Positions 1 to 64,000 of a DNA stretch of 64,000 bases are shown here, piece after piece. The stretch spans positions 124,001 through 188,000 of the forward strand of contig NZ_JACGWS010000008.1 of the NCBI RefSeq assembly GCF_014397005.1, in the 5' to 3' direction. The position numbers and the translations under genes are program-made. Source of the stretch: Kordia aestuariivivens. Its GTDB lineage: Bacteria; Bacteroidota; Bacteroidia; Flavobacteriales; Flavobacteriaceae. Position 1 is the stretch's first letter. Each line of letters begins with the position of its first letter. The notes beneath the pieces are model-generated. The model searched no databases, was not told where the DNA came from, and worked only from the letters and a program-made list of their open reading frames with translations.

Positions 1-281
1 TCAATTTCAGAAAAAGTGATTGATTCCCATTTAATAATTTGAGTTTGAACTTTTTTATTTAATTGTATTTGTTCTTTAGTTTTATCTTCAGTGCTAAAAG
101 ATTTAGTGCTTGCCAATCTCGCTTTTAATAAATTAAGTTTGGCAATTTTCACGTTTTCAGCTTTGATTACTAACTTTTCGTTCGAACATTTTTTTTTAAG
201 ACATTCAAGAAACTCAAATATTTTATAATCTAAAATTTGAGATTTTTTTGTTGGAGAATTTCTTGGTGCGAAACTTGGCAT
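1..281 (-). CDS. Hypothetical protein, cut by window edge
   Basis: An open frame of 93 complete codons runs from ATG at 281 to the window edge with no stop, so the C-terminus is missing. The visible protein starts MPSFAPRNSPTKKS and is rich in Lys, Ser, Gln and Asn, with no signal peptide or membrane segment. A Cys-containing stretch (FLECLKKKCSNEK) is followed by a probable helix. I do not recognise the family. It lies 25 bases downstream of the cyclase gene on the same strand and could be co-transcribed with it. Confidence 0.55.
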   Translation of the reverse strand, partial: MPSFAPRNSPTKKSQILDYKIFEFLECLKKKCSNEKLVIKAENVKIAKLNLLKARLASTKSFSTEDKTKEQIQLNKKVQTQIIKWESITFSEI

Positions 282-305
282 AAAAGTATATTTTCTTTAA
301 ATCAT

Positions 306-1067
306 TTATTCTAGCATCGCCACAACTCTCGCTGGAGCTGCAGAAGCACCCACAATTTTTAATGGAAATACAGCCACTTTAAAACCTGAATACGGAAGTG
401 CGTCTAAGTTTACCAATTGTTCCATGTGACAATATTCTTTGCGCTGTCCGACTAAATGTGCTTCCCAAAACAATTCGGAATTTCCAGTTTCTTTTGCTTT
501 TTTCAACATATATGGCAATGGCAAATCCCAGCCCCAAGAATCAATGCCCATGACTTTGATTCCTTTGTCGATGAGCCATTCAGTCGCTTCCGCGCTCATG
601 CCTGTGCCAATTTTATGAAAATCTTTTGTGCCGTTATATTTGTCTCTTCCCGTTTTAATTAAGACAATCATTTTGGGTTCAATTGTAAGTTTATTATCTT
701 CTAAAAAAGTAGTGATATCAGCAACAGTTATCGCATCAAAATCAGCTTTGTGTTTCATATCGATTACAATGCCTTCGCCATAACACCAATCGAGTGGAAC
801 CTCATCAATCGTTTTAGCTTTCTCGCCATTTACCGTGGGCGAATAGTGCCAAGGCGCATCAATGTGTGTGGTAGAATGCACGCCCATTTTCTGAATCGTA
901 TCATCTGCCCAACCTGTAAATCCTTTTGGAAATAGTTTAAAAGGCAAGCCTAACACACGAATCAACCATTTGGCTTTTCGATGTGGTTTGTGTTTTATTT
1001 TCACCTTCATAAACCAAGGATCGTTTTTGTTGTATTGAATTGGTTTGGATAAGTCGATGATTTTCAT
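306..1067 (-). CDS. Cyclase-family metal-dependent hydrolase
   Basis: 253 residues, cytosolic, no signal peptide. Residues 64-74 read HSTTHIDAPWH, the metal-binding H-x3-H-x-D-x3-H signature of the cyclase / kynurenine-formamidase-like family (PF04199). The start MKIIDLSKPI is typical of the fold and the length matches the usual 210-270 residues. Members hydrolyse amides or lactones (kynurenine formamidase, isatin hydrolase), so the substrate cannot be read from sequence. No kynurenine-pathway genes lie nearby, which argues against calling it kynB. It is separated by 17 bases from the secreted protein upstream and may share its transcript. Confidence 0.85.
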   Translation of the reverse strand: MKIIDLSKPIQYNKNDPWFMKVKIKHKPHRKAKWLIRVLGLPFKLFPKGFTGWADDTIQKMGVHSTTHIDAPWHYSPTVNGEKAKTIDEVPLDWCYGEGIVIDMKHKADFDAITVADITTFLEDNKLTIEPKMIVLIKTGRDKYNGTKDFHKIGTGMSAEATEWLIDKGIKVMGIDSWGWDLPLPYMLKKAKETGNSELFWEAHLVGQRKEYCHMEQLVNLDALPYSGFKVAVFPLKIVGASAAPARVVAMLE

Positions 1068-1084
1068 GGTTGGCAGGTTTTTAG

Positions 1085-2422
1085 TTAGTCTGTTTTTATT
1101 TTAATTCCCGAAAGTAAATAATCTGGGTTATCGGTTCCGAAAGTTAAAAATAAATACAGATAATCATCATGAAATATCGGAGAAATAAAACCGCCTAAAT
1201 GATCGGAAGTCCATTCGTATTCAGGATATTTATTGTGAATCGTCATTGGATTTACAATCAATGGACTGCGTTTGTCGTGAATCCATTGCTTGTTTTCAAA
1301 CTTCAATAAACCATATTCCCGATTGAAAGACGTTAGGTATTCAGAAGGCAATTCTTCACTACCCAATACTATATATAATTCCGAATTGAACGTTACATAA
1401 CTTGCATCATCCGCTTTTCCGCGAAGATATCCGCTTTCATTTTTTGCTTTTTGAATAATTTCAGAAGAAAGAATTCCTTTGTTTTTATCAAATGCATTTA
1501 GAATGTTCTTTGTGGTAATTTCATGAACTTCCGCTTCTATAAACTTTGCACTTCTTCGATGAAATAAAACTCTAAATACACCATTGTGTTTTGTAATTGC
1601 TAACGGAAAACTATTTTGATTGGTACCGTGCCATTTGGGAATTTTAATTTCTTGTGGCGCTTGTACAATTTTTAATTCCTTGTTGAGAATCATGTAGGCA
1701 GACGTATAATTTCCGTTGGGTTGTTCTACGCCCAATAAGACTAAAAAAGTGCTGTCTTCCAATTCCAACGGATTTCCTGTGCTAAATACATTTCCTTTTG
1801 CTTTCGCGAATGGAATTTGTTCTGTACCCAATATTTTTTGATCGTGAAACGTCCAATTTTCTAAATCCGAACTTGTCGCGTAGTAAATCGCTCGTTTCTC
1901 ATGTGCGCCAAAAATCACAGGCGTTAATAATACATACTCATTTTCGGCTCTTTTAATAATTCCGCCAGCTTGAATGTAGTTGATATATTCGTCTTGTATG
2001 TGTGTCGGATAAGTTTCAAATAACGGTTTGTTGTGAATGATCTCATAGTTCACAAACGGATTGAAAAACTCCAAGGTTTCGCCTTCGTCCATATTGAAAA
2101 ACCCTGCGTAGGTTTCGCCAAGCGTAATCCAACCTGATTTTACATCTACTTTTAAAATCTCAACAATTGTAGATCCTTCTTCACTTTGCGTGATAAACCA
2201 CGATTGATTTCCCGTCGCTTTTACTACTAAATTTTCGATCGCTGTATAGTTTGTTTTAATGCGATTATTTGCTTCGTCGATGGCAATAATTCGAATTGGG
2301 TTTTTGCGCGCTATATTATTTTCCGTATCTGAAATCAGGCAATTCGCAAAGATGTCGTTCAAGTTTTGTGCTTGAAGTGACATGTTGAAAATAATACATA
2401 AGAGTAGCAAAAGTTTCTTCAT
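1085..2422 (-). CDS. Secreted beta-propeller protein, glycosidase-like
   Basis: 445 residues with a clear Sec signal peptide (MKKLLLLLCIIFNMSLQAQ, cleavage after about residue 19). The body repeats short blade-like segments (ATSSDLENWTFHDQKIL, GNVFSTGNPLELEDSTFLVLLG, SDHLGGFISPIFHDDYLYLFL) reminiscent of five-bladed propeller glycosidases (GH43/GH32/GH130-like). Asp and Glu residues recur at blade starts, but I cannot name the catalytic ones. The product is probably periplasmic or exported. Enzyme activity is inference only; a non-catalytic propeller is equally possible. Confidence 0.6.
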   Translation of the reverse strand: MKKLLLLLCIIFNMSLQAQNLNDIFANCLISDTENNIARKNPIRIIAIDEANNRIKTNYTAIENLVVKATGNQSWFITQSEEGSTIVEILKVDVKSGWITLGETYAGFFNMDEGETLEFFNPFVNYEIIHNKPLFETYPTHIQDEYINYIQAGGIIKRAENEYVLLTPVIFGAHEKRAIYYATSSDLENWTFHDQKILGTEQIPFAKAKGNVFSTGNPLELEDSTFLVLLGVEQPNGNYTSAYMILNKELKIVQAPQEIKIPKWHGTNQNSFPLAITKHNGVFRVLFHRRSAKFIEAEVHEITTKNILNAFDKNKGILSSEIIQKAKNESGYLRGKADDASYVTFNSELYIVLGSEELPSEYLTSFNREYGLLKFENKQWIHDKRSPLIVNPMTIHNKYPEYEWTSDHLGGFISPIFHDDYLYLFLTFGTDNPDYLLSGIKIKTD

Positions 2423-2490
2423 AGTGTATGCAAAAGGATGCTTTGGGAAAGGTAAAGAAAATTTGTGTGAAGCAAAACAATAGAATATTT

Positions 2491-2567
2491 TTAACGTATG
2501 CGTTCAGGGATAAGCTTTAATAAAAAAGTTTCTCGTTCAATAAACATTCCTTTTTTGTCACTTTAGG
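2491..2567 (-). pseudogene. Remnant of a NUDIX gene C-terminus
   Basis: About 55 bases (2511-2567) are nearly identical to the 3' end of the intact NUDIX gene at 7965-8025. Read on the minus strand the frame gives KKGMFIERETFLLKLI, against KKGMSIERETFLLKLI in the intact protein, then PERIR and a stop at 2491-2493. The upstream part of the gene is absent; a stop interrupts the frame just before the conserved stretch. This is a decayed duplicate or recombination scar, not a functional gene. Confidence 0.7.
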
Positions 2568-2595
2568 CATTATATATGTTGTTCGCAACTGACTT

Positions 2596-3138
2596 TTATT
2601 CTAAAAGATGTGTAATATCTGATGAACAATAGAAGTATGATAGTTTTTTCCCGTCTCCTCCCATTGATTCATTGTCCGCAATTGTCATTTTTAATTTTGG
2701 TAATAGAAAATTCCCTTTTTCTAATTCAACAATTTGAGTTCCTAGTTTATTGAATTGTCTAGTGAATTCCGATATATCCGTTTTAAAATCAAGTTGGATA
2801 TTCCCAATTTTAATTTCAAATCCTTCATGCACCTCTAAATCTCTTAATTTATTATTTGAATCATAATTAAGGAAGATCAGACCAGTATCAGAATTTACCT
2901 TTTTGTAGATGTCTCTTTTTTGATGAATGTTTTTGCTCGTATCTCCATCAAAAAAACTTGCTAAATCGATAATTTTGTCATCTTCTTGAAATTCTAAATT
3001 CAATTCCTTTCTTATCTGAAGACGGTCACTTCTCCATTTTACTTTTTTTGAATTTATAATAAATCCAACATCTGGCAGATATTCTATAATATTCTTCCTT
3101 CTATTTTTATTTCCAAAATTAAATATTCCAAGTTTCAT
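2596..3138 (-). CDS. Hypothetical protein (cassette-like gene)
   Basis: 180 residues, soluble, no signal peptide (starts MKLGIFNFGNKNRRKN). It is rich in Asp, Lys and Ile with predicted beta-strand character (GFEIKIGNIQLDFKTDI) and ends ...YCSSDITHLLE. I do not recognise the family; the size and composition are like many stand-alone immunity or cassette proteins, but that is only an impression. It sits between a NUDIX remnant and an HNH nuclease gene, with an attC-like palindrome immediately upstream. Its lower G+C content than core genes fits an accessory origin. Confidence 0.7.
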   Translation of the reverse strand: MKLGIFNFGNKNRRKNIIEYLPDVGFIINSKKVKWRSDRLQIRKELNLEFQEDDKIIDLASFFDGDTSKNIHQKRDIYKKVNSDTGLIFLNYDSNNKLRDLEVHEGFEIKIGNIQLDFKTDISEFTRQFNKLGTQIVELEKGNFLLPKLKMTIADNESMGGDGKKLSYFYCSSDITHLLE

Positions 3139-3170
3139 TTAATGCTTGATTGTTTTTCGAGTACACACAC

Positions 3171-3201
3171 AGAACGAGCAATTAATTATTCACGTTGTTG
3201 T
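3171..3201. other. Short imperfect palindrome, attC-like, weak
   Basis: Between two minus-strand genes lies AGAACGAGCAATTAATT followed by a partly complementary right arm ending CACGTTGTTGT. The AAC...GTT ends and the A+T arms resemble the stronger sites at 16-20 kb, but the arms pair imperfectly. The outer bases do not clearly match those at the other end of either neighbouring gene. I read it as a decayed member of the same site family. Confidence 0.35.
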
Positions 3202-3207
3202 CTTTAG

Positions 3208-3801
3208 TTATTCTAATATTCTTTTTTTGACATAACCTTGCATTTCATTTGGGAGCTGTTTAATCAGCTCTTGCGTATTATATTGCTCAAGCCATTCCAA
3301 AAGACAAGAAACTCTTGTTGAATCAGTGTATTTTCCACGAACTGCAATAGCCTTTTTCTCTACAAAATTAAAAAATATCTCACTGTAAGCATAAACGAAA
3401 AAGTTCAGCGTATTTAACTCTAAATCAAATTCAGTAAAAGCAGTTTTTAGTTCTTCGTATCTTCTTGTTCCAAAATTTTTTCTTTTTGTCATCCATTTTA
3501 GAAACAAAGATGGGTTATCAGTGTCTGGATTTTCTCTATGACATTTCTTACAGAGCAAAACAATGTTTCCTGGACAATTACATCCACCTAAACCTCTTGG
3601 AATAATATGGCATCTCTCAAGATATTTTTGTTTATCCCAAGCTAAAAAGATTTCATTGAAAGGAGTGTTAGGATCAGTTATGTCGTTTTCAGAGTCATAA
3701 GCTCCACAAGACCAGCAAGCAGGTTCTCCCCAATCCATAAAGAGACCTATTTCAAATATTTTTTCTCTCCAATGTTTTGCGATTTCTGATTTCTTAGGCA
3801 T
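3208..3801 (-). CDS. HNH endonuclease-family protein
   Basis: 197 residues. Residues 29-32 (CWSC) and 84-88 (CKKCH) form two Cys-x2-Cys zinc knuckles around the HNH core: C64-H65-I-I-P-R-G, then N79 in CPGNIVLLC, then H88. This is the classical zinc-stabilised beta-beta-alpha-metal nuclease layout. The C-terminal 100 residues are helical with no recognised domain. No restriction methyltransferase or phage gene is adjacent, so whether it is a stand-alone restriction-like, mobile-element or toxin nuclease is open. It lies in the cassette-like region. Confidence 0.85.
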   Translation of the reverse strand: MPKKSEIAKHWREKIFEIGLFMDWGEPACWSCGAYDSENDITDPNTPFNEIFLAWDKQKYLERCHIIPRGLGGCNCPGNIVLLCKKCHRENPDTDNPSLFLKWMTKRKNFGTRRYEELKTAFTEFDLELNTLNFFVYAYSEIFFNFVEKKAIAVRGKYTDSTRVSCLLEWLEQYNTQELIKQLPNEMQGYVKKRILE

Positions 3802-3925
3802 ACTTTTTCGCTGTACGCATATTGAGTTATCTAGATGTTCCGTTTTCAGAATATTTTATTAAAATTTTGTTTGAAGCGTTAAGTTACAATGACTGCCAAC
3901 GTACGTATATACGAAACTCTTCTCT

Positions 3926-4073
3926 AAAGTTCCTAGTTGTTTCCTCTAAAAGTAAAACAAAGATTACACATACGCAATGTGGTTTTCCGTAATCACTTAC
4001 AATTCCATAGTATTTCAACTAGAATCGAAAGATAAAAGGAATGTTTTTGCGAGCAGTAGCGAAGCAATCTCAC
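3926..4073 (-). repeat. Dispersed upstream repeat, copy 1
   Basis: About 148 bases recurring at 7773-7914, 8566-8700 and partly at 20981-21070. Shared blocks on the plus strand are AAAGTAAAACAAAGATTAC, a CAATGTGGTTTTC..GTAAT block, GATAAAAGGAA, and GAAGCAATCTC at the far end. All copies have the same orientation and lie 5' of a minus-strand gene, here HNH. Confidence 0.65.
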
Positions 4074-4113
4074 ATCAATATTCTTTTACAAAGATGATTC
4101 ACTTAAAAAGCAA

Positions 4114-4133
4114 AAAGCCCTAAAAAGGGCTTT
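4114..4133 (-). terminator. Intrinsic terminator downstream of SDR gene
   Basis: AAAGCCC, a six-base loop, then GGGCTTT. Read on the minus strand the stem is followed by TTGCTTTTT, suiting termination of the SDR transcript that ends at 4205. Plus-strand reading also gives a short T run, so it may work in both directions. Confidence 0.65.
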
Positions 4134-4204
4134 GTATATTGACTTGTAGTGTTGTAAGCCGTTAGATTCATCATTCAGCTACTATTTTCAAGTACCTAAA
4201 CTTT

Positions 4205-4936
4205 TTATTTTGGAGATGACTTGTTATAGATTACAGGCATTTGCCCTTTCCATTTTTCCCATAAATGATCATCACTAATGAGGCTTGCCATAAAATGACC
4301 AACATTTATACGACTGGTTTTGCCAGCATTAAAAATGGCGCTTCTCGTTGGAGAAGGATGTATTTCGTAATCACTTACTTCATCATTATCAATTAAACCG
4401 TCTGGTCGTATAGCAGCCCACTCAATGAATTGGTTGTGCTGTCCAATTTTGGTTCGCAAGTAATCTGCTGCTTTTTCATTATCTACGTGAGGAGGCAAAA
4501 GGAGTCTTAGAAGTCCAATAACACATTTTTGGGCAAACGAAATAGGTTCGTCTAAATCACGATTTCGATTCCCAGTAGTGTTCATTAAAACATATTTAAT
4601 AGGTGTTTCGGGTTTGTTAGCTTGTATAGCATTACAGAGTCTACGAGCAGCATCTGTTACCAGTTTTCTTGGATGTCCATAGATTCCTTTCCAAGTCATG
4701 TTATGTCCTAGACACGATGCGACTGAATGACAACCAAGAGTCAGTTCTCTCATTTTTGCATCACTCAAATCTAAAATACTTGCAGAAATAATTTCTATAC
4801 GCTCATTGTTTTTCCATGATTCTGGTAATTTTTCAGGAGATCTTACAACTGCTTTAACATTGTGTCCTTGAATTAAAAGTTGCTCAATTAATTGTCTTCC
4901 TGTTGCGCCACTTGCACCTACTACTAAAATTGTCAT
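4205..4936 (-). CDS. NAD(P)-binding SDR/NmrA-like oxidoreductase
   Basis: 243 residues from the chosen ATG at 4936. The N-terminus MTILVVGASGATGRQL carries the Rossmann G-x2-G-x2-G motif directly at the start, as in atypical SDR/NmrA-like proteins; a longer frame to 4981 would add 15 residues before it and is less likely. Further family features are VKAVVRSPEK (the phosphate-binding arginine of NADP-preferring members) and YVLMNTTGN. A canonical Tyr-x3-Lys is not obvious, so it may be a sensor or a non-classical reductase. The substrate is unknown. It is bounded by cassette-like sites on both sides. Confidence 0.85.
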   Translation of the reverse strand: MTILVVGASGATGRQLIEQLLIQGHNVKAVVRSPEKLPESWKNNERIEIISASILDLSDAKMRELTLGCHSVASCLGHNMTWKGIYGHPRKLVTDAARRLCNAIQANKPETPIKYVLMNTTGNRNRDLDEPISFAQKCVIGLLRLLLPPHVDNEKAADYLRTKIGQHNQFIEWAAIRPDGLIDNDEVSDYEIHPSPTRSAIFNAGKTSRINVGHFMASLISDDHLWEKWKGQMPVIYNKSSPK

Positions 4937-5009
4937 ATAATTTTTTAAAAGAGATTGATATTTAAAAGACGATATACACATTAATATGTTACAGCTCTGA
5001 GAATTACTT

Positions 5010-5054
5010 GCAACGATTGGTATAAGACGCGCTTTAATATGCTGTATGAGTTGA
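5010..5054. other. attC-like palindrome before SDR gene, weak
   Basis: Starts TTGCAACGATTGGTATAAG and ends TATGCTGTATGAGTTG, an imperfect hairpin abutting the stop codon of the upstream gene. The left end, read on the minus strand, is GTTGCAAGTAATT, the start of the SDR unit; compare GTTGTAAGCCGTT at its other end. Confidence 0.4.
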
Positions 5055-7052
5055 TTAATTTACTTTTTCAAAATGTAGATTTCGAACGCGGCCATTAGAT
5101 ACTTTATACCCTGTAATCATACCATTAGCATCTCTAATAAATTGGATTTGCCCAAAATTGCCCGTAAACATATCTTCTTTTGCAAGGTTCAAATTTACGT
5201 CACTTAATCTACTGTGTTTCGCGACTAGGCTACCATCAACAATCGTAAAATAATAGGTTGTAGATAATTCTTCGCTATAGTATTCGCCAGAATAATCCGA
5301 TAGATTCACAGAAGTCTTATCGAATGCTTCAACACGCGGCGCTTCCATTATTTGACCACCTTGGTGAAGTTTGATACGTTCAATATTTTTTCCTGAATTT
5401 GGAATAAACTCAATTTTTGCATTCACTCCTTCAACCATATATTCTGTAGTTGATATTGGCGTCAATGAAACCTGTGATTGTCCAGTTGCTAGTGCCGATA
5501 ATTGACCATCATTTGCGCTAATTGTAATAATAAACCCTGGTTGCAATTCAAAATCACCAACATAGGTCGCCGCTATGTTTTGATCAAGAGCAATGACTTC
5601 TGATGTGCTTTCCTCTTTAACTTCTTCTTGTTTCTCTTCAGTTTTGATTTTATCTTTCAGATAGATGTCTACCACTTTATGTGCCATTCTGCCTGAGTTG
5701 AATTCGGCTGAATTACTAAATACAATTACCGCAAAATTTTGGTCAGGAAAACGCGTTAAATATGAACGATACCCTGCGTCTGCTCCTCCATGTTGAATTT
5801 CGTTCAATCCTTTGTATTTGCCAATAAACTGACCAAGTGCTCCTCCAAAAGTTTTTCCGTTATTTAGAACTGCAAGCGTATTCATTGTATTAATGATCGA
5901 TGAATCTCCAACTGTCATGTTCGAAAAATTCATTGACCACAAGCTTAAATCTTCGACGGTAGTAAAAAGACTCGTGGCTCCTACATTTGCAAAATTCAAC
6001 ACACTTTTTTTATATCCGCCAGAAGCGGAATGATAAGAATAGGCTCTGTTCTTTACAATTTTCTCATGATCGTCATAAAACAACGTGTTGTTCATATTTA
6101 GTGGTTCAAAAATGTTCGTCTTCGTAAACTCGGCAAAAGACATATCAGATATTCTAGAAACTACCTCAGCCAAAAGTGTAAATCCAGTATTGCAATATGC
6201 GTATTCGTCTCCAGGATTAAAATTCAATTCCTTTTGCTTACTAACAAGTTTTAAAATATGCTCTTTGGTAATAACGTCGTCCATTCGCCAGCCCGCCATT
6301 GACAATAAGTTCCATTGATCTCTTAATCCACTTGTATGAGAAGCTAAATGCCTCAACGTAATTGTCTTTCCAAAATCGGGTACTTCTGGGATGTATTTTC
6401 GGATATCATCATCTAAACTTAATTTGCCTTGTTTTTCCAATAGAAGAATTGAGAAAACTGTAAACTGTTTTGAAACAGAAGCTATGTGAAATATTGAAGA
6501 GGGACTTATTGGAATGTCATATTCCAAATTCGCCATGCCGTAGCCTTTTTTATATATAATAGCTCCATCTTTAACTATTACAACCGCGGCTCCGGGAGTG
6601 TTATTAGTATCCCAAACTGTAAAAAGCTCGTCGACTTGTTCGTTTTGCGTGACTGCTTTTGGTTTTACACTTTGCATGAGCAATTCGTATGTGCCAGTAT
6701 GTCCTTCTTTGTCAATAGATTCAATTTCAATAATATACTTGCCTTTTTTGTCTGAAGCTAAAGTGAATAATTCATAGCCATTTCTGTAATTAGGGCTGTC
6801 AAAATTTTCTAATTTCTTACCGAGCGTATTATACGTTGTGACTTTTAGATCAATGCCTTGTTGCATTAACTTAAAAAACACAAATTGATCTTTCTCTAAA
6901 TTTATAGTGTAATGATGTTTTTCAGGAAGCGTAATTTCTGATGAAGTTAATTTGCCTTTAACGAGTTCTCCTTTTTGAACTTGAGCTTGAATTATACCTA
7001 TTGGAGTAAGTAATAAAAGTAGAAATGATAATCTAATTATTGTCTGATTCAT
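5055..7052 (-). CDS. Secreted beta-lactamase-family serine hydrolase
   Basis: 665 residues from ATG 7052; a GTG at 7073 in the same frame would put seven residues before the signal peptide and overlaps a GTTGTGTGC boundary, so ATG is preferred. Order: signal peptide 1-24, a pre-peptidase-C-like beta domain about 30-130, a class C beta-lactamase/DD-peptidase domain about 145-470 with S192-V-S-K195, Y286-C-N288 and H421-G-G, then a C-terminal beta-rich region of the kind often appended to Bacteroidota serine hydrolases. A Glu/Lys-rich linker (KTEEKQEEVKEES) joins the last two. Such proteins act as esterases or peptidases in the periplasm or outside the cell; antibiotic hydrolysis is not implied. 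Confidence 0.88.
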   Translation of the reverse strand: MNQTIIRLSFLLLLLTPIGIIQAQVQKGELVKGKLTSSEITLPEKHHYTINLEKDQFVFFKLMQQGIDLKVTTYNTLGKKLENFDSPNYRNGYELFTLASDKKGKYIIEIESIDKEGHTGTYELLMQSVKPKAVTQNEQVDELFTVWDTNNTPGAAVVIVKDGAIIYKKGYGMANLEYDIPISPSSIFHIASVSKQFTVFSILLLEKQGKLSLDDDIRKYIPEVPDFGKTITLRHLASHTSGLRDQWNLLSMAGWRMDDVITKEHILKLVSKQKELNFNPGDEYAYCNTGFTLLAEVVSRISDMSFAEFTKTNIFEPLNMNNTLFYDDHEKIVKNRAYSYHSASGGYKKSVLNFANVGATSLFTTVEDLSLWSMNFSNMTVGDSSIINTMNTLAVLNNGKTFGGALGQFIGKYKGLNEIQHGGADAGYRSYLTRFPDQNFAVIVFSNSAEFNSGRMAHKVVDIYLKDKIKTEEKQEEVKEESTSEVIALDQNIAATYVGDFELQPGFIITISANDGQLSALATGQSQVSLTPISTTEYMVEGVNAKIEFIPNSGKNIERIKLHQGGQIMEAPRVEAFDKTSVNLSDYSGEYYSEELSTTYYFTIVDGSLVAKHSRLSDVNLNLAKEDMFTGNFGQIQFIRDANGMITGYKVSNGRVRNLHFEKVN

Positions 7053-7322
7053 ATGAATATCTTTTAATTGCACACAACGTATTCCTTTGTAATAAATATC
7101 TTTATTAAGAGAAATATGGTAATGATCCGCATATAGTAATGACGAATAATTTCAATTTTTGTAACAGTTAGTTTTTATGAATGATTTACTACAACGTTTT
7201 TCTTTAGTTGCGTTGGCTAGTTCTAAAGTTAATGAAAGAAAACGAACCAGAGAGGAATCCGTAGGGTTTTCTGAGTAGATGAGAATGAGTAATAAATTAT
7301 ATATGTTGTTATTGAGTCGTTG
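7053..7322. other. Gap with partial cassette-boundary motifs
   Basis: No coding signal. Plus-strand CACACAACG (7072-7080) is the 5' boundary motif of the serine hydrolase gene (minus-strand GTTGTGTGCAATTAAAAG). A second CAACG motif is at about 7193. The right edge carries GTTGTTATTGAG and then GTTGTTAAC, the latter overlapping the stop of the DUF1801 gene. The arms pair poorly, so this looks like eroded or compound boundaries. Confidence 0.3.
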
Positions 7323-7757
7323 TTAACTTCTACACGCACACTCATGGTGTTCATTGAGATAGGCTATTGTTTCGGAACATAGTTCTTTTAAGACCGCAAT
7401 GTTGATGTCTGAAAGCTTCTTAACATAAATGCACGCTTTTCCCATTTTGAATTTACCAAAATCGTCTAATAAACGTTTACTTTTTTCAGTTTGCGAATAT
7501 ACGTAGAGCGAAAACTGTGCTTTTCGAGGTGAGAAACCCAACAAAGGCGCGTCACCTTCATGACCGCTGGCATATTTATAGTGATAGCTTCCAAAGCCAA
7601 TAATTGTTGGTCCCCACATTCTTGGTTCAAACCCTGACCATTCACTCAATAATTCTATTAATTGATAGCTGTCAGTTTTCTTTTGGTCATTGTCGACATA
7701 GGATTTAATAAAATCAATCACGTCTACTTCTGTTTCGGTTGTTTTATTCTTTGCCAT
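7323..7757 (-). CDS. DUF1801 (YdhG-like) domain protein
   Basis: 144 residues, soluble. The core matches the DUF1801/YdhG fold: a short N-terminal helix, VDVIDFIKSYVDNDQKKTDS, then the hallmark MWGPTIIGFGSYHYKYASG and GFSPRKAQFSLYV, with LGKFKMGKACIYVKKLSDI-like spacing (here FGKFKMGKACIYVKKLSDI). The biochemical function of the family is unknown; a StARkin-independent small-ligand role has been guessed but not shown. The Cys-rich tail HECACRS is specific to this copy. The stop codon overlaps a GTTGTTAAC boundary motif and dispersed repeat copy 2 lies 16 bases upstream of the start. Confidence 0.85.
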   Translation of the reverse strand: MAKNKTTETEVDVIDFIKSYVDNDQKKTDSYQLIELLSEWSGFEPRMWGPTIIGFGSYHYKYASGHEGDAPLLGFSPRKAQFSLYVYSQTEKSKRLLDDFGKFKMGKACIYVKKLSDINIAVLKELCSETIAYLNEHHECACRS

Positions 7758-7772
7758 TTCCGTACTTATTTT

Positions 7773-7914
7773 TCTTAAAAGTAAAACAAACAGCGCACAT
7801 ATGCAATATGGCTTTCAGTAATTACTTATACTTTCAATAGCCTTTCAATCAAAAACTAAAGATAAAAAGAACGTTTAAAAACCTCGTGCTTACTGCGAAT
7901 GAAGAAATCTCACG
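7773..7914 (-). repeat. Dispersed upstream repeat, copy 2
   Basis: Same element as at 3926-4073: AAAAGTAAAACAAAC, GCAATATGGCTTTC..GTAATTACTTA, AACTAAAGATAAAAAGAACG and GAAGAAATCTCAC. It sits between the NUDIX gene's stop and the DUF1801 start in the same orientation as the other copies. Confidence 0.6.
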
Positions 7915-7942
7915 GAAGTGTTTTTCAAAAAAGAAAAGCAAA

Positions 7943-8464
7943 TTAACAGTTCATATTCGTCACTATAAGCTTTAATAAAAAAGTTTCTCGTTCAATAGAC
8001 ATGCCTTTTTTAGCACTTGTAGCCATGGTCTTTTCATTATGTTTGATGGCTTCATGAATATCCATCCAGAGGGCTTTCATACCATTCTTTTTTTCGTAAG
8101 ATTCCAAATTTGAGCTGCCCAACTCTGTGTTAATATCGCAGGTATAGCAATAAGAAATCATGTGTTGCACGTCATAATCGGGTTTGTGCCATGGTCTGTA
8201 CTCTTCATAAGCACCAAAAGGTTGAATGTTTCTAATAGCTGTGGCTCCGGTTTCTTCACTTAGCTCTCGTATCATGCCTTCTATTTTATCTTCGCCCAAA
8301 TCTAAACCTCCGCCGGGAAGACTATAATCTTCATATCGTTCCGTATAAAGGAGTAAAATGCTAGTGCCTTGAATTGCGATACTTCTAGTGGCAAGTCTTG
8401 TGAAAATAGATTTATTTTCCAAAGTTTTTACTTCAGGATGGTAATGAGTTTTTAAATTTTGCAT
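7943..8464 (-). CDS. NUDIX hydrolase
   Basis: 173 residues. A perfect Nudix box spans residues 52-74: G52-x5-E58-x7-R66-E67-L-S-E70-E71-T-G73-A, the metal-dependent diphosphatase signature. The protein reads SLPGGGLDLGEDKIEG through RELSEETGA; the substrate (sanitised nucleotides, sugar nucleotides or ADP-ribose derivatives) cannot be told. An almost identical copy of its last 17 codons lies at 2511-2567 as a remnant. The gene's 5' side carries GTTGTGAATCG, a boundary-like motif, and repeat copy 3 is upstream. Confidence 0.92.
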   Translation of the reverse strand: MQNLKTHYHPEVKTLENKSIFTRLATRSIAIQGTSILLLYTERYEDYSLPGGGLDLGEDKIEGMIRELSEETGATAIRNIQPFGAYEEYRPWHKPDYDVQHMISYCYTCDINTELGSSNLESYEKKNGMKALWMDIHEAIKHNEKTMATSAKKGMSIERETFLLKLIVTNMNC

Positions 8465-8837
8465 GTAGAAAGTCTAATCTTTAAAGCGATTCACAACGGT
8501 TTGTGTATGAATCGTAGCGTGCAAAAATACGTTAACTTTATAAGGTAAAATGTGAAAACAGCTATAAAAGTTTCTATTGTTTCTTCTAGAATAAAACAAA
8601 ATTTGACCTTTACATTGTGGTTTTCTGTAATTATTGATAACTTCATTAGAAACTAAAGGTAAAAGGAACGTCTTTACGAACGCTAGTGAAGCAATCTTGT
8701 GATCGTTTTTTATTAAACAGACTACCGCTAACGTGTCACTATCGTTCCTCGTAGTGACGCAAAAGGTTATTTTAAAGAATTCATAATAAAACCATCATTT
8801 TTAAGTATTTCATTGAATAATTCGCAATAAAAAGCCG
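8465..8837. other. Gap with cassette half-site and repeat
   Basis: Left part: CACAACGGTTTGTGTATG with GAATCGTAGCGTG (8492-8521), the same left arm as in the site at 16171 (GCAACGGTTTTGTATATG, AACGTAGCGTG). No matching right arm was found. Dispersed repeat copy 3 follows (8566-8700), then a hairpin of GTCACTA with TAGTGAC (about 8736-8759). No coding signal. Confidence 0.45.
8566..8700 (-). repeat. Dispersed upstream repeat, copy 3
   Basis: Shares with copies 1 and 2 AAAGTTTCTATTGTTTC, AATAAAACAAA, ACATTGTGGTTTTCTGTAAT, GAAACTAAAGGTAAAAGGAA and GAAGCAATCTTG. It lies about 100 bases 5' of the NUDIX start in the same orientation. Confidence 0.6.
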
Positions 8838-9128
8838 TTTGAAAGCTTCCCGCAGCAATGCAACAAGCTTCCCAACGCGTTTGAAACGTCCCTGCAGACT
8901 TGCGACAAGCTTTCCAACGTGTTTGAAACGTTCCTGCAGTCGTGCAACAGCTTTCCAACATGTTTGAAACGTTCCTGCAGTCGTGCAACAGCTTTCCAAC
9001 ATGTTTGAAACGTTCCTGCAGTCGTGCAACAAGCTTTCCAACGTGTTTGAAACGTTCCTGCAGTCATGCAACAGCTTTCCAACGTATTTGAAAGCGTCTC
9101 GCAGACGTGCGACAGGCTTTCCGACGTA
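8838..9128. repeat. Seven tandem 41/42-bp repeats
   Basis: Units start TTTGAAACGTTCCTGCAG and end GCTTTCCAACATG; starts are 8838, 8880, 8922, 8963, 9004, 9046 and 9087 (lengths 42, 42, 41, 41, 42, 41, 42). The length difference is one A (ACAGC versus ACAAGC). Units 3 and 4 are identical; the outer units are most diverged, with GAAAGC in place of GAAACG. Each carries PstI-like CTGCAG in most copies and the small palindrome AACGT/ACGTT across the junction. All minus frames stay open through it, giving overlapping Cys/Ser/Thr-rich pseudo-proteins, so coding is doubtful. Confidence 0.9.
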
Positions 9129-9185
9129 TTTTACTTGTTTAGGTGTATTTACATGATGCTTCCGTTTGATGATGGAAAGAAGTCG

Positions 9186-11003
9186 CTATTCAAAAATAAC
9201 CTCATCGATGTAGATGGTTTGTTGAAAGCCAAAACTCGTAGCGAAAACAACCAAACCAGAACGAATACAGCTTAAGTCTGAACGCTTCACATTGATGCTG
9301 TATTTTTTCCATTGATCCGTGAGTTTGATTTCTTTGGATTCTTTTGCCGTATCGGGGAAAGGTTTGTCTTTGTCGATCAACCCGAAACCTATTTTTGCTG
9401 TCACGCCATTTCTATCGGCTTTTGCCCAAAAGGAAAACTTTTTAGCACCTTCTATTTCGTAACCGCCTAAATTGTCGCCCCAATCATTTTTTGGATCTAC
9501 AAATGCAATTCCGTACCAGCCGCTTCTTTCTTTGTAATGTATTTTGATAGCATGTGTTCCCGTATATACTTCTTTTGTATTGCTTGCATCAACGGATAAC
9601 GCTTGGTAATTTCCCATATAGCCAGTTGGTGCATAAGGCAAGTCATTTCCATCTTTGTACACATAAAAAGGAAGCTTCGTTTTGGAAACTAGGTATTTTT
9701 TATTTTTAGCCGTTTCATCTTCCACCGTAATTCCTGTGGAAGCAATTCCGACATTGTTAAACGTGTCTTGTACATTTACATAGATTTTGACCGCACCGTG
9801 TTCTTTTGGAATTTGAATTTGAAAACCATCAGTTACATTACCTTTAAACTTCAATTCATTAATTTGATCTCTACGTTTGCGACTTCCGGCGCGTTGGTTG
9901 TAATAGAAACGAATGTCTAAGTCTTCATTTTCTTTATCAGATACTTCTAAAATTACAGGAATCCAAGTATCACTTTTTAGCGTTTCTTCTGATAGTTGAA
10001 ACGTTTTAATTTCGGGAATGTAATTTGTTGGTTTTTTCCCTGTATACGCTTCTCTGATTGCCCAATATTGCGGACGATACAAACTTCTATAATGTGTAAA
10101 TAGCCAAGGCGCCATAAAATCGTTTCCATTTGAATAATGAAAGATATATACACCTAAACAATTCGGTTTGCTTTTGATCCAATCGTGATAGCCTTTTGCA
10201 ATGGCATTGTATTTTTCTTGATCAGAAGGTTCTATTTTGACATCGTTTTTTTTAGCTTCAATGTCCCATTCGCCCGTAACGCCATATTCGGTAATGATAT
10301 ACGGTTTATCAATATTCCTTTTTTTCAATTCGGCAGCAAGATAGTTCGCGCCAGCGCCATAACTATTTAAACCATAGATATCAATGGAAGGCACATATTT
10401 CTGCCACCAATCGAGTCCAAACGTCCACGCTTCTACGGAAGTAATCGGATGCGTTGCGTCTATCTTTTTGATGTCACTACAAATCCGTTCAAGGAGTTTG
10501 GAATACGCTTCTTTTTCGGCATCCGTCGCCATGTTGAGGTAGACTTCATTCCCAATTCCCCAAGTCAACACCGCAGGATGCTCTTTGTATGTTGAAACGA
10601 CTTCCATGGCATTCTTGTACATAACTTCCATACCTTCGGTATCTTTCAGATAGTTGAAACTGTCATCATCTTCCATGCCTGGTCGTCCGTGTCGCATCCA
10701 AATGCCCATCATTATTTTGATGTTGTATTTTTCAGCAGTATCTAAGAGTTTTGCAGTGTTTTTTCCTGTTGCCCACAACCGAATGGTATTCACGCCAAGT
10801 GATTGTAAATCTTTAAAATAGACATCATAGTTTTCCACATCATCTGTGTGCCCAAACGTAACGCCTTTTACGTCAAACGGTTTTCCATCGACGTGTAGAT
10901 TCCAGATGGAATCATTTTTAACGATTGTCGTTTGTGCGCTTACATAACAACTCAGAAAACAAATTAGAAGTGTTATGGTTGTTGTGATTTTTTTTGTTTT
11001 CAT
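9186..11003 (-). CDS. Secreted glycoside hydrolase (GH2/GH5-like TIM barrel)
   Basis: 605 residues. Signal peptide 1-23 (MKTKKITTTITLLICFLSCY..SAQ). A (beta/alpha)8 domain spans about 28-320: GVNTIRLWATG, then WGIGNE with probable acid/base Glu153, and YIITEYG with probable nucleophile Glu239, the layout of clan GH-A. A beta-sandwich follows, and a C-terminal carbohydrate-binding-like jelly roll (FSFWAKADRNG ... YIDEVIFE, about 440-605). Laminarin or another beta-glucan is a plausible marine substrate but unproven. It stands alone without SusC/SusD partners, upstream of the tandem repeat. Confidence 0.82.
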   Translation of the reverse strand: MKTKKITTTITLLICFLSCYVSAQTTIVKNDSIWNLHVDGKPFDVKGVTFGHTDDVENYDVYFKDLQSLGVNTIRLWATGKNTAKLLDTAEKYNIKIMMGIWMRHGRPGMEDDDSFNYLKDTEGMEVMYKNAMEVVSTYKEHPAVLTWGIGNEVYLNMATDAEKEAYSKLLERICSDIKKIDATHPITSVEAWTFGLDWWQKYVPSIDIYGLNSYGAGANYLAAELKKRNIDKPYIITEYGVTGEWDIEAKKNDVKIEPSDQEKYNAIAKGYHDWIKSKPNCLGVYIFHYSNGNDFMAPWLFTHYRSLYRPQYWAIREAYTGKKPTNYIPEIKTFQLSEETLKSDTWIPVILEVSDKENEDLDIRFYYNQRAGSRKRRDQINELKFKGNVTDGFQIQIPKEHGAVKIYVNVQDTFNNVGIASTGITVEDETAKNKKYLVSKTKLPFYVYKDGNDLPYAPTGYMGNYQALSVDASNTKEVYTGTHAIKIHYKERSGWYGIAFVDPKNDWGDNLGGYEIEGAKKFSFWAKADRNGVTAKIGFGLIDKDKPFPDTAKESKEIKLTDQWKKYSINVKRSDLSCIRSGLVVFATSFGFQQTIYIDEVIFE

Positions 11004-11015
11004 GTGTAAAATGTT

Positions 11016-11750
11016 CTACATTTTTCCAGTTAGTTTCATATACATAGTTCCAAGTATTGAAAACAGTACTAGCAATATCCACCACATTCCTTTCTTGGTT
11101 TTTTTATCTATATGTTTACTTTTGAGAACTTTTAAAAAAGCATATACTAGAAATAATGTTAGTGCTGTACCTGCTATTCCTACAACTACTTTATTTGTTG
11201 CTAAATAGACAGAAGCCATTAAGCCTAACATTAAAAGCCCAAGCAGTATGTATTTATATTTTATAATGAATGATCTTTCGTCAGCATCGCTGATAGGTTG
11301 GATTTGAGTTAATATTTGTTCAAGTCTTTCGGGATTATTTATTTGTAATGGAACGTCTATAACGTCTTCAGTAGAACTTCCAACAATCATAAATATTCCT
11401 TTGGAACTTTTAACAATAGATTTTATTTCATGAAGAGGAATCGAAACGGTTTGTGTAGCATGTCGTTCTCTAATAATTTCAGATGAGGTTATGGTAAGCT
11501 TGTAACTTTCAAATAAGATTCGCTGTCTTTTTATACCTTTAAATACCCCGAAAGTTATTGCTCCAATAATTAGCGTAATTAAAAACAGAAGTGCATATAT
11601 GTATGTATCACTTGATTCTTTATTCGAATTGAATTCACTAATTGCTACTCCTACTATTGCTGATAAAATTGCAAGTGGAATGGTTTTAATGATGATGCCT
11701 TTTTTGATTTCATTAAACCCATTTTCTCTTATTTGAAACTCTTCGTTCAT
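11016..11750 (-). CDS. Membrane protein with PH-like domain, hypothetical
   Basis: 244 residues from ATG 11750 (MNEEFQIRENGFNEIKK), preceded by ACAAAGAAA; a longer frame from 11783 would overlap the upstream GNAT gene by 17 bases and is unlikely. Two N-terminal membrane segments (about 22-40 and 52-72), a cytosolic PH-like beta domain (YKLTITSSEIIRERHATQTVSIPLHEIKSI), then three C-terminal segments from about 160. Function unknown. It is tightly spaced with the acetyltransferase gene (16 bases) and 12 bases from the glycosidase start, so the three are likely co-transcribed. Confidence 0.75.
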   Translation of the reverse strand: MNEEFQIRENGFNEIKKGIIIKTIPLAILSAIVGVAISEFNSNKESSDTYIYALLFLITLIIGAITFGVFKGIKRQRILFESYKLTITSSEIIRERHATQTVSIPLHEIKSIVKSSKGIFMIVGSSTEDVIDVPLQINNPERLEQILTQIQPISDADERSFIIKYKYILLGLLMLGLMASVYLATNKVVVGIAGTALTLFLVYAFLKVLKSKHIDKKTKKGMWWILLVLFSILGTMYMKLTGKM

Positions 11751-11766
11751 TTTCTTTGTAATTATA

Positions 11767-12321
11767 TTATTTAGCAAAAACATCCGATTTCAGTTTGCTG
11801 TATACTTCTAAGTCGTGATATAAATCATCTTTAATCCATTCGCCTTGTCGTTCTATACCTTCAAAAGTACAGCCGAGTCGTTTCGGAATTCCGATACTTG
11901 GTTCATTGCCAATAGCACATTTTATTTCGATTCTGTTTAGATGAAGTTCGTTGAATATGAAATCGCACAATTTTGCTACAGATTTTGTGATGATGCCTTG
12001 TCCTTGAGATTTTTCAGAAAGCCAATACCCAATTTCAGTTTTCTTATTGAGCGTGTCCGTATTTTTAAGCCCAATCAGACCCACAAATTCATCGTGTTTT
12101 CTAATGGTGAATACGAATTCAAGTTTCTCTTTTGGGGTATTTAAAACCGAATTGATAAAGTTTTCGGTGTCCGCGAGTTCTTTGGTCAATGCTACAAATG
12201 GCAACCATTTTCCTAAGTATATTCGTTGACTATCAATCGTATTGAAAATAGCAAGCGCGTCTGATTGTGCTAGGCTTTTCAATTCAATAGTATCGTCTAT
12301 TTTTAAGATCATTACGAGCAT
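11767..12321 (-). CDS. GNAT N-acetyltransferase (RimJ/RimL-like)
   Basis: 184 residues; ATG at 12312 is an equally possible start, removing three residues. GNAT features: IGYWLSEKSQGQGIITKSV (the acetyl-CoA pyrophosphate loop Q-x-x-G-x-G/A variant) and LHLNRIEIKCAIGNEPSIGIPKRLGCTFEGIERQGEWI, the usual motif B of the ribosomal-protein-serine acetyltransferase group. Acts on protein N-termini or small amines; target unknown. Directly upstream of the membrane protein gene. Confidence 0.88.
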   Translation of the reverse strand: MLVMILKIDDTIELKSLAQSDALAIFNTIDSQRIYLGKWLPFVALTKELADTENFINSVLNTPKEKLEFVFTIRKHDEFVGLIGLKNTDTLNKKTEIGYWLSEKSQGQGIITKSVAKLCDFIFNELHLNRIEIKCAIGNEPSIGIPKRLGCTFEGIERQGEWIKDDLYHDLEVYSKLKSDVFAK

Positions 12322-12408
12322 TTAATATTGCTTGCAACTAATTTAGGAATTTCAAATCGAATAAGGGAGAAGTTAAGTTGAATTTACATAGCGTAGCGCA
12401 TAGTTTTC

Positions 12409-13899
12409 TTAGAAATTTAGTTTTTCAAGATATTCGCTTGTGATTTTCGAGACTTCTTGGGAATGTCTTCCATACCAAATAAAATGAGTCGCATCTTTTA
12501 TGGTATGTAGTTCAATGTCATTGCCTAACGATTTCATTTCAGTATAAAATTTTTCAGCAGAACTATACGTACACCTTCGATCGTTTTCTCCGTGAATTAA
12601 GAGCATTTTCGTTGTGCTTTTCGAGATCAAACTATTTGGAGATATTTCTTTTACAAGGTCTTTGTTCTCTAAGCCTTCTACAATCCATTTTGTGTTAGCG
12701 ACTGTTAAATCATAAACAGCTGAGTTTACAATTACAATAGTTGGCACAGCACTTATCGTACGATCATCCGTTTTTTCATTCCAATTTTCAACCAAGCTTG
12801 TTGCAATGGCCAAATGTCCTCCTGCGGAATTACCTGTCGCTACAATTTTGTTTGAATCTATTTTTAATCGTTCAGCATTTTTTCGCAACCATCGAATGGC
12901 AGATTTCGCATCTTTTACAGCTTGAAAAGGAGAGTTGCCTTGTTTTGCTTTTATTCTGTATTCCACAACAGCAATTACCCAACCTTGTTTTGCATAAGCT
13001 GCGGCAGTTTCAAAAAACCAATCAGGTTTTCCTCCAGACCAACTTCCTCCATGAAATTGAACAATTGTAGGTCTATCACCTTTGAAGACAATTGTATCAG
13101 GTAAAAAAAGATGCATTTCCAATTCAAAAGTTTTTACTTTTTTATAGATTTCAATGTTGTGAGATGCTCTTCCTTTTTTATGTGAATTGTAGATGTCACG
13201 AACCTTGGTTGTGTATTCAGGTGTTTCACAAGAGGCAATAAATCGTTCGTACAAATGGGTTATATTTCTAATTCCCATCGTATATATGTGATTGTATAGA
13301 TATTCTTGTGTCCAAAAATCGATTACTTTTTTATTTTTGAAGAGTGCATCAATGGTAATCAAATCACCAGTTAATTGTTGAGTTGCGAATTTTTCATGAT
13401 CAAGTGTTTCAATTTCTTTTCTTGATTCAATACGAATATAAGATTCAATAAAACGTCTAAAACTCTTATTTGAAAGTAAATTTGCATCATTAGATTTTTG
13501 GAGAAACCTGTTTATTTTTGCTTGATTCTTTTTTGATAAGACTACGATTTCTCCTGTAAACTTTTTGTGCTGTTCAGGATACTCAAGAGTTTTTTGATGA
13601 AAAATAGAATTTACTGTTAGAAATTCATCTTTAAATATACCTTCATCAAGCTTGCCTTTGTATCGATTTAATAGTGTGGTATACATTCTTTTTAAAGAAT
13701 CTGTTTTTTTAGTAAATTCAGTCACATTTAAAGAATTGAGCGCAACATAATTCGTGTTTAGATATTTTTTAATGACTGTGTTTATTGGTGTCATTTCTTG
13801 TATGTAATCACTTTTTATCGTTTCTGAATTTCGATTTTCTTGTGATTTACAACTTATAGAATTGACTAAAAGTAATACGAGCAAGTATTTTATTTTCAT
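12409..13899 (-). CDS. Lipoprotein alpha/beta hydrolase with N-terminal helical domain
   Basis: 496 residues. Lipobox LLVNSISC with Cys17 predicts an outer-membrane or periplasmic lipoprotein. Residues about 30-245 are a Lys/Asn-rich helical region I do not recognise. Residues 255-495 are an esterase/lipase of the BD-FAE / HSL type: oxyanion motif H283-G-G, nucleophile elbow G-N-S358-A-G-G, acid D440 in HGENDRRC and base H472 in DATHFIWYG. The N-terminal half is longer than in usual members, an apparent fusion. Substrate unknown; carbohydrate acyl esters or xenobiotic esters are typical. Confidence 0.82.
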   Translation of the reverse strand: MKIKYLLVLLLVNSISCKSQENRNSETIKSDYIQEMTPINTVIKKYLNTNYVALNSLNVTEFTKKTDSLKRMYTTLLNRYKGKLDEGIFKDEFLTVNSIFHQKTLEYPEQHKKFTGEIVVLSKKNQAKINRFLQKSNDANLLSNKSFRRFIESYIRIESRKEIETLDHEKFATQQLTGDLITIDALFKNKKVIDFWTQEYLYNHIYTMGIRNITHLYERFIASCETPEYTTKVRDIYNSHKKGRASHNIEIYKKVKTFELEMHLFLPDTIVFKGDRPTIVQFHGGSWSGGKPDWFFETAAAYAKQGWVIAVVEYRIKAKQGNSPFQAVKDAKSAIRWLRKNAERLKIDSNKIVATGNSAGGHLAIATSLVENWNEKTDDRTISAVPTIVIVNSAVYDLTVANTKWIVEGLENKDLVKEISPNSLISKSTTKMLLIHGENDRRCTYSSAEKFYTEMKSLGNDIELHTIKDATHFIWYGRHSQEVSKITSEYLEKLNF

Positions 13900-13935
13900 T
13901 AGTAAGGATTAACTTTTTTAGGATAAACAGAAGCT

Positions 13936-14628
13936 TTAATATTCGCGAAATACATCATTCACGATGAACCATTTGCCTTTTGTAAGACGCCATTCTGTGA
14001 TTCCAACTTGCTTTCGAGTTTTACCTTTGAATTCATGGATGTTCTCATATTTTTCGACAGCAATTGAATCAGCAACACTTACAGACACAATGTTGTATTC
14101 TAATAATTTATAGTTCTTATTGATCGCAGATTGCAACATTTTACGAATTTCAATTTTGCCACAGATCGATTGTAAAACACAAGCATCTTCTTTGTATAGC
14201 GTTAATACAGAGTCTACTTGATTTGTATTCATCCACTTTTTTATGTTGGCTTGCGACTCTTTAATAATTGTCTTTACTTGTGCAGCAGATTGCACTTCGC
14301 TTTTTGAATCGAATGCCAAATAACCTAAGGCAATTATACAAGTTACGAGTGCTATAATCAATGCCTTCTTTGTGATGTTTGTTTTTAAGTTAGATCTATC
14401 AGTTACATTTTCATCTTCCTCTGAATCTTTATCAAGCGAAGTATATCCTTCATAGTCCAAATTTTTAAAAATCAATTTAACAGAATAACTTCTTGGTGTT
14501 ACTTCCGCTGATTCTATTCGTTGAATCGTCCGCAGGCTCAAATTGCACTTTTCGGCAAGTTCACTTTGGGTTAGCCCTTTTGCGAGCCTTAATTCTGAAA
14601 TTTTTTTACCTAAGTCGGGTTGTTTCAT
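13936..14628 (-). CDS. HTH regulator with TM and NTF2-like C-terminal domain
   Basis: 230 residues. Residues 6-60 are an XRE/Cro HTH (ISELRLAKGLTQSELAEKCNLSLRTIQRIES). A transmembrane segment follows at about 88-106 (ALIIALVTCIIALGYLAF). The rest (KKWMNTNQVDSVLTLYKEDACVL ... GITEWRLTKGKWFIVNDVF) has the SnoaL/DUF4440 cone-fold pattern, located outside the membrane. A membrane-tethered one-component regulator sensing a periplasmic ligand is the natural inference; its target may be the adjacent hydrolase gene 36 bases downstream. Confidence 0.78.
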   Translation of the reverse strand: MKQPDLGKKISELRLAKGLTQSELAEKCNLSLRTIQRIESAEVTPRSYSVKLIFKNLDYEGYTSLDKDSEEDENVTDRSNLKTNITKKALIIALVTCIIALGYLAFDSKSEVQSAAQVKTIIKESQANIKKWMNTNQVDSVLTLYKEDACVLQSICGKIEIRKMLQSAINKNYKLLEYNIVSVSVADSIAVEKYENIHEFKGKTRKQVGITEWRLTKGKWFIVNDVFREY

Positions 14629-14853
14629 TTCTTATTCTAATTCGGGACAAGATTATAGGTTTTGTACACTGTATTCAAATTTCCGCAATGTATTTGATGC
14701 GTCATTCTTACGACATTCTCCTAAGATAGTGACTTTCCAAGCTTGTTATCGTGTTTTGTATTTCTAATGTTGATTATGTGTATTAGGGATTATTGCCGTG
14801 CTAAATATGCTTGTTTTTTATGAGAAAACAATGTAGTTTAATTTTATTGGATT
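14629..14853. other. Intergenic gap, no clear feature
   Basis: 225 A+T-rich bases between the HTH regulator and the zinc-ribbon membrane protein. I see no cassette site, repeat or terminator I can defend. Confidence 0.3.
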
Positions 14854-15282
14854 CTAAAGAATGTTATATTCCTTGTCTAATTGCTTTTTATATTGAATAG
14901 ATCGCATTAAAAAAGGGATGAAGATGAGTAATCCAAAAAGTCCCCAATATGAAATGCCACCAAAGAGTAAACCTGAAAGAGATTGTATTAGCGAAATTGC
15001 TGTAAAAATGATGCCTATTAGCACATTTATTCTTGCGTTTTTTTGTTTCTTTAAAGCTTTCTGTTTTAATTTTAAAGCATACGCCGAAGTTTTACCATTC
15101 CAATAACATTTACTGCATCTTTCGTTTTCAAACTTGTGAAAACATCTTTTGTGATTATATATCAGATGCGCACATTCTGGACATATATTTTTCATTTTAG
15201 ATGTATGCACGAAAAATTCACTTGCGCATGTATTACAAACATTAACTTCTTCAGTCTGTGCTGTTGGTGTCAATTCTTCCAT
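14854..15282 (-). CDS. Zinc-ribbon small membrane protein
   Basis: 142 residues from ATG 15282; a TTG at 15288 would add two residues. The N-terminal half holds paired knuckles CNTC (about 16-19), CPEC (35-38) and CFHKFENERCSKC, likely two zinc-binding sites. A Lys-rich stretch (KLKQKALKKQKNARIN) precedes two hydrophobic segments (VLIGIIFTAISLIQSLSGLLF and YWGLFGLLIFIPFLM). Function unknown. The start follows the stop of the next upstream membrane protein by 10 bases, so the two form an operon. Confidence 0.7.
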   Translation of the reverse strand: MEELTPTAQTEEVNVCNTCASEFFVHTSKMKNICPECAHLIYNHKRCFHKFENERCSKCYWNGKTSAYALKLKQKALKKQKNARINVLIGIIFTAISLIQSLSGLLFGGISYWGLFGLLIFIPFLMRSIQYKKQLDKEYNIL

Positions 15283-15292
15283 TAACAAGTAT

Positions 15293-15736
15293 TTATTCTT
15301 TTATTCTACTTTTCAAGTAATATAAGTACAAGAAAAGTCCAGCCAAAGTAAAAACTAAAAATCTGATGATAAGAAAAATAGCTTCTGCTGTATTTCCTCT
15401 ATATTCAATAACGGCTTCTATATCAATCCACAATACGCAAGCAATTATAATACTGATTCCAATTTTGCCAAATAATAAATTTAGACTTTGACTTGTAGTG
15501 AATGCTGTATTTTCTCTTCGAGTCAAATACGTTTTTCTAAAAAAGGTCATTTCTAGTAGTATTCCCAAAACCCACGAAATTGAAGTGACAATCAGAAATA
15601 TGGTAAGTCCTTCGCCCATTGGAATACGTATAAATGTAGTGAGTACAAAGAATAAAATCAATCCAGGAACGAAGTTGACCATGAATTTATCTAGTATAAT
15701 TTCGTTAAAAAATGCTTTAATAGTGCTGTTGTTCAT
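15293..15736 (-). CDS. Small multi-pass membrane protein, hypothetical
   Basis: 147 residues with four hydrophobic segments (about 22-36, 44-62, 90-106, 122-140) and a conserved-looking charged loop (FFRKTYLTRRENTAF). No known motif; family not recognised. It pairs with the zinc-ribbon protein 10 bases downstream. Confidence 0.68.
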   Translation of the reverse strand: MNNSTIKAFFNEIILDKFMVNFVPGLILFFVLTTFIRIPMGEGLTIFLIVTSISWVLGILLEMTFFRKTYLTRRENTAFTTSQSLNLLFGKIGISIIIACVLWIDIEAVIEYRGNTAEAIFLIIRFLVFTLAGLFLYLYYLKSRIKE

Positions 15737-15870
15737 TTGAATATGTTTTTAAGATTATTAATATTACGGCTATTATATTCATCTTTTAAAAGTAAGAAAT
15801 TACGATTGGTTTATTGTGATTAAATAAAACTAAAGGAGGTTTTCGCAATTCATTGTCATGTTTATTTTCT

Positions 15871-16137
15871 TCAGCAAGTATCGTTTTTGGGTTTTTCAAA
15901 CCTTGTTTTATAGTTGTTTATATAATTTTCATAATCTGTGATTTTTTTACCACCTGAAATACGAATTAATTCTTTTGAATGAATCTCTGCCATTATTTTA
16001 TAATCCAATGAATCAAAAGCTAGATAAAATTTCGCCCAGATTTTATTGATCTCTTTTAGGTTCTCTAGAGATTGAGAATTGCCTTGATTTGTGAAAACGA
16101 TCAAGAATAATCTAAAGAAGATAAACTTGTTAAACAT
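15871..16137 (-). CDS. Truncated secreted NTF2-like protein
   Basis: 88 residues. A short signal peptide (MFNKFIFFRLFLIVFTNQGNS) precedes SLENLKEINKIWAKFYLAFDSLDYKIMAEIHSKELIRISGGKKI, the first helices and strand of a DUF4440/SnoaL cone fold. Such domains need about 120-140 residues, but the frame stops after KPKNDTC, so the last strands are missing. A run of A near 15889 suggests a frameshift, but the alternative frame (ILAEENKHDNELRK...) does not restore an obvious NTF2 end. Probably a broken gene. Its 5' edge is the boundary motif GTTGCACAC; no matching 3' boundary was found. Confidence 0.5.
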   Translation of the reverse strand: MFNKFIFFRLFLIVFTNQGNSQSLENLKEINKIWAKFYLAFDSLDYKIMAEIHSKELIRISGGKKITDYENYINNYKTRFEKPKNDTC

Positions 16138-16166
16138 AGCTGCTATTATATTTTTTCTTTTGTGTT

Positions 16167-16304
16167 GTGTGCAACGGTTTTGTATATGGAACGTAGCGTG
16201 TAAATTGACGCTAATTTTCGGTTTGGCACAGACTTTAGCAATTCCGAGTGGATTCGGACATAGTCGAATCCGCCGTAATTGCGGTTATACATTGTTGTAG
16301 CACG
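16167..16304. other. attC-like cassette site (site f)
   Basis: Left GTGTGCAAC then GGTTTTGTATATGG; right GGTTATACATTGTTG and TAGCACG, ending at the stop of the next gene. The arms GTATA/TATAC pair while the left GGTTT has unpaired bases, like the extrahelical bases of integron attC sites. Inside is a hairpin GGATTCG/CGAATCC (16250-16271). The right end GTTGTAGCACG equals GTTGTAGCACATT at the 5' end of the same gene (minus strand of 16807-16816). Non-canonical relative to GTTRRRY. Confidence 0.65.
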
Positions 16305-16790
16305 TTATTTATATTCATATTTATTCCGCCAAATATCTTCTCCTTTCAAAAAGTCAAGTAGTATTTCAGTCATTTGGTCAACTGTTGCTATCGGCTTTAC
16401 CATTAGAATATGGTCGTCGTCTGTCACAAATCCAGAAGCCAATCCATCTTCCAATAAACTTCCACTCACGTGTAAACCTTTAAAAGAATTATCACTTTCG
16501 TCTTCCAGTTGCACAATGTGAAATTCATTCCAGTTAATTGATTCCATCGTGCTTTTTATTATTTCCGCTGTCGCTTTTTCAGATATGGTTTTTGTGTTTC
16601 CTTCATAGTCATAAGAGACAGTAAGTTTTAAATCTCGTTTTTCTTGTCGGATTTCACGATTCCGTAATTCAGTCTTGTTTTCGGCAATTCCAAGTGTGTT
16701 TGAATTCCGTTTTGAATTCCAGCTAATCAAAGCAAATATTCCGATTAATGCTAAAAATCCGAAGATTATATAGGTATTCATTCTTTTCAC
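16305..16790 (-). CDS. Hypothetical anchored protein (cassette gene)
   Basis: 161 residues. One hydrophobic segment (YIIFGFLALIGIFALISW, about 7-24) then a soluble domain with DLKLTVSYDYEGNTKTISEKATAEIIKSTMESINWNEFHIVQLEDE and GLASGFVTDDDHILMV. I do not recognise the family; the mixed strand-helix pattern suggests a small single domain outside the membrane. The unit is bounded by cassette motif GTTGTAGCAC on both sides. The stop codon abuts the site at 16294-16304 and the start is 16 bases from the next site. Confidence 0.68.
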   Translation of the reverse strand: MKRMNTYIIFGFLALIGIFALISWNSKRNSNTLGIAENKTELRNREIRQEKRDLKLTVSYDYEGNTKTISEKATAEIIKSTMESINWNEFHIVQLEDESDNSFKGLHVSGSLLEDGLASGFVTDDDHILMVKPIATVDQMTEILLDFLKGEDIWRNKYEYK

Positions 16791-16806
16791 GTTATTTTGG
16801 TTTAAT

Positions 16807-16843
16807 GTGCTACAACGGTTTTATACACCGTGTTGTGCGTTCG
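16807..16843. other. attC-like cassette site, very short (site g)
   Basis: Only 37 bases: GTGCTACAACGGTTTTATAC then ACCGTGTTGTGCGTTCG. Arms ACAACGGT and ACCGTGTTGT pair with one bulged G. The left end belongs to the gene ending at 16305 (GTTGTAGCAC) and the right end GTTGTGCGT to the gene ending at 16848, whose 5' edge is GTTGTGCGTCATT. Shorter than known attC sites (about 57-141 bases). Confidence 0.65.
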
Positions 16844-16847
16844 TTTT

Positions 16848-17474
16848 TTATAAATTTCCATAGACAATAATGTCATCAGCATACCTTAATTGAATATTGA
16901 ACCATTTAATTAAATCTCTAATAAACAATTCTACATTTGGGTCTTTTGTTTTGATTTTAGACATTCTTTCAACAATAATTCTACTCGTTTTATTGTCAAA
17001 AAAATTATTACTTGTATAGCTAAAAGAAGATTGTATTGAACCGTCATCTAAATCTTTCATTGGGAATACTGATTCAAAAGCTTCAATAACATATTCAAAA
17101 TCTTTAGTTTGAATAAAGAGGCTTTTATCTCTTGAAGTTAAATATTTGTCAAGGCTTTCATTTTCTGCCCATAATATAAATCCTATTTTATGAATGGACT
17201 CATTTGAGTTAATTGTCAGATAGGACAACTGCTCGTGTATTTTTTTGATAGATTTCTCTATGTCAAATTCACAAATTCTATAATATTTATCAGCTGTTAT
17301 TTCGTCACATTCAGTAAGTCTACATATAGTATTGATGTTGTTTCTATGGAACTCTTGTTCGCAAGTCAATAAATCACCATCATTCTCAATTATCAATTCT
17401 TTGGCTAAATCCAAAGGGATTGATAATCTTTCTCTAAGTTCTTTTATTTTTTGAAAGTCTATTTTTAGTTTCAT
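16848..17474 (-). CDS. Hypothetical protein with UBA-like helical start
   Basis: 208 residues from ATG 17474; a TTG at 17492 inside the cassette site would add six residues. The N-terminus MKLKIDFQKIKELRERLSIPLDLAKELIIENDGDLLTCEQEF resembles the three-helix UBA/EF-Ts-like fold that begins LR..T..g..dck.AL. The rest is a mixed domain ending DLIKWFNIQLRYADDIIVYGNL. No known enzyme motif; function unknown. Bounded by cassette motif GTTGTGCGT on both sides. Confidence 0.7.
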   Translation of the reverse strand: MKLKIDFQKIKELRERLSIPLDLAKELIIENDGDLLTCEQEFHRNNINTICRLTECDEITADKYYRICEFDIEKSIKKIHEQLSYLTINSNESIHKIGFILWAENESLDKYLTSRDKSLFIQTKDFEYVIEAFESVFPMKDLDDGSIQSSFSYTSNNFFDNKTSRIIVERMSKIKTKDPNVELFIRDLIKWFNIQLRYADDIIVYGNL

Positions 17475-17483
17475 TGCTTTAAT

Positions 17484-17560
17484 GACGCACAACGGTTTGG
17501 CTAAAAAGCGTTGCTGTCCCGCAGGGCAGCTATGATTTTTTTAGCCATTGTTGTGTGTCG
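17484..17560. other. attC-like cassette site (site h)
   Basis: 77 bases. Left GACGCACAACGGTTTGGCTA, right TTTTAGCCATTGTTGTGTGT. Arms GGCTAAAAA/TTTTTTAGCC pair; the left arm has extra GGTT. Inner hairpin GCTGTCC/GGGCAGC (about 17513-17530). Left end matches the other end of the gene at 16848 (GTTGTGCGT), right end GTTGTGTGTCG matches the 5' edge of the gene at 17567 (GTTGTGTGTCATT). Best attC look-alike here. Confidence 0.72.
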
Positions 17561-17566
17561 TTTTTA

Positions 17567-18223
17567 TTAATAATTAATGTTTTCCCAAACCAGCAAATCT
17601 TCAATTCTTTCCAATCTCAAGTCTTCAGATTCATTAATCACTTGAAATCGGTTTGCAAATTTTTCCAAAGTCGATTCCGCCTCTTTAATAGCCTTTTTCA
17701 ATTCCTCTTTTCTTAATTGAAAAACTCTTCTTTTAGGAATTGGGGTAAATTCTTCATCAAACTCCTGAACATTCAAGTCAAATACAATCTCCTCATTCTT
17801 AAACTTTACAATCGGAGCAGGATGTCCTTCGTAATAAGATTCTTTGGTATTCGATATGTTTCTCCAAAATTGGATGTCTCCTAAATCTCCGCAACATTGT
17901 GGATAGAAAAGTCTTTCTCCATTGATTTCGAGAACATATCCACCAAACAATGGACTTGCTTGGTCACGGTCATAATCACCATTTCGTAGCTCTTGAGTAT
18001 GATCAACTACAATTTTTTTTAAGTTATCGTCACTAATTAAATCAATTTCATAAAGAGAAGCTCCAGGGTCAATTGGTATAAAAGAATCCTTAAATCCTGC
18101 TTTTTTGTATGACTTGTTATTGAAATCATCCCATTCATTGGGGTATTCCCAATATGGTCCATGTTCAGGAGTTTCGATCCCCTGATTTGCATATCCGATT
18201 TCTATTACTGGTATTAATCTCAT
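17567..18223 (-). CDS. Hypothetical protein (cassette gene)
   Basis: 218 residues, soluble, no signal peptide. Aromatic-rich N-terminal half (GPYWEYPNEWDDFNNKSYKK, ERLFYPQCCGDLGDIQFWRN) and a charged helical tail (RRVFQLRKEELKKAIKEAESTLEKFANRF, about 165-195). The pattern of a small acidic aromatic protein with a paired Cys-Cys recalls immunity or barnase-inhibitor-like proteins, but I cannot place it in a family. Bounded on both sides by GTTGTGTGTC. Start ATG is preceded by AAAGAAA. Confidence 0.68.
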   Translation of the reverse strand: MRLIPVIEIGYANQGIETPEHGPYWEYPNEWDDFNNKSYKKAGFKDSFIPIDPGASLYEIDLISDDNLKKIVVDHTQELRNGDYDRDQASPLFGGYVLEINGERLFYPQCCGDLGDIQFWRNISNTKESYYEGHPAPIVKFKNEEIVFDLNVQEFDEEFTPIPKRRVFQLRKEELKKAIKEAESTLEKFANRFQVINESEDLRLERIEDLLVWENINY

Positions 18224-18234
18224 TTTCTTTTAAT

Positions 18235-18412
18235 GACACACAACGCCAAATATATGAATCGGAGCAAGGCAAACAAGCCAGGACCAATCGATTTATCTGC
18301 GCATTTTTATTTCTTATTCAATTTATAAAAATCTAGCGCCATCGCAAAAAGGAAATGATCTTTCGATTGACACTAAACTTTGCTCTGATTTTATATATGA
18401 TGTTAACAATAG
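18235..18412. other. attC-like cassette site (site i)
   Basis: 178 bases. Left GACACACAACGCCAAATATA then TGAATCGGAGCAAGG; right TTTGCTCTGATTTTATATA then TGATGTTAACAATAG. The arms pair over GAGCAA, GATT and ATATAT with bulges. The left end belongs to the gene at 17567; the right end GTTAACAATAG equals the 5' edge GTTAACAATAATT of the gene at 18413 (minus strand of 19127-19136). Confidence 0.65.
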
Positions 18413-19123
18413 TTACTCCAGTTCTTTGCCATTAACATATGAGATTTCTTTTATTAGGTTCCCATTAATATCATACTCTTTTAGTATCCCATTACCATTT
18501 TTTAACGTGCCGATATCTAGATCGTTTCCTTTTCCATCAAAACAAGACGTTACGTTCATCAATTTGCCAGTTGTCCAGTATTTGATTTGATATATTTGAC
18601 CGTTTTTATGATATGATTTCCATTCTCCATCGGGGTTTGCATTTATATAAACACCACTATCTTTTAATTGTCCGTTTTCGTGATAATATTTCCATAAACC
18701 ATCATAATTCTTTCCATTTATCACTTCACCACTTTTTTTAAGACTTCCATTTTCAAAATAAAATTTCCAGATTCCAGTAGGCTTACCGTCTTCGTAAGTT
18801 CCTATTTCTGATAACTGACCATTATCATAATAATATTCACCATTTCCAATTAGAAAATTATTTTCATAATTCGCTCTAAATTTTAATTGCCCATTTTCAT
18901 AGTAAGTTTTCTTTTCTCCAAACACTTTTTCATTTTCGTCGTGATATAAAACTTCTTTTAATTGTCCATTTTCATAAAAAGCTTTCCATTCTCCAATTCT
19001 TTTACCATTTTTAAATTTTCCCGTTACCGATAATTGTCCGTTATCATAATATTTTTTATAATTCTCTATATTATCACAGGCAAGAAAAAGGATTAGAATA
19101 GAAGAGAAAAATATTTTTTTCAT
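18413..19123 (-). CDS. MORN-type repeat lipoprotein (YwqK-like)
   Basis: 236 residues. Lipobox ILFLAC with Cys16. The body consists of about eight MORN_2-type repeats of pattern YY-[DE]-NGQL...G...-G-x-W (for example KYYDNGQLSVTGKFKNGKRI, WKYYHENGQLKDSGVYI), ending YDINGNLIKEISYVNGKELE. YwqK-like proteins of this type appear as antitoxin-labelled or surface lipoproteins; the antitoxin label is weak and no toxin gene is beside it. Bounded by GTTAACAATA on both sides, so it travels as one cassette. Confidence 0.85.
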   Translation of the reverse strand: MKKIFFSSILILFLACDNIENYKKYYDNGQLSVTGKFKNGKRIGEWKAFYENGQLKEVLYHDENEKVFGEKKTYYENGQLKFRANYENNFLIGNGEYYYDNGQLSEIGTYEDGKPTGIWKFYFENGSLKKSGEVINGKNYDGLWKYYHENGQLKDSGVYINANPDGEWKSYHKNGQIYQIKYWTTGKLMNVTSCFDGKGNDLDIGTLKNGNGILKEYDINGNLIKEISYVNGKELE

Positions 19124-19126
19124 AAT

Positions 19127-19265
19127 TATTGTTAACGTGTTTGTGTATGGTTAGTTGCGTGATTTAAGCGCTAAAGTTAGCAAATAAATCACAGATAGAA
19201 AGTCCGCGAGGACTTTCGTAAATAGGCTAGAACTAGCAATTAATTTTATACTGTGTTGCCAGTAG
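19127..19265. other. attC-like cassette site (site j)
   Basis: 139 bases. Left TATTGTTAACGTGTTTGTGT then ATGGTTAGTTGC; right GCAATTAATTTTATACTGTG then TTGCCAGTAG. Arms pair at GTAT.., TTA and TTGC. The middle has a perfect hairpin GAAAGTCC/GGACTTTC (19199-19218). Left end belongs to the MORN gene; right end GTTGCCAGTAG equals the 5' edge GTTGCCAGTAATT of the gene at 19269. Confidence 0.65.
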
Positions 19266-19268
19266 TTT

Positions 19269-20045
19269 TTATTCAAATTCAATAATTTCTTTTCCTTCAG
19301 TTCTGATTTGAAACAACTTTCGTAATTTAAAGTTTCCTGAATTTTCAATATAGAATCTTAAATTCTCAAAATTTATAGTAGTTGTTCCATTTTGTTCATT
19401 AATCAAAGTTTTTGCGTATTGTTTTCTTTTCTCTAGAAATCCACTTTCTTTTTTGTCGATAAACCATAGAGTTCTTAATTCGTCTTTATCTATTGCAATT
19501 GAAAAGTCTCTAAATGTTAATTCTTTTGAGTTTTGATTTATATTGCTCAAATCAAATAATTCTCCAGAAGAGAAAATAACATTTGTATTTTTATTAGAAA
19601 TCCAGTCTTTTAAATGAATTCCTTGTTGGAAATTGATTTGGTCATTTAGATGCAAATGAACAAGTTCTTGATATTTGAACTTGTTTTTGAGAAAGTACAA
19701 GTCGATGAATTTTTTTTTGCCATTATCGTATAATTCATATTTTAATTTCCCTTTTTGATTAATTGTTTTTTCAAATCCACAATTTCTATTTCCGTAGTTT
19801 ATATTCAAATAAATTTTAGCTTTCTTGAATTTTACGATTTCTGCTTTTTTAAAATCTTTTGATGTATTTAAACTACCAATAATCTTATTATTATCAGAAT
19901 TTTTTAAAACAATGTTTAAATTTCCATATTTGGTTTTGTCATCCTTTTTTTCTAGGTTAATATAGATATCAACAGGAACGAGTTTCCTTGAACATCCAAA
20001 AATCAGACATAAACAAAATAGAAGAGTTATTTTTCTTAAAGTCAT
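19269..20045 (-). CDS. Hypothetical lipoprotein (cassette gene)
   Basis: 258 residues. Lipobox LIFGC with Cys18. Lys/Asn/Ile-rich, mostly beta-strand: VDIYINLEKKDDKTKYGNLNIVLKN, KAKIYLNINYGNRNCGFEKTI, then TLWFIDKKESGFLEKRKQYAK. No known motif; family not recognised. Very low G+C compared with the ribosomal genes of the window. Bounded by GTTGCCAGTA on both sides. Confidence 0.7.
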   Translation of the reverse strand: MTLRKITLLFCLCLIFGCSRKLVPVDIYINLEKKDDKTKYGNLNIVLKNSDNNKIIGSLNTSKDFKKAEIVKFKKAKIYLNINYGNRNCGFEKTINQKGKLKYELYDNGKKKFIDLYFLKNKFKYQELVHLHLNDQINFQQGIHLKDWISNKNTNVIFSSGELFDLSNINQNSKELTFRDFSIAIDKDELRTLWFIDKKESGFLEKRKQYAKTLINEQNGTTTINFENLRFYIENSGNFKLRKLFQIRTEGKEIIEFE

Positions 20046-20142
20046 TTTTTATAATTTAAGCCTAATATAATTCAGATGATTTATTTATGAAAGTTAGAAT
20101 GAGTGTAAGCTAGTTTTCATTGAGTTAACGAGTTTCTCAAAT

Positions 20143-20279
20143 TACTGGCAACGGTTTGGCTAAGAAACGTGCGGCTTTCAAACTGTGAATTTCATCGCCA
20201 AGATGAATTTGGTTTGAAAGATAATATGTGAATGTTTACCGTTCACCGAGCATGTTTGCTTAGCCTTTGTTGTAGCACG
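20143..20279. other. attC-like cassette site (site k)
   Basis: 137 bases. Left TACTGGCAACGGTTTGGCTA then AGAAACGTGC; right GCATGTTTGCTTAGCCTTTG then TTGTAGCACG. Arms GGCTAAG/CTTAGCC and CGTGC/GCATG pair; the left GGTTT is again oversized. The middle folds as CTTTCAAAC/GTTTGAAAG enclosing AATTTCATC/GATGAATTT (20173-20221). Left end belongs to the gene at 19269; right end GTTGTAGCACG matches GTTGTAACACATT at the 5' edge of the gene at 20293. Confidence 0.7.
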
Positions 20280-20292
20280 TTTTTTATTTTTT

Positions 20293-20712
20293 TCAGCCTA
20301 TACTTGCTACTGTTAGCGAGATAAGTGTCACTGTTAGTATAACTGTTCCGATTATATTGAATATTGAAATTTGCCATTTGATCTCATTTCTTTTAGTCCA
20401 AACGTAAAATCCAATTGCAGTACAGATCAAAGCTATTGCAAGTCCGCCCCATTCAAAGAAAAACGGCAAGGTGTAGGAAGGAGCTAGAAGGAGAATTGTT
20501 CCAGTCCAAATTCCACCTTGAATTGTTTTTCTGTACTTGTCAATGTCCAATAGTGAAAAAGCTGAAACAATGGCAAATGGAAAGAATAGAAGTCCTGCAA
20601 ACAGAATATAGAAAGGCATCATTCCGCCTTCTTTAAAAGCCCAAATCGAAATGATTGTCATAGAAGCAATAATTCCGATTAATTGGTAATAGCTTAAATA
20701 CCTGTTTGTCAT
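20293..20712 (-). CDS. Small four-TM membrane protein (cassette gene)
   Basis: 139 residues with four membrane segments (about 8-25, 30-52, 65-90, 113-135). Sequences such as YYQLIGIIASMTIISIWAF and GGMMPFYILFAGLLFFPFAIVS lack catalytic motifs; family not recognised. It is the last unit of the array: its 3' edge is GTTGTAGCAC and its 5' edge GTTGTAACAC (20725-20734). Confidence 0.7.
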   Translation of the reverse strand: MTNRYLSYYQLIGIIASMTIISIWAFKEGGMMPFYILFAGLLFFPFAIVSAFSLLDIDKYRKTIQGGIWTGTILLLAPSYTLPFFFEWGGLAIALICTAIGFYVWTKRNEIKWQISIFNIIGTVILTVTLISLTVASIG

Positions 20713-21148
20713 TTTTTTTTTAATGTGTTACAACATATGTATATACGGAATTCCGTATATTTCTATTATATCTAAACCCTTGTAACAACTTAGTTTTTCA
20801 TTAAAAACAAGCTATTTTTTTTAGTACAAAGAACAAGACATCTATAGTTTTACTCTCAAAAGGATATATATAACAAAATATATAGATATTATTTCCTTTT
20901 AAGTGTAATAAAAAAGGAAAAACAGATATAGTAAGTTCCGTATATCATACTAATTATAGGGAATAACAGGAATTTTTCTCCAAAGTTCCTATTATTTTAT
21001 AAATGTAAAACAAAGATTACACATACACAATGCGTTTTCCCGTAATTACCACTATTTCCAGTATTATTCCCTAAAATAATTCTCCCAAAAGAAAATTCCC
21101 AAAAGTCCAAAACTACTTTTATCTTTACACTTTAGAATTCTACAACTC
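20713..21148. other. Gap at the end of the cassette array
   Basis: 436 bases between the last cassette gene and divergent mpl. It contains the terminal boundary motif GTGTTACAAC (20725-20734), then a perfect 20-base palindrome at 20741-20760 (ATATACGG.. CCGTATAT) whose half recurs as TTCCGTATAT at 20936-20945, and dispersed repeat copy 4 (20981-21070). TATCTTTA at 21120-21127 may be a weak -7 element for mpl. No coding signal. Confidence 0.45.
20981..21070 (-). repeat. Dispersed upstream repeat, copy 4 (partial)
   Basis: Shares CAAAGTTCCTA, TGTAAAACAAAGATTACAC, ACACAATGCGTTTTCCCGTA and the following TTAC block with copy 1 (3926-4073), but lacks the GAAGCAATCTC end. It lies about 270 bases 5' of the gene at 20293 in the usual orientation. 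Confidence 0.6.
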
Positions 21149-22504
21149 ATGCGAATACATTTTATAGCAATTGGCGGAAGTGCCATGCACAACTTAGCCT
21201 TAGCATTACATGCCAAAGGATATCAAATTACAGGAAGTGACGACGTTATTTTTGAACCTTCAAAAGGACGATTGGCCGCAAAAGGCTTGTTGCCAGAAAC
21301 GTTTGGCTGGTTTCCAGAAAAAATCACGACGGATTTAGACGCGATTATCTTAGGAATGCACGCAAAACCTGACAATGCAGAGTTGCTAAAAGCGCAAGAA
21401 TTAGGTGTAACCATCTATTCGTATCCAGAATTCTTATACGAGCAATCGAAACACAAAACACGTGTGGTTATTGGCGGAAGTCATGGAAAAACGACAATTA
21501 CTTCCATGATTTTACATGTATTGAACTATCATGATATTGCGGTTGATTATATGGTGGGCGCGCAATTAGATGGTTTTGACACGATGGTGCATCTGACGGA
21601 AGAAAACGATTTTATAGTATTAGAAGGTGACGAATATTTATCATCGCCAATTGATCGTCGCCCAAAATTTCACCTATACAAACCAAACATTGCGTTGCTA
21701 AGCGGAATTGCGTGGGATCACATCAATGTATTTCCAACGTACGAAAACTATGTGGAGCAATTTCAAATCTTTGTAGATTCTATCACAAAAGGAGGAAGCA
21801 TTAATTACAATGAAGAAGATGCAGAAGTAGTTCGCGTAGTGGAAGCTTCTCAAAATCCAATTCGTAAACTCAGCTATAAAACACCAAATTACAAGATTGA
21901 AAATGGCGAAACGTTACTAGAAACGCCTGATGGTTTGATGCCAATAGAAATATTTGGAAAACACAACTTAAACAATCTGGCAGGAGCAAAGTGGATTTGC
22001 CAACATATTGGTGTCGATGAAGAAGATTTCTACGAAGCAATTTCGACGTTTAAAGGCGCAAGCAAACGTTTGGAAAAGATTGCCGAACACAATTCTACAG
22101 TAGTGTACAAAGACTTTGCACATTCGCCGAGTAAAGTACAAGCAACCACAAACGCGGTAAAAGAACAATACGCAGACCGAACGGTTTTGGCATGTTTAGA
22201 ATTACACACATACAGCAGTTTGAATGCCGAATTTTTAAAAGAATACAAAGGCGCGTTAGATGCAGCGGATAAAGCAGTCGTTTTCTATTCGCCGCATGCG
22301 GTTCAAATCAAGCAATTGGAGGAAGTTTCGGAAGCGCAAATTGCGGAAGCTTTTGAGCGTGATGATTTAATTATTTATACCGATCCAGCAGCATTCAAAG
22401 ACTATTTATTTAGTCAATCATTAGAAAATACCGCCTTATTATTAATGAGTTCAGGAAACTATGGCGGATTAGATTTTGCCGAATTTAAACAACACATACA
22501 CTAA
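21149..22504 (+). CDS. mpl: UDP-N-acetylmuramate:tripeptide ligase Mpl
   Basis: 451 residues. The N-terminus MRIHFIAIGGSAMHNLALAL is the MurC/Mpl nucleotide-binding start; the ATP-binding GGSHGKTT is at 109-116, and DFAHSPSK and FEYSPHAVQ-like FYSPHAVQIKQL lie in the C-terminal ligase domain. MurC has a different, shorter signature, and the sequence AIGGSAMHNLALAL plus GAQLDGFD point to Mpl. It joins recycled L-Ala-gamma-D-Glu-meso-DAP to UDP-MurNAc in the cytosol. Start is the first gene on the plus strand, divergent from the cassette array. Confidence 0.9.
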   Translation: MRIHFIAIGGSAMHNLALALHAKGYQITGSDDVIFEPSKGRLAAKGLLPETFGWFPEKITTDLDAIILGMHAKPDNAELLKAQELGVTIYSYPEFLYEQSKHKTRVVIGGSHGKTTITSMILHVLNYHDIAVDYMVGAQLDGFDTMVHLTEENDFIVLEGDEYLSSPIDRRPKFHLYKPNIALLSGIAWDHINVFPTYENYVEQFQIFVDSITKGGSINYNEEDAEVVRVVEASQNPIRKLSYKTPNYKIENGETLLETPDGLMPIEIFGKHNLNNLAGAKWICQHIGVDEEDFYEAISTFKGASKRLEKIAEHNSTVVYKDFAHSPSKVQATTNAVKEQYADRTVLACLELHTYSSLNAEFLKEYKGALDAADKAVVFYSPHAVQIKQLEEVSEAQIAEAFERDDLIIYTDPAAFKDYLFSQSLENTALLLMSSGNYGGLDFAEFKQHIH

Positions 22505-22602
22505 ACAATAAAAAGTAGCGTTTTACTTGCAGACCGAACCAATTAAAACCGACGACTATACTTCATAATTACTTTTTTTAAAACTATTAAAACCGATTAA
22601 TT

Positions 22603-23244
22603 ATGAAAAGTTACCTTTTACTAGCGTGTCTAGTACTATTCTGTATTTCCTGTTCCACAGACGATAATACAATTCCAGAACCCGAACAAAATTTCCATGC
22701 GTTAACTGTTGGGAACTTTTGGGTGTATGATCATTATCGCAGAACAGCACCAAATTCTGATGTATTTGAAAATATCAATGTAATTGATTCTGTCAAAATC
22801 GTTGGCACCGAAGAAATTGACGGAAACACCTTTTTTAAATTTCGAACCCGAACTTCTGGAAACGAAGCCAATCAAGCGTTTTGCTCACCAAATGGCGAAC
22901 ACTTTCAATATTACAGAGATTCATTGGGCTATTTAGTAAATGAATTTGGAAAGGTTAAATTTTCAAGAAATGATAATCAAGAATTTTTGTTAAGAGGCAG
23001 TGGTTCATTCTATTTGTATACAGCATTAGCAGCTAGTAACGAAATGGTTTCAACAACTGTGGGCGATTTTGATTGCCAATGGATGGAAGTGTATGCAAGA
23101 CAAGATCCATCTGTAGATCCATATCCAGGACTCGATCGCTATTATTTTTCGGAAGAAATTGGACTCATATTCAATACATCTTCTTTTTCATCCAATCCAC
23201 TACATACCGTAGAGAGACGTTTAATAGCGTATGATGTTCAATAA
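22603..23244 (+). CDS. Hypothetical lipoprotein
   Basis: 213 residues. Lipobox LVLFCISC with Cys17, then STDDNTIPEPEQN, a typical Bacteroidota lipoprotein export tail (acidic residues after Cys). Beta-rich body: LTVGNFWVYDHYRRTAPNSD and DFDCQWMEVYARQ. Proteins with LTVGNxWVY start often describe secreted domain-of-unknown-function lipoproteins; function unknown. Alone on its transcript; a possible imperfect terminator hairpin (TAGCGATtATT/AATgATCGCTA) lies at 23271-23301. Confidence 0.75.
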   Translation: MKSYLLLACLVLFCISCSTDDNTIPEPEQNFHALTVGNFWVYDHYRRTAPNSDVFENINVIDSVKIVGTEEIDGNTFFKFRTRTSGNEANQAFCSPNGEHFQYYRDSLGYLVNEFGKVKFSRNDNQEFLLRGSGSFYLYTALAASNEMVSTTVGDFDCQWMEVYARQDPSVDPYPGLDRYYFSEEIGLIFNTSSFSSNPLHTVERRLIAYDVQ

Positions 23245-23270
23245 TTTTCACACTATATAAACAATAAAAC

Positions 23271-23301
23271 TAGCGATTATTTTTGCCATAAATGATCGCT
23301 A
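23271..23301. terminator. Possible bidirectional terminator
   Basis: TAGCGATTATT and AATGATCGCTA form an 11-bp stem with one mismatch and a nine-base loop between two convergent genes. T-tracts are short, so support is moderate. Confidence 0.4.
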
Positions 23302-23331
23302 ACTTTAAGTGCATTGAATAGAATTTAAGTG

Positions 23332-23668
23332 TTATCTATCCAAAATGCCATTCACAAAAGCCGTCAGATTTTGGCGACTTTTTTGTATCAATGCTTCTTT
23401 GGTCAGCTTTCGATCTTTCGGTAATTTATCTTGCGAAAGCTTAAACTTTCCTTCCCAAAACGTAATTTCCAATTCAAAACCTACAATATAATCGGTCAAC
23501 GTTTGTACTCTCGGATTTTCCACATCTAACACATACGGATTGTCAGAAGTTTCCAAAACAGCAGCCATATGTGCAATAGAAGCACGAACGGCGTCATCAT
23601 CTGTAATTCGTGTGGCTTTCGCAGAAATCAAAGTTACTAACGGGAACTCGTTTCTTGATGGTGTTTTT
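23332..23668 (-). pseudogene. PaiB-like FMN-binding protein, N-terminally truncated
   Basis: The frame reads HELFAKTPSRNEFPLVTLIS then AKATRITDDDAVRASIAHMA and ends at 23332 after WEGKFKLSQDKLPKDRKLTK. The last motif matches the C-terminus of FMN-binding negative transcriptional regulators (PaiB type, GKxKLSQN...DR). Full members have about 200 residues; only about 112 remain, and an in-frame stop lies just upstream at the junction with the DUF1569 gene, which ends 15 bases away. A TTG at 23631 would be the only obvious start. Judged a deletion remnant. Confidence 0.5.
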
Positions 23669-23682
23669 GCAAATAGTTCATG

Positions 23683-24138
23683 TTAGACGTCAAATTGTGT
23701 TAAATGATGATCCAAGTGTTTGTATTGCATTTTCCCCCATTGCTCTTGTGTGAATTTTCCAAACATTGGATGCGCAGGCCATTCTTGTCTGTCTTTCTCT
23801 TGATGAAAAGCGGAAATAATTTCGACTAACTTCGCTTTTTCAGTTTCCACATTTTTTTCTTCGGTGACTACAAAATCGCGTACGGTTGGCAAACCTTGAC
23901 TCCAAGGTTTATCGTTATACATTAAAGGTTTGTACAATTTAAACACCAAACGCTTCATGAAACCGGGCTTTTTTCCACTTAAAGTTCGTTTTTCGAGTGC
24001 AATTTCTAATGGCATTTGACAATGGGTACACATTTGTCCAACAGACATTTTTCCCCAAGTTGGTATTGCTGTTTCAGTTAAATTTTCTATTCGGTTCAGA
24101 ATTTCAGTATGCGTTTCAGCGTCAAAAAGTGATTTCAT
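23683..24138 (-). CDS. DUF1569 (DinB-like) protein
   Basis: 151 residues. The family hallmark is seen in WGKMSVGQMCTHCQMPLEIAL near the start (metal-ligand His of the DinB-like four-helix fold) and HPMFGKFTQEQWGKMQYKHLDHHLTQF at the end (two to three further His). The fold relates to DinB/YfiT thiol-dependent enzymes; its reaction is not known. The start is ATG 24138. A truncated PaiB-like frame directly follows it downstream. Confidence 0.85.
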   Translation of the reverse strand: MKSLFDAETHTEILNRIENLTETAIPTWGKMSVGQMCTHCQMPLEIALEKRTLSGKKPGFMKRLVFKLYKPLMYNDKPWSQGLPTVRDFVVTEEKNVETEKAKLVEIISAFHQEKDRQEWPAHPMFGKFTQEQWGKMQYKHLDHHLTQFDV

Positions 24139-24411
24139 CGGTGTGTGTTTTTTTTAGTTTTTTGATTGAATAAGAACTATTTGCTAAAAATGATTCCTAT
24201 AAAAATAAAGGTACAGTAATCGCGCTAAATGTGAAAATAATTACAAAAAAATAACGCTTATACATTTTTTTTAACGCTTGTTAATTCGTGACGGCTTTCT
24301 TGGTAAAAAATAAGTAGCTTTATGTGAGTTCGACATAAAAACGAATGATTTTTTAAAGTATTTTCTTTAAATCTAACTGTGTCAAACTCATATTAAAAAG
24401 TAAACAAACTT
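24139..24411. other. Divergent promoter region
   Basis: 273 A+T-rich bases between the divergent DUF1569 gene and radC. TAGCTTTA at about 24315 resembles a -7 box for radC but no TTTG at proper spacing was found. Otherwise nothing seen. Confidence 0.3.
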
Positions 24412-25107
24412 ATGAAAGAAATTCATTTACAATCTATCAAATATTGGTCAAAAGACGATCGGCCGCGTGAAAAACTAGCAGGCAAAGGAAAAACAGCATT
24501 GAGTGATGCCGAATTACTTGCAATTCTCATCCGATTAGGAAACAAAGATGAAAGTGCAGTCTCATTATCAAAACGAATTTTAGCGTCTGTTGACGGAAAT
24601 TTGAACGAACTCGCAAAGCTATCCGAAGATCAACTGAGAAAATTTAAAGGTGTCGGACTCGTAAAAGCAATCACCATTATTGCTGCCTTAGAATTGGGCA
24701 AACGCAGACAAATAGAAACCAAAGTAGAACTTAAAAAAATTACGTCGAGCAAAATGGTGTTTGACATTATGCAACCTATTATTGGCGAATTGCCACATGA
24801 AGAATTCTGGATTATTTACCTCAACAATTCTAACAAAGTACTTAAAAAAATACGGCTGAGTAAAGGTGGCATTACTGGAACATTGGTAGACATTCGCTTG
24901 GTGCTAAAAACGGCGTTGGAAGTTGGTGCTGTTGCGATTATCTTAGCGCACAATCACCCTTCCGGAACCTTAAAAGCAAGTGCGGCTGACAAAGCGATTA
25001 CCAAGAAATTGAGTTTAGGTGCAGAAAATATAGATATAAAAGTATTAGATCATTTAATTATCACAGAAAAAGAGTATTTTAGTTTCGCTGATGAAAACTT
25101 ACTTTAA
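24412..25107 (+). CDS. radC: RadC family JAB/MPN+ protein
   Basis: 231 residues. Helix-hairpin-helix half (LSDAELLAILIRLGNKDESAV, LRKFKGVGLVKAITIIAALEL) and a JAB metalloprotease half with H180-N-H182-P-S-G and D193 (HNHPSGTLKASAADK), plus the upstream Glu. The full RadC length is normal. The old name 'DNA repair protein' is not supported; the true substrate is unknown. A 37-codon frame overlaps its end. Confidence 0.9.
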   Translation: MKEIHLQSIKYWSKDDRPREKLAGKGKTALSDAELLAILIRLGNKDESAVSLSKRILASVDGNLNELAKLSEDQLRKFKGVGLVKAITIIAALELGKRRQIETKVELKKITSSKMVFDIMQPIIGELPHEEFWIIYLNNSNKVLKKIRLSKGGITGTLVDIRLVLKTALEVGAVAIILAHNHPSGTLKASAADKAITKKLSLGAENIDIKVLDHLIITEKEYFSFADENLL

Positions 25108-25204
25108 GAACTCGTTTGAATTTTTAGGATTTAAGCGAAAATTAGAAGTTTTCAATTCTGATGAAGACTTTTTTGAATTGCATAGCAGCGTTACGGAATT
25201 ATAA
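25091..25204 (+). CDS. Small overlapping reading frame, uncertain
   Basis: A 37-codon frame starts at ATG 25091, inside the last 17 bases of radC, and ends TAA at 25202-25204. It reads MKTYFKNSFEFLGFKRKLEV then FNSDEDFFELHSSVTEL. The composition is protein-like but no family is recognised, and it may be chance or a remnant of a longer gene. Confidence 0.25.
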   Translation: MKTYFKNSFEFLGFKRKLEVFNSDEDFFELHSSVTEL

Positions 25205-25270
25205 AAAGACAAATACAGAAATGAAAACAGCAATTTTTTAGCAAATTAAAAAAGTTTAAATGAGTTCCAA

Positions 25271-26557
25271 ATGCTGTTAGTATACACACAAAAAATCACA
25301 CCAAGATTACGGTATACATTCAAACACTTAATCACGCGAATATTGGGGATTCCTGTCGATTTTACCACAAAGATAGAAACCTTTATTGCGCATAATGAAG
25401 TGAAAATGTCATACATAAAACAACCGCTTGGCGACGAGTTTTTTGTACGTAGTCACGACTTACTATTTGTACAAGGAATTGGAGAAGTTGAAATCTCCAT
25501 TCAACAATGGGATGAAACGCCTTGTTTCTTTCCCGCTGGGGAAAAAAGCACGGTTCCGTATGATATTTTTGCAGCAAGTTTTTATCTCTTAAGCAGATAT
25601 GAAGAATACTTACCGTATGTGAAAGATGAACACGGACGCTATACCGCTGCCGAAAGTTTAGCTTTTAAAAATAATTTTCTTTCTACGCCAGTTGTAGATA
25701 TCTGGTGCCAGAAATTCTTAAAAATATTCCTAGAAAGATTTCCTAATGTGGTTCCAGAAGCACGCAACTTTTCATACCAACCTGTGATCAACATTCCAGT
25801 GGCGTATGCATACAAAAAGCGCGGAATTATTAGAACATTTGGTGGATTTGTCACAGATATTGTTCGGTTTCGATTTTCACGTTTCATCGAACGTTTTGCG
25901 GTATTGCTCAGCATGAAAGATGATCCGTATGACAACTTTGAAGCGTTTATCACATTACACAAAAAATATCAAACCAAAGCCTATTATTTCTTTCAATTGG
26001 GCGATTATTCAACGTATGATCACAGCATTTCTATTTATAAAAATGAATTCATTCGCTTGATAAAAAATGTTTCCGATTACAGTAAAGTCGGGCTATTAGC
26101 TTCGTATGAGTCATTCACAAATATTGAAAAATTAAAAGTTGAGAAGAAGCGACTCAACACAACGATTAACAAACCTGTAAAACGCGCGCGTCAGCATTAC
26201 AATAAGTTGAATGTGCCGCAATTTTATAGAAATTTAATCGATTTAGAAATCACAGAAGATTATTCCATGGGCTATTGTGATACAAACGGATTTCGCGCAG
26301 GAACTTGCAGTCCGTTTTACTTTTATGACATCGGCATGGAAATTCAAACACCTTTAAAAGTATATCCTTTTTGTATGGAATATGGAGGCGAATTTGAAGC
26401 TGAAATTTTCACCAATGAAATCATGAAAATGGTAGCGCAAGTACAAGAAGTAAAAGGTACTTTTATACCAATATTTCACAATGTAGTACTTTCCGAACGC
26501 AATGTAGAATGGAAAGAAATGTACATCAATTTATTAAAAGAATACAGCAATGCATAA
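25271..26557 (+). CDS. Polysaccharide deacetylase-like protein (DUF7033 type), altered active site
   Basis: 428 residues, cytosolic by sequence. The N-terminal half (about 1-150) matches the DUF7033 region typical of Bacteroidota relatives; the second half is a NodB-like deacetylase barrel with HKKYQTKAYYFFQLGDYSTYD and RQHYNKLNVPQFYRNLIDLEITEDYSMGY...GFRAGTCSPFYFYD. In family members as I recall them the first motif reads D-I/V-D, but here it is N174-I-P176 (VINIPVAYAY), and the G-I-H-P-S motif is G-L-L-A-S (274-278). Loss of the metal ligands suggests a non-catalytic or altered enzyme. The next gene overlaps by 8 bases. Confidence 0.75.
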   Translation: MLLVYTQKITPRLRYTFKHLITRILGIPVDFTTKIETFIAHNEVKMSYIKQPLGDEFFVRSHDLLFVQGIGEVEISIQQWDETPCFFPAGEKSTVPYDIFAASFYLLSRYEEYLPYVKDEHGRYTAAESLAFKNNFLSTPVVDIWCQKFLKIFLERFPNVVPEARNFSYQPVINIPVAYAYKKRGIIRTFGGFVTDIVRFRFSRFIERFAVLLSMKDDPYDNFEAFITLHKKYQTKAYYFFQLGDYSTYDHSISIYKNEFIRLIKNVSDYSKVGLLASYESFTNIEKLKVEKKRLNTTINKPVKRARQHYNKLNVPQFYRNLIDLEITEDYSMGYCDTNGFRAGTCSPFYFYDIGMEIQTPLKVYPFCMEYGGEFEAEIFTNEIMKMVAQVQEVKGTFIPIFHNVVLSERNVEWKEMYINLLKEYSNA

Positions 26558-27236
26558 CATCACCGATATTTTCTTTGATTTAGATCATACCCTTTGGGAT
26601 TTTGAAAAAAATTCAGCATTAACCTTCCAAAAAATACTTGCAGAAAGTAATGTTGCTGTCGATTTTGATCGTTTTATAGAAGTCTATGTGCCGATCAATT
26701 TAGAATACTGGCGACTTTTTCGAGAAGATAAAATTTCCAAAACCGAACTTCGGTATCAGCGGTTGGCAAAAACCTTCAAGCTGTTAGAATTTGATGCTTC
26801 AGATGAATTAATCAATCACTTGTCAGAAGAATATATTGCGTATTTATCAAGCTACAATCATCTTTTTGAGTACACAGAAGAACTGCTCGAAAATTTAAAC
26901 GGAAAATACAAACTTCACATTATTACCAATGGTTTTCGCGATGTGCAACGTAGAAAAATAAAAGCTTCGGGTATTTATGATTATTTTGAACACATCATCG
27001 ATTCTGAAAGTGTTGCTGTAAAAAAACCAAATCCAAAAATATTCAATCACGCGTTGCAATTGGCAAATGTGGCTCCTGAAAACGCCGTTATGATTGGCGA
27101 TAGTTTTGAAGCGGACATCCAAGGTGCGCATGCTTTAAACATGCATGTTATTCATGTAGATTTTGACAAAAAGCACACACATTCACTTTGTCCAATTGTA
27201 CATCACTTAGCGGAAATTGAAAAAATACTGAAATAA
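26550..27236 (+). CDS. YjjG-type HAD nucleotidase
   Basis: 228 residues. HAD motif I is D10-L-D12-H-T-L (FFDLDHTLWDFEKN), motif II TNGFRDVQRRK, motif III K near VAVKKPNP, motif IV GDSFEADIQGA. The helical cap and LWDFEKNS are typical of YjjG/noncanonical pyrimidine nucleotidases, which clean house by dephosphorylating modified dUMP/dTMP analogues. It overlaps the previous stop by 8 bases, implying translational coupling. Confidence 0.88.
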   Translation: MHNITDIFFDLDHTLWDFEKNSALTFQKILAESNVAVDFDRFIEVYVPINLEYWRLFREDKISKTELRYQRLAKTFKLLEFDASDELINHLSEEYIAYLSSYNHLFEYTEELLENLNGKYKLHIITNGFRDVQRRKIKASGIYDYFEHIIDSESVAVKKPNPKIFNHALQLANVAPENAVMIGDSFEADIQGAHALNMHVIHVDFDKKHTHSLCPIVHHLAEIEKILK

Positions 27237-27371
27237 AACTTTAAAAGTGTCGTTTTTTCAATAGGGTAGTTGTTATAAGAGAAGGAAAAGTATATTTTTT
27301 CGCTTACACTGAAATTGACAAAAAATAGCATTTCGCTATGCTAGGTATTTTCAATCAAAATAGAATCTTCA

Positions 27372-27932
27372 ATGCTAAAACGAATCATTCCAGTACTGTT
27401 GTTGCTTATAGTCACATCTTGTGTGAAAGATGTCGATTTTGATCAGGTGGATGATATTTCGATTTCTCCTGTGTTAGAATCAAGTTTGATCTTTTTTGAC
27501 TTTCCCGCGTCTGAATTTGAAGAACCCACAGGAACTGCCATTGTAACTGTTGGCGACGATTTAGAGCTGGATGTTTTTAATGATGAATTTCTTCGCGATA
27601 ACTTAATCAAAGCCGAATTCTTTTTTGAAATCACCAATTCAATCGATCGAAGTTTTAGAGCTGATATTATCATGTATGATGAAAATGATCAAATAACCTA
27701 TGCGTTTGCAATTGATGTGACACCAAACGGAAATACCGAAGTAATTACCACACATACCGAACTTTTTGAAGATGCTTTGCTGGAACAATTAAAAAATACT
27801 ATACGCCTCGAATTGGTTCTGAATATGTTTCCAAGCGCATCGGGAATTCCGCTCAATCAAAACAGCCCAGGAAATATAAAAATGCGCTCCAAAGCCACCT
27901 TATTCTTTCTAATAGATACCGAAGACAACTAA
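27372..27932 (+). CDS. Hypothetical lipoprotein
   Basis: 186 residues. Lipobox LLLIVTSC with Cys17. Rich in Asp, Glu, Phe and Ile with beta-strand alternation (ADIIMYDENDQITYAFAIDV, RLELVLNMFPSASGIPLNQN). No known motif. Followed after 11 bases by a DUF5723-type outer-membrane protein, with which it most likely forms an operon; similar lipoprotein/DUF5723 pairs occur in Flavobacteriaceae, in my recollection. Confidence 0.75.
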   Translation: MLKRIIPVLLLLIVTSCVKDVDFDQVDDISISPVLESSLIFFDFPASEFEEPTGTAIVTVGDDLELDVFNDEFLRDNLIKAEFFFEITNSIDRSFRADIIMYDENDQITYAFAIDVTPNGNTEVITTHTELFEDALLEQLKNTIRLELVLNMFPSASGIPLNQNSPGNIKMRSKATLFFLIDTEDN

Positions 27933-27943
27933 CTATAGATCCT

Positions 27944-29371
27944 GTGAAAAAACTCTGTATCTTATTCATACTCTTTTCTTGTTTCGCGCATGCGCAGAAC
28001 AAGCAATTGTTGTATAATTTTACAGACATTCCACAATCGTTGTTGTTAAATCCGGGCGCAGAAGTCAATTATAAATGGCATGTTGGGATTCCGTTATTAT
28101 CACATCTTCACGCAAGTGCTGGCGCTTCTGGTGTTTCAGCGTATGATTTATTTGCAGATAATGGAATTGATTTCAATGAAAAGCTACGTCGTGTTGTGTA
28201 TAATTTAGATCGGAAGGATTACTTCACAATCAATCAGCAAGTAGAAATTTTAAGTGGCGGATTTGCGGTAGGAAAATCGTTTGAACGTAATAAATATCTA
28301 TCTTTTGGATTGTATCAAGAATTGGACGTACATTTTTATTATCCGAGAGATTATGCCATTCTAGCGTATGAAGGAAATCAGGGTAATATTGGGCGCGAAT
28401 TCGATTTAGGAGATCTGAACGCAAAAGGCGAATTGATTTCGGTATTGCATGTCGGTTTAACCACCAAAGTGAACAAAAAATGGACCTACGGCGTGCGCGG
28501 AAAAATATATTCGAGTTTACTCAATTTTAAATCCACGAACAATAGTGGACGATTTGTCACAACAGAAGGAACGAATAATTTTTACAATCATACGTTTGAT
28601 TTGGATTTAGAACTTCAAACTTCGGGTTATGCTTCTTTAATCGATTTAGACAATGACGGACAAAACGATTGGAATAAAAAAGCCATCAAAGAATTACGGA
28701 AACGTGTCCTTTTTGGTGGAAATTTAGGTTTAGGTGTTGATTTTGGTTTTACCTATCATCCAAAAGAACAATGGACCGTTACGGGAAGCGTGCAAGATTT
28801 AGGGTTTATTCATCACACCAAAGACGTAGAAACCTATACATTGAAAGGCGAATATACGTTTGAAGGTGTAAATCCTTTATTTCCCAACAATGGATCTGGA
28901 CAAACTGCAGACGAATATTGGCAAGAGATTACAGATAATTTTGAAGATTTATTCGAGTTGGATACGATTACAAAAAATTATACTTCTTGGCGTTCGCCGA
29001 AATTGAATGGTTCCGCTTCGTATAAATACGGAAAAAAAATCTTGAAAGAGTGCAATTGTACTGCGGATGATAGCGATTATTTGAATGAAGTTGGTGTGCA
29101 ATTGTTTGCCATTGGCAGATCGAGACGACCACAATTGGCGGTAACCGCATTTTATTACAGAAGATTATTTAGCTTTTTAAGCGGAAAAGTAACGTATACA
29201 GCGGATGGTTTTTCCAAAACAAACGTTGGTGTTGGTCTGTCGTCACACATTGGAAACATGAATTTTTACATCATGGCAGACAATCTCTTTGAATATCAGA
29301 ACATTGCCAAAGCACAATATGCTTCCGTGCAACTTGGATTTAATTACATTTTTCCGATGGAGAAAAAGTAG
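27944..29371 (+). CDS. DUF5723-type outer-membrane beta-barrel protein
   Basis: 475 residues starting at GTG 27944, 11 bases after the upstream stop, chosen because it gives the signal peptide VKKLCILFILFSCFAHAQ. The mature protein starts NKQLLYNFTDIPQSLLLNPG, the conserved opening of DUF5723 proteins, and ends NYIFPMEKK with an aromatic near the C-terminus. Alternating strands (LSFGLYQELDVHFYYPRDYA, VTGSVQDLGFIHH) indicate a barrel. A Ca-like loop DLDNDGQNDWN lies around 235. Function unknown. Confidence 0.82.
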   Translation: MKKLCILFILFSCFAHAQNKQLLYNFTDIPQSLLLNPGAEVNYKWHVGIPLLSHLHASAGASGVSAYDLFADNGIDFNEKLRRVVYNLDRKDYFTINQQVEILSGGFAVGKSFERNKYLSFGLYQELDVHFYYPRDYAILAYEGNQGNIGREFDLGDLNAKGELISVLHVGLTTKVNKKWTYGVRGKIYSSLLNFKSTNNSGRFVTTEGTNNFYNHTFDLDLELQTSGYASLIDLDNDGQNDWNKKAIKELRKRVLFGGNLGLGVDFGFTYHPKEQWTVTGSVQDLGFIHHTKDVETYTLKGEYTFEGVNPLFPNNGSGQTADEYWQEITDNFEDLFELDTITKNYTSWRSPKLNGSASYKYGKKILKECNCTADDSDYLNEVGVQLFAIGRSRRPQLAVTAFYYRRLFSFLSGKVTYTADGFSKTNVGVGLSSHIGNMNFYIMADNLFEYQNIAKAQYASVQLGFNYIFPMEKK

Positions 29372-29424
29372 TGGATTGCAATAAAATTCTTAATTTGGAA
29401 GCCTAATAGATAAAATACAAGTAT

Positions 29425-30189
29425 ATGAAACGTTTTTTAGCAAGTGTTCTTTTTCTTTTTATTACGGTTTCTTGCTTTTCACAAGATTTTGATAGCTACA
29501 AATATGTGGTGATTCCTTATGAATTCAACTTTTTAAATAAGCATGATAAGTATCGTGTAAATACATTGGTGCGTCATTTGTTCAAGAAAGAAGGTTTTCA
29601 TGTAGTGTACGATAATCAACCGTTTCCAAAAGATTTAGCAGATAATAGATGTTTAGGAATGTATGCTGATATTAATAATCAATCGGGTCTTTTTACCGTG
29701 AAAATGTCAATTGTGCTGCGTGATTGTTCCAATCAAATATTTTTTGAAACTGCCATAGGGCGATCAAAAATAAAAGCATACGAAAAAGGATACAATCAAG
29801 CATTGCGAAGAGCTTTTGCAGATATTGAAGCTAAAAATTACAGCTACAAGCCAGTTGTGAAAACGGTTGTTGAAACGCCATCCGTAGAAGTAATAGAGTT
29901 AGAGGAAGTGGAAGAAGTAGAAGAGGTTGAAGTAGAAGAAGTAGTTGAACAAGAAATGACTACCACTACAACTAAGACTCCTGTTTTGTATGCACAACCG
30001 ATAAAAAACGGTTATCAATTGGTTGATAGTACACCAAAAGTGGTGATGATTTTATTAAAAACAGGTGCTCCAAATGTATACATTGTAAAAGGTAGAGATG
30101 CTTCTGTGTATAAAGAAAACGGAAAATGGTTATTGTCAAAAATAACAAGTGAAGGCAATGATATTACTGTATTGAATATAAAATTCTAA
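29425..30189 (+). CDS. Secreted protein with Glu/Val repeat linker
   Basis: 254 residues. Signal peptide MKRFLASVLFLFITVSCFSQ (cleavage near 20). A domain DSYKYVVIPYEFNFLNKHDK ... ALRRAFADIEA (22-137) is followed by a low-complexity stretch VEVIELEEVEEVEEVEVEEV (about 152-172), then a C-terminal beta part ending NDITVLNIKF. Family not recognised by name, although the start 'VIPYEFNF' is common in Flavobacteria. Lies 53 bases after the outer-membrane protein gene; likely the same operon. Confidence 0.72.
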   Translation: MKRFLASVLFLFITVSCFSQDFDSYKYVVIPYEFNFLNKHDKYRVNTLVRHLFKKEGFHVVYDNQPFPKDLADNRCLGMYADINNQSGLFTVKMSIVLRDCSNQIFFETAIGRSKIKAYEKGYNQALRRAFADIEAKNYSYKPVVKTVVETPSVEVIELEEVEEVEEVEVEEVVEQEMTTTTTKTPVLYAQPIKNGYQLVDSTPKVVMILLKTGAPNVYIVKGRDASVYKENGKWLLSKITSEGNDITVLNIKF

Positions 30190-30343
30190 CTTCGACTCCG
30201 CTCAGTCATCTTTGTTTTGAGTTTTATTTTGTTTGCAGTATTGAGTATTGAGAGAAGTCTATTATTTAAAAGTATTTCTCGATACAATTTTTTGTCAAAA
30301 ATCACTCGAAATGACGTTTTTAGAGGTGTAAAATTTTTGTTTT
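30190..30343. repeat. REP-like intergenic repeat
   Basis: The left edge reads ACTTCGACTCCGCTCAGTC and the right edge AAATCACTCGAAATGACG; between them are TATTTCTCGATACAATTTTT and related A+T DNA. Such phrases (CGACTCCGCTCAGT, TCGAAATGAC) recur between genes of many Flavobacteria in my memory. No gene here. Confidence 0.45.
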
Positions 30344-30391
30344 CTAACAATCTAACAATCTAACAATCTAACAATCTAACAATCTAATAAT
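30344..30391. repeat. Tandem octamer repeat CTAACAAT
   Basis: Five exact copies of CTAACAAT (30344-30383) and a sixth changed copy CTAATAAT (30384-30391) that contributes the TAG stop of rarA on the minus strand. Slippage-prone but noncoding downstream of the gene. Confidence 0.9.
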
Positions 30392-31661
30392 CATATTTAT
30401 CTTTCCAGCGATTTTTTAAGAAATCACGCAGGTTCTTTTCTCTTGCATTGCTTCCTGGATCGTATATTTTTGTGTTAGATATTTCATCGGGAAGGAATTC
30501 TTGTGCTATAAAATTGTTGTTGTAATCGTGTGCATATTTGTAATCTTCGCCATAGCCTAAATCTTTCATTAGCTTAGTTGGCGCATTTCGTAAAGGTAAC
30601 GGAATCGGTAAATCGCCAGTTTCTTTCACAATAGCTTGTGCTTTTTTAATTGCCATATACGAAGCATTACTTTTTGCAGAAGTCGCTAAATAGATGGCAC
30701 ATTGACTTAGAATGATCCGCGCTTCCGGATATCCAATGATGGAAACTGCCTGAAAGGTATTTGTAGCAATGACCAATGCGGTCGGATTTGCAATTCCGAT
30801 GTCTTCACTGGCAGAAATCAACATTCTACGCGCAATGAATTTTACATCTTCGCCGCCTTCAATCATTCTGGCAAGCCAATAGACTGCACCATTTGGATCG
30901 CTTCCACGAATTGATTTTATAAAAGCCGAAATGATATCGTAGTGTTGTTCACCAGTTTTGTCATATAAAACCGTGTTTTTTTGCACGCGACTTAATACCA
31001 ATTCGTCGGTGATCGTGACTTTGTCGGTTCCTTCGGAATTGATTAGTAATTCAAAAATATTCAACAGTTTTCGGGCATCGCCGCCAGAAAGTTTTAGTAA
31101 TGCTTCTGTTTCTTTGAGCGTAATTTGTTTCTCAGCGAGTTGCGCATCTTCTTTAATTGCGCGTTTTAATAGCTTTACCAAATCATCTTTCCCGAAAGGA
31201 TTTAATATATATACTTGACAACGTGACAGTAATGCGGGAATGACTTCAAAACTTGGATTTTCGGTCGTTGCACCAATGAGAGTTACCCAACCTTTTTCTA
31301 CGGCACCTAGTAGCGAATCTTGTTGTGATTTGCTGAAACGATGAATTTCATCAATGAAAAGTATTGGGTTTTTTGTGGTGAATAAACCACCATCTTGCTT
31401 TGCTCGCAGAATTATTTCACGGACATCTTTTATACCAGAGCTTATCGCGCTAAGCGAATAGAAAGGGCGTTTTGACGTTGTGGCAATAATATTTGCCAAG
31501 GTAGTTTTCCCCGTTCCTGGAGGTCCCCAAAGTAGGAGTGAAGGAATAATCCCTTTTTCTATTTGACGTGTAAGCACACCAGTTTCTCCGACAAGATGTT
31601 CTTGACTGATATAGTCTTCTAATGTTTTCGGGCGAATGCGTTCAGCTAATGGTTCATTCAT
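30384..31661 (-). CDS. rarA: Replication-associated recombination protein RarA
   Basis: 425 residues from ATG 31661 ([20 protein letters not shown]); a start at 31679 would add six unusual residues. Walker [11 protein letters not shown], Walker B FIDEIHRF, sensor 1 [10 protein letters not shown] and the C-terminal clamp-loader-like domain ending NRWKDKYDY show the MgsA/RarA/WRNIP1 AAA+ family. It acts at stalled replication forks, unwinding DNA near single-strand gaps. Transcribed alone; a strong hairpin lies upstream that ends the transcript from the preceding lipoprotein gene. Confidence 0.95.
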
Positions 31662-31724
31662 GGTGTAAAAATAAGGCATTTCCTCAAATTATACAGCAGA
31701 AGTTTTCATTAGGTATTGCAACTA

Positions 31725-31780
31725 CAAAATAATGACCTAATTTAAAAGTAGAAGTACTTTTAAATTAGGTCATTATTTTG
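31725..31780. terminator. Perfect 26-bp stem hairpin terminator
   Basis: Arms 31725-31750 and 31755-31780 are exact inverted complements of 26 bases with a GAAG loop; the arms end in CAAAATAATGACC and GGTCATTATTTTG. It lies 7 bases after the stop of the lipoprotein gene at 31788, and outside T-rich arm ends could terminate transcripts from either side. Confidence 0.8.
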
Positions 31781-31787
31781 ATGGATT

Positions 31788-32633
31788 TTATCGCACTCCA
31801 GAAGATTTTTTCCCGGCATGTTTAATAGCACATCCTAAATCTCTTCCATCCACAATGCCTCCACATTTTCCACCTACTAAAAAACCGAAGACATCTGCGC
31901 CGCCTCTTTTTATACCTCGCCAGAGATCACCAAAAAAACCTTTTTGAATAGGTCCTATTCTGTTAGTGCCTCTATTGTAATAACTCATGTGTATTAAACG
32001 GTAATTCCAAGGATGTGAGCTATCGAGTGTGGCATTGATCCAATAGCTATAACTATTTTTGGCAATACTACAAGCTCCTAAAATATTTGCGGCATAATTT
32101 CCTGTTTTTGTAGTTAGATCATGTATTACGGTATAATTGTTAATAACAAAATTTTCAAATGCTTCAATCTCGGCAGTAAATTCTGCAACACTTTTGTAAG
32201 TGCTATTTTCAGGAGAAACCGCATTGTCTAAAATAGTAAGCAGCATGTCTGTCAATGGTATATCTTCAGGGTCAATAAAACCCATATTAACAAGCGTATT
32301 GGATGCATTGTTCATGTCGTCAAGCATTCCTTCTATCATTGTCATGTGTGTTTGTTGTGTTTGCCAATCATCACAGTTACAACTTGGGTTATTGAAATAT
32401 GAGTCGGAATAGGTATCTGCAAAGTAAAAAATGTCTTGTAAAGATGCATTGTTGAAATTTGGCATCGTAGCAATATGGTCCATCGCAAGATTGTGAGCTA
32501 GTCCATAACCTGTAAAGTCACTATAGGTTTTTAGATTGTTTTCTGGAGTAATTCTCTGGCTTGTATTTTCATCTGTATTGCAAGAAAAAATGATAAGCAT
32601 TAGTAATGTCAGAAGTGTTAATTTTTTTTTCAT
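31788..32633 (-). CDS. Hypothetical lipoprotein with Gly-rich C-terminus
   Basis: 281 residues. Lipobox LIIFSC with Cys18. The middle is helical and Asn/Met-rich (GLAHNLAMDHIATMPNFNNA, MIEGMLDDMNNASNTLVNMG); the last 55 residues are Gly/Lys-rich and partly hydrophobic (GFFGDLWRGIKRGGADVFGF, GGIVDGRDLGCAIKHAGKK), resembling a small amphipathic peptide. Family not recognised. Similar 'DHI..MP' lipoproteins exist in Bacteroidota to my knowledge without a known role. Confidence 0.7.
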   Translation of the reverse strand: MKKKLTLLTLLMLIIFSCNTDENTSQRITPENNLKTYSDFTGYGLAHNLAMDHIATMPNFNNASLQDIFYFADTYSDSYFNNPSCNCDDWQTQQTHMTMIEGMLDDMNNASNTLVNMGFIDPEDIPLTDMLLTILDNAVSPENSTYKSVAEFTAEIEAFENFVINNYTVIHDLTTKTGNYAANILGACSIAKNSYSYWINATLDSSHPWNYRLIHMSYYNRGTNRIGPIQKGFFGDLWRGIKRGGADVFGFLVGGKCGGIVDGRDLGCAIKHAGKKSSGVR

Positions 32634-32811
32634 AATGTTGTTATTTAGTTGGTTACAATTAAATTTAACATTAAAAAATTAACTTTTAGTATACGAATGC
32701 CGTAATTTTATAGCGGAAAAACCTTAATAAAAGTTGCTATTTGTAGAGGTGACAATTTTTCATGTAAATGAATCTTGGCTAATTTTTTGAATACTTGATT
32801 TAAAATTTTAT

Positions 32812-33567
32812 ATGTATTCAAAACAATCTCCATTTGTATTTACACCAGAAGTCGTACTGCTGCCATTTCTATTTATATTCTCAATTTGGTTGGTGTATTG
32901 GTCAGAAATACGTTTTGGATTTCGTTTTAATGAGTACGGCGTGTATCCAAGAACGTTGAAAGGATTGCGAGGCGTTATTCTGAGCCCGTTTATTCACGGA
33001 AGCTTGAAACATGTTTGGAATAATACCATTCCGTTGTTTCTGCTGAGTGCTTCGGTAATTTACTTTTACAGGTCGCAGCGTTGGACAATATTTTTGATTG
33101 GATTGTTTGGTTCAGGAATTTTGACATGGATTATTGGGCGAGAAGCAAACCACATTGGCGCGAGCGGTTTTATTTATGTGTTGATGAGTTTTATCTTTTT
33201 TAAAGGAGTTATCACGAAGTATTACAGGTTTGTGGCGCTGTCTTTAATCATCATGTTTTTGTATGGTGGAATGCTGTGGTATTTATTTCCGATTGAACCA
33301 CATATTTCATGGGAAGGTCACTTAGGTGGATTTACGACAGGCTTTTTGTTAGCAGTTTTTCTTCCAGTTGTATATTCAAAGGACACCTACGAATGGGAAA
33401 AAGAAGAGTTTGTTCCAGAAAATGATCCCTTTATGAGACATTTTGATGAAGATGGAAATTTTATCGAAATTCTACCAGATGAAGTTGAAGAAACACCACA
33501 AGAGTTATCTTCAATAAAGATAAATTATATCTACGTTGACAATTCTAAAATAAACGAAGAAGAATAG
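32812..33567 (+). CDS. Rhomboid intramembrane serine protease
   Basis: 251 residues. Catalytic dyad S118 in NHIGASGF (GxSG motif) and H170 in WEGHLGGFTTG; the upstream HG at 62-63 (FIHGSLKHVWNN) matches the HxxxN motif. Six membrane segments fit the basic rhomboid core. The tail after residue 187 is acidic and soluble (EEFVPENDPFMRHFDEDG). It cuts membrane proteins in the plane of the membrane; substrates unknown. It ends 1 base before the convergent rlmB. Confidence 0.9.
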   Translation: MYSKQSPFVFTPEVVLLPFLFIFSIWLVYWSEIRFGFRFNEYGVYPRTLKGLRGVILSPFIHGSLKHVWNNTIPLFLLSASVIYFYRSQRWTIFLIGLFGSGILTWIIGREANHIGASGFIYVLMSFIFFKGVITKYYRFVALSLIIMFLYGGMLWYLFPIEPHISWEGHLGGFTTGFLLAVFLPVVYSKDTYEWEKEEFVPENDPFMRHFDEDGNFIEILPDEVEETPQELSSIKINYIYVDNSKINEEE

Positions 33568-34308
33568 TTACGACAAACGTTGTCTTATCATTTCATATAA
33601 AAAGGCACCACAAGCTACAGAAACATTTAACGATTCTATTTCTCCTAAGATTGGTAATTTTGCTTGTTGATCTACAATTTTGAGGATAGAAGGTGAAACT
33701 CCTTTTCCTTCAGAACCCATAACAATAGCGACAGGCACTGTGAAATCGATATCATACAATGTGTTTTCTGTTTTTTCAGTAGCAGCAACAATTTGCACAC
33801 CAGAACTTTGTAAATGATAGATGGCATCTTTGATGTGATCCACTTTACAGATAGGCATTTTAAATATGGCGCCAGCTGAAGTTTTTACTGTATCTGCATT
33901 TACAGGTGCGCCTCCTTTTTTCTGAATGATGATTCCGTCAACTCCAGTACATTCTGCTGTACGGATGATGGCACCAAAATTTCGGACATCACTTAGTTGA
34001 TCTAAGATTAAAAACTTTGGAACACGCCCAGATTCAATTACACTTAATACTAAAGTATCTAGATCGTGAAATTCTATGGGAGAAATTAATGCAACAACAC
34101 CTTGATGATTCTTTTTGGTGAGTCTATTTAGCTTTTCAGGCGGAACAAACGAAGTACTGATTGCGTTTGTGCGCAAAAGGTGGTCTAATTCATTGAATAG
34201 TTCGCCTCTAAGCCCTTTTTGAACAAAAACTTTATCTACGTTAAGTCCAGAGTTAATCGCCTCTATAATGGCTCTTATACCGAATATTTGTGTGTTATCA
34301 TTTTGCAT
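33568..34308 (-). CDS. rlmB: 23S rRNA 2'-O-methyltransferase RlmB-like (TrmH family)
   Basis: 246 residues from ATG 34308 (MQNDNTQIFGIRAIIEAINSG); a start at 34338 would add ten residues reaching into the terminator palindrome. SPOUT/TrmH motifs: LDQLSDVRNFGAIIRTAECT, IVMGSEGKGV and LNVSVACGAFLYEMIRQR, with a substrate-binding N-terminal domain. RlmB methylates G2251 of 23S rRNA; TrmH-type specificity elsewhere is possible. Stop abuts the rhomboid gene stop. Confidence 0.88.
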   Translation of the reverse strand: MQNDNTQIFGIRAIIEAINSGLNVDKVFVQKGLRGELFNELDHLLRTNAISTSFVPPEKLNRLTKKNHQGVVALISPIEFHDLDTLVLSVIESGRVPKFLILDQLSDVRNFGAIIRTAECTGVDGIIIQKKGGAPVNADTVKTSAGAIFKMPICKVDHIKDAIYHLQSSGVQIVAATEKTENTLYDIDFTVPVAIVMGSEGKGVSPSILKIVDQQAKLPILGEIESLNVSVACGAFLYEMIRQRLS

Positions 34309-34324
34309 GGGACAAATATAAAAT

Positions 34325-34352
34325 AAAAAACCACCCAATTGGGTGGTTTTTT
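34325..34352. terminator. Palindromic terminator after Sus-like operon
   Basis: A perfect 28-base palindrome with GGGTGG/CCACCC core and A6/T6 flanks (AAAAAACCACCC, GGGTGGTTTTTT). It ends the minus-strand lipoprotein/SusCD transcript 68 bases after the stop at 34420, and because it is symmetrical it can act on either strand. Confidence 0.85.
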
Positions 34353-34419
34353 GTATGTATTATCATGTTATTTCTATATTAGTGTGTAAACAGAATTTCT
34401 GTAAACGACATTAGAAATG

Positions 34420-35286
34420 TTACTGACAGTATGATACAGGTAATTCACCTGCGTCACGTCCAGCTGTTACAGCAAATAATAAGCTACCATCTGGATTGTA
34501 AATTTCGAAGCTAATTTCTCCCCAATTGTCTCCAGGGAAATTCCAAACAGCTCCTACGATATCAGTTCCAACTTCAACTGTAGTAGTTGCATCGAAGAAT
34601 GAAGTACTAGCAGGTCCTGTACAATCAGCACTTCCTAAGAAAGTACCAGCAGCGTTTCCATAAGGAGAACACATACCAAATTCTACAACACTTTCAGTAC
34701 CACCAACATCAGTTAGAGTAACAGTAACTCCTGCACCTCCACTAGCTTCATCAGTTTGCCATCCGTCTCCATAAGAGTCATGCATGTCTATTACATACGT
34801 ACCTGGCTGTGGCTCACCACCACATAACAAATTAACTCTGTGTACAGTTGTAGCACTTCCGTCAGATAATCCAACAGAAATTCCTCTTGTAGCAGTTGTC
34901 AATTCAATATCAAAAACAATATCTCCATTAGCAATTAAAGTTGCTACGGCTGTTGGTAAAATATTAAGCTCAATACTATTTGAGTTAGTATTTGCAGAAA
35001 TGGTTAATGATGAACCAAATCCAGTTGCAACGTCAGATGGTACACCATCTACATTTACAATGTTATAACCAACAACTAAAGAACTTGCGTTTACTGGAGC
35101 TGTAAAGTTAATAGGAATATTTACCGTAGTAGTTCTTGAAGTAACAGCTACTGTAGTTTCCGCTGAAGGAAACTCCACCCATCCATATTCATTATCGAAT
35201 TGGAATCTACTGCCATCATCACTTACACAACTGTATGTAAGTACCAATACTACTGGTATGATGAATAATTTTATAAATTTTTTCAT
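34420..35286 (-). CDS. Surface lipoprotein with DSYGDGW domain (set 1)
   Basis: 288 residues. Lipobox LVLTYSC with Cys20. The first part is an Ig-like beta region (VAVTSRTTTVNIPINFTAP...IVFDIELTTATRG); from about residue 155 a second domain reads TYVIDMHDSYGDGWQ, then GAGVTVTLTDVGG and NWGEISFEIYNPDGSLL. The lipoprotein at 41416 has the same domain. It is the last gene of the first Sus-like set; the position equals that of SusE/SusF-like surface glycan-binding proteins. Ligand unknown. Confidence 0.8.
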   Translation of the reverse strand: MKKFIKLFIIPVVLVLTYSCVSDDGSRFQFDNEYGWVEFPSAETTVAVTSRTTTVNIPINFTAPVNASSLVVGYNIVNVDGVPSDVATGFGSSLTISANTNSNSIELNILPTAVATLIANGDIVFDIELTTATRGISVGLSDGSATTVHRVNLLCGGEPQPGTYVIDMHDSYGDGWQTDEASGGAGVTVTLTDVGGTESVVEFGMCSPYGNAAGTFLGSADCTGPASTSFFDATTTVEVGTDIVGAVWNFPGDNWGEISFEIYNPDGSLLFAVTAGRDAGELPVSYCQ

Positions 35287-35297
35287 AACAGGGTTAT

Positions 35298-36134
35298 TTA
35301 TATTTTAGTTAATGTATACGTAGTTGTTGCAACTGAACCACATATTTCTTCTGTATCTTCTGCAAAAAGAATGGTCATGTTAGTATCATCTGCAGTATTA
35401 TAAGTACCTGCACCAGAAGGTCCAAATGCTATAGAACCACCACATCCTACTCCTGAAACTTGAGGAGAAACTAATCCGTTTGATACAGTAGTTCCACATA
35501 CTAAGCTAAAAGAGAAATCAACATTAGGGTTAGCAAATCCAAAACTTGGATAACACTTCACGTTAAATGTTCTTTCAGTAGAAGCAGTTCCAGGAACTAA
35601 TTCTACAGCAATACCAGTTCCTAATGCTGGAGCAAATCCAGCAGCACCGATACCACCTGATACGAAATCTAAAGTATACATACCTGTTGCGAAAGTTGCA
35701 GCAATTGGACAAATCTCTATTATTGTTAAAGTGTGAACTTGTGAGCTACCAACACCACCGTCAACAGAATCAATTTTTAATGATAAAGTTTCACCAGCTG
35801 TAGTTAGTCCATCATCAATACCAGTAACTGTTAAAGTTCCGAAGAATTCGTTAGCAGGTATTGTAACAGTAGTAGGGAATGTATACATTCCACTAGTTGC
35901 TGTAGTGTTATCTGCATCAACAGAAACATTTACTGTTCTTGCTGTTGATGATATAGTACTAGCTCCCACAGAAATATCTATGGTGTTCGTATTATTGATC
36001 TCAACCTCTAATGTCGAAGATATTCCGTTAAAGTAAGCCAAAGTTTGGCTACCATCATATATTGGTGACTCCGTTTCCTCACATGAAGTGAACATAAACA
36101 AGGCACCTATGAAAAGTATTGCGATTTTTTTCAT
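35298..36134 (-). CDS. Sus-set lipoprotein with Calx-beta-like domain
   Basis: 278 residues. Lipobox FMFTSC with Cys18 followed by EETESPIYDG. About residues 25-140 resemble Calx-beta / DUF1735-like Ig folds (VNVSVDADNTTATSGMYTFPTTVTIPANEFFGTLTVTGIDD). The second half is Gly/Thr-rich and ends TTTYTLTKI. A surface lipoprotein co-transcribed with SusD (20 bases) and the DSYGDGW lipoprotein (11 bases). Ligand unknown. Confidence 0.78.
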   Translation of the reverse strand: MKKIAILFIGALFMFTSCEETESPIYDGSQTLAYFNGISSTLEVEINNTNTIDISVGASTISSTARTVNVSVDADNTTATSGMYTFPTTVTIPANEFFGTLTVTGIDDGLTTAGETLSLKIDSVDGGVGSSQVHTLTIIEICPIAATFATGMYTLDFVSGGIGAAGFAPALGTGIAVELVPGTASTERTFNVKCYPSFGFANPNVDFSFSLVCGTTVSNGLVSPQVSGVGCGGSIAFGPSGAGTYNTADDTNMTILFAEDTEEICGSVATTTYTLTKI

Positions 36135-36154
36135 TACTTTCTTTTTTTAGATTA

Positions 36155-37579
36155 TTAGTACCCTGAATTTTGGGTCATGTTAGGGTTAGCATTTATTTCT
36201 GCTTGTGGTATAGGAAAAGTAAACTTCTCAGAAGAAACTGGAAGTGAACATGGAATTCCACCAGCACAATCACTAGCATCTCTTTCGATACCTTGATTCA
36301 AGATATTTCTATATCTTTTAAGATCAACAAATCTGAAACCTTCATAACATAATTCTAATCTTCTTTCAGCTTTGATACCTGTTATAGCTTCGTTTAAAGA
36401 AGTATAAGCAGCTGTCGTTTGAGGAGATCCAAATCTAGCAGTTCTAACTGCATTCACGTCTGCAGAAGCAGCAGCGAAATCTGGAGCAGCTTTTCTAGCA
36501 TGCGCCTCAGCTCTGATTAAATAGATTTCAGAAAGTCTCATTGCCTTGTAGTCATTAATGTAGTTCGTATCAGCACCTGCTGGATACTTCCCAATAGTTA
36601 ATAAAGGAGGATTAGCTCCTGGATCACTTGCTGGATCAACATTTACTGTACGACGAACATCTCCAGTAGTAAAAAGACCAAATAATTCAGTTGACATTTC
36701 AATAAAGTTTCCACCTGTACCTGTAAAGATCCAGTTGAAAGCGATGTTACTATTGTTTCCTTGAACATTGTCAAACTTGAAGATAACTTCAGTTGTATCG
36801 GTATCTCCATTGAACATTGCAGTATACTGAGCTTGATTTGCTAATGAATAACTAGAAATTAAAGAATTCGCATTAGAAATTGCAGTAGTATAATCACCAC
36901 TATATAAAGCAACTCTAGCTCTCAAGAAAGTAATAAAGTCTTGAGTAGCGAAGTTCTTATCAGTTGAACTTGATGGCATTAAACTAGCAGCCAATGTAAG
37001 ATCATTATCAATTTCTGTTAAGTTCTCTGCAACAGTTGCTCTAGCAGGGAAATCTGAAGTAGATACTGTATTTTGGTAATGAACACCTAATGCAGAACCA
37101 TTTAATAAATCTTCAGAATAGTATGTTAATACATCATGGTGTAAATAAGCTCTGAAAGCATAACATTGTGCTAATACTTCGTTGTATGCACTAGTTTCAG
37201 ATGCTCCAGGAGTAATTGCAGCTGCACCAGCTAAAACACGGTTAAAGTTGTTAATCGCGTTATATCTGTCTGCCCAAGTTCCTTGGTCACCAGTTTGAGA
37301 GTTCAATATCTGGTTTAACAAGTTTAATTGTTGACCACCATTGTTTCCACCGATTCTAGTATTATCTGTAAAGATAGAGTTGAATGCTATTAAACTTGCA
37401 GTTCCACCTCCACGGTTTATACTATTTATTGCTCCACGTAATCCTGCTTCTAAATCTGAAACACTTTGATAAGCGGTTTCTTCAACCAAACTATCTACCG
37501 GAAAACGTTCTAATTGATCATCACAACTTACTGCGAAGAGTAAGGTAATAATAATTGGTATTAGAAAATATTTTTTCAT
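36155..37579 (-). CDS. SusD/RagB-family lipoprotein (set 1)
   Basis: 474 residues. Lipobox FAVSC with Cys19. SusD landmarks: LERFPVDSLVEETAYQSVSD near the start, RAYLHHDVLTYY, the conserved AMRLSEIYLIRAEAHAR (TPR region) and the C-terminal IKAERRLELCYEGFRFVDLKR, FPIPQAEINANPNMTQN. It caps the SusC transporter and binds the imported ligand at the cell surface. Gap to SusC is 10 bases. Confidence 0.95.
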   Translation of the reverse strand: MKKYFLIPIIITLLFAVSCDDQLERFPVDSLVEETAYQSVSDLEAGLRGAINSINRGGGTASLIAFNSIFTDNTRIGGNNGGQQLNLLNQILNSQTGDQGTWADRYNAINNFNRVLAGAAAITPGASETSAYNEVLAQCYAFRAYLHHDVLTYYSEDLLNGSALGVHYQNTVSTSDFPARATVAENLTEIDNDLTLAASLMPSSSTDKNFATQDFITFLRARVALYSGDYTTAISNANSLISSYSLANQAQYTAMFNGDTDTTEVIFKFDNVQGNNSNIAFNWIFTGTGGNFIEMSTELFGLFTTGDVRRTVNVDPASDPGANPPLLTIGKYPAGADTNYINDYKAMRLSEIYLIRAEAHARKAAPDFAAASADVNAVRTARFGSPQTTAAYTSLNEAITGIKAERRLELCYEGFRFVDLKRYRNILNQGIERDASDCAGGIPCSLPVSSEKFTFPIPQAEINANPNMTQNSGY

Positions 37580-37589
37580 TTTTTATTTT

Positions 37590-40500
37590 TTAAAAGTTTA
37601 AGTCAAATCCTAAAGAGAAAGTTCTTGGAACTGGATAATCGAAGAAACCAGTACTCTGGTTACTTTCAGGATCAAATCCTCTCCATTTTGTCCATGTTAC
37701 TAAGTTTGTTCCTTGAACAAAAATTCTCATTCCTGATAAGATATTTGTTTTTTCTAAGATTTTAGAATCAACTGTGTATGATAATGTAACGTTTCTTAAA
37801 CGTAAGAAAGATGCATCCTCGATATAACGATCTCCATCAACTGCACGTAGACCTCCAAAAGATAATGATGGAATGTCTGTTACTTGTCCAGGAGTAGTCC
37901 ATGCGTTTAATATCGTAGTTGACTGGTTAGCAAATCCTGCTAATCCTACATCTTCTACAATTGCTAATGAACTGTTCTGTCTATATCTGTCTGCTACAAA
38001 TGAGAATAAAGAACTTAATGTGAATCCTTTGTATGAGATATCAGCTCCGAAACCTCCAGTATATGTAGGATCAAAGTTTTTATCTAAATAAACTGCATCG
38101 TCTGGATTGAAAACATTTGTAATGTCACCGTTGATATCTAAGTAAAGTGGCTGACCATTTGATGGATCAACTCCTGCCCATCTTACCTGGTGCCATGTAT
38201 TAGCAGGACGTCCTTCAGCTACACGTAATGTGTTTCCTGTAAATCCACCTGGTAATCTTTCAACTTCGTTTTTGTTGTAGTTACCATTAGCAAATATTTT
38301 AACAGACCATGGGTTCGTTGCTGATTTTCTTAATATATCGTAAGCGATTTGTAAATCAACACCTGTATTACTCATGTCAGCAACGTTTGCTGTAACTTGG
38401 TTGTATCCAGTACCTGCAACAGATAATAATTTCTGAGAGAATAAATCTTTTGTTACTTCTCTATAGTAATCTAGTTCTCCAGATAATCTATTGTTCCATA
38501 AACCGAAACTTAAACCAACGTTGAATTTATTAGCAGTTTCCCACTTAATGTTTTCATCAACTAAAGTACCTAAGTTATATCCTGTACCTAATTGGTAACT
38601 AGGACCAGCATTTACAGTTTGAAGACCTTGATAACGGCTACCAACGTTTTGGTTACCTACAACTCCGTAACTTACTCTAAGTTTTAATGTAGAGATTACA
38701 TCAACTTCACTCATGAAGTCTTCGTTGTCAATATTCCATCTACCTGCAACCGACCAGAATGTTCCAGTAGGGTTTTTAGGGAAACGAGATGTTTGGTCAC
38801 GTCTTATTGTTGCTTCAATACCATATTTACCTTGGTAATCTATAGCAGCTGTAGCAAATACAGAAGCTAAAGCAATTTCAGATTCTGAAGAAGCAACACC
38901 TGGAATATAGTTGAAAACTTGATCTTCTGGATCATCAACACCATCACCGTTTGAATCAGCAGGGAATTCAGCAGTGTTTCCAGCTGTGAACCCACTTCCT
39001 GAACCTGGTAATGCAGGATTCAAACCAAAAGCTGTAAATCCAGCTGATTGTGTGTTAGAGTAGTTGTACTCTCCGTATAAAGAAGCTGTTACGCTTAAGT
39101 CTTCTGTAATATCATTTTGATATCTTAAGAAAGCATTCGCTATGAAGTTAGCATCTCTAAAGAAAGTTTCACTTTGTGATCCTTTTTCTTCTGAAGCTTG
39201 ACTAGGAGTAATTAAACCTCTAATACTTCCTGGAGCAGTAATTTGTAACAACTCAATGTTTGTATAATCAATACCAACAGAACCTCCAGCAGTTAAGTTT
39301 TTCGCAAAGTTATAATCTGCAGAAATACTACCTACGGCTTTAAATTCATTTTCTTGATCAGTATTTAATCGTGCTGTGTTCAATGCTAAGAAAGCAGTGT
39401 TAACGAATCCGTTAGCTCCACTTGCATTTACTGTACCATCAGCATTAAGAGCTCCACTTCCTTGAGTACCTACAAGGTTTAAACTTCCGTCAGGATTGTA
39501 TGGAGATAAATATGGTAATCCAATGTAAGGTACAATGAACGGGTTGTCTAACTGACCTCCTGTGTTACCACCTCTTGTTGCATCAACAATAAAGTTGTTT
39601 ACAGAGTAGTTTAACGTTAATGTAGTACCATAGTTAAATTTCTTGCTCTCAGAACTTCCGTTGAAGTTATTTCTGAAAGAGAAACGTTTTAAATCACTAC
39701 CAAGTGTAATACCTTCTTGCTTGTAATACTGAAGCGAAGTATATGAACTTGTGTTTTCACTACCTGTTGAAATACTTAATTCGTGAGATAATGTTGTTCC
39801 TTGTTGGAAAAAGATATCTGACCAGTTAGTATTTGTTTGTGCAGAAATTGCAGCAATTTGAGTATCTGATAAAGAATCTCCAAATTGGTTACCTGGTAAT
39901 AAATCTCTTTGAAATGTTAAGAACTGACTTGCGTTCATAACTTCAAATCTTGTTTTAGGCTTTACAGCAACACCATAAAGTGTTCTATACTGAATGTTAA
40001 GCCCAGAACCTTTTTTACCTTTCTTAGTAGTTACAATAACCACACCACCTGATCCTCTGTTACCATAAATAGCGGTAGCAGCTGCATCTTTTAATACAGA
40101 TAAAGATTCGATGTCGTTTTGGTTTAAACTTCTAAAGTTATCTTGATCTACTGGTACACCATCAATAACGAATAAAGGCTCAATATCACCTTGTAATGAT
40201 CCACGACCTCTAATAAGGATTGTTCCTGATTGTCCTGGTTGACCTGAACCTGTGTTCACACTAACCCCAGCAGCAGCACCCTGAAGGATCTGGTCTAAGG
40301 AGTTAATTGGCACTTGCTCAATAGTTGAACCATCAACCGTAGCAATTGCAGATGCTACTTTGGCGCTGTTTACTGCACCTCCATAAGCGACAATTGTTAC
40401 TGCTTCTAATGCTTCACCTTGTTTCAATTGTACATTGATAGTTGCAGATGTTACTTTGATTTTTTGTGATGTAAATCCTACGTAACTAAATACAAGCGTT

Positions 40501-40706
40501 TGCCCGTTGTTAGCTTTGATAGAATAATTACCGTCGAAATCAGTAGTTTTACCTGTGTTTGTACCTTCAATCAAAACAGTTGCTCCTGGTAACGGTAAAC
40601 CGGTGTCATCGGTTACTGTTCCTGAGACAGTCTGTTGTTGTGCAAACAGAATTTGCACAAATAACGCTAGGAATAGCGTTAGAATTCCACTAAACTTTGT
40701 TCTCAT
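37590..40706 (-). CDS. SusC/RagA TonB-dependent transporter (set 1)
   Basis: 1038 residues. Signal peptide 1-22, carboxypeptidase-D-like regulatory domain VSGTVTDDTGLPLPGATVLI, a TonB-box/plug with GRGSLQGDIEPLFVIDGVPV and SLSVLKDAAATAIYGNRGSG, and a 22-strand barrel ending FSLGFDLNF (C-terminal Phe). It imports an oligosaccharide or peptide across the outer membrane with SusD; the substrate is not deducible since no enzymes are adjacent. Its leader peptide and upstream DNA strongly resemble those of the SusC at 44024. Confidence 0.95.
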   Translation of the reverse strand: MRTKFSGILTLFLALFVQILFAQQQTVSGTVTDDTGLPLPGATVLIEGTNTGKTTDFDGNYSIKANNGQTLVFSYVGFTSQKIKVTSATINVQLKQGEALEAVTIVAYGGAVNSAKVASAIATVDGSTIEQVPINSLDQILQGAAAGVSVNTGSGQPGQSGTILIRGRGSLQGDIEPLFVIDGVPVDQDNFRSLNQNDIESLSVLKDAAATAIYGNRGSGGVVIVTTKKGKKGSGLNIQYRTLYGVAVKPKTRFEVMNASQFLTFQRDLLPGNQFGDSLSDTQIAAISAQTNTNWSDIFFQQGTTLSHELSISTGSENTSSYTSLQYYKQEGITLGSDLKRFSFRNNFNGSSESKKFNYGTTLTLNYSVNNFIVDATRGGNTGGQLDNPFIVPYIGLPYLSPYNPDGSLNLVGTQGSGALNADGTVNASGANGFVNTAFLALNTARLNTDQENEFKAVGSISADYNFAKNLTAGGSVGIDYTNIELLQITAPGSIRGLITPSQASEEKGSQSETFFRDANFIANAFLRYQNDITEDLSVTASLYGEYNYSNTQSAGFTAFGLNPALPGSGSGFTAGNTAEFPADSNGDGVDDPEDQVFNYIPGVASSESEIALASVFATAAIDYQGKYGIEATIRRDQTSRFPKNPTGTFWSVAGRWNIDNEDFMSEVDVISTLKLRVSYGVVGNQNVGSRYQGLQTVNAGPSYQLGTGYNLGTLVDENIKWETANKFNVGLSFGLWNNRLSGELDYYREVTKDLFSQKLLSVAGTGYNQVTANVADMSNTGVDLQIAYDILRKSATNPWSVKIFANGNYNKNEVERLPGGFTGNTLRVAEGRPANTWHQVRWAGVDPSNGQPLYLDINGDITNVFNPDDAVYLDKNFDPTYTGGFGADISYKGFTLSSLFSFVADRYRQNSSLAIVEDVGLAGFANQSTTILNAWTTPGQVTDIPSLSFGGLRAVDGDRYIEDASFLRLRNVTLSYTVDSKILEKTNILSGMRIFVQGTNLVTWTKWRGFDPESNQSTGFFDYPVPRTFSLGFDLNF

Positions 40707-40710
40707 TTTT

Positions 40711-40772
40711 TTAATTTATTTGAATTAGCTATCGCCAAAAATCCTAATTATATGTTAATAATCCAATTTTTT
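40711..40772 (-). repeat. Shared SusC upstream leader, copy 1
   Basis: About 60 bases directly upstream of the SusC start, nearly the same as at 47268-47328: TTTGAATTAGCTATC, CCAAAAATC and TATGTTAAT blocks on the plus strand. It probably holds the mRNA 5' leader. Confidence 0.7.
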
Positions 40773-41349
40773 TTTCTTAAAAATGATCTTAGATGTGAAG
40801 TTTTTTTTAAAAACAAGGTTTATTTTGGGTCTATAAACGTAGGTATACGTATAGAAATGAGGGTAATGCGTGTATAAAAAATATAAAATTATCAAAACGA
40901 TATAGTTTTGTTAAATATTTAACGAATTGATAAAATACTGGATTTGAAACCAATACTTTGTGAATATTTTTTAAAGAATACTAAAAACTCAATGATTCAG
41001 ACAATTTACTAGTGCTGATTTATTGTGTTTGTTAGTGTTGGAAGAGCAATTTCCAAATAAGCTGTGTGTTTTAAATTATTATCTAATGCTTTTGTAAGCA
41101 AATACACTATTCGCTGCGTAAACTTTTGCGCTGTTTAGTGCCGAGTATTTTTGCTTAAAATCAATAGTTTTGTTTTGAGTTGAATGAACTGGTCTTCTGT
41201 GTGCGGAGTATATTTTTATTTTAATTAATTCAGTATTGCTAAATATCACTAAAGAATCTCACTAGATTAGGTGTACTTTTAGTGGTTGTATTTTTATTTA
41301 TTTCATAGCTAAAATAGGCAGTCTGTTAAATCTGATTATATCTCAAAAA
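40773..41349. other. Intergenic gap upstream of SusC set 1
   Basis: No gene seen. A+T-rich (for example TTAGTGTTGGAAGAG, GCGTAAACTTTTGCGC). It should contain the promoter of the first Sus-like set, but no TAnnTTTG match with good spacing was found on the minus strand. Confidence 0.35.
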
Positions 41350-41380
41350 AACTGCCCATGAAATTTATTCATGGGCAGTT
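41350..41380 (-). terminator. Intrinsic terminator of SusCD set 2
   Basis: AACTGCCCATGAA and TTCATGGGCAGTT form a perfect 13-bp stem with a five-base loop; on the minus strand it is followed by TTTTTT. It lies 35 bases after the stop at 41416. Confidence 0.9.
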
Positions 41381-41415
41381 AGTTAAATATTGTAATAAGA
41401 TTTTTATTATATCTT

Positions 41416-42315
41416 TTACTCGTTACATAAGTTTAATGCAATTGGTCCTGCAGATGCTCCAGCAGTACCTGTAGCTACTGTACTACCACTTGGTCCATAT
41501 ATTTGGAAAGACATTTCTCCCCAAAAATCACCATTAAATGTCCAGTCTCCACTTACATTGGCTGGTATTGTAATAGTAGCAGAACCGCTACTAAGTCCAG
41601 TTGTACAAGCATAACCAGGTGGTTCATATGGTGTGCATAATCCAATCTCTATAGTGCTTCCATCACTTAAAGTAACAGTAATTCCAGCTCCACCACCGTT
41701 ACCAGTAGTAGGTTGCCATCCGTCTCCATAAGAGTCTTGCATGTCAATTACCCAGTCACCAGCAGGTAGCGTAGGTGAATCACAAACTACAGTAGATGAG
41801 AAAGTATGATCAGCTGATTGATTGTCGAAGTTTGCACTTACGTCTGAGAATGTTCCTTGCGGGTTTGTTAACGCTAACCTGTAATTGAACGTGTCACCAC
41901 CTTCTAAATTGCTTGCGTCAATTCCTAAAGCAGCTATAATTGCTGCGCCATCATATGAAATATTTACCTCAGGATATCCTCCAGTAGCAGTGAAACTTGA
42001 TGCGTCAGCAGTTGCTAATAATGCTTCTGCAGCATTAATATTTTGTCCTGTTAAGCTTACATATACTTCTACTTTAGAAATATCAGTTCCTCCAGCGGGA
42101 GAAACTAATTGATAATCTTTAGAGAAGCTTGAGCTACCTGGGTCTAACTTATTAACGTTCGTAGAGCCATTAGTAGTGATTTCTGAAGCAAAAGGCACTC
42201 CTGTATTGATTAAATCATCAAAGTCTATAGGTAACGTGTCGTCATCTTTACAGCTATAAAATGCTATGCATATAGCACTTAAAGCTAGGATTGTTTTTAA
42301 AAATTTATTTTTCAT
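41416..42315 (-). CDS. Surface lipoprotein with DSYGDGW domain (set 2)
   Basis: 299 residues. Lipobox CIAFYSC with Cys22. First half a beta region with SSSFSKDYQLVSPAGGTDIS; from about residue 188 DWVIDMQDSYGDGWQPTTGN, then GGGAGITVTLSDGSTIEIGL and FWGEMSFQIYGPSGSTV, the same domain as in the lipoprotein at 34420. Two Cys are near the domain end. Downstream of SusD by 11 bases, in the SusE/F-like position. Ligand unknown. Confidence 0.8.
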   Translation of the reverse strand: MKNKFLKTILALSAICIAFYSCKDDDTLPIDFDDLINTGVPFASEITTNGSTNVNKLDPGSSSFSKDYQLVSPAGGTDISKVEVYVSLTGQNINAAEALLATADASSFTATGGYPEVNISYDGAAIIAALGIDASNLEGGDTFNYRLALTNPQGTFSDVSANFDNQSADHTFSSTVVCDSPTLPAGDWVIDMQDSYGDGWQPTTGNGGGAGITVTLSDGSTIEIGLCTPYEPPGYACTTGLSSGSATITIPANVSGDWTFNGDFWGEMSFQIYGPSGSTVATGTAGASAGPIALNLCNE

Positions 42316-42326
42316 AATTTATCTTT

Positions 42327-44018
42327 TTATTGAATAAATCCTGCAGGATTGTTATCCCAGAATACTTGCTCTGTAAGCCCAGGCTTCTGAGTGATATTTA
42401 AGTTTCTATCAACCGTGTTACTTGGGTATAGGAGCGATCTTGGGAACGATCCAGTTCCTAGGTATGTAGGTTGTAAATTACCTGGTGCACCAGTTCTTCT
42501 GTAAAGGTTATATCCTTCAACTCCGTTACCGTACATTGCTAACCAGTATTCTTTTCCAATGATGTCCATTCTTTCTGCGTCACTTGTAGCCGCCATGTAA
42601 GAAGCCATAACTCCAGCTACATAGTTGTTAATATCAGTAGCGTCAGCAACATTTGTGAAATCTCCTGGGTTTGGTAAAAATCCTGTTACAGTAGCCATAG
42701 AAGATCTAACTCCTTGCTCTAACATTGCAGCAGCGTCATCAGCTGTTCCTAAGTATAAAGCAGCTTCAGCTCTCATGAAATATACAAAAGAATCCATCAT
42801 GATTGGCCAAAGTCCTGCACCAGCAAGTCCATCTCCAGAGTCAATTCCGTCAGCATCATTGTCATCAAATCGACCTCCAACTGGATATATTCCAAAAGTA
42901 GTTCTTTTTGCGTTATCTGGTGGAATACCGTCATTTTCAGAATGATCTCTTCCCCAATATCCATCACCTCTTCCGAATAGTGAACAGAATGGTAAAGGAA
43001 CTGCTTGTAGTGCATCAATTGCTGCATACGTTGCAGGTCTTGGATCATTCCAACAATCAATCTCGTTGTTTAATGTTGCTTCATCAGAAGGGAAGCTTCC
43101 AACTTGTCTGTATACATAGTAACGTAATCTTGGGTCATCAGCACCTTTTTCTTCGGTTAATGCCCACATTAAGTAGTTAGGAATATATTCACCTGTATTT
43201 GCAGCTTCATATTCTTCTACATAGTAAGGATGCTTACTTTGTGGATTTAATGAAGTTCCAGAAGTCCATTTGAAATCATCAGCACTACTTGTGATAATGT
43301 TTCCAGCTGTAAGGATAGCATTGATTCCTGCTGTAGCACCTGGTTCGTCAATAAGTCTTCTATTTAAGTAATACTTAAGTTTCAGTGTATTGGCAAATCT
43401 TGTCCATTTTTCCATAGTAGCGCTTCCGCCTTCACCGTAATATAAATCATTAAAACCTGGTGTGTTACCATCAATATTAGCAAAATCAGCTAATGCTAGG
43501 TTTAATTCATCTAATGCAGCGTCGTATACGTCAGACCCTGGATCAACAGAAGGGAAAACAATTCCGCTGTCTCCTTGTAATGCTTCTGAATAAGGAACAT
43601 CTCCAAAGTAGTCAACTAATGTCATCAATGTGTATGCTTTAATAATTCTTATAACACCTAAATGTCTGTGACGACTTGTGTTTGTCGCAACGGTAGTTAA
43701 AGATTGAATTTCATTTAAAATGTCAGCATATCCGATACGCCACATTCCACCAGCATTTACATTCGTATTATTGAAGTTTACTGCATACGTATCAAACATG
43801 TACTCTAAACGTACAGTTTCTGCACCCGCTTCAGTTGCTTCTTCAAAGAACTTTGCAAGCTGGAATTGGATGAAATTTAAGTTCGAATCCGCATCTAATG
43901 CTGCGGGAGTCGGTACATTTGGGTCTACTAGTAAATCTAATTCTGTTGTTTCACAAGAGAATACAAGTATTAGTCCTAGCAACCAAAACAATTTGTTATT
44001 TTTTATTTTCATTGTCAT
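42327..44018 (-). CDS. SusD/RagB-family lipoprotein (set 2, SusD-like_2 type)
   Basis: 563 residues from ATG 44018 (MTMKIKNNKLFWLLGLILVF); the longer frame from 44069 would overlap SusC by 46 bases and hide the signal. Lipobox LILVFSC with Cys22. SusD-like features are LDLLVDPNVPTPAALDADSN, HLGVIRIIKAYTLMTLVDYF, and DRNLNITQKPGLTEQVFWDN. It resembles the SusD-like_2 (PF12771) branch often linked to non-glycan or peptide substrates. The start lies 5 bases after the SusC stop. Confidence 0.92.
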   Translation of the reverse strand: MTMKIKNNKLFWLLGLILVFSCETTELDLLVDPNVPTPAALDADSNLNFIQFQLAKFFEEATEAGAETVRLEYMFDTYAVNFNNTNVNAGGMWRIGYADILNEIQSLTTVATNTSRHRHLGVIRIIKAYTLMTLVDYFGDVPYSEALQGDSGIVFPSVDPGSDVYDAALDELNLALADFANIDGNTPGFNDLYYGEGGSATMEKWTRFANTLKLKYYLNRRLIDEPGATAGINAILTAGNIITSSADDFKWTSGTSLNPQSKHPYYVEEYEAANTGEYIPNYLMWALTEEKGADDPRLRYYVYRQVGSFPSDEATLNNEIDCWNDPRPATYAAIDALQAVPLPFCSLFGRGDGYWGRDHSENDGIPPDNAKRTTFGIYPVGGRFDDNDADGIDSGDGLAGAGLWPIMMDSFVYFMRAEAALYLGTADDAAAMLEQGVRSSMATVTGFLPNPGDFTNVADATDINNYVAGVMASYMAATSDAERMDIIGKEYWLAMYGNGVEGYNLYRRTGAPGNLQPTYLGTGSFPRSLLYPSNTVDRNLNITQKPGLTEQVFWDNNPAGFIQ

Positions 44019-44023
44019 TTTTT

Positions 44024-47000
44024 TTAGAATGTTACTTTTACGCTCATACCGTATCTTCTCGAATTCCAAGAAGTTAAATAGTCAAATCCTTGAGAGTTAC
44101 CAACTCCTAAACTGTTTAGTTCAGGATCATAGTTTACACTATCAGGTGTATTGAATGCTTTTACAAACAAGTTTTGACCTGAAACGGTAAATGATACATT
44201 TCCAAAAGGAGTTTTATCAAGCCATTTCTTAGGTAATCTATAACTGATAGATGCTTCTCTCAATCTGATGTGAGTTGCGTCATAAACTAATATTTCGTCA
44301 ATTCCGAAACCAATATTGTTAAAGTATGCTTCTGTAGCAGTTACTTGAATATCATTTGGCTGTCCTGTTGACTGACGTGTACCAGGTAATACGATACTTT
44401 GTGTTCTGTCAAAATCAGTGTCTTCTACAAGTCCTCTACCAACTAATGCTCCTACTGTAGTAGCGTAGATGTCTCCACCTTTTTGGTATTCCCATTGCAT
44501 GTTGAAAGTAAAATTTTTGTATTTTAATCCAGTGTTTACTGTTGCAAACCAATCTGGGTTTGGATCTCCAATTACACCGTTTTCAGTATCCTGAATCCAG
44601 TATCCATTTTCATCAACTAAACGATTACCAGCATCGTCTCTTGCTATCTGTCCACCAACAATAACACCTAATGGTTGTCCGTTGATTGCAGCATTTGCAG
44701 GAGTTGCAAAGATACCTCCATAAAGGATTTGTTCTCCATCATCAAGACCTTTTACTTCACTTTCATTTTGTGTAAAGTTACCAGAAAGTTTAAATTCAAA
44801 GTCTTCAGTTCTAACAGGGATAATATCAAATCCAATTTCAAAACCTTTATTCACTACATTACCAATGTTTGTAAATGTGCTAGTGTATCCTGTTTCAGGA
44901 GCTAAAGGTCTTTGAATAATTTGATCTTCCGTATCTCTACTATAGTATGTAAACTCAAATCCAACTCTATTGTCTAAGAATCTTGTTTCTAAACCAAATT
45001 CAAGTTCTTTAGAAAGTTCTGGTTTTAAGTCTGGATTCGGTAAAAAGTTAGGAATACTGGTTGTTGTAGTTCCGCTTCCTCCAGCAGTTTGGAAAATGTT
45101 AGGTACTAAAGATATAACACCTCTTGTGTTGTATGGACCAGGGAAACCTGGAGAAGTACCGTAACCAGCTCTAAGCTTTAAGAAGTTTATTCCATTTTTA
45201 GATCTAAGTCCTTCAAAAGCAGATGTTGGAATGAATGACATACTTACACCAGGAGAAAACTGTGATCTGTTTTCTTGTTCTAATGTAGAGTTCCATTCGT
45301 TTCTAGCTGTTGCGTTTAAATATAAGTAGTTCTTATATGATAACGTAGCTGAAGCATACGCTGCAACGTTGTTTTGTTGATTAGATGTTTGGTATGTTTG
45401 ATTATTATCAGCAAAAACAGTTCCTTCAATAATAGTACTTGAATTACTAAAGTTTAAGTGATTTTGTAAACCAAATATAATTTGATCTCTACTTTCAGAA
45501 CCATCACGCTCAAAAACTTGACGCTTAGTTGTTGCTCCAAAAGTACCTTGAACAGCAAAGTCTTCAGAAATTTCTTTGTCAAAAGAAGCTAATAAAGAGT
45601 GATCCCAAATAGTAAATCTTTCAGAAGTTGTCTGTAAGTATCCATTTGGATGAAGACCATCATTAGAACCTTTATTGATTACACGTTTTGATCTTGTGTT
45701 TTGACTATCAATACCTAATCTGTAGCTAAGCGTTAACCAATCTGCAGCTTCATAAGAAGTTACAAAATTAGTAAATACACGGTCAGTACTGTTACTATCT
45801 TGTGTGTTGTTCAATACCCAATTTGGGTTTGTACGGTCATTTCCACCTCTATACCAAACACTTTCACCTGTAATAGGATGTTGACTAGGTAAAGTGATAT
45901 CTACACTTCGTGGTAAATAAAGAATGTTCCATACAGAAGCAATACCTCCAGTACCAGCAGTAGAAGATGTAACATCACTACCAGTAGAAGCATCCGTAAA
46001 TGGACTTCTAATATCTGTTTTAGCTAAACTAATTTTTCCAGAAACTGTAAGCTTGTTTGCCATTTTAAAAGTTCCACCAACAGAAAAGTTATCTCTTCGT
46101 AATCCGTTATTTGGAATAAATGACTGATCGTCTACGTGTGCGTAAGAAGCGTTGAAACTTCCTCTGTCTGAAAATGCACCTGCAACGTTTACAGAAGTAC
46201 TAACGATAGTACCAGTTTTGAAATACTCTTCTTGACTATCATACGCTCTGTAATCTACGTTTGGAGCATCTAAATCAGTTCTTCCTGGGAATAAAACAGA
46301 TGGCTCTACTCCAAAGTTGTTTAAAATAGATGTTCTAAATGCATTGTCAATTGTAGCTTGACTGTCAAAACGTGCTCCCCAGTTACTAAAGAAGGCTCCG
46401 TATACATTTTGGAAACCATTACCCCAAGTGTCTTGGTAATCTGGTAAAACGATACTGTTGAAGAAAATTGACTGGTTTACAGTAACTTCCATCTTTTTGT
46501 TAGCATCTTTTCCAGATTTTGTTGTAATTAAGATTACACCATTACGTCCTTCACCACCATATAAAGCTGTTGCACTTAAACCTTTTAAGATACTTACGCT
46601 TTCAATGTTGTTAGGATCAATATCGGCAAATCTACTACTTACGTTACCTGATTGGAAAGCTCCTGAACTTGCAGATTGGTTTGCTCCACCTGATGAACCA
46701 TCAAATGGTACACCATCTACAATAAATAAAGGTTGGTTTCCACCAGTAATAGAAGATTGTCCTCTAATAATGATATTAGAACCACTACCAGAAACACCTC
46801 CAGAACCAGTAATACGTACACCAGAAGCTTTACCACGTAATATCTTACCGATATCTGTGTCAGCTTTCTGCTCTAAGTCTTCACTGTTTACTGTTGTTAC
46901 AGCATAACCTAAGGCTTTCTTTTCCTTTTTAATACCCTGTGCTGTAATAACTACTTCCTCTAGTTGGTTGCCAGGTTTCAAAGAAACGTTGATCGTGCTT

Positions 47001-47263
47001 TCTGCACCAACAGTAACTTCTTTGTCTTCGTACCCAACATAACTAAATACTAAAGTTTGTCCTTGATTTACTTGGATGGAAAAGTTTCCATCAAAATCAG
47101 TAGACGTTCCAGCTTTCGTTTCTTTAACGACTACACTGGCCGCGGGTAGCGGAATTCCAGAATCGTCGGAAACAGTACCTTTGACTGTTTTTTCTTGTGC
47201 AAGCGCGAGCTGCACCATTAACGCCAGCAAAAGCGTCAATACTCCATTAAACTTTGTTCTCAT
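44024..47263 (-). CDS. SusC/RagA TonB-dependent transporter (set 2)
   Basis: 1079 residues. Signal peptide 1-22, carboxypeptidase-D-like domain VKGTVSDDSGIPLPAASVVV, plug with IIIRGQSSITGGNQPLFIVD and SILKGLSATALYGGEGRNG, barrel ending YGMSVKVTF. The lead MRTKFNGVLTLLLALMVQLA and first domain are near copies of the SusC at 37590 (MRTKFSGILTLFLALFVQIL), but the barrels differ. Forms an operon with SusD and the lipoprotein at 41416. Substrate unknown. Confidence 0.95.
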   Translation of the reverse strand: MRTKFNGVLTLLLALMVQLALAQEKTVKGTVSDDSGIPLPAASVVVKETKAGTSTDFDGNFSIQVNQGQTLVFSYVGYEDKEVTVGAESTINVSLKPGNQLEEVVITAQGIKKEKKALGYAVTTVNSEDLEQKADTDIGKILRGKASGVRITGSGGVSGSGSNIIIRGQSSITGGNQPLFIVDGVPFDGSSGGANQSASSGAFQSGNVSSRFADIDPNNIESVSILKGLSATALYGGEGRNGVILITTKSGKDANKKMEVTVNQSIFFNSIVLPDYQDTWGNGFQNVYGAFFSNWGARFDSQATIDNAFRTSILNNFGVEPSVLFPGRTDLDAPNVDYRAYDSQEEYFKTGTIVSTSVNVAGAFSDRGSFNASYAHVDDQSFIPNNGLRRDNFSVGGTFKMANKLTVSGKISLAKTDIRSPFTDASTGSDVTSSTAGTGGIASVWNILYLPRSVDITLPSQHPITGESVWYRGGNDRTNPNWVLNNTQDSNSTDRVFTNFVTSYEAADWLTLSYRLGIDSQNTRSKRVINKGSNDGLHPNGYLQTTSERFTIWDHSLLASFDKEISEDFAVQGTFGATTKRQVFERDGSESRDQIIFGLQNHLNFSNSSTIIEGTVFADNNQTYQTSNQQNNVAAYASATLSYKNYLYLNATARNEWNSTLEQENRSQFSPGVSMSFIPTSAFEGLRSKNGINFLKLRAGYGTSPGFPGPYNTRGVISLVPNIFQTAGGSGTTTTSIPNFLPNPDLKPELSKELEFGLETRFLDNRVGFEFTYYSRDTEDQIIQRPLAPETGYTSTFTNIGNVVNKGFEIGFDIIPVRTEDFEFKLSGNFTQNESEVKGLDDGEQILYGGIFATPANAAINGQPLGVIVGGQIARDDAGNRLVDENGYWIQDTENGVIGDPNPDWFATVNTGLKYKNFTFNMQWEYQKGGDIYATTVGALVGRGLVEDTDFDRTQSIVLPGTRQSTGQPNDIQVTATEAYFNNIGFGIDEILVYDATHIRLREASISYRLPKKWLDKTPFGNVSFTVSGQNLFVKAFNTPDSVNYDPELNSLGVGNSQGFDYLTSWNSRRYGMSVKVTF

Positions 47264-47267
47264 TGTG

Positions 47268-47328
47268 TTAATTATTTGAATTAGCTATCCCAAAAATCAT
47301 AATAATATGTTAATATTCCTATTTTTTT
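47268..47328 (-). repeat. Shared SusC upstream leader, copy 2
   Basis: Matches 40711-40772: TTAATTATTTGAATTAGCTA, CCCAAAAATCAT and TATGTTAATA. Located immediately before the SusC start of set 2. Confidence 0.7.
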
Positions 47329-47376
47329 ACGGAAAAAAGTCACTGCGATCTAAGAAAATTAGCGGGATGACCACTA

Positions 47377-49062
47377 TTAGAAGGAGGTTGACAGGCTTAT
47401 ATGCACCTTAGATTCAGATAGTTTAATAGAAGAATTGTCTGTTTTTCCAACTGCATAATTTATTTTTAAAAGACCCGATTTTGATCGAATTCCAAGTCCG
47501 AAACCAAAACCGTATAATTTTACGTCAGTTTGTGTTAAATCATCTTGCAAATAGGTAAAATCTATAATGGAATGTACGTAGGAATTTCTGGAAAGAATAT
47601 ATCTATATTCTGTGTTTATGGTACTGTATAGAGTTGCCTCTAAGCTATTTTCATTAAATCCGCGAATTGATTGGATTCCTCCTAAGCGTAACTTTTCGTT
47701 GGTTAAATAGGAGTCAGAAATTAATGCTTCTGAAGTGTTATTAACATATATAAAATTCCGATTGTTCAACTCCCATAAATAATTTCCAGTGAAAGAAAAT
47801 TTAGTCTGTTCATTTTTCTCGGCGTTATTTTTTCTAGTTCCGAGTTGTCCTTCAATACGGATCGTTGTTTTCTCTTGAAAAATACTATAATTATTATTTC
47901 GTTTTGCAAAAGTATATCCTGCTGTGGTAAAAAAGCTTTTATAATCGTCAATTGCTGTATTTGCAGTATCGTCTAAAAGATTGTTGGATTCTGTTTGTTG
48001 AATTCCAAGGTGCACTTGATTGTTTTGATTGATCTGGTAAAACGCTTTAAAAGTGGTGTTGACAGTTGTAAAAAGTGAATCGCGTTTAAAGATATCTAGC
48101 GCAGCATTAATCCCGATAGGAGAATTAAAAACATACGGAATTTTCAAATCAGCTAAAAACTTCGTCTGTTTATTCCCGTCGTTTTTCCATAAAATATTGA
48201 ATTGCTCACCGACATTCAAATTATTGGTCAGTTTCAAATCAAGATAACCGTTTAGTTTTAAATCGCCAGTATCTTCATCTGTATTAAATCCAATAAAACC
48301 ATCAAAAAAATTACTCTTCACTTTTTCAATGTATATATATAAGGTTGTAGAATCTTTGGTGAATAACAATTCAGGATCTTTTATTTGACGCGCAAACGGC
48401 AATTGATCAATACGTTTGGTTTGCTTTGTAATTTCTTCTTTATTGAAAATTTTTGAAGTCAATCGTAAATAATGCTTCGTATATGACTTTGGAAACTTTT
48501 CATATCCTTTAATAATGATCTTATCCAAACGTCGCTTTTCAATAACTTGAATATCTAAATCGGCTAAAACCGTCTGCTCTTGTTTTTTAATATTCTTAAG
48601 TTGAACTTCTGCAAAAGGATTTCCTGTATTCTGAAAATTCTCAATAAGTGCTTCCAAAAAAGGAGTTAAATTTTCTGGTGTGATGTTGAAATAAGTATCT
48701 GTATAATCTAAACTAAATGCGCTAAGCAGATTTTCGTCCATCTTCTCCTTATTATAGGACACTTTTAAAGAAGTATATTTTGTGTTCAGTTTGAAGGTGC
48801 TCTGATACGTAGAATCATTTGTTTTTATCAGTTCCGAATAAGAAGCGTCAAAATAGCCAACGTTGAAAAACTCTTTTTGTAAAGAACTTAGCTCATCTAC
48901 GATAGATTTTATATTTTCGTGCGCTTTCTTATAATTGATTGCGTCAATAATTTGTTGTTCGTCAGTTGTACTTCCTTTTACATTTAGCGTTTGACTGCTC
49001 ATAAATGAAAAACAAAAAAGTGACAACAAAAAAACGATACTATATAATGATGATTTTTTCAA
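47377..49062 (-). CDS. Omp85/BamA-superfamily-like protein, short POTRA region
   Basis: 561 residues. Signal peptide 1-23. Probably two POTRA domains: residues about 90-160 and a clear one at 180-250 (IDKIIIKGYEKFPKSYTKHY). A barrel follows, with GIQSIRGFNENS, the RGF loop motif of the Omp85 family, and a C-terminal Phe (HISLSTSF). About half the size of BamA and with fewer POTRA domains, so it resembles TamA or two-partner-secretion-like members rather than BamA. Role unknown; monocistronic and convergent to nothing nearby. Confidence 0.75.
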   Translation of the reverse strand: MKKSSLYSIVFLLSLFCFSFMSSQTLNVKGSTTDEQQIIDAINYKKAHENIKSIVDELSSLQKEFFNVGYFDASYSELIKTNDSTYQSTFKLNTKYTSLKVSYNKEKMDENLLSAFSLDYTDTYFNITPENLTPFLEALIENFQNTGNPFAEVQLKNIKKQEQTVLADLDIQVIEKRRLDKIIIKGYEKFPKSYTKHYLRLTSKIFNKEEITKQTKRIDQLPFARQIKDPELLFTKDSTTLYIYIEKVKSNFFDGFIGFNTDEDTGDLKLNGYLDLKLTNNLNVGEQFNILWKNDGNKQTKFLADLKIPYVFNSPIGINAALDIFKRDSLFTTVNTTFKAFYQINQNNQVHLGIQQTESNNLLDDTANTAIDDYKSFFTTAGYTFAKRNNNYSIFQEKTTIRIEGQLGTRKNNAEKNEQTKFSFTGNYLWELNNRNFIYVNNTSEALISDSYLTNEKLRLGGIQSIRGFNENSLEATLYSTINTEYRYILSRNSYVHSIIDFTYLQDDLTQTDVKLYGFGFGLGIRSKSGLLKINYAVGKTDNSSIKLSESKVHISLSTSF

Positions 49063-49165
49063 ATTAAAAAGAATACGTTCAGTGTCAAAATAACGTAAAA
49101 AAACAGGAATTAATGTGTGTGAAAGCTTTAAAAAATTAATCTTATTGAAAATTAAGTCGTTAAGA

Positions 49166-49196
49166 TTTGAATAATTGGAAATAATACTTACCTTTG
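49166..49196 (+). promoter_or_regulatory. Bacteroidota-type promoter for the str/S10 operon
   Basis: TTTG at 49166-49169, 19 bases, then TACCTTTG at 49189-49196, matching the TTTG/TAnnTTTG -33/-7 consensus. A 46-base leader leads to rpsL. Confidence 0.75.
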
Positions 49197-49242
49197 CCGC
49201 CCTCTAAAGAGGGTTTTAACATCAAAATATATTTAACAATAG

Positions 49243-49617
49243 ATGCCAACAATTTCACAATTAGTAAGAAAAGGAAGAGCCAAAATAACTAAGAAGAGTA
49301 AATCGGCTGCTTTAGATTCTTGTCCTCAGAGACGTGGAGTTTGTACGCGTGTTTACACGACAACACCAAAAAAACCGAATTCAGCAATGCGTAAAGTTGC
49401 AAGGGTTCGTTTGACAAATGGTAACGAAGTGAACGCATACATTCCAGGTGAAGGACACAATCTACAAGAGCACTCGATAGTATTAGTTAGAGGTGGAAGG
49501 GTAAAAGATTTACCAGGAGTTAGATACCATATCGTTCGTGGAGCTTTAGACACCGCAGGTGTAGAAGGTAGAACACAACGTAGATCTAAGTACGGTGCAA
49601 AACGCCCAAAGAAGTAA
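49243..49617 (+). CDS. rpsL: 30S ribosomal protein S12
   Basis: 124 residues. [12 protein letters not shown] and the conserved [19 protein letters not shown] and [16 protein letters not shown] blocks place it unmistakably. It sits at the decoding centre; the Lys in KPNSAxRK and KVARV is where streptomycin resistance changes arise in other species, and here KPNSAMRK has the wild-type form. First gene of the str operon. Confidence 0.98.
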
Positions 49618-49640
49618 TTAAAAACTTTTAATGTAAAGAC

Positions 49641-50117
49641 ATGAGAAAAAGTAAGGCGAAAAAGAGACCTCTTTTACCAGATCCAAGATTTAATGATCAA
49701 TTAGTTACACGTTTCGTGAATAACTTAATGTGGGATGGTAAAAAGTCGATAGCATTCAAGATTTTCTATGATGCAATGGATATTGTAGATCAAAAGAAAA
49801 CGGACGAAGAAAAAACAGCTTTAGAATTATGGAAAGATGCATTATCTAATGTAATGCCACACGTAGAAGTTCGCTCTCGTAGAGTAGGTGGAGCTACATT
49901 CCAAATTCCAATGCAAATTAGACCAGATAGAAAAGTTTCTATTGCTATGAAGTGGTTAATTAGCTTTTCTCGTAAAAGAAACGAGAAGTCAATGGCTTTA
50001 AAATTAGCTTCAGAAGTATTAGCAGCTGCAAAAGAAGAAGGTGCAGCAGTTAAAAAGAGAACAGATACGCATAAAATGGCTGAGGCTAACAAAGCGTTCT
50101 CACACTTTAGATTTTAA
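49641..50117 (+). CDS. rpsG: 30S ribosomal protein S7
   Basis: 158 residues, normal length. [40 protein letters not shown] and [20 protein letters not shown] show the S7 family. Initiates assembly of the 30S head by binding 16S rRNA. It follows rpsL after 23 bases. Confidence 0.98.
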
Positions 50118-50136
50118 TTCATTACATAACTAAGAA

Positions 50137-52269
50137 ATGGCTAGAGATTTAAAATATACTAGAAACATAGGTATTGCTGCGCATATTGATGCCGGTAAAA
50201 CCACTACGACTGAGCGTGTATTATATTATACAGGTGTAAGTCACAAAATTGGAGAAGTGCATGATGGTGCTGCTACAATGGACTGGATGGAGCAAGAACA
50301 AGAGCGTGGTATTACAATTACGTCTGCTGCTACAACTTGTACATGGCAATTTCCAACTGAAAATGGTGAGCCTACTGCGGATGCAAAAGGATACCATTTT
50401 AATATTATTGATACTCCTGGTCACGTTGATTTTACGGTTGAAGTAAACCGTTCATTACGTGTATTAGATGGTTTAGTTTTCTTATTTAGTGCAGTTGATG
50501 GTGTTGAGCCACAATCTGAAACTAACTGGAGACTTGCTGATAACTATAAAGTACCTAGAATTGGTTTCGTCAATAAAATGGATCGTCAAGGATCTGACTT
50601 TATGATGGTTTGTCGCCAAGTAAAAGAAATGTTAGGTTCAAATGCTGTTCCTATCGTTTTAAACATTGGAGACGAAGAAAACTTCAAAGGTATTGTTGAT
50701 TTAGTAAAAAACAGAGCTATCGTATGGCATGATGCAACTCAAGGGGCAACTTTTGATGTTATTGATATTCCAGAAGATATGAAAGAAGAAGCTCGTAAAT
50801 ATCGTGCACTTTTAATTGAAGAAGTTGCAGGATATGATGAGGATCTTTTAGAAAAATTCATGGAAGATGAAGATTCTATCACAGAAGAAGAAGTGCATGC
50901 TGCGCTTCGTGCTGCTGTAATGGATATGTCTATCATTCCAATGATTTGTGGTTCTGCCTTTAAAAACAAAGGTGTACAGTTCTTATTAGATGCTGTATGT
51001 CGTTACTTGCCTTCTCCTGTAGATAAGGAAGGTATTTTAGGGATGAATCCTGATACAGGAAAAGAAGAATTACGTAAACCAGATATTAAAGAACCGTTTG
51101 CTGCATTGGCATTCAAAATTGCTACTGATCCTTTTGTAGGTCGTTTAGCATTCTTTAGAGCATATTCAGGTCGTTTAGATGCAGGTTCTTATGTATTAAA
51201 CAACCGTTCTGGTAAAAAAGAACGTATTTCTCGTATCTATCAGATGCATGCTAACAAGCAAAACTCAATTGATTATATAGAAGCTGGAGATATTGGAGCT
51301 GCTGTTGGATTTAAATCCATAAAAACAGGAGATACACTTTCAGATGAAAAGCATCCAATTATTTTGGAATCTATGGACTTTCCTGATCCAGTAATTGGTA
51401 TCGCGGTTGAGCCTAAGACGAAAGCGGATGTTGATAAATTAGGAGTTGCTTTGGGTAAATTAGCTGAAGAAGATCCAACGTTTACAGTAAAAACTGATGA
51501 AGCTTCAGGTCAAACTATTATCTCAGGGATGGGAGAGCTTCACTTAGATATTATTGTAGATCGTTTAAGACGTGAATTTAAGGTTGAAGTAAACCAAGGA
51601 GAGCCACAAGTAGAATACAAAGAAGCATTAACGAAAACTGCTAATCACAGAGAAACTTACAAGAAGCAATCTGGTGGACGTGGTAAATTTGGAGATATTG
51701 TTTTCGAAATGGGTCCTGCTGATGATGATTTTGAAGGAACTGGATTACAGTTTATCGATCAAATTAAAGGTGGTCGTATTCCTAAAGAATTTATTCCGTC
51801 TGTTGAAAAAGGGTTCGCTGCAGCAATGCAAAATGGTCCTTTAGCAGGATTTGAAATGGATTCTATGAAGATTGTCTTAAAAGATGGATCTTTCCACGCT
51901 GTGGATTCTGATGCACTTTCATTTGAATTGGCTGCAAAATTAGGGTATAAAGCTGCTGCAAAAGCTGCTGGAGCTGTTATTCTTGAGCCAATCATGAAAA
52001 TGGATGTAGTAACACCAGAAGAAAACATGGGTGATATTGTTGGAGATTTAAACCGTCGTCGTGGTCAAGTGAACGCGATGGATGATAGAGCTGGAGCGAA
52101 AGTTGTAAAAGCTGATGTTCCATTATCTGAAATGTTTGGATATGTAACTACATTAAGAACATTATCATCAGGAAGAGCAACATCAACAATGGAATTTTCA
52201 CATTATGCACAAACACCTTCTAATATTTCAGAAGATGTAATTGCAAAATCTAAAGGTGTAACTGCTTAA
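50137..52269 (+). CDS. fusA: Elongation factor G
   Basis: 710 residues. GTPase motifs: G1 [16 protein letters not shown]3 DTPGHVDF, G4 NKMDRQG and the domain IV/V stretch [20 protein letters not shown]. Drives translocation on the ribosome. Canonical elongation-type domain sequence; no second copy in the window. In this operon no tuf follows, and rpsJ comes directly after by 10 bases. Confidence 0.98.
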
Positions 52270-52279
52270 AACTAAGAAA

Positions 52280-52585
52280 ATGAGTCAGAAAATTAGAATA
52301 AAATTAAAATCATACGATCATAACTTAGTTGACAAGTCAGCTGAAAAAATCGTAAAAACAGTAAAAACTACTGGAGCTGTAGTAACTGGGCCAATTCCAT
52401 TACCAACGCACAAAAAAATATTTACTGTATTGCGTTCTCCACACGTAAACAAGAAATCAAGAGAGCAATTTCAATTAAGTTCTTACAAGAGACTATTAGA
52501 TATCTATAGTTCTTCTTCAAAGACAATTGATGCACTTATGAAGCTTGAATTACCAAGTGGTGTTGAAGTAGAGATCAAAGTGTGA
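52280..52585 (+). CDS. rpsJ: 30S ribosomal protein S10
   Basis: 101 residues. [20 protein letters not shown] and [20 protein letters not shown] show S10 (NusE), which also works in transcription antitermination. In E. coli it starts the S10 operon; here it follows fusA, and a terminator with hairpins separates it from rplC. Confidence 0.98.
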
Positions 52586-52594
52586 TCATAAAAA

Positions 52595-52615
52595 ACTAAA
52601 AGGGAATCTTTTAGT
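52595..52615 (+). promoter_or_regulatory. Hairpin in rpsJ-rplC leader
   Basis: ACTAAAAG and CTTTTAGT form a perfect 8-bp stem with a GGAAT loop, 9 bases after rpsJ. Together with the hairpin at 52663-52689 it may control read-through into the S10 operon. Confidence 0.45.
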
Positions 52616-52661
52616 AACATGTCCGGAGCGTTTCGCAAAGGAAAAATGGTAAAAATACATC

Positions 52662-52696
52662 AAACAGGGTTGAAGTATTTAACCCTGTTTTTTTTA
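52662..52696 (+). terminator. Terminator/attenuator between rpsJ and rplC
   Basis: AACAGGGTT, loop GAAGTATTT, AACCCTGTT, then TTTTTTT: a perfect 9-bp stem with a long U tract. It lies within a 156-base gap in an otherwise tightly packed operon, suggesting an attenuator or partial terminator rather than the end of transcription. Confidence 0.8.
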
Positions 52697-52741
52697 GAGC
52701 TTTCAGAAGAAAGCAAATAATAATTAATTAAATTAATAAAT

Positions 52742-53359
52742 ATGTCTGGGTTAATCGGAAAAAAAATCGGCATGACTAGCATCTTTGACGAGAATGGAAA
52801 AAACATTCCATGTACTGTTATTGAAGCTGGACCTTGTGTTGTTACCCAAGTCAGAACCAATGAGGTTGACGGGTATGAAGCTCTTCAACTTGGTTTCGAT
52901 GACAAGGCAGAAAAACGTGCTTCTAAAGCGGCTAATGGTCACTTTAAAAAAGCAGGAACTTCGCCTAAGTATAAAGTCATTGAATTCCAAGGATTTGAGA
53001 AAGAGTATAAATTAGGAGACAGTATCACTGTAGATCACTTTGAAGAAGGTGAATTTGTAGATGTTGCTGGTACTTCTAAAGGTAAAGGATTCCAAGGGGT
53101 TGTTAAGCGTCATGGTTTTGCTGGAGTTGGTCAAGCGACTCACGGTCAGCACAACCGTCTTAGAGCACCAGGATCTATTGGAGCTGCTTCTTACCCTGCA
53201 CGTGTATTCAAAGGAATGCGCATGGCAGGAAGAATGGGTGGAGATAAAGTGAAAGTTCAAAATTTAAGAGTTTTAAAAGTTGTTCCTGAGAAGAACTTGA
53301 TAGTTGTCAAAGGATGTGTTCCTGGGCATAAAAACGCTTATGTAATCGTTCAGAAGTAA
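52742..53359 (+). CDS. rplC: 50S ribosomal protein L3
   Basis: 205 residues. [18 protein letters not shown] and [20 protein letters not shown] are the hallmark blocks, with the methylated-Gln loop at the A-site. Stop TAA overlaps the rplD start (TAATG), implying coupling. Confidence 0.98.
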
Positions 53360-53988
53360 TGGAAATAGCAGTTTTAGATTTAAACGGAAAAGAAACAGGT
53401 AGAAAGGCAAACCTTTCTGATGCTGTTTACGCTATAGAGCCAAATGATCATGCGGTTTACTTAGATGTGAAGCAATATCTTGCAAATCAAAGACAAGGGA
53501 CGCACAAGGCTAAAGAAAGAGCTGAGATCGTTGGAAGTACTAGAAAGATTAAAAAACAAAAAGGTACAGGTACGGCGAGAGCAGGTAGTATTAAAAACCC
53601 ATTATTCAAAGGTGGAGGTAGAGTTTTTGGTCCAAGACCAAGAAGTTACTCTCAGAAATTGAATAAAAATGTAAAGAGATTAGCTAGAAAATCAGCACTT
53701 GCATTAAAGGCAAAAAGTGAGTCTATCATCGTAGTTGAAGACTTTAATTTTGACACTGCTAAAACTAAAAATTTCATCAATGTATTGAAAGCTTTAGGGT
53801 TAGATAGTAAAAAATCGCTATTTGTGTTGGGTGATTCAAATAATAATGTATATTTGTCGTCACGTAATTTGAAAACCTCTGAGGTTTTAACTAGCTCAGA
53901 ATTAAGCACTTACAAAATAATAAACGCAAATAGCGTTGTTCTCTTTGAAGGTGCATTAGAAGGAATTGAGTCAAATTTAAGTAAATAA
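53359..53988 (+). CDS. rplD: 50S ribosomal protein L4
   Basis: 209 residues. KQKGTGTARAGSIKNPLFKG is the classical L4 extended loop that lines the exit tunnel. In E. coli L4 represses the S10 operon. It overlaps the rplC stop by one base. Confidence 0.98.
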   Translation: MEIAVLDLNGKETGRKANLSDAVYAIEPNDHAVYLDVKQYLANQRQGTHKAKERAEIVGSTRKIKKQKGTGTARAGSIKNPLFKGGGRVFGPRPRSYSQKLNKNVKRLARKSALALKAKSESIIVVEDFNFDTAKTKNFINVLKALGLDSKKSLFVLGDSNNNVYLSSRNLKTSEVLTSSELSTYKIINANSVVLFEGALEGIESNLSK

Positions 53989-53996
53989 GAAACCAA

Positions 53997-54287
53997 ATGA
54001 GCATCTTAATAAAGCCAGTTGTAACTGAAAAAGCTACCGCTGATAGTGAGTTAAATAATCGTTATACTTTTTTAGTGAATGTAAAAGCTAATAAAGTTGA
54101 GATTAAGAAAGCTATAGAGGCTACTTATGGGGTTTCTGTAGATAAAGTTCGTACTATGAATTACGGACCTGATAGAAAAGTACGCTTCACCAAAACTGGA
54201 ATTCAGCATGGTAAGACTAACGCAACGAAAAAAGCAATAGTCGATGTAGCGGATGGAGATATTATTGATTTTTATAGCAATATATAA
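53997..54287 (+). CDS. rplW: 50S ribosomal protein L23
   Basis: 96 residues. MSILIKPVVTEKATADSE and YTFLVNVKANKVEIKKAIEA identify L23, at the tunnel exit where trigger factor and SRP dock. Standard place after rplD. Confidence 0.97.
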   Translation: MSILIKPVVTEKATADSELNNRYTFLVNVKANKVEIKKAIEATYGVSVDKVRTMNYGPDRKVRFTKTGIQHGKTNATKKAIVDVADGDIIDFYSNI

Positions 54288-54300
54288 GTAAAGACAAAAA

Positions 54301-55125
54301 ATGTCAGTAAGAAAATTAAAACCAATTACACCAGCTCAGCGTTTTAGAGTAGTCAATGGATTCGATGCCATTACTACTGACAAGCCGGAAAAGAGTTTAC
54401 TCGTACCGAAAAAGAGGTCTGGTGGTAGAAACAATCAAGGGAAAATGACCATGCGTTACATCGGAGGTGGTCATAAGAAAAGATATCGTATTATCGATTT
54501 CAAACGAGATAGAAAAGATCTTCCTGCAGAAGTGAAAACTATTGAGTATGATCCAAATAGAACGGCTTTTATCGCATTAGTTCAGTATGCTGATGGTGAA
54601 AAGCGTTATATCATAGCTCAAAACGGTTTAAAAGTAGGTCAGTCTGTTATTTCGGGAGACAAAGTTGCTCCAGAAATTGGAAACACGATGCCTTTAACTA
54701 GTATTCCTTTGGGAACTATTATTTCTTGTGTAGAATTACGTCCAGGACAAGGAGCTGTTATGGCTCGTAGTGCTGGTGCTTTCGCTCAATTAATGGCACG
54801 TGATGGAAAGTATGCTACAATTAAATTACCTTCTGGTGAAACTAGAATTGTAATGGCAAATTGTTTAGCTACAATCGGGGCTATTTCTAACTCTGATCAT
54901 CAATTGTTAGTATCTGGTAAGGCAGGTAGAACAAGATGGTTAGGAAGAAGATCTAGAACTAGACCAGTAGTGATGAACCCTGTTGATCACCCAATGGGTG
55001 GTGGAGAAGGTAAATCTTCTGGAGGTCATCCAAGATCAAGAAACGGAATACCTGCTAAAGGATACCGTACTAGATCTAAGACGAAAGCGAGTAATAAGTA
55101 TATCATTGAACGTAGAAAGAAATAA
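54301..55125 (+). CDS. rplB: 50S ribosomal protein L2
   Basis: 274 residues. [20 protein letters not shown] and the catalytic-centre region [20 protein letters not shown] are diagnostic. Needed for subunit association and peptidyl-transferase assembly. Followed by rpsS after 3 bases. Confidence 0.98.
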
Positions 55126-55128
55126 GAC

Positions 55129-55407
55129 ATGGCTAGATCATTAAAAAAAGGACCTTACGTTCACCATAGTTTAGATAAAAAAGTTCAGCAAAATGTTGAG
55201 TCAGGAAAGAAAGCCGTGATCAAAACTTGGTCAAGAGCATCTATGATTACTCCAGATTTCGTTGGACAAACTATTGCTGTGCACAACGGTCGTCAGTTTG
55301 TTCCTGTATATGTTACAGAAAACATGGTAGGACATAAGTTAGGAGAATTTTCACCAACAAGATCATTTAGAGGTCATGCAGGTGCGAAAAATAAAGGAAA
55401 AAAATAA
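55129..55407 (+). CDS. rpsS: 30S ribosomal protein S19
   Basis: 92 residues. [19 protein letters not shown] and [20 protein letters not shown], ending [11 protein letters not shown], are typical S19; the protein binds the 30S head with S13. Confidence 0.98.
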
Positions 55408-55416
55408 TAAGAAGCT

Positions 55417-55824
55417 ATGGGAGTTCGTAAAAGAGAAAGAGCAGAGCAAATCAAAGAGGCTAAGAAAAGCATAGCCTTTGCAAAGTTGAATAACTGCCCT
55501 ACTTCACCAAGAAAAATGCGCTTAGTTGCGGATTTAGTAAGAGGTGTTAAAGTAGAAAAAGCGCTTCATATATTGAAATTCAGTCAAAAAGAAGCATCAC
55601 GTCGTTTAGAAAAATTGTTATTGTCTGCTATCGCAAACTGGCAAGCTAAAAACGAAGATGCAAGTGTTGAAGATGCTGAATTATTTGTAAAAGAGATCAG
55701 AGTTGATGGTGGAAGTATGTTAAAAAGACTTCGCCCAGCTCCACAAGGTCGTGCTCATAGAATAAGAAAACGTTCCAACCATGTTACATTGGTTTTAGGA
55801 GCTAATAATAATACACAAAGTTAA
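55417..55824 (+). CDS. rplV: 50S ribosomal protein L22
   Basis: 135 residues. [20 protein letters not shown] and the tunnel loop [20 protein letters not shown]-like stretch ([20 protein letters not shown]) identify L22, with N- and C-terminal short extensions relative to E. coli. Confidence 0.97.
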
Positions 55825-55831
55825 GATAGAT

Positions 55832-56557
55832 ATGGGACAAAAGACAAATCCAATCGGAAATCGCCTTGGTATCATCAGAGGATGGGAATCTAACTGGTAC
55901 GGAGGTAATGACTATGGTGATAAACTTGCTGAGGACGATAAAATCAGAAAGTATATCCATGCTCGTTTATCTAAAGCTAGTGTTTCTAGAGTAATCATCG
56001 AGCGTACGCTTAAACTTGTAACCGTTACTATCACGACGGCTCGCCCAGGTATCATTATTGGTAAGGGTGGTCAAGAGGTAGACAAGTTAAAAGAAGAGCT
56101 TAAGAAGATTACTGGTAAAGAAGTACAGATCAATATCTTTGAAATTAAGAGACCTGAACTTGATGCAAACTTAGTTGCAGCTAGTATTGCTCGTCAAATC
56201 GAAAACAGAATTTCGTACAGAAGAGCAATCAAAATGGCAATTGCCGCTGCAATGCGTATGAATGCTGAAGGTATTAAAGTGCAAATTTCTGGACGTTTAA
56301 ACGGAGCAGAAATGGCACGATCAGAATCTTATAAAGATGGTCGTATTCCTTTATCAACTTTCAGAGCAGACATCGATTATACACTTCACGAAGCTCATAC
56401 TACTTACGGTAGATTGGGAGTTAAAGTGTGGATCATGAAAGGTGAGGTTTATGGAAAAAGAGAATTATCTCCATTAGTAGGGATGGCTAAAAAGCAATCA
56501 GGAAAAGGTGGAAATAATAATTCTGGTGGAAAAGGAAAACCTCGTCGTAGAAAGTAA
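55832..56557 (+). CDS. rpsC: 30S ribosomal protein S3
   Basis: 241 residues. [20 protein letters not shown] and the KH domain [19 protein letters not shown]; the C-terminal half has [23 protein letters not shown] Gly/Lys/Asn-rich tail ([18 protein letters not shown]) ends it. Functions at the mRNA entry, helicase site. Confidence 0.98.
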
Positions 56558-56577
56558 TTTTTTAAAGTAAAGAAAAA

Positions 56578-56997
56578 ATGTTACAGCCAAAAAGAACAAA
56601 ATATCGTAAAGTACAGAAAGGGCGTATGAAAGGGAACTCTGGAAGAGGTCACTTACTTTCTAACGGTATGTTTGGTATTAAATCATTAGATGCAAATTTC
56701 TTGACATCTCGTCAAATTGAAGCAGCCCGTGTAGCGGCAACTCGTTTCATGAAAAGAGAAGGTCAATTATGGATCAAGATTTTTCCAGACAAGCCAATTA
56801 CAAAGAAGCCGCTTGAAGTACGTATGGGTAAAGGTAAAGGTGCTCCAGAATACTGGGCAGCTGTTGTAAAACCTGGAAGAATTATTTTTGAAGTAGGTGG
56901 AGTTCCTATTGATGTTGCTAAAGAAGCATTGCGCTTAGCAGCTCAAAAATTACCAGTTAAAACTAAGTTTATTGTAGCTCGAGATTTCGAGGCTTAA
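56578..56997 (+). CDS. rplP: 50S ribosomal protein L16
   Basis: 139 residues. [20 protein letters not shown] and [20 protein letters not shown] are diagnostic L16 blocks; it contacts the A-site tRNA. Confidence 0.98.
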
Positions 56998-57009
56998 TTT
57001 TTATAAGTT

Positions 57010-57201
57010 ATGAAACAATCAGAAATTAAAGAATTATCTGTAGCTGAGTTGCAAGAAAAACTAAAGGAGTTTAAAAAGAGTTATGCTGACTTAAAAATGG
57101 CAAATTCTATATCTCCTTTAGATAATCCAATTCAGTTGCGTTCCGTAAGAAGAACAGTTGCTAGAGTAGCTACTGAACTAACTAAAAGAGAATTGCAATA
57201 A
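57010..57201 (+). CDS. rpmC: 50S ribosomal protein L29
   Basis: 63 residues, two helices: MKQSEIKELSVAELQEKLKE and VRRTVARVATELTKREL. Standard position between rplP and rpsQ; the normal length is 60-70. Confidence 0.95.
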   Translation: MKQSEIKELSVAELQEKLKEFKKSYADLKMANSISPLDNPIQLRSVRRTVARVATELTKRELQ

Positions 57202-57219
57202 ATTGAATTCTACTGACAG

Positions 57220-57477
57220 ATGGAAAAAAGAAATTTAAGAAAAGAGAGAATAGGTGTTGTTACTAGTAATAAAATGACGAAATCAATTGTGGTTTCTGAA
57301 GTTAAAAGAGTAAAGCATGCTATGTACGGTAAGTTCGTGTTAAAAACAAAGAAATATGTTGCGCACGACGAAAAGAACGATTGTAACATTGGTGATACAG
57401 TAAAAATAATGGAAACACGTCCATTGAGTAAAACCAAATGTTGGAGATTAGTTGAAATCATTGATAGAGCTAAATAA
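57220..57477 (+). CDS. rpsQ: 30S ribosomal protein S17
   Basis: 85 residues. [19 protein letters not shown], then [20 protein letters not shown] and [14 protein letters not shown], the OB-fold pattern of S17. Ends 2 bases before rplN. Confidence 0.96.
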
Positions 57478-57479
57478 TT

Positions 57480-57848
57480 ATGTTACAACAAGAATCAAGA
57501 TTAAAAGTAGCAGATAACACGGGAGCTAAAGAAGTTTTAACTATTCGTGTTCTAGGTGGAACGAAAAGACGATACGCTTCAGTAGGAGATAAAATTGTTG
57601 TAACTGTTAAGGATGCAACTCCCAATGGAAGTGTTAAGAAAGGACAAGTTTCTACAGCAGTTGTTGTACGTACTAAGAAAGAAGTAAGACGACCTGATGG
57701 ATCTTACATAAGATTCGATGATAACGCATGTGTTCTTTTAAACCCAACAGGGGAAATGAGAGGAACTCGTGTTTTCGGACCGGTCGCTAGAGAACTTCGT
57801 GATAAGCAATTCATGAAAATTGTATCATTAGCACCAGAGGTGCTTTAA
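57480..57848 (+). CDS. rplN: 50S ribosomal protein L14
   Basis: 122 residues. [20 protein letters not shown] and [20 protein letters not shown], plus [13 protein letters not shown], are conserved L14 blocks; L14 binds the 30S interface and L19. Confidence 0.98.
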
Positions 57849-57861
57849 TACATTGTTTAAG

Positions 57862-58173
57862 ATGACAAAACTAAAGATAAAATCAGGAGATACAGTAAAA
57901 GTAATAGCTGGAGATCATAAAGGATCAGAAGGTAAAGTGCTAACTGTACTTCGTGAAAAAAACAAAGCGATTGTTGAAGGAGTAAATATGGTATCTAAGC
58001 ATCAAAAGCCTAGTGCTCAAAACCCTCAAGGTGGAATCGTTAAAAAGGAAGCGCCTATCCAAATTTCTAACTTATCTTTGTTGACTTCAAAAGGAGAAAC
58101 AACAAGAGTAGGTTACAGAATGGAAGGAGACAAGAAAGTAAGGTTTTCTAAAAAATCTAATGAAGTATTATAG
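57862..58173 (+). CDS. rplX: 50S ribosomal protein L24
   Basis: 103 residues from ATG 57862; a TTG at 57853 would add three residues. [20 protein letters not shown] is the KOW motif and [20 protein letters not shown] the next conserved block. Nucleates 50S assembly. Confidence 0.96.
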
Positions 58174-58175
58174 TT

Positions 58176-58727
58176 ATGGCTTATATTCCAAGATTAAAAC
58201 AAGAGTACAAGGATAGAGTTATCCAAGCTCTTACAGAAGAATTCGGTTACAATAACGTAATGCAAGTACCAAAACTTGAAAAAATTGTTTTAAGTAGAGG
58301 TGTTGGTGGAGCAGTAGCTGACAAGAAGTTAATTGACCACGCTCTTGAAGAGTTTGGGAAAATTACAGGACAAAAAGCTATTCCTACAATGTCTAAAAAG
58401 GATGTTGCAACTTTCAAATTACGTAAAGGAATGCCAATTGGTGTGAAAGTTACGTTAAGAGGAGAGCAGATGTACGAATTCCTAGATAGATTAGCTACTT
58501 CAGCCTTACCTCGTGTAAGAGATTTTGGTGGGATCAAAGCAAATGGTTTTGATGGAAGAGGTAATTATAACTTAGGAATTACTGAGCAAATTATCTTTCC
58601 AGAAATAAATATCGATAAAGTAAATAGAATTGCTGGAATGGATATTACATTTGTAACTTCTGCGTCAACAGACAAAGAAGCTAAATCATTATTAACTGAA
58701 CTAGGATTACCTTTTAAAAAGAACTAA
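58176..58727 (+). CDS. rplE: 50S ribosomal protein L5
   Basis: 183 residues. [40 protein letters not shown] and [20 protein letters not shown] identify L5, which binds 5S rRNA and the P-site tRNA. Confidence 0.98.
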
Positions 58728-58729
58728 TT

Positions 58730-58999
58730 ATGGCTAAAGAATCAATGAAAGCCCGCGAGGTGAAAAGAGCAAAAACGGTTGCTAAATATGCTGAGAAAAG
58801 GAAAGCTTTGAAAGAAGCTGGAGATTACGAAGGATTACAAAAGTTACCAAAAAATGCTTCTCCAATTCGTATGCATAATCGTTGCAAACTTACAGGTAGA
58901 CCAAAAGGGTATATGCGCCAATTCGGTCTTTCTCGTGTAATGTTTAGAGAAATGGCCAACAAAGGGTTAATTCCTGGAGTTAGAAAGGCAAGTTGGTAA
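58730..58999 (+). CDS. rpsN: 30S ribosomal protein S14
   Basis: 89 residues. [20 protein letters not shown] and [10 protein letters not shown] are diagnostic. The N-terminal zinc Cys pairs of the short form are absent, so this is the longer zinc-free S14. Confidence 0.97.
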
Positions 59000-59066
59000 A
59001 ATTATAAACTGGTTTCAGGTTCAATGCTAAAGTAGTATTGAAAACCAAAACCGCAAATAAATAAGT

Positions 59067-59465
59067 ATGTATACAGATCCAATAGCGGATTATTTAACTA
59101 GGGTTAGAAACGCTAGTAGTGCAGGACACAGAGTTGTGGAGATTCCAGCTTCAAAACTTAAGAAAGAAATTACGAAGATCTTGTTTGATCAAGGATTTAT
59201 CTTAAGTTACAAGTTTGAAGATTCAAAAGTTCAAGGAAGCATCAAAATCGCTTTAAAATACGATAAGATGACCAAAGACCCTGTAATCAAGAAAATTCAA
59301 AGAATCAGTACGCCAGGTTTACGTCAGTATGCTGGAGCAAACGAACTTCCAAGAGTATTAAACGGATTGGGAATTGCAATCGTATCTACTTCTCACGGAG
59401 TAATGACAGGAAAGCAAGCTCAACGTGAAAATGTTGGTGGAGAGGTTTTATGTTACGTTTACTAA
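59067..59465 (+). CDS. rpsH: 30S ribosomal protein S8
   Basis: 132 residues. YTDPIADYLTRVRNASSAGH and the C-terminal GIAIVSTSHGVMTGKQAQRE, VGGEVLCYVY are typical S8; it binds 16S h21 and represses the spc operon in E. coli. A 67-base gap precedes it. Confidence 0.98.
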   Translation: MYTDPIADYLTRVRNASSAGHRVVEIPASKLKKEITKILFDQGFILSYKFEDSKVQGSIKIALKYDKMTKDPVIKKIQRISTPGLRQYAGANELPRVLNGLGIAIVSTSHGVMTGKQAQRENVGGEVLCYVY

Positions 59466-59483
59466 TTAAAAAGACTAACGGAA

Positions 59484-60026
59484 ATGTCAAGAATAGGTAA
59501 AAACCCAGTAAGTATTCCAGCAGGAGTTACTGTAGATATAAAAGAAGGTCAAGTAACCGTAAAAGGTAAGCTAGGAGAGTTGACACAACAAGTTGATGGT
59601 ATTACTGTCAAACAAGAAGAAGGTCAATTAGTACTAGAGCGTCCATCTGAAAGCAAAGATCATAGAGCAAAACACGGTCTATATAGAGCATTACTTAACA
59701 ACATGGTTGAAGGTGTCTCTAAAGGGTTTACAAAAGAATTAGAACTAGTTGGAGTAGGTTACAGAGCAAGTAATCAAGGACAAAGACTAGAATTAGCTTT
59801 AGGATTTTCTCACAATATTGTACTCAACCTAGCTCCAGAAGTAAAAGTTGAAACAGTATCTGAAAAAGGAAAAAACCCAATTATAAAATTAACTTCTTAC
59901 GACAAGCAATTGGTTGGACAAGTAGCGGCTAAAATCCGTGCGTTCCGTAGACCAGAACCTTACAAAGGAAAAGGAGTTAAGTTCGTTGGAGAAGTATTAA
60001 GAAGAAAAGCAGGTAAATCAGCTTAA
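59484..60026 (+). CDS. rplF: 50S ribosomal protein L6
   Basis: 180 residues. SRIGKNPVSIPAGVTVDIKE and KIRAFRRPEPYKGKGVKFVG are the family blocks; L6 sits near the factor-binding stalk base. Confidence 0.98.
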   Translation: MSRIGKNPVSIPAGVTVDIKEGQVTVKGKLGELTQQVDGITVKQEEGQLVLERPSESKDHRAKHGLYRALLNNMVEGVSKGFTKELELVGVGYRASNQGQRLELALGFSHNIVLNLAPEVKVETVSEKGKNPIIKLTSYDKQLVGQVAAKIRAFRRPEPYKGKGVKFVGEVLRRKAGKSA

Positions 60027-60035
60027 TAATTAATT

Positions 60036-60389
60036 ATGGGATTATCAAAGACTGAAAGAAGACAGAGAATCAAAAACAGAATTAGAAAAATCGTTGGCGG
60101 TACAGAAGCTAGACCAAGATTATCTGTTTTTAGAAGTAATAAAGAAATTTATGCTCAGATCATTAATGATGTAGATGGTAAAACAATTGCCGCAGCATCA
60201 TCAAGAGATAAAGACATCAAATCAGATGGGTCAAAAACAGAAGTTGCTGCCTTAGTAGGGAAGTCAATTGCTGAAAAAGCCTTAAAAGCTGGAATTGAAA
60301 CAATCTCGTTTGATCGAGGTGGATATTTATACCACGGAAGAGTAAAATCATTAGCAGAAGGTGCTAGAGAAGGAGGACTTAAATTCTAA
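60036..60389 (+). CDS. rplR: 50S ribosomal protein L18
   Basis: 117 residues. [40 protein letters not shown] and [20 protein letters not shown] are L18; it carries 5S rRNA into the 50S with L5. Confidence 0.98.
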
Positions 60390-60395
60390 GAAACT

Positions 60396-60920
60396 ATGTA
60401 TCAGAAATACAAAAACGCAGAATTAGTAAAGCCAAGTGGATTAGAATTAAAAGATCGTTTGGTAGGAGTACAACGTGTAACTAAAGTAACTAAAGGTGGT
60501 AGAGCTTTTGGTTTCTCAGCGATCGTAGTAGTTGGAGATGAAAACGGTGTTGTAGGACACGGTTTAGGTAAATCAAAAGACGTTGCTACAGCAATTGCAA
60601 AAGCGATTGAAGATGCTAAGAAAAATTTAGTGCGTATACCTTTGCAAAAAGGTACTGTACCACACGAACAAAAAGGTAAATTCGGTGGAGCAAGAGTATA
60701 TATTCAACCAGCATCTTCCGGTACGGGAGTTATTGCAGGTGGAGCTGTACGTGCAGTATTAGAAGCTGTCGGAGTTCACAACGTATTATCTAAGTCTCAA
60801 GGATCATCTAACCCGCACAACGTAGTAAAAACAACATTTGATGCTTTATTACAATTAAGAGATGCTGGTGTTGTTGCAAAACAAAGAGGAATTTCTTTAG
60901 AAAAAGTATTTAAAGGATAA
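60396..60920 (+). CDS. rpsE: 30S ribosomal protein S5
   Basis: 174 residues. [20 protein letters not shown] and [20 protein letters not shown] are conserved; the C-terminal half holds [20 protein letters not shown]. Important for fidelity and mRNA entry. Confidence 0.98.
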
Positions 60921-60932
60921 ATCAAGGATAAA

Positions 60933-61112
60933 ATGGCAAAAATCAAAGTAAAACAGGTAAGAAGCAAAATTAGTCGTCCTCAGAATCAAAAGAGAACGCT
61001 AGAAGCGCTTGGTCTTAAAAAGATCGGTCAGGTTGTAGAACACGAAGCTACACCAAACATCCTTGGAATGGTAAATAAAGTTAAACATTTAGTTTCTGTC
61101 GAAGAAGCTTAA
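60933..61112 (+). CDS. rpmD: 50S ribosomal protein L30
   Basis: 59 residues, too short for common length cut-offs but in its normal place between rpsE and rplO. AKIKVKQVRSKISRPQNQKR, then LEALGLKKIGQVVEHEATPN and ILGMVNKVKHLVSVEE match L30, including the GLKKIG turn. Confidence 0.95.
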   Translation: MAKIKVKQVRSKISRPQNQKRTLEALGLKKIGQVVEHEATPNILGMVNKVKHLVSVEEA

Positions 61113-61127
61113 AAATAACAACTAGTT

Positions 61128-61580
61128 ATGGATTTAAGTAACTTAAAACCAGCTGAAGGTTCAGTTCAAAGTAATAACAAACGAGTAGGTAGAGGACAAG
61201 GTTCTGGAAAAGGTGGTACTTCAACAAGAGGTCACAACGGAGCTAAATCTCGATCGGGTTATTCTAGAAAAATTGGATTTGAAGGTGGTCAAATGCCTCT
61301 ACAAAGGCGTGTTCCTAAGTTTGGTTTCACAAACATCAATCGTAAAGAATATCAAGGTGTAAATCTTGATAGATTACAGGAATTAGTCGAAGAAGGTAAA
61401 ATCACAGATACTGTTGATTTACAAGTATTAGTAGCTAATAGAGTAGCTAGAAAAACTGATTTAGTAAAAATCCTTGGAAGAGGTGAGCTAAAATCAAAAT
61501 TAAAAGTTACAGCACACAAATTCACAGCTTCGGCTAAAGCAGCCATTGAAGCAGCAGGAGGAGAAGCAGTAACTTTATAA
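61128..61580 (+). CDS. rplO: 50S ribosomal protein L15
   Basis: 150 residues. GRGQGSGKGGTSTRGHNGAK, SRSGYSRKIGFEGGQMPLQR and the C-terminal LKVTAHKFTASAKAAIEAAG are L15. The Gly/Arg-rich N-terminus is normal for bacteria. Confidence 0.98.
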   Translation: MDLSNLKPAEGSVQSNNKRVGRGQGSGKGGTSTRGHNGAKSRSGYSRKIGFEGGQMPLQRRVPKFGFTNINRKEYQGVNLDRLQELVEEGKITDTVDLQVLVANRVARKTDLVKILGRGELKSKLKVTAHKFTASAKAAIEAAGGEAVTL

Positions 61581-61595
61581 TTTTTACATAGAAGC

Positions 61596-62936
61596 ATGAA
61601 AAATTTTATTGACACAATAAAAAATATTTGGAGTATAGAGGAGCTAAAAAATAAGGTTCTAATAACATTAGGACTTTTATTAGTGTACCGTTTTGGTGCT
61701 CAAGTGAGTCTTCCAGGTATGGACTATACAAAACTTGGTGATGCATTTGCTGGTAATTTTGAAAATGGACTTGGTGGTCTATTAAACATGTTTACTGGAG
61801 GAGCTTTCGCTAAGGCTTCTGTATTTGCATTAGGAATTATGCCATATATATCTGCTTCTATTGTAGTTCAGTTGATGGGAATCGCAATTCCTTACCTGCA
61901 AAAACTTCAAAAAGAAGGAGAAAGTGGTCGTAAAAAAATCACTCAAATTACTAGATGGCTTACAATCGTTATATGTTTGGTGCAAGCACCTTTCTACTTA
62001 TGGGGATTAGGACAACTAGGAGTTCCGCCTGAAGCATTTACAGTAGGGAAAGGTTTAGATTTCATTATTCCTTCTGTAATTATTTTAGTCACAGGAACAA
62101 TTTTTGCAATGTGGTTAGGAGAGAAAATTACAGACAAAGGTATTGGTAATGGTATTTCATTACTAATCATGGTTGGAATTATCGCATACATGCCACAAGC
62201 ATTTTTTCAAGAATTTGTTTCTAACTCAGGAAAACCAATGTTAATTCTGATAGAAATTGTAATATGGTTGGCCATTATTTTGGCAAGTATCATGTTGGTA
62301 ATGGCAGTTCGTCAAATACCAGTACAATACGCTAGAAGAACAGCAACAGGTGGATATGAAAAAAATGTTTTTGGGGCAAGACAATTTATTCCATTAAAAT
62401 TAAATGCATCTGGTGTAATGCCTATTATCTTTGCGCAAGCATTAATGTTTGTACCATCGGCAGTAGCAAAAGGACTTGGAACTAACTCATCTGTTGGACA
62501 ATGGATGACCGCTAATTTCCAAGATGTATTTGGATTATGGTACAATGTGTTATTTGCATTCCTAATCATCATCTTTACCTATTTCTACACAGCTATTACA
62601 GTGCCTACTAACAAGATGGCAGATGACTTAAAAAGAAGTGGAGGATTTATTCCAGGAATTCGCCCTGGCGGAGAAACTGGAGAATACTTAGATAAGATAA
62701 TGTCACAAATTACGTTGCCTGGATCAATCTTTTTAGCATTGATCGCAGTATTCCCTGCAGTTGTTGGGAATATCATGGGAATTCAGCAAGGTTGGGCATT
62801 ATTCTTCGGAGGAACATCGTTGCTAATTATGGTAGGAGTTGCCATAGATACCATGCAACAAATAAACTCATACTTGTTGAACAGACATTATGATGGTTTA
62901 ATGAAAACTGGTAAAAACCGTAAAGTAGTTGCATAA
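61596..62936 (+). CDS. secY: Protein translocase SecY
   Basis: 446 residues, ten predicted membrane segments. [20 protein letters not shown] and [10 protein letters not shown], plus [20 protein letters not shown], are conserved SecY blocks including the cytosolic loop that contacts SecA and the ribosome. The central channel through the inner membrane for exported proteins, such as the Sus proteins here. Confidence 0.98.
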
Positions 62937-62938
62937 TT

Positions 62939-63154
62939 ATGGCTAAACAAGCTGCAATAGAACAAGATGGAACAATCATAGAAGCATTATCAAATGCTAT
63001 GTTCCGTGTAGAATTAGAAAATGAACATATTGTAACGGCTCACATTTCAGGAAAAATGCGTATGCATTATATCAAATTATTACCTGGTGATAAAGTGAAG
63101 TTAGAAATGAGTCCGTACGATTTAACAAAAGCAAGAATTACTTATAGATACTAA
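62939..63154 (+). CDS. infA: Translation initiation factor IF-1
   Basis: 71 residues. [40 protein letters not shown] and [15 protein letters not shown] match IF-1 in length and OB fold. It lies between secY and rpmJ, as in Bacteroidota. Confidence 0.97.
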
Positions 63155-63160
63155 TAAATC

Positions 63161-63277
63161 ATGAAAGTAAGAGCATCAGTAAAAAAGAGAAGTCCCGAGT
63201 GCAAAATTGTGCGTCGTAAGGGTAGATTATACGTAATCAATAAAAAGAATCCTAGATTTAAACAAAGACAAGGATAG
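63161..63277 (+). CDS. rpmJ: 50S ribosomal protein L36, zinc-free type
   Basis: 38 residues: [20 protein letters not shown] then [18 protein letters not shown]. Normal zinc L36 has Cys at 11, 14, 27 and His33; here only C14 remains (S11, N27, F33), so it cannot bind zinc in the usual way, as is common in Bacteroidota. Immediately before rpsM. Confidence 0.97.
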
Positions 63278-63279
63278 TT

Positions 63280-63654
63280 ATGGCAAGAATCGCAGGAGTA
63301 GACATTCCAAAGCATAAGAGAGGAGTTATCGCATTAACATACATCTTTGGAGTCGGTAGAAGTAGAGCTAAAGAAGTTTTAGCTACAGCAAAAGTTAGTG
63401 AAGATACTAAAGTTTCAGATTGGACTGATGATGAAATCGGGAGAATTCGTGAAGCAGTTGGTACTTTTAAAATTGAAGGTGAATTACGTACTGAAGTTCA
63501 ATTAAACATCAAACGTTTAATGGATATCGGATGTTACAGAGGAATTCGTCACAGATCTGGACTTCCATTAAGAGGTCAGAGAACTAAGAACAACTCTAGA
63601 ACAAGAAAAGGTAGAAGAAAAACTGTTGCTAACAAGAAAAAAGCAACTAAATAA
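63280..63654 (+). CDS. rpsM: 30S ribosomal protein S13
   Basis: 124 residues. [20 protein letters not shown] and [20 protein letters not shown] are S13 blocks; it bridges to the 50S through helix 38. Confidence 0.98.
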
Positions 63655-63665
63655 TATTTTGTAGT

Positions 63666-64000
63666 ATGGCAAAGTCTAGCAAGAGTACAAAAAAACGTAA
63701 AGTAGTAGTTGAGTCAGTTGGAGCAGCACACGTAACAGCGTCCTTCAATAACATCATCATATCACTTACAAACAAAAAAGGAGATGTCATTTCTTGGTCG
63801 TCTGCTGGTAAGATGGGCTTTAGAGGTTCTAAAAAGAACACTCCTTATGCTGCACAAACTGCAGCTGAAGAGGCTTCTAAAGTAGCACACGAAGCAGGAT
63901 TACGTAAAGTAAAAGTTTACGTTAAAGGTCCAGGAAACGGTAGAGAATCTGCTATCAGAACAATCCACAATGCAGGAATTGAAGTAACTGAAATTATCGA
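63666..64000 (+). CDS. rpsK: 30S ribosomal protein S11, cut by window edge
   Basis: 111 complete codons from ATG 63666 to the right edge. [20 protein letters not shown], then [40 protein letters not shown] and [19 protein letters not shown] are S11. The last few residues (the conserved C-terminal GCRPPKRRRV region) lie beyond the window. rpsD and rpoA are expected to follow. Confidence 0.97.

What the first reader, a model, noticed from the sequence alone, without database searches (positions are those of the whole stretch)
16294..20734. Six consecutive genes each framed by their own inverted terminal motif: an integrase-less cassette array
Reading each minus-strand gene's 3' edge and 5' edge, the bases after GTT agree within a gene but differ between genes. 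Gene 16305: GTTGTAGCAC(G) and GTTGTAGCAC(A). Gene 16848: GTTGTGCGT at both ends. Gene 17567: GTTGTGTGTC. Gene 18413: GTTAACAATA. Gene 19269: GTTGCCAGTA. Gene 20293: GTTGTAGCAC and GTTGTAACAC. The motif next to each gene is followed by GTT at the 3' side and mostly by ATT at the 5' side. Between units lie imperfect palindromes whose left arm (GGTTT...) has extra unpaired bases. In integrons the two core ends of a cassette come from one circular attC and so are complementary within a cassette but not across a junction. That relation is what is seen, six times in a row. Cores do not fit GTTRRRY, the match is 10-11 instead of 7 bases, and no tyrosine recombinase was found.
Basis: partly seen in the sequence, partly recalled or inferred. 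Interest (0 to 1): 0.9.

Follow-up and report, generated by a model that had tools for sequence, protein, structure and literature searches.

The report
Integron-like cassette array without nearby integrase
Six neighbouring genes look like separate mobile cassettes of an integron-like gene-capture system of Bacteroidota, whose likely recombinase lacks the part used to recognise known integron integrases and sits elsewhere in this genome.

Summary
All six genes lie in cassettes with private terminal inverted repeats (2 mismatches in 42 variable positions). In 278 units, nearly all from other genomes, mismatches average 0.48 of 7 within a unit and 4.28 across a junction. Units end in an attC-like hairpin whose bottom strand folds better in 240 of 242. 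Near-identical cassettes recur at new places with exact ends. The window's cassette 16305 has a relative with identical cores and other neighbours on a Persicobacter plasmid. A tyrosine recombinase sits beside such arrays; this genome has one on contig C3 with its own array, and its attI (palindrome, 6 nt, GTT) recurs at the start of the window array. It lacks the IntI-specific segment. Ten sister species show none of the six genes at this locus. Best reading: an integron-like array at a remote attI, served in trans. It works like an integron but is not a strict member. No recombination was assayed. Ten literature searches found no description of it.

The parts
20735..20779 (-). attI-like leader of the array: palindrome ATATACGGAATTCCGTATAT (20741-20760), 6-nt spacer, then the GTT of the first cassette
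   Evidence: One change in the last 27 bases against the leader behind the genome's own recombinase on C3. Pattern with up to 3 mismatches: 17 copies in 6 of 11 genus genomes, 0 for the reversed control pattern.
20153..20734 (-). cassette 1: 5' core GTTGTAACAC, gene 20293-20712 (139 aa), 3' core ending 20269, hairpin 20268-20153
   Evidence: Cores; model R1 20150-20271, 33.1 bits.
19137..20152 (-). cassette 2: core GTTGCCAGTA, gene 19269-20045 (258 aa), 3' core ending 19255, hairpin 19254-19137
   Evidence: R1 19134-19257, 66.2 bits.
18245..19136 (-). cassette 3: core GTTAACAATA, gene 18413-19123 (236 aa, MORN_2 repeats), 3' core ending 18402, hairpin 18401-18245
   Evidence: Pfam MORN_2 2.2e-31; R1 18242-18404, 37.3 bits.
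17494..18244 (-). cassette 4: core GTTGTGTGTC, gene 17567-18223 (218 aa), 3' core ending 17550, short hairpin 17549-17494
   Evidence: R1 17491-17552, 37.1 bits.
16817..17493 (-). cassette 5: core GTTGTGCGT, gene 16848-17492 (ORF as listed), 3' core ending 16832, hairpin reduced to a 15-base remnant 16831-16817
   Evidence: not called by R1.
16176..16816 (-). cassette 6: core GTTGTAGCAC, gene 16305-16790 (161 aa), 3' core ending 16294, hairpin 16293-16176
   Evidence: R1 16173-16296, 56.7 bits. An 86% relative of the core-to-core unit with identical cores lies on Persicobacter psychrovividus plasmid pPP2.
15824..16175 (-). far end of the inserted block (left edge uncertain): GTTGCACACA and gene 15871-16137 (88 aa); no matching 3' core seen by eye
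   Evidence: In five sister species homology stops at 15801-15823; in G581 an 82-base match reaches 15888.
20780..21078 (.). rest of the block on the leader side; holds what looks by eye like a decayed second-type attI leader at about 20926-20985
   Evidence: Homology to nine sister species resumes at 21073-21100; compare the second leader type.

Best explanation
The six genes are gene cassettes of an integron-like system of Bacteroidota. A cassette is [GTT+7 private bases+A ... gene ... C+complement+AAC] plus a hairpin, in other genomes most often about 120 nt. As a single-stranded circle its two ends meet and form one long attC-like stem that the bottom strand forms better (inferred from sequence and energies). 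A XerA/IntI-like tyrosine recombinase cuts at GTT and inserts the circle at an attI: a palindrome plus about 6 nt plus GTT (the exchange is inferred, not assayed). In 11 of 17 recombinase loci examined the first cassette begins within 114 nt of the recombinase gene's stop codon. In the window's genus one recombinase appears to serve several scattered attI copies; the window array sits at such a remote attI, served in trans from contig C3 (inferred). Shown by sequence: site anatomy, pairing rule, strand bias, exact-ended cassette copies, attI likeness, presence/absence of the block, a relative of cassette 6 in a plasmid array. Not shown: the reaction, circles, timing.
For: (1) Pairing rule. (2) Hairpin: 10 of 12 consensus pairs have changes on both sides that keep the pair, in 28 sequences; 331 sites at E up to 0.01 in the fetched stretches. 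(3) Strand: mispaired combinations in the stem are A.C on the gene strand (G.T on the bottom strand) 163 times, G.T on the gene strand 19 times; one pair gives 117 of the 163, and without it the counts are 46 and 16; base 11 of the core is A.C in 242 of 261 units. The bottom strand folds better in 240 of 242 circle-form sites; the circle form is on average 6.1 kcal/mol better than the array form, better in 234 of 242. (4) Mobility: 26 full-length cassette pairs of at least 80% identity (20 of at least 95%) among 274 cassettes, right-flank identity 0.23-0.48 in those 20; one pair joins two genera. Two copies of one recombinase+attI in genome G159 are 99.9% identical over 1232 bases up to and including the GTT, with other cassettes after it. 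(5) Relative of the window's cassette 6 on pPP2, in an array with 25 model matches at E up to 0.1 in 18.5 kb. (6) Sister species: in 10 of 10, none of the six genes in 19.5 kb around the locus; five have a short empty site. (7) Recombinase: 11 of 17 loci with a matched first cassette 29-114 nt after the start of the stop codon. In one search (85 loci, E up to 1) 60 of 64 sites lie on the recombinase strand, all 60 downstream of it. Co-occurrence over 395 genomes of the window's phylum: 64 both, 33 sites only, 52 recombinase only, 246 neither. (8) attI copies: 13 of 16 examined in the genus have a first cassette with matched cores (at most one mismatch), 4 of 16 have the recombinase directly upstream. 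(9) Closest solved folds: integron integrase 2A3V and archaeal XerA, nearly tied.
Against: No recombination was assayed and no circles were seen. The IntI-specific segment is absent. In the array the R arms of neighbouring cassettes do not pair (mean 4.28 of 7 mismatches), so excision from an array is harder to explain than insertion of a circle. 52 of 116 recombinase-positive genomes have no called site and 33 of 97 site-positive genomes no recombinase of the clade (at most 8 sites and 4 recombinase candidates were scored per genome, and kinship was not corrected for). Six of 17 recombinase loci have no matched first cassette nearby. Cassette 5's hairpin is a remnant and gene 15871 has no 3' core that I could see. 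The pPP2 relative of cassette 6 has a different hairpin, so hairpins do not always travel with the gene. Shuffled sequence keeps part of the strand difference (-9.5 against -11.0 kcal/mol). The change seen at the window locus is of the whole block, not of single cassettes. At the criterion a few matched first cassettes can be chance.
Confidence: 0.9

Rival explanations
1. The window array is the remnant of a complete integron whose recombinase gene was deleted, rather than an array built at a remote attI served in trans.
For: The window leader is of the recombinase-linked type (gttta..tagaaatatac), like that on C3.
Against: No recombinase remnant was found by tblastn (E 1e-20) in the window, and 12 of 16 attI copies examined in the genus lack one in the fetched stretch. 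Several of those remote copies share a second leader type.
Confidence: 0.3
2. Each unit is a small non-autonomous transposon with terminal inverted repeats moved by a DDE or HUH transposase; the hairpins are its ends.
For: Units have inverted termini and hairpins.
Against: Termini are diverse between units (121 distinct cores in 261 units), copies recur inside arrays with the hairpin included, and the linked enzyme is a tyrosine recombinase with a fixed place and direction. Target-site duplications and transposase genes were not searched for.
Confidence: 0.04
3. The hairpins are RNA features (terminators or attenuators) between co-directed genes and the inverted repeats are incidental.
For: Hairpins follow the ORFs closely; median 15 nt from ORF end to the end of the 3' core.
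Against: Wobble pairs favour the strand that is not the gene strand, the repeats pair across the whole gene, no Rfam match in three array stretches, and cassettes recur as units.
Confidence: 0.03

Closest known systems
Sedentary chromosomal integrons (IntI + attI + attC cassettes), e.g. the Vibrio superintegron with repeats of about 120 bp (recalled)
   Same: Tyrosine recombinase, attI, arrays of one-gene cassettes mostly in one direction, attC-like hairpin 3' of each gene, complementary cassette ends, bottom-strand folding, exact-ended copies.
   Different: The recombinase lacks the IntI-specific segment and falls outside the IntI clade. The core is a private 7-base sequence instead of GTTRRRY, with a fixed A.C mismatch at base 11 and an R stem of about 14 bases. 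attI is often a palindrome about 6 nt before GTT. At the 11 loci with a matched leader, recombinase and cassettes face the same way; in some other genomes they diverge. Several attI copies lie scattered in one genome. Many of the recombinases carry an N-terminal extra domain.
[quoted passage not shown]
   Same: The window array has several sites and no recombinase beside it.
   Different: It has an attI-like leader and a fitting recombinase elsewhere in the genome. IntegronFinder's own models were not run.
Archaeal XerA / NCBIfam NF040815 'site-specific tyrosine recombinase/integron integrase'
   Same: Eight recombinases score 207-247 bits, six of them over the cut-off of 220; they align to XerA structures.
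   Different: XerA is known as a chromosome-dimer resolvase (recalled); these sit beside cassette arrays, many with an extra N-terminal domain.
Homology-free uptake of the aph(3')-IVb unit in Riemerella anatipestifer (PMC13148043, section 11 read)
   Same: A unit of 27-bp 5' UTR, gene and 140-bp 3' UTR with an attC-like fold integrates without flanking homology; the authors cite the same for lnu(H) and blaRATA.
   Different: The authors name no recombinase and call the mechanism not fully elucidated. I did not examine that sequence or species.

Membership tests
Integron (strict, IntI-based) | Integrase with the IntI-specific additional segment, over the TIGR02249 cut-off (265 bits) | tested here: not met
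   0 of 14 genomes have a match over the cut-off. Eight recombinases score 188-216 bits, each in two stretches; eight bona fide IntI score 404-476 bits. Against 2A3V, chain residues 180-245 have no counterpart.
Integron (strict, IntI-based) | Recombinase belongs to the IntI clade | tested here: inconclusive
   26 of 30 fall in one group apart from IntI (support 93/77); IntI is its own clade (100/100). A joint clade of those 26 with IntI is not rejected, AU p 0.225.
Integron (strict, IntI-based) | Catalytic residues of a tyrosine recombinase (R, K, H, R, H, Y; assignment recalled) | tested here: met
   R283, K308/K311, H372, R375, H398 and Y407 (numbering of the first row) are invariant in 14 aligned proteins. 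The G025 copy is broken and was left out.
Integron (strict, IntI-based) | attI beside the integrase, with the first cassette joined at GTT | tested here: met
   Matched first cassette 29-114 nt after the start of the stop codon in 11 of 17 loci, the window's genome (C3) among them. Two platform copies part directly after the GTT.
Integron (strict, IntI-based) | attC core of the form RYYYAAC / GTTRRRY (recalled) | tested here: not met
   Only GTT and a purine at base 4 are kept; base 5 is T, G or C (0.49, 0.33, 0.18), base 6 C, G or A (0.45, 0.30, 0.24).
Integron (strict, IntI-based) | attC-like imperfect hairpin, bottom strand favoured | tested here: met
   (in silico only).
Integron (strict, IntI-based) | Single cassettes found at new places with exact ends | tested here: met
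Integron (strict, IntI-based) | Cassette promoter Pc | not tested
   No promoter analysis was done.
Integron (strict, IntI-based) | Recombinase-dependent attC x attI reaction | not testable with these tools
   Needs a bench assay.
CALIN | At least two attC sites without a neighbouring integrase | tested here: met
   Five sites by my own model R1 in the array. None of the six own-genome TIGR02249 matches is on contig C45. IntegronFinder was not run.

The most novel reading that the evidence does not exclude
Bacteroidota have their own integron system, run by a recombinase lineage without the IntI segment, in which hosts of one genus use a distributed platform: one trans-acting recombinase and many scattered attI copies, most of them loaded with cassettes that circulate between chromosomes and plasmids of distant hosts. 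This system may also be the unexplained homology-free route of cassette uptake reported in Riemerella, and may have handled the segment that carries tet(X) before it reached Acinetobacter.
Probability: 0.6. Interest if true: 0.95.

Novelty: new variant of a known kind. Interest (0 to 1): 0.93.

Why it matters
Integrons are reported as rare in Bacteroidetes: IntegronFinder 2.0 adds one complete integron there, in Salinibacter ruber (PMC9024848, passage seen), though reviews list the phylum (PMC8618304, passage seen). That tool looks for the IntI-specific domain (PMC9668308, passage seen), which this recombinase lacks. In 395 sampled genomes of the window's phylum, 97 carry sites of this kind and 116 the recombinase. 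If the recombinase really handles folded single-stranded sites without the IntI segment, what makes an integron integrase becomes directly testable. It also offers a vehicle for many small unknown genes, and a candidate explanation for resistance-gene units that move without flanking homology.

Tried and rejected
A first chain search for units on matching ends alone was too loose and gave nearly as many chains on reversed sequence (857 against 1018 units); I dropped it as a count but took candidate junctions from it to seed the alignment. A regular-expression site caller was too strict (135 sites against 9 in shuffled sequence). Rfam gave nothing in three stretches. A 14-base pattern in the own genome was mostly noise: 49 matches against 72 for the reversed control. 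The pattern stood out only in some genomes but led to the arrays. G014 and G033, picked as genomes without that pattern, turned out to have sites beside their recombinases, so they are not negative controls. For tet(X5) on an Acinetobacter plasmid a short relative of the recombinase is directly upstream and an attI-like palindrome precedes a GTT core, but no matching 3' core and no model site were found, so that link is only suggestive. Weak sites at window 7193-7310 and 8495-8621 showed no matched cores. Independent origin from IntI cannot be claimed (AU p 0.225). My note says 61 of 64 sites on the plus strand; the right count is 60.
Full report
What is there. On the minus strand, window 20734 to 16174 is a run of six one-gene units. 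Each starts with GTT plus seven bases plus ATT and ends with the complement of the same seven bases plus AAC, followed by an imperfect hairpin and the GTT of the next unit. Within units 40 of 42 variable bases agree; 2 of 720 pairings do as well. One of the six genes has a Pfam match, MORN_2.

More than chance. A pattern search in 199 genomes of the family led to long arrays in some of them. From 28 diverse junctions (A1) I made a covariance model, R1. Ten of its 12 pairs show changes on both sides that keep the pair. The model holds the hairpin and the AAC/GTT triplets but not the private core, so it calls junctions without the feature under test. It found 331 sites at E up to 0.01 in the stretches given; 311 have AAC/GTT ends and give 278 units (two stretches overlap by 4 kb). 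Mismatches in the seven core bases: within a unit 0.48 on average (194 perfect, 67 with one, 17 with more), across the same junction 4.28, next-unit control 4.30. The window's own exception there is the missed remnant hairpin of cassette 5. In loci of named records, not used for the model, 33 of 37 units have at most one mismatch; in the window's genus 11 of 15. Cores are diverse: 121 kinds in 261 units.

A mark of the bottom strand. Base 11 never matches in the 261 units with at most one mismatch: it is A at the 5' end, and G (read on the complementary strand) in 93% at the 3' end; pairing mostly resumes after it. On the gene strand this is an A.C mismatch, on the other strand a T.G wobble. 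The hairpin stem leans the same way, 163 A.C against 19 G.T on the gene strand; one pair gives 117, without it 46 against 16. Folded as DNA, the bottom strand is the more stable in 240 of 242 circle-form sites (mean -29.5 against -25.0 kcal/mol), and the circle form beats the array form by 6.1 on average, in 234 of 242; shuffled sequence keeps a smaller lean (-11.0 against -9.5). This speaks for folded bottom-strand DNA, as in integrons (PMC2727003, start of the abstract seen in listings), and against an RNA role.

The recombinase. The integron-integrase model TIGR02249 finds, in the array genomes, tyrosine recombinases below the cut-off that match its two ends but not the part between about 180 and 238. 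The 14 aligned proteins keep the catalytic residues. Against integron integrase 2A3V, chain residues 180-245 have no counterpart. Eight bona fide IntI score 404-476 bits with that model; eight of these recombinases 188-216. In a tree 26 of 30 fall in one group (93/77) apart from IntI and from XerC/D of the same genomes; four lie elsewhere; a joint clade with IntI is not rejected. A predicted structure of the Seonamhaeicola protein (mean pLDDT 80, pTM 0.54) matches 2A3V and archaeal XerA about equally. In 11 of 17 loci a matched first cassette begins 29-114 nt after the start of the stop codon, often behind a palindrome and about 6 nt; in six it does not. In some other genomes (for example G234, G242, G249, G365) the sites lie on the opposite strand, as in classical integrons.

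Link to the window. The window's genome has such a recombinase on contig C3 (428 aa, L059:8261-9547), with three sites on the same strand downstream and a fourth. Its leader ends AATATACGGAATTCCGTATATACATAC before GTT; the same 27 bases with one change stand before the first cassette of the window array. The genus has 17 such leaders in 6 of 11 genomes and none for the control pattern. Of 16 examined, 13 carry a first cassette with matched cores (at most one mismatch, so a few may be chance) and 4 have the recombinase 90-93 bases upstream. So several attI copies per genome appear to be served by one recombinase; that step is inferred.

Gain and loss. In 19.5 kb around the ligase gene, none of ten sister species shows any of the six cassette genes (tblastn, E 1e-6). 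Five (G586, G585, G583, G584, G179) have 153-251 bases between the left neighbour gene and the ligase; their edges match window 15677-15823 and 21073-21165. The right edge was found in all nine examined; in G581 a left match reaches 15888, so the left end is uncertain. G580 has an attI-like leader with a first cassette 6.4 kb from the ligase. This is gain of a block, not of single cassettes. Single-cassette movement is seen elsewhere: 26 full-length pairs among 274 cassettes, 20 at 95% or more, with unrelated right flanks (0.23-0.48); left flanks are unrelated in 14 of those 20 and alike in 6, probably because left neighbours carry the same hairpin type. One pair, 89% identical over 698 bases, joins two genera (G159, G075). 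Two platform copies in G159 are identical through recombinase, attI and GTT, then differ.

A relative on a plasmid. Cassette 6 (16285-16819) has an 86% relative on plasmid pPP2 of Persicobacter psychrovividus, Cytophagales; 4 plasmid records matched the array region in all. Cores are identical, hairpin and neighbours differ, and that 18.5-kb stretch holds 25 model matches, 14 of them at E below 1e-6. The window's own order is not named by the tools.

Spread. R1 matches 97 of 395 genomes sampled from the window's phylum; the recombinase clade, cut at E 1e-65 where there is a gap, 116 of 395. They go together (64 both; odds ratio 9.2, kinship not corrected). In 85 loci around relatives of the recombinase (80 genome loci, 5 plasmid loci), 21 hold 64 sites at E up to 1, 60 of them on the recombinase strand and downstream; by their titles all 21 belong to Bacteroidota. 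Those looked up lie in the NCBI classes Flavobacteriia, Cytophagia, Sphingobacteriia and Bacteroidia. Seonamhaeicola aphaedonensis, Algibacter onchidii and Winogradskyella ursingii have 32, 32 and 34 sites.

Cargo. Of 278 units 258 have an ORF of 50 aa or more; in 235 the longest runs in the array direction, with a median 0.93 of the unit. In 100 proteins chosen mostly from those 235, 51 Pfam families were hit, 44 of them once; a PtuA-like ATPase and PD-T4-1 are among the defence-library matches.

Resistance link, weak. Of the 40 best plasmid rows 29 are Acinetobacter. In the one examined, a short relative of the recombinase precedes tet(X5) and estT; a record with the same match calls it TnpF, the tpnF of tet(X3) contexts (PMC7722449, passages seen). 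No matched 3' core and no site was found there. In Riemerella anatipestifer a resistance gene with 27 bp before and 140 bp after it integrates without homology and the tail folds like attC; the authors leave the mechanism open (PMC13148043, section 11 read). I did not test that sequence.

In print. Ten searches of the held library listed no paper whose title or abstract start describes such a system; apart from the papers named and PMC8138268 (passages seen), I saw listings only. Most subscription papers and all bioRxiv preprints are not held.

Verdict. It works like an integron; by the strict definition (IntI segment, GTTRRRY core) it is not a member. I file it as a new variant of a known kind.

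Noticed in passing
window 8837-9131: Tandem array of a 41-base unit, about 7 copies, between the NUDIX gene and the GH2-like gene.
   Followed up: partly
window 7193-7310 and 8495-8621: Two weak attC-like sites (30.0 and 24.4 bits) around a DUF1801 and a NUDIX gene; no matched cores found, possibly decayed cassettes.
   Followed up: partly
L231:4516-7415: Short relative of the recombinase directly before tet(X5) and estT on an Acinetobacter plasmid, with an attI-like palindrome before the GTT at 5353.
   Followed up: partly
window 20926-20985: Looks by eye like a decayed copy of the second attI leader type seen at remote sites in sister species (compare).
   Followed up: no
L060, L061 and L062 (genome G159): Two platforms with identical recombinase and attI but different cassettes in one chromosome, plus a third, different recombinase.
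   Followed up: partly
recombinases in A5 and A9: Many carry an N-terminal extra domain (predicted beta-beta-alpha-beta-beta-alpha, residues 6-65 of the model) of unknown role.
   Followed up: no
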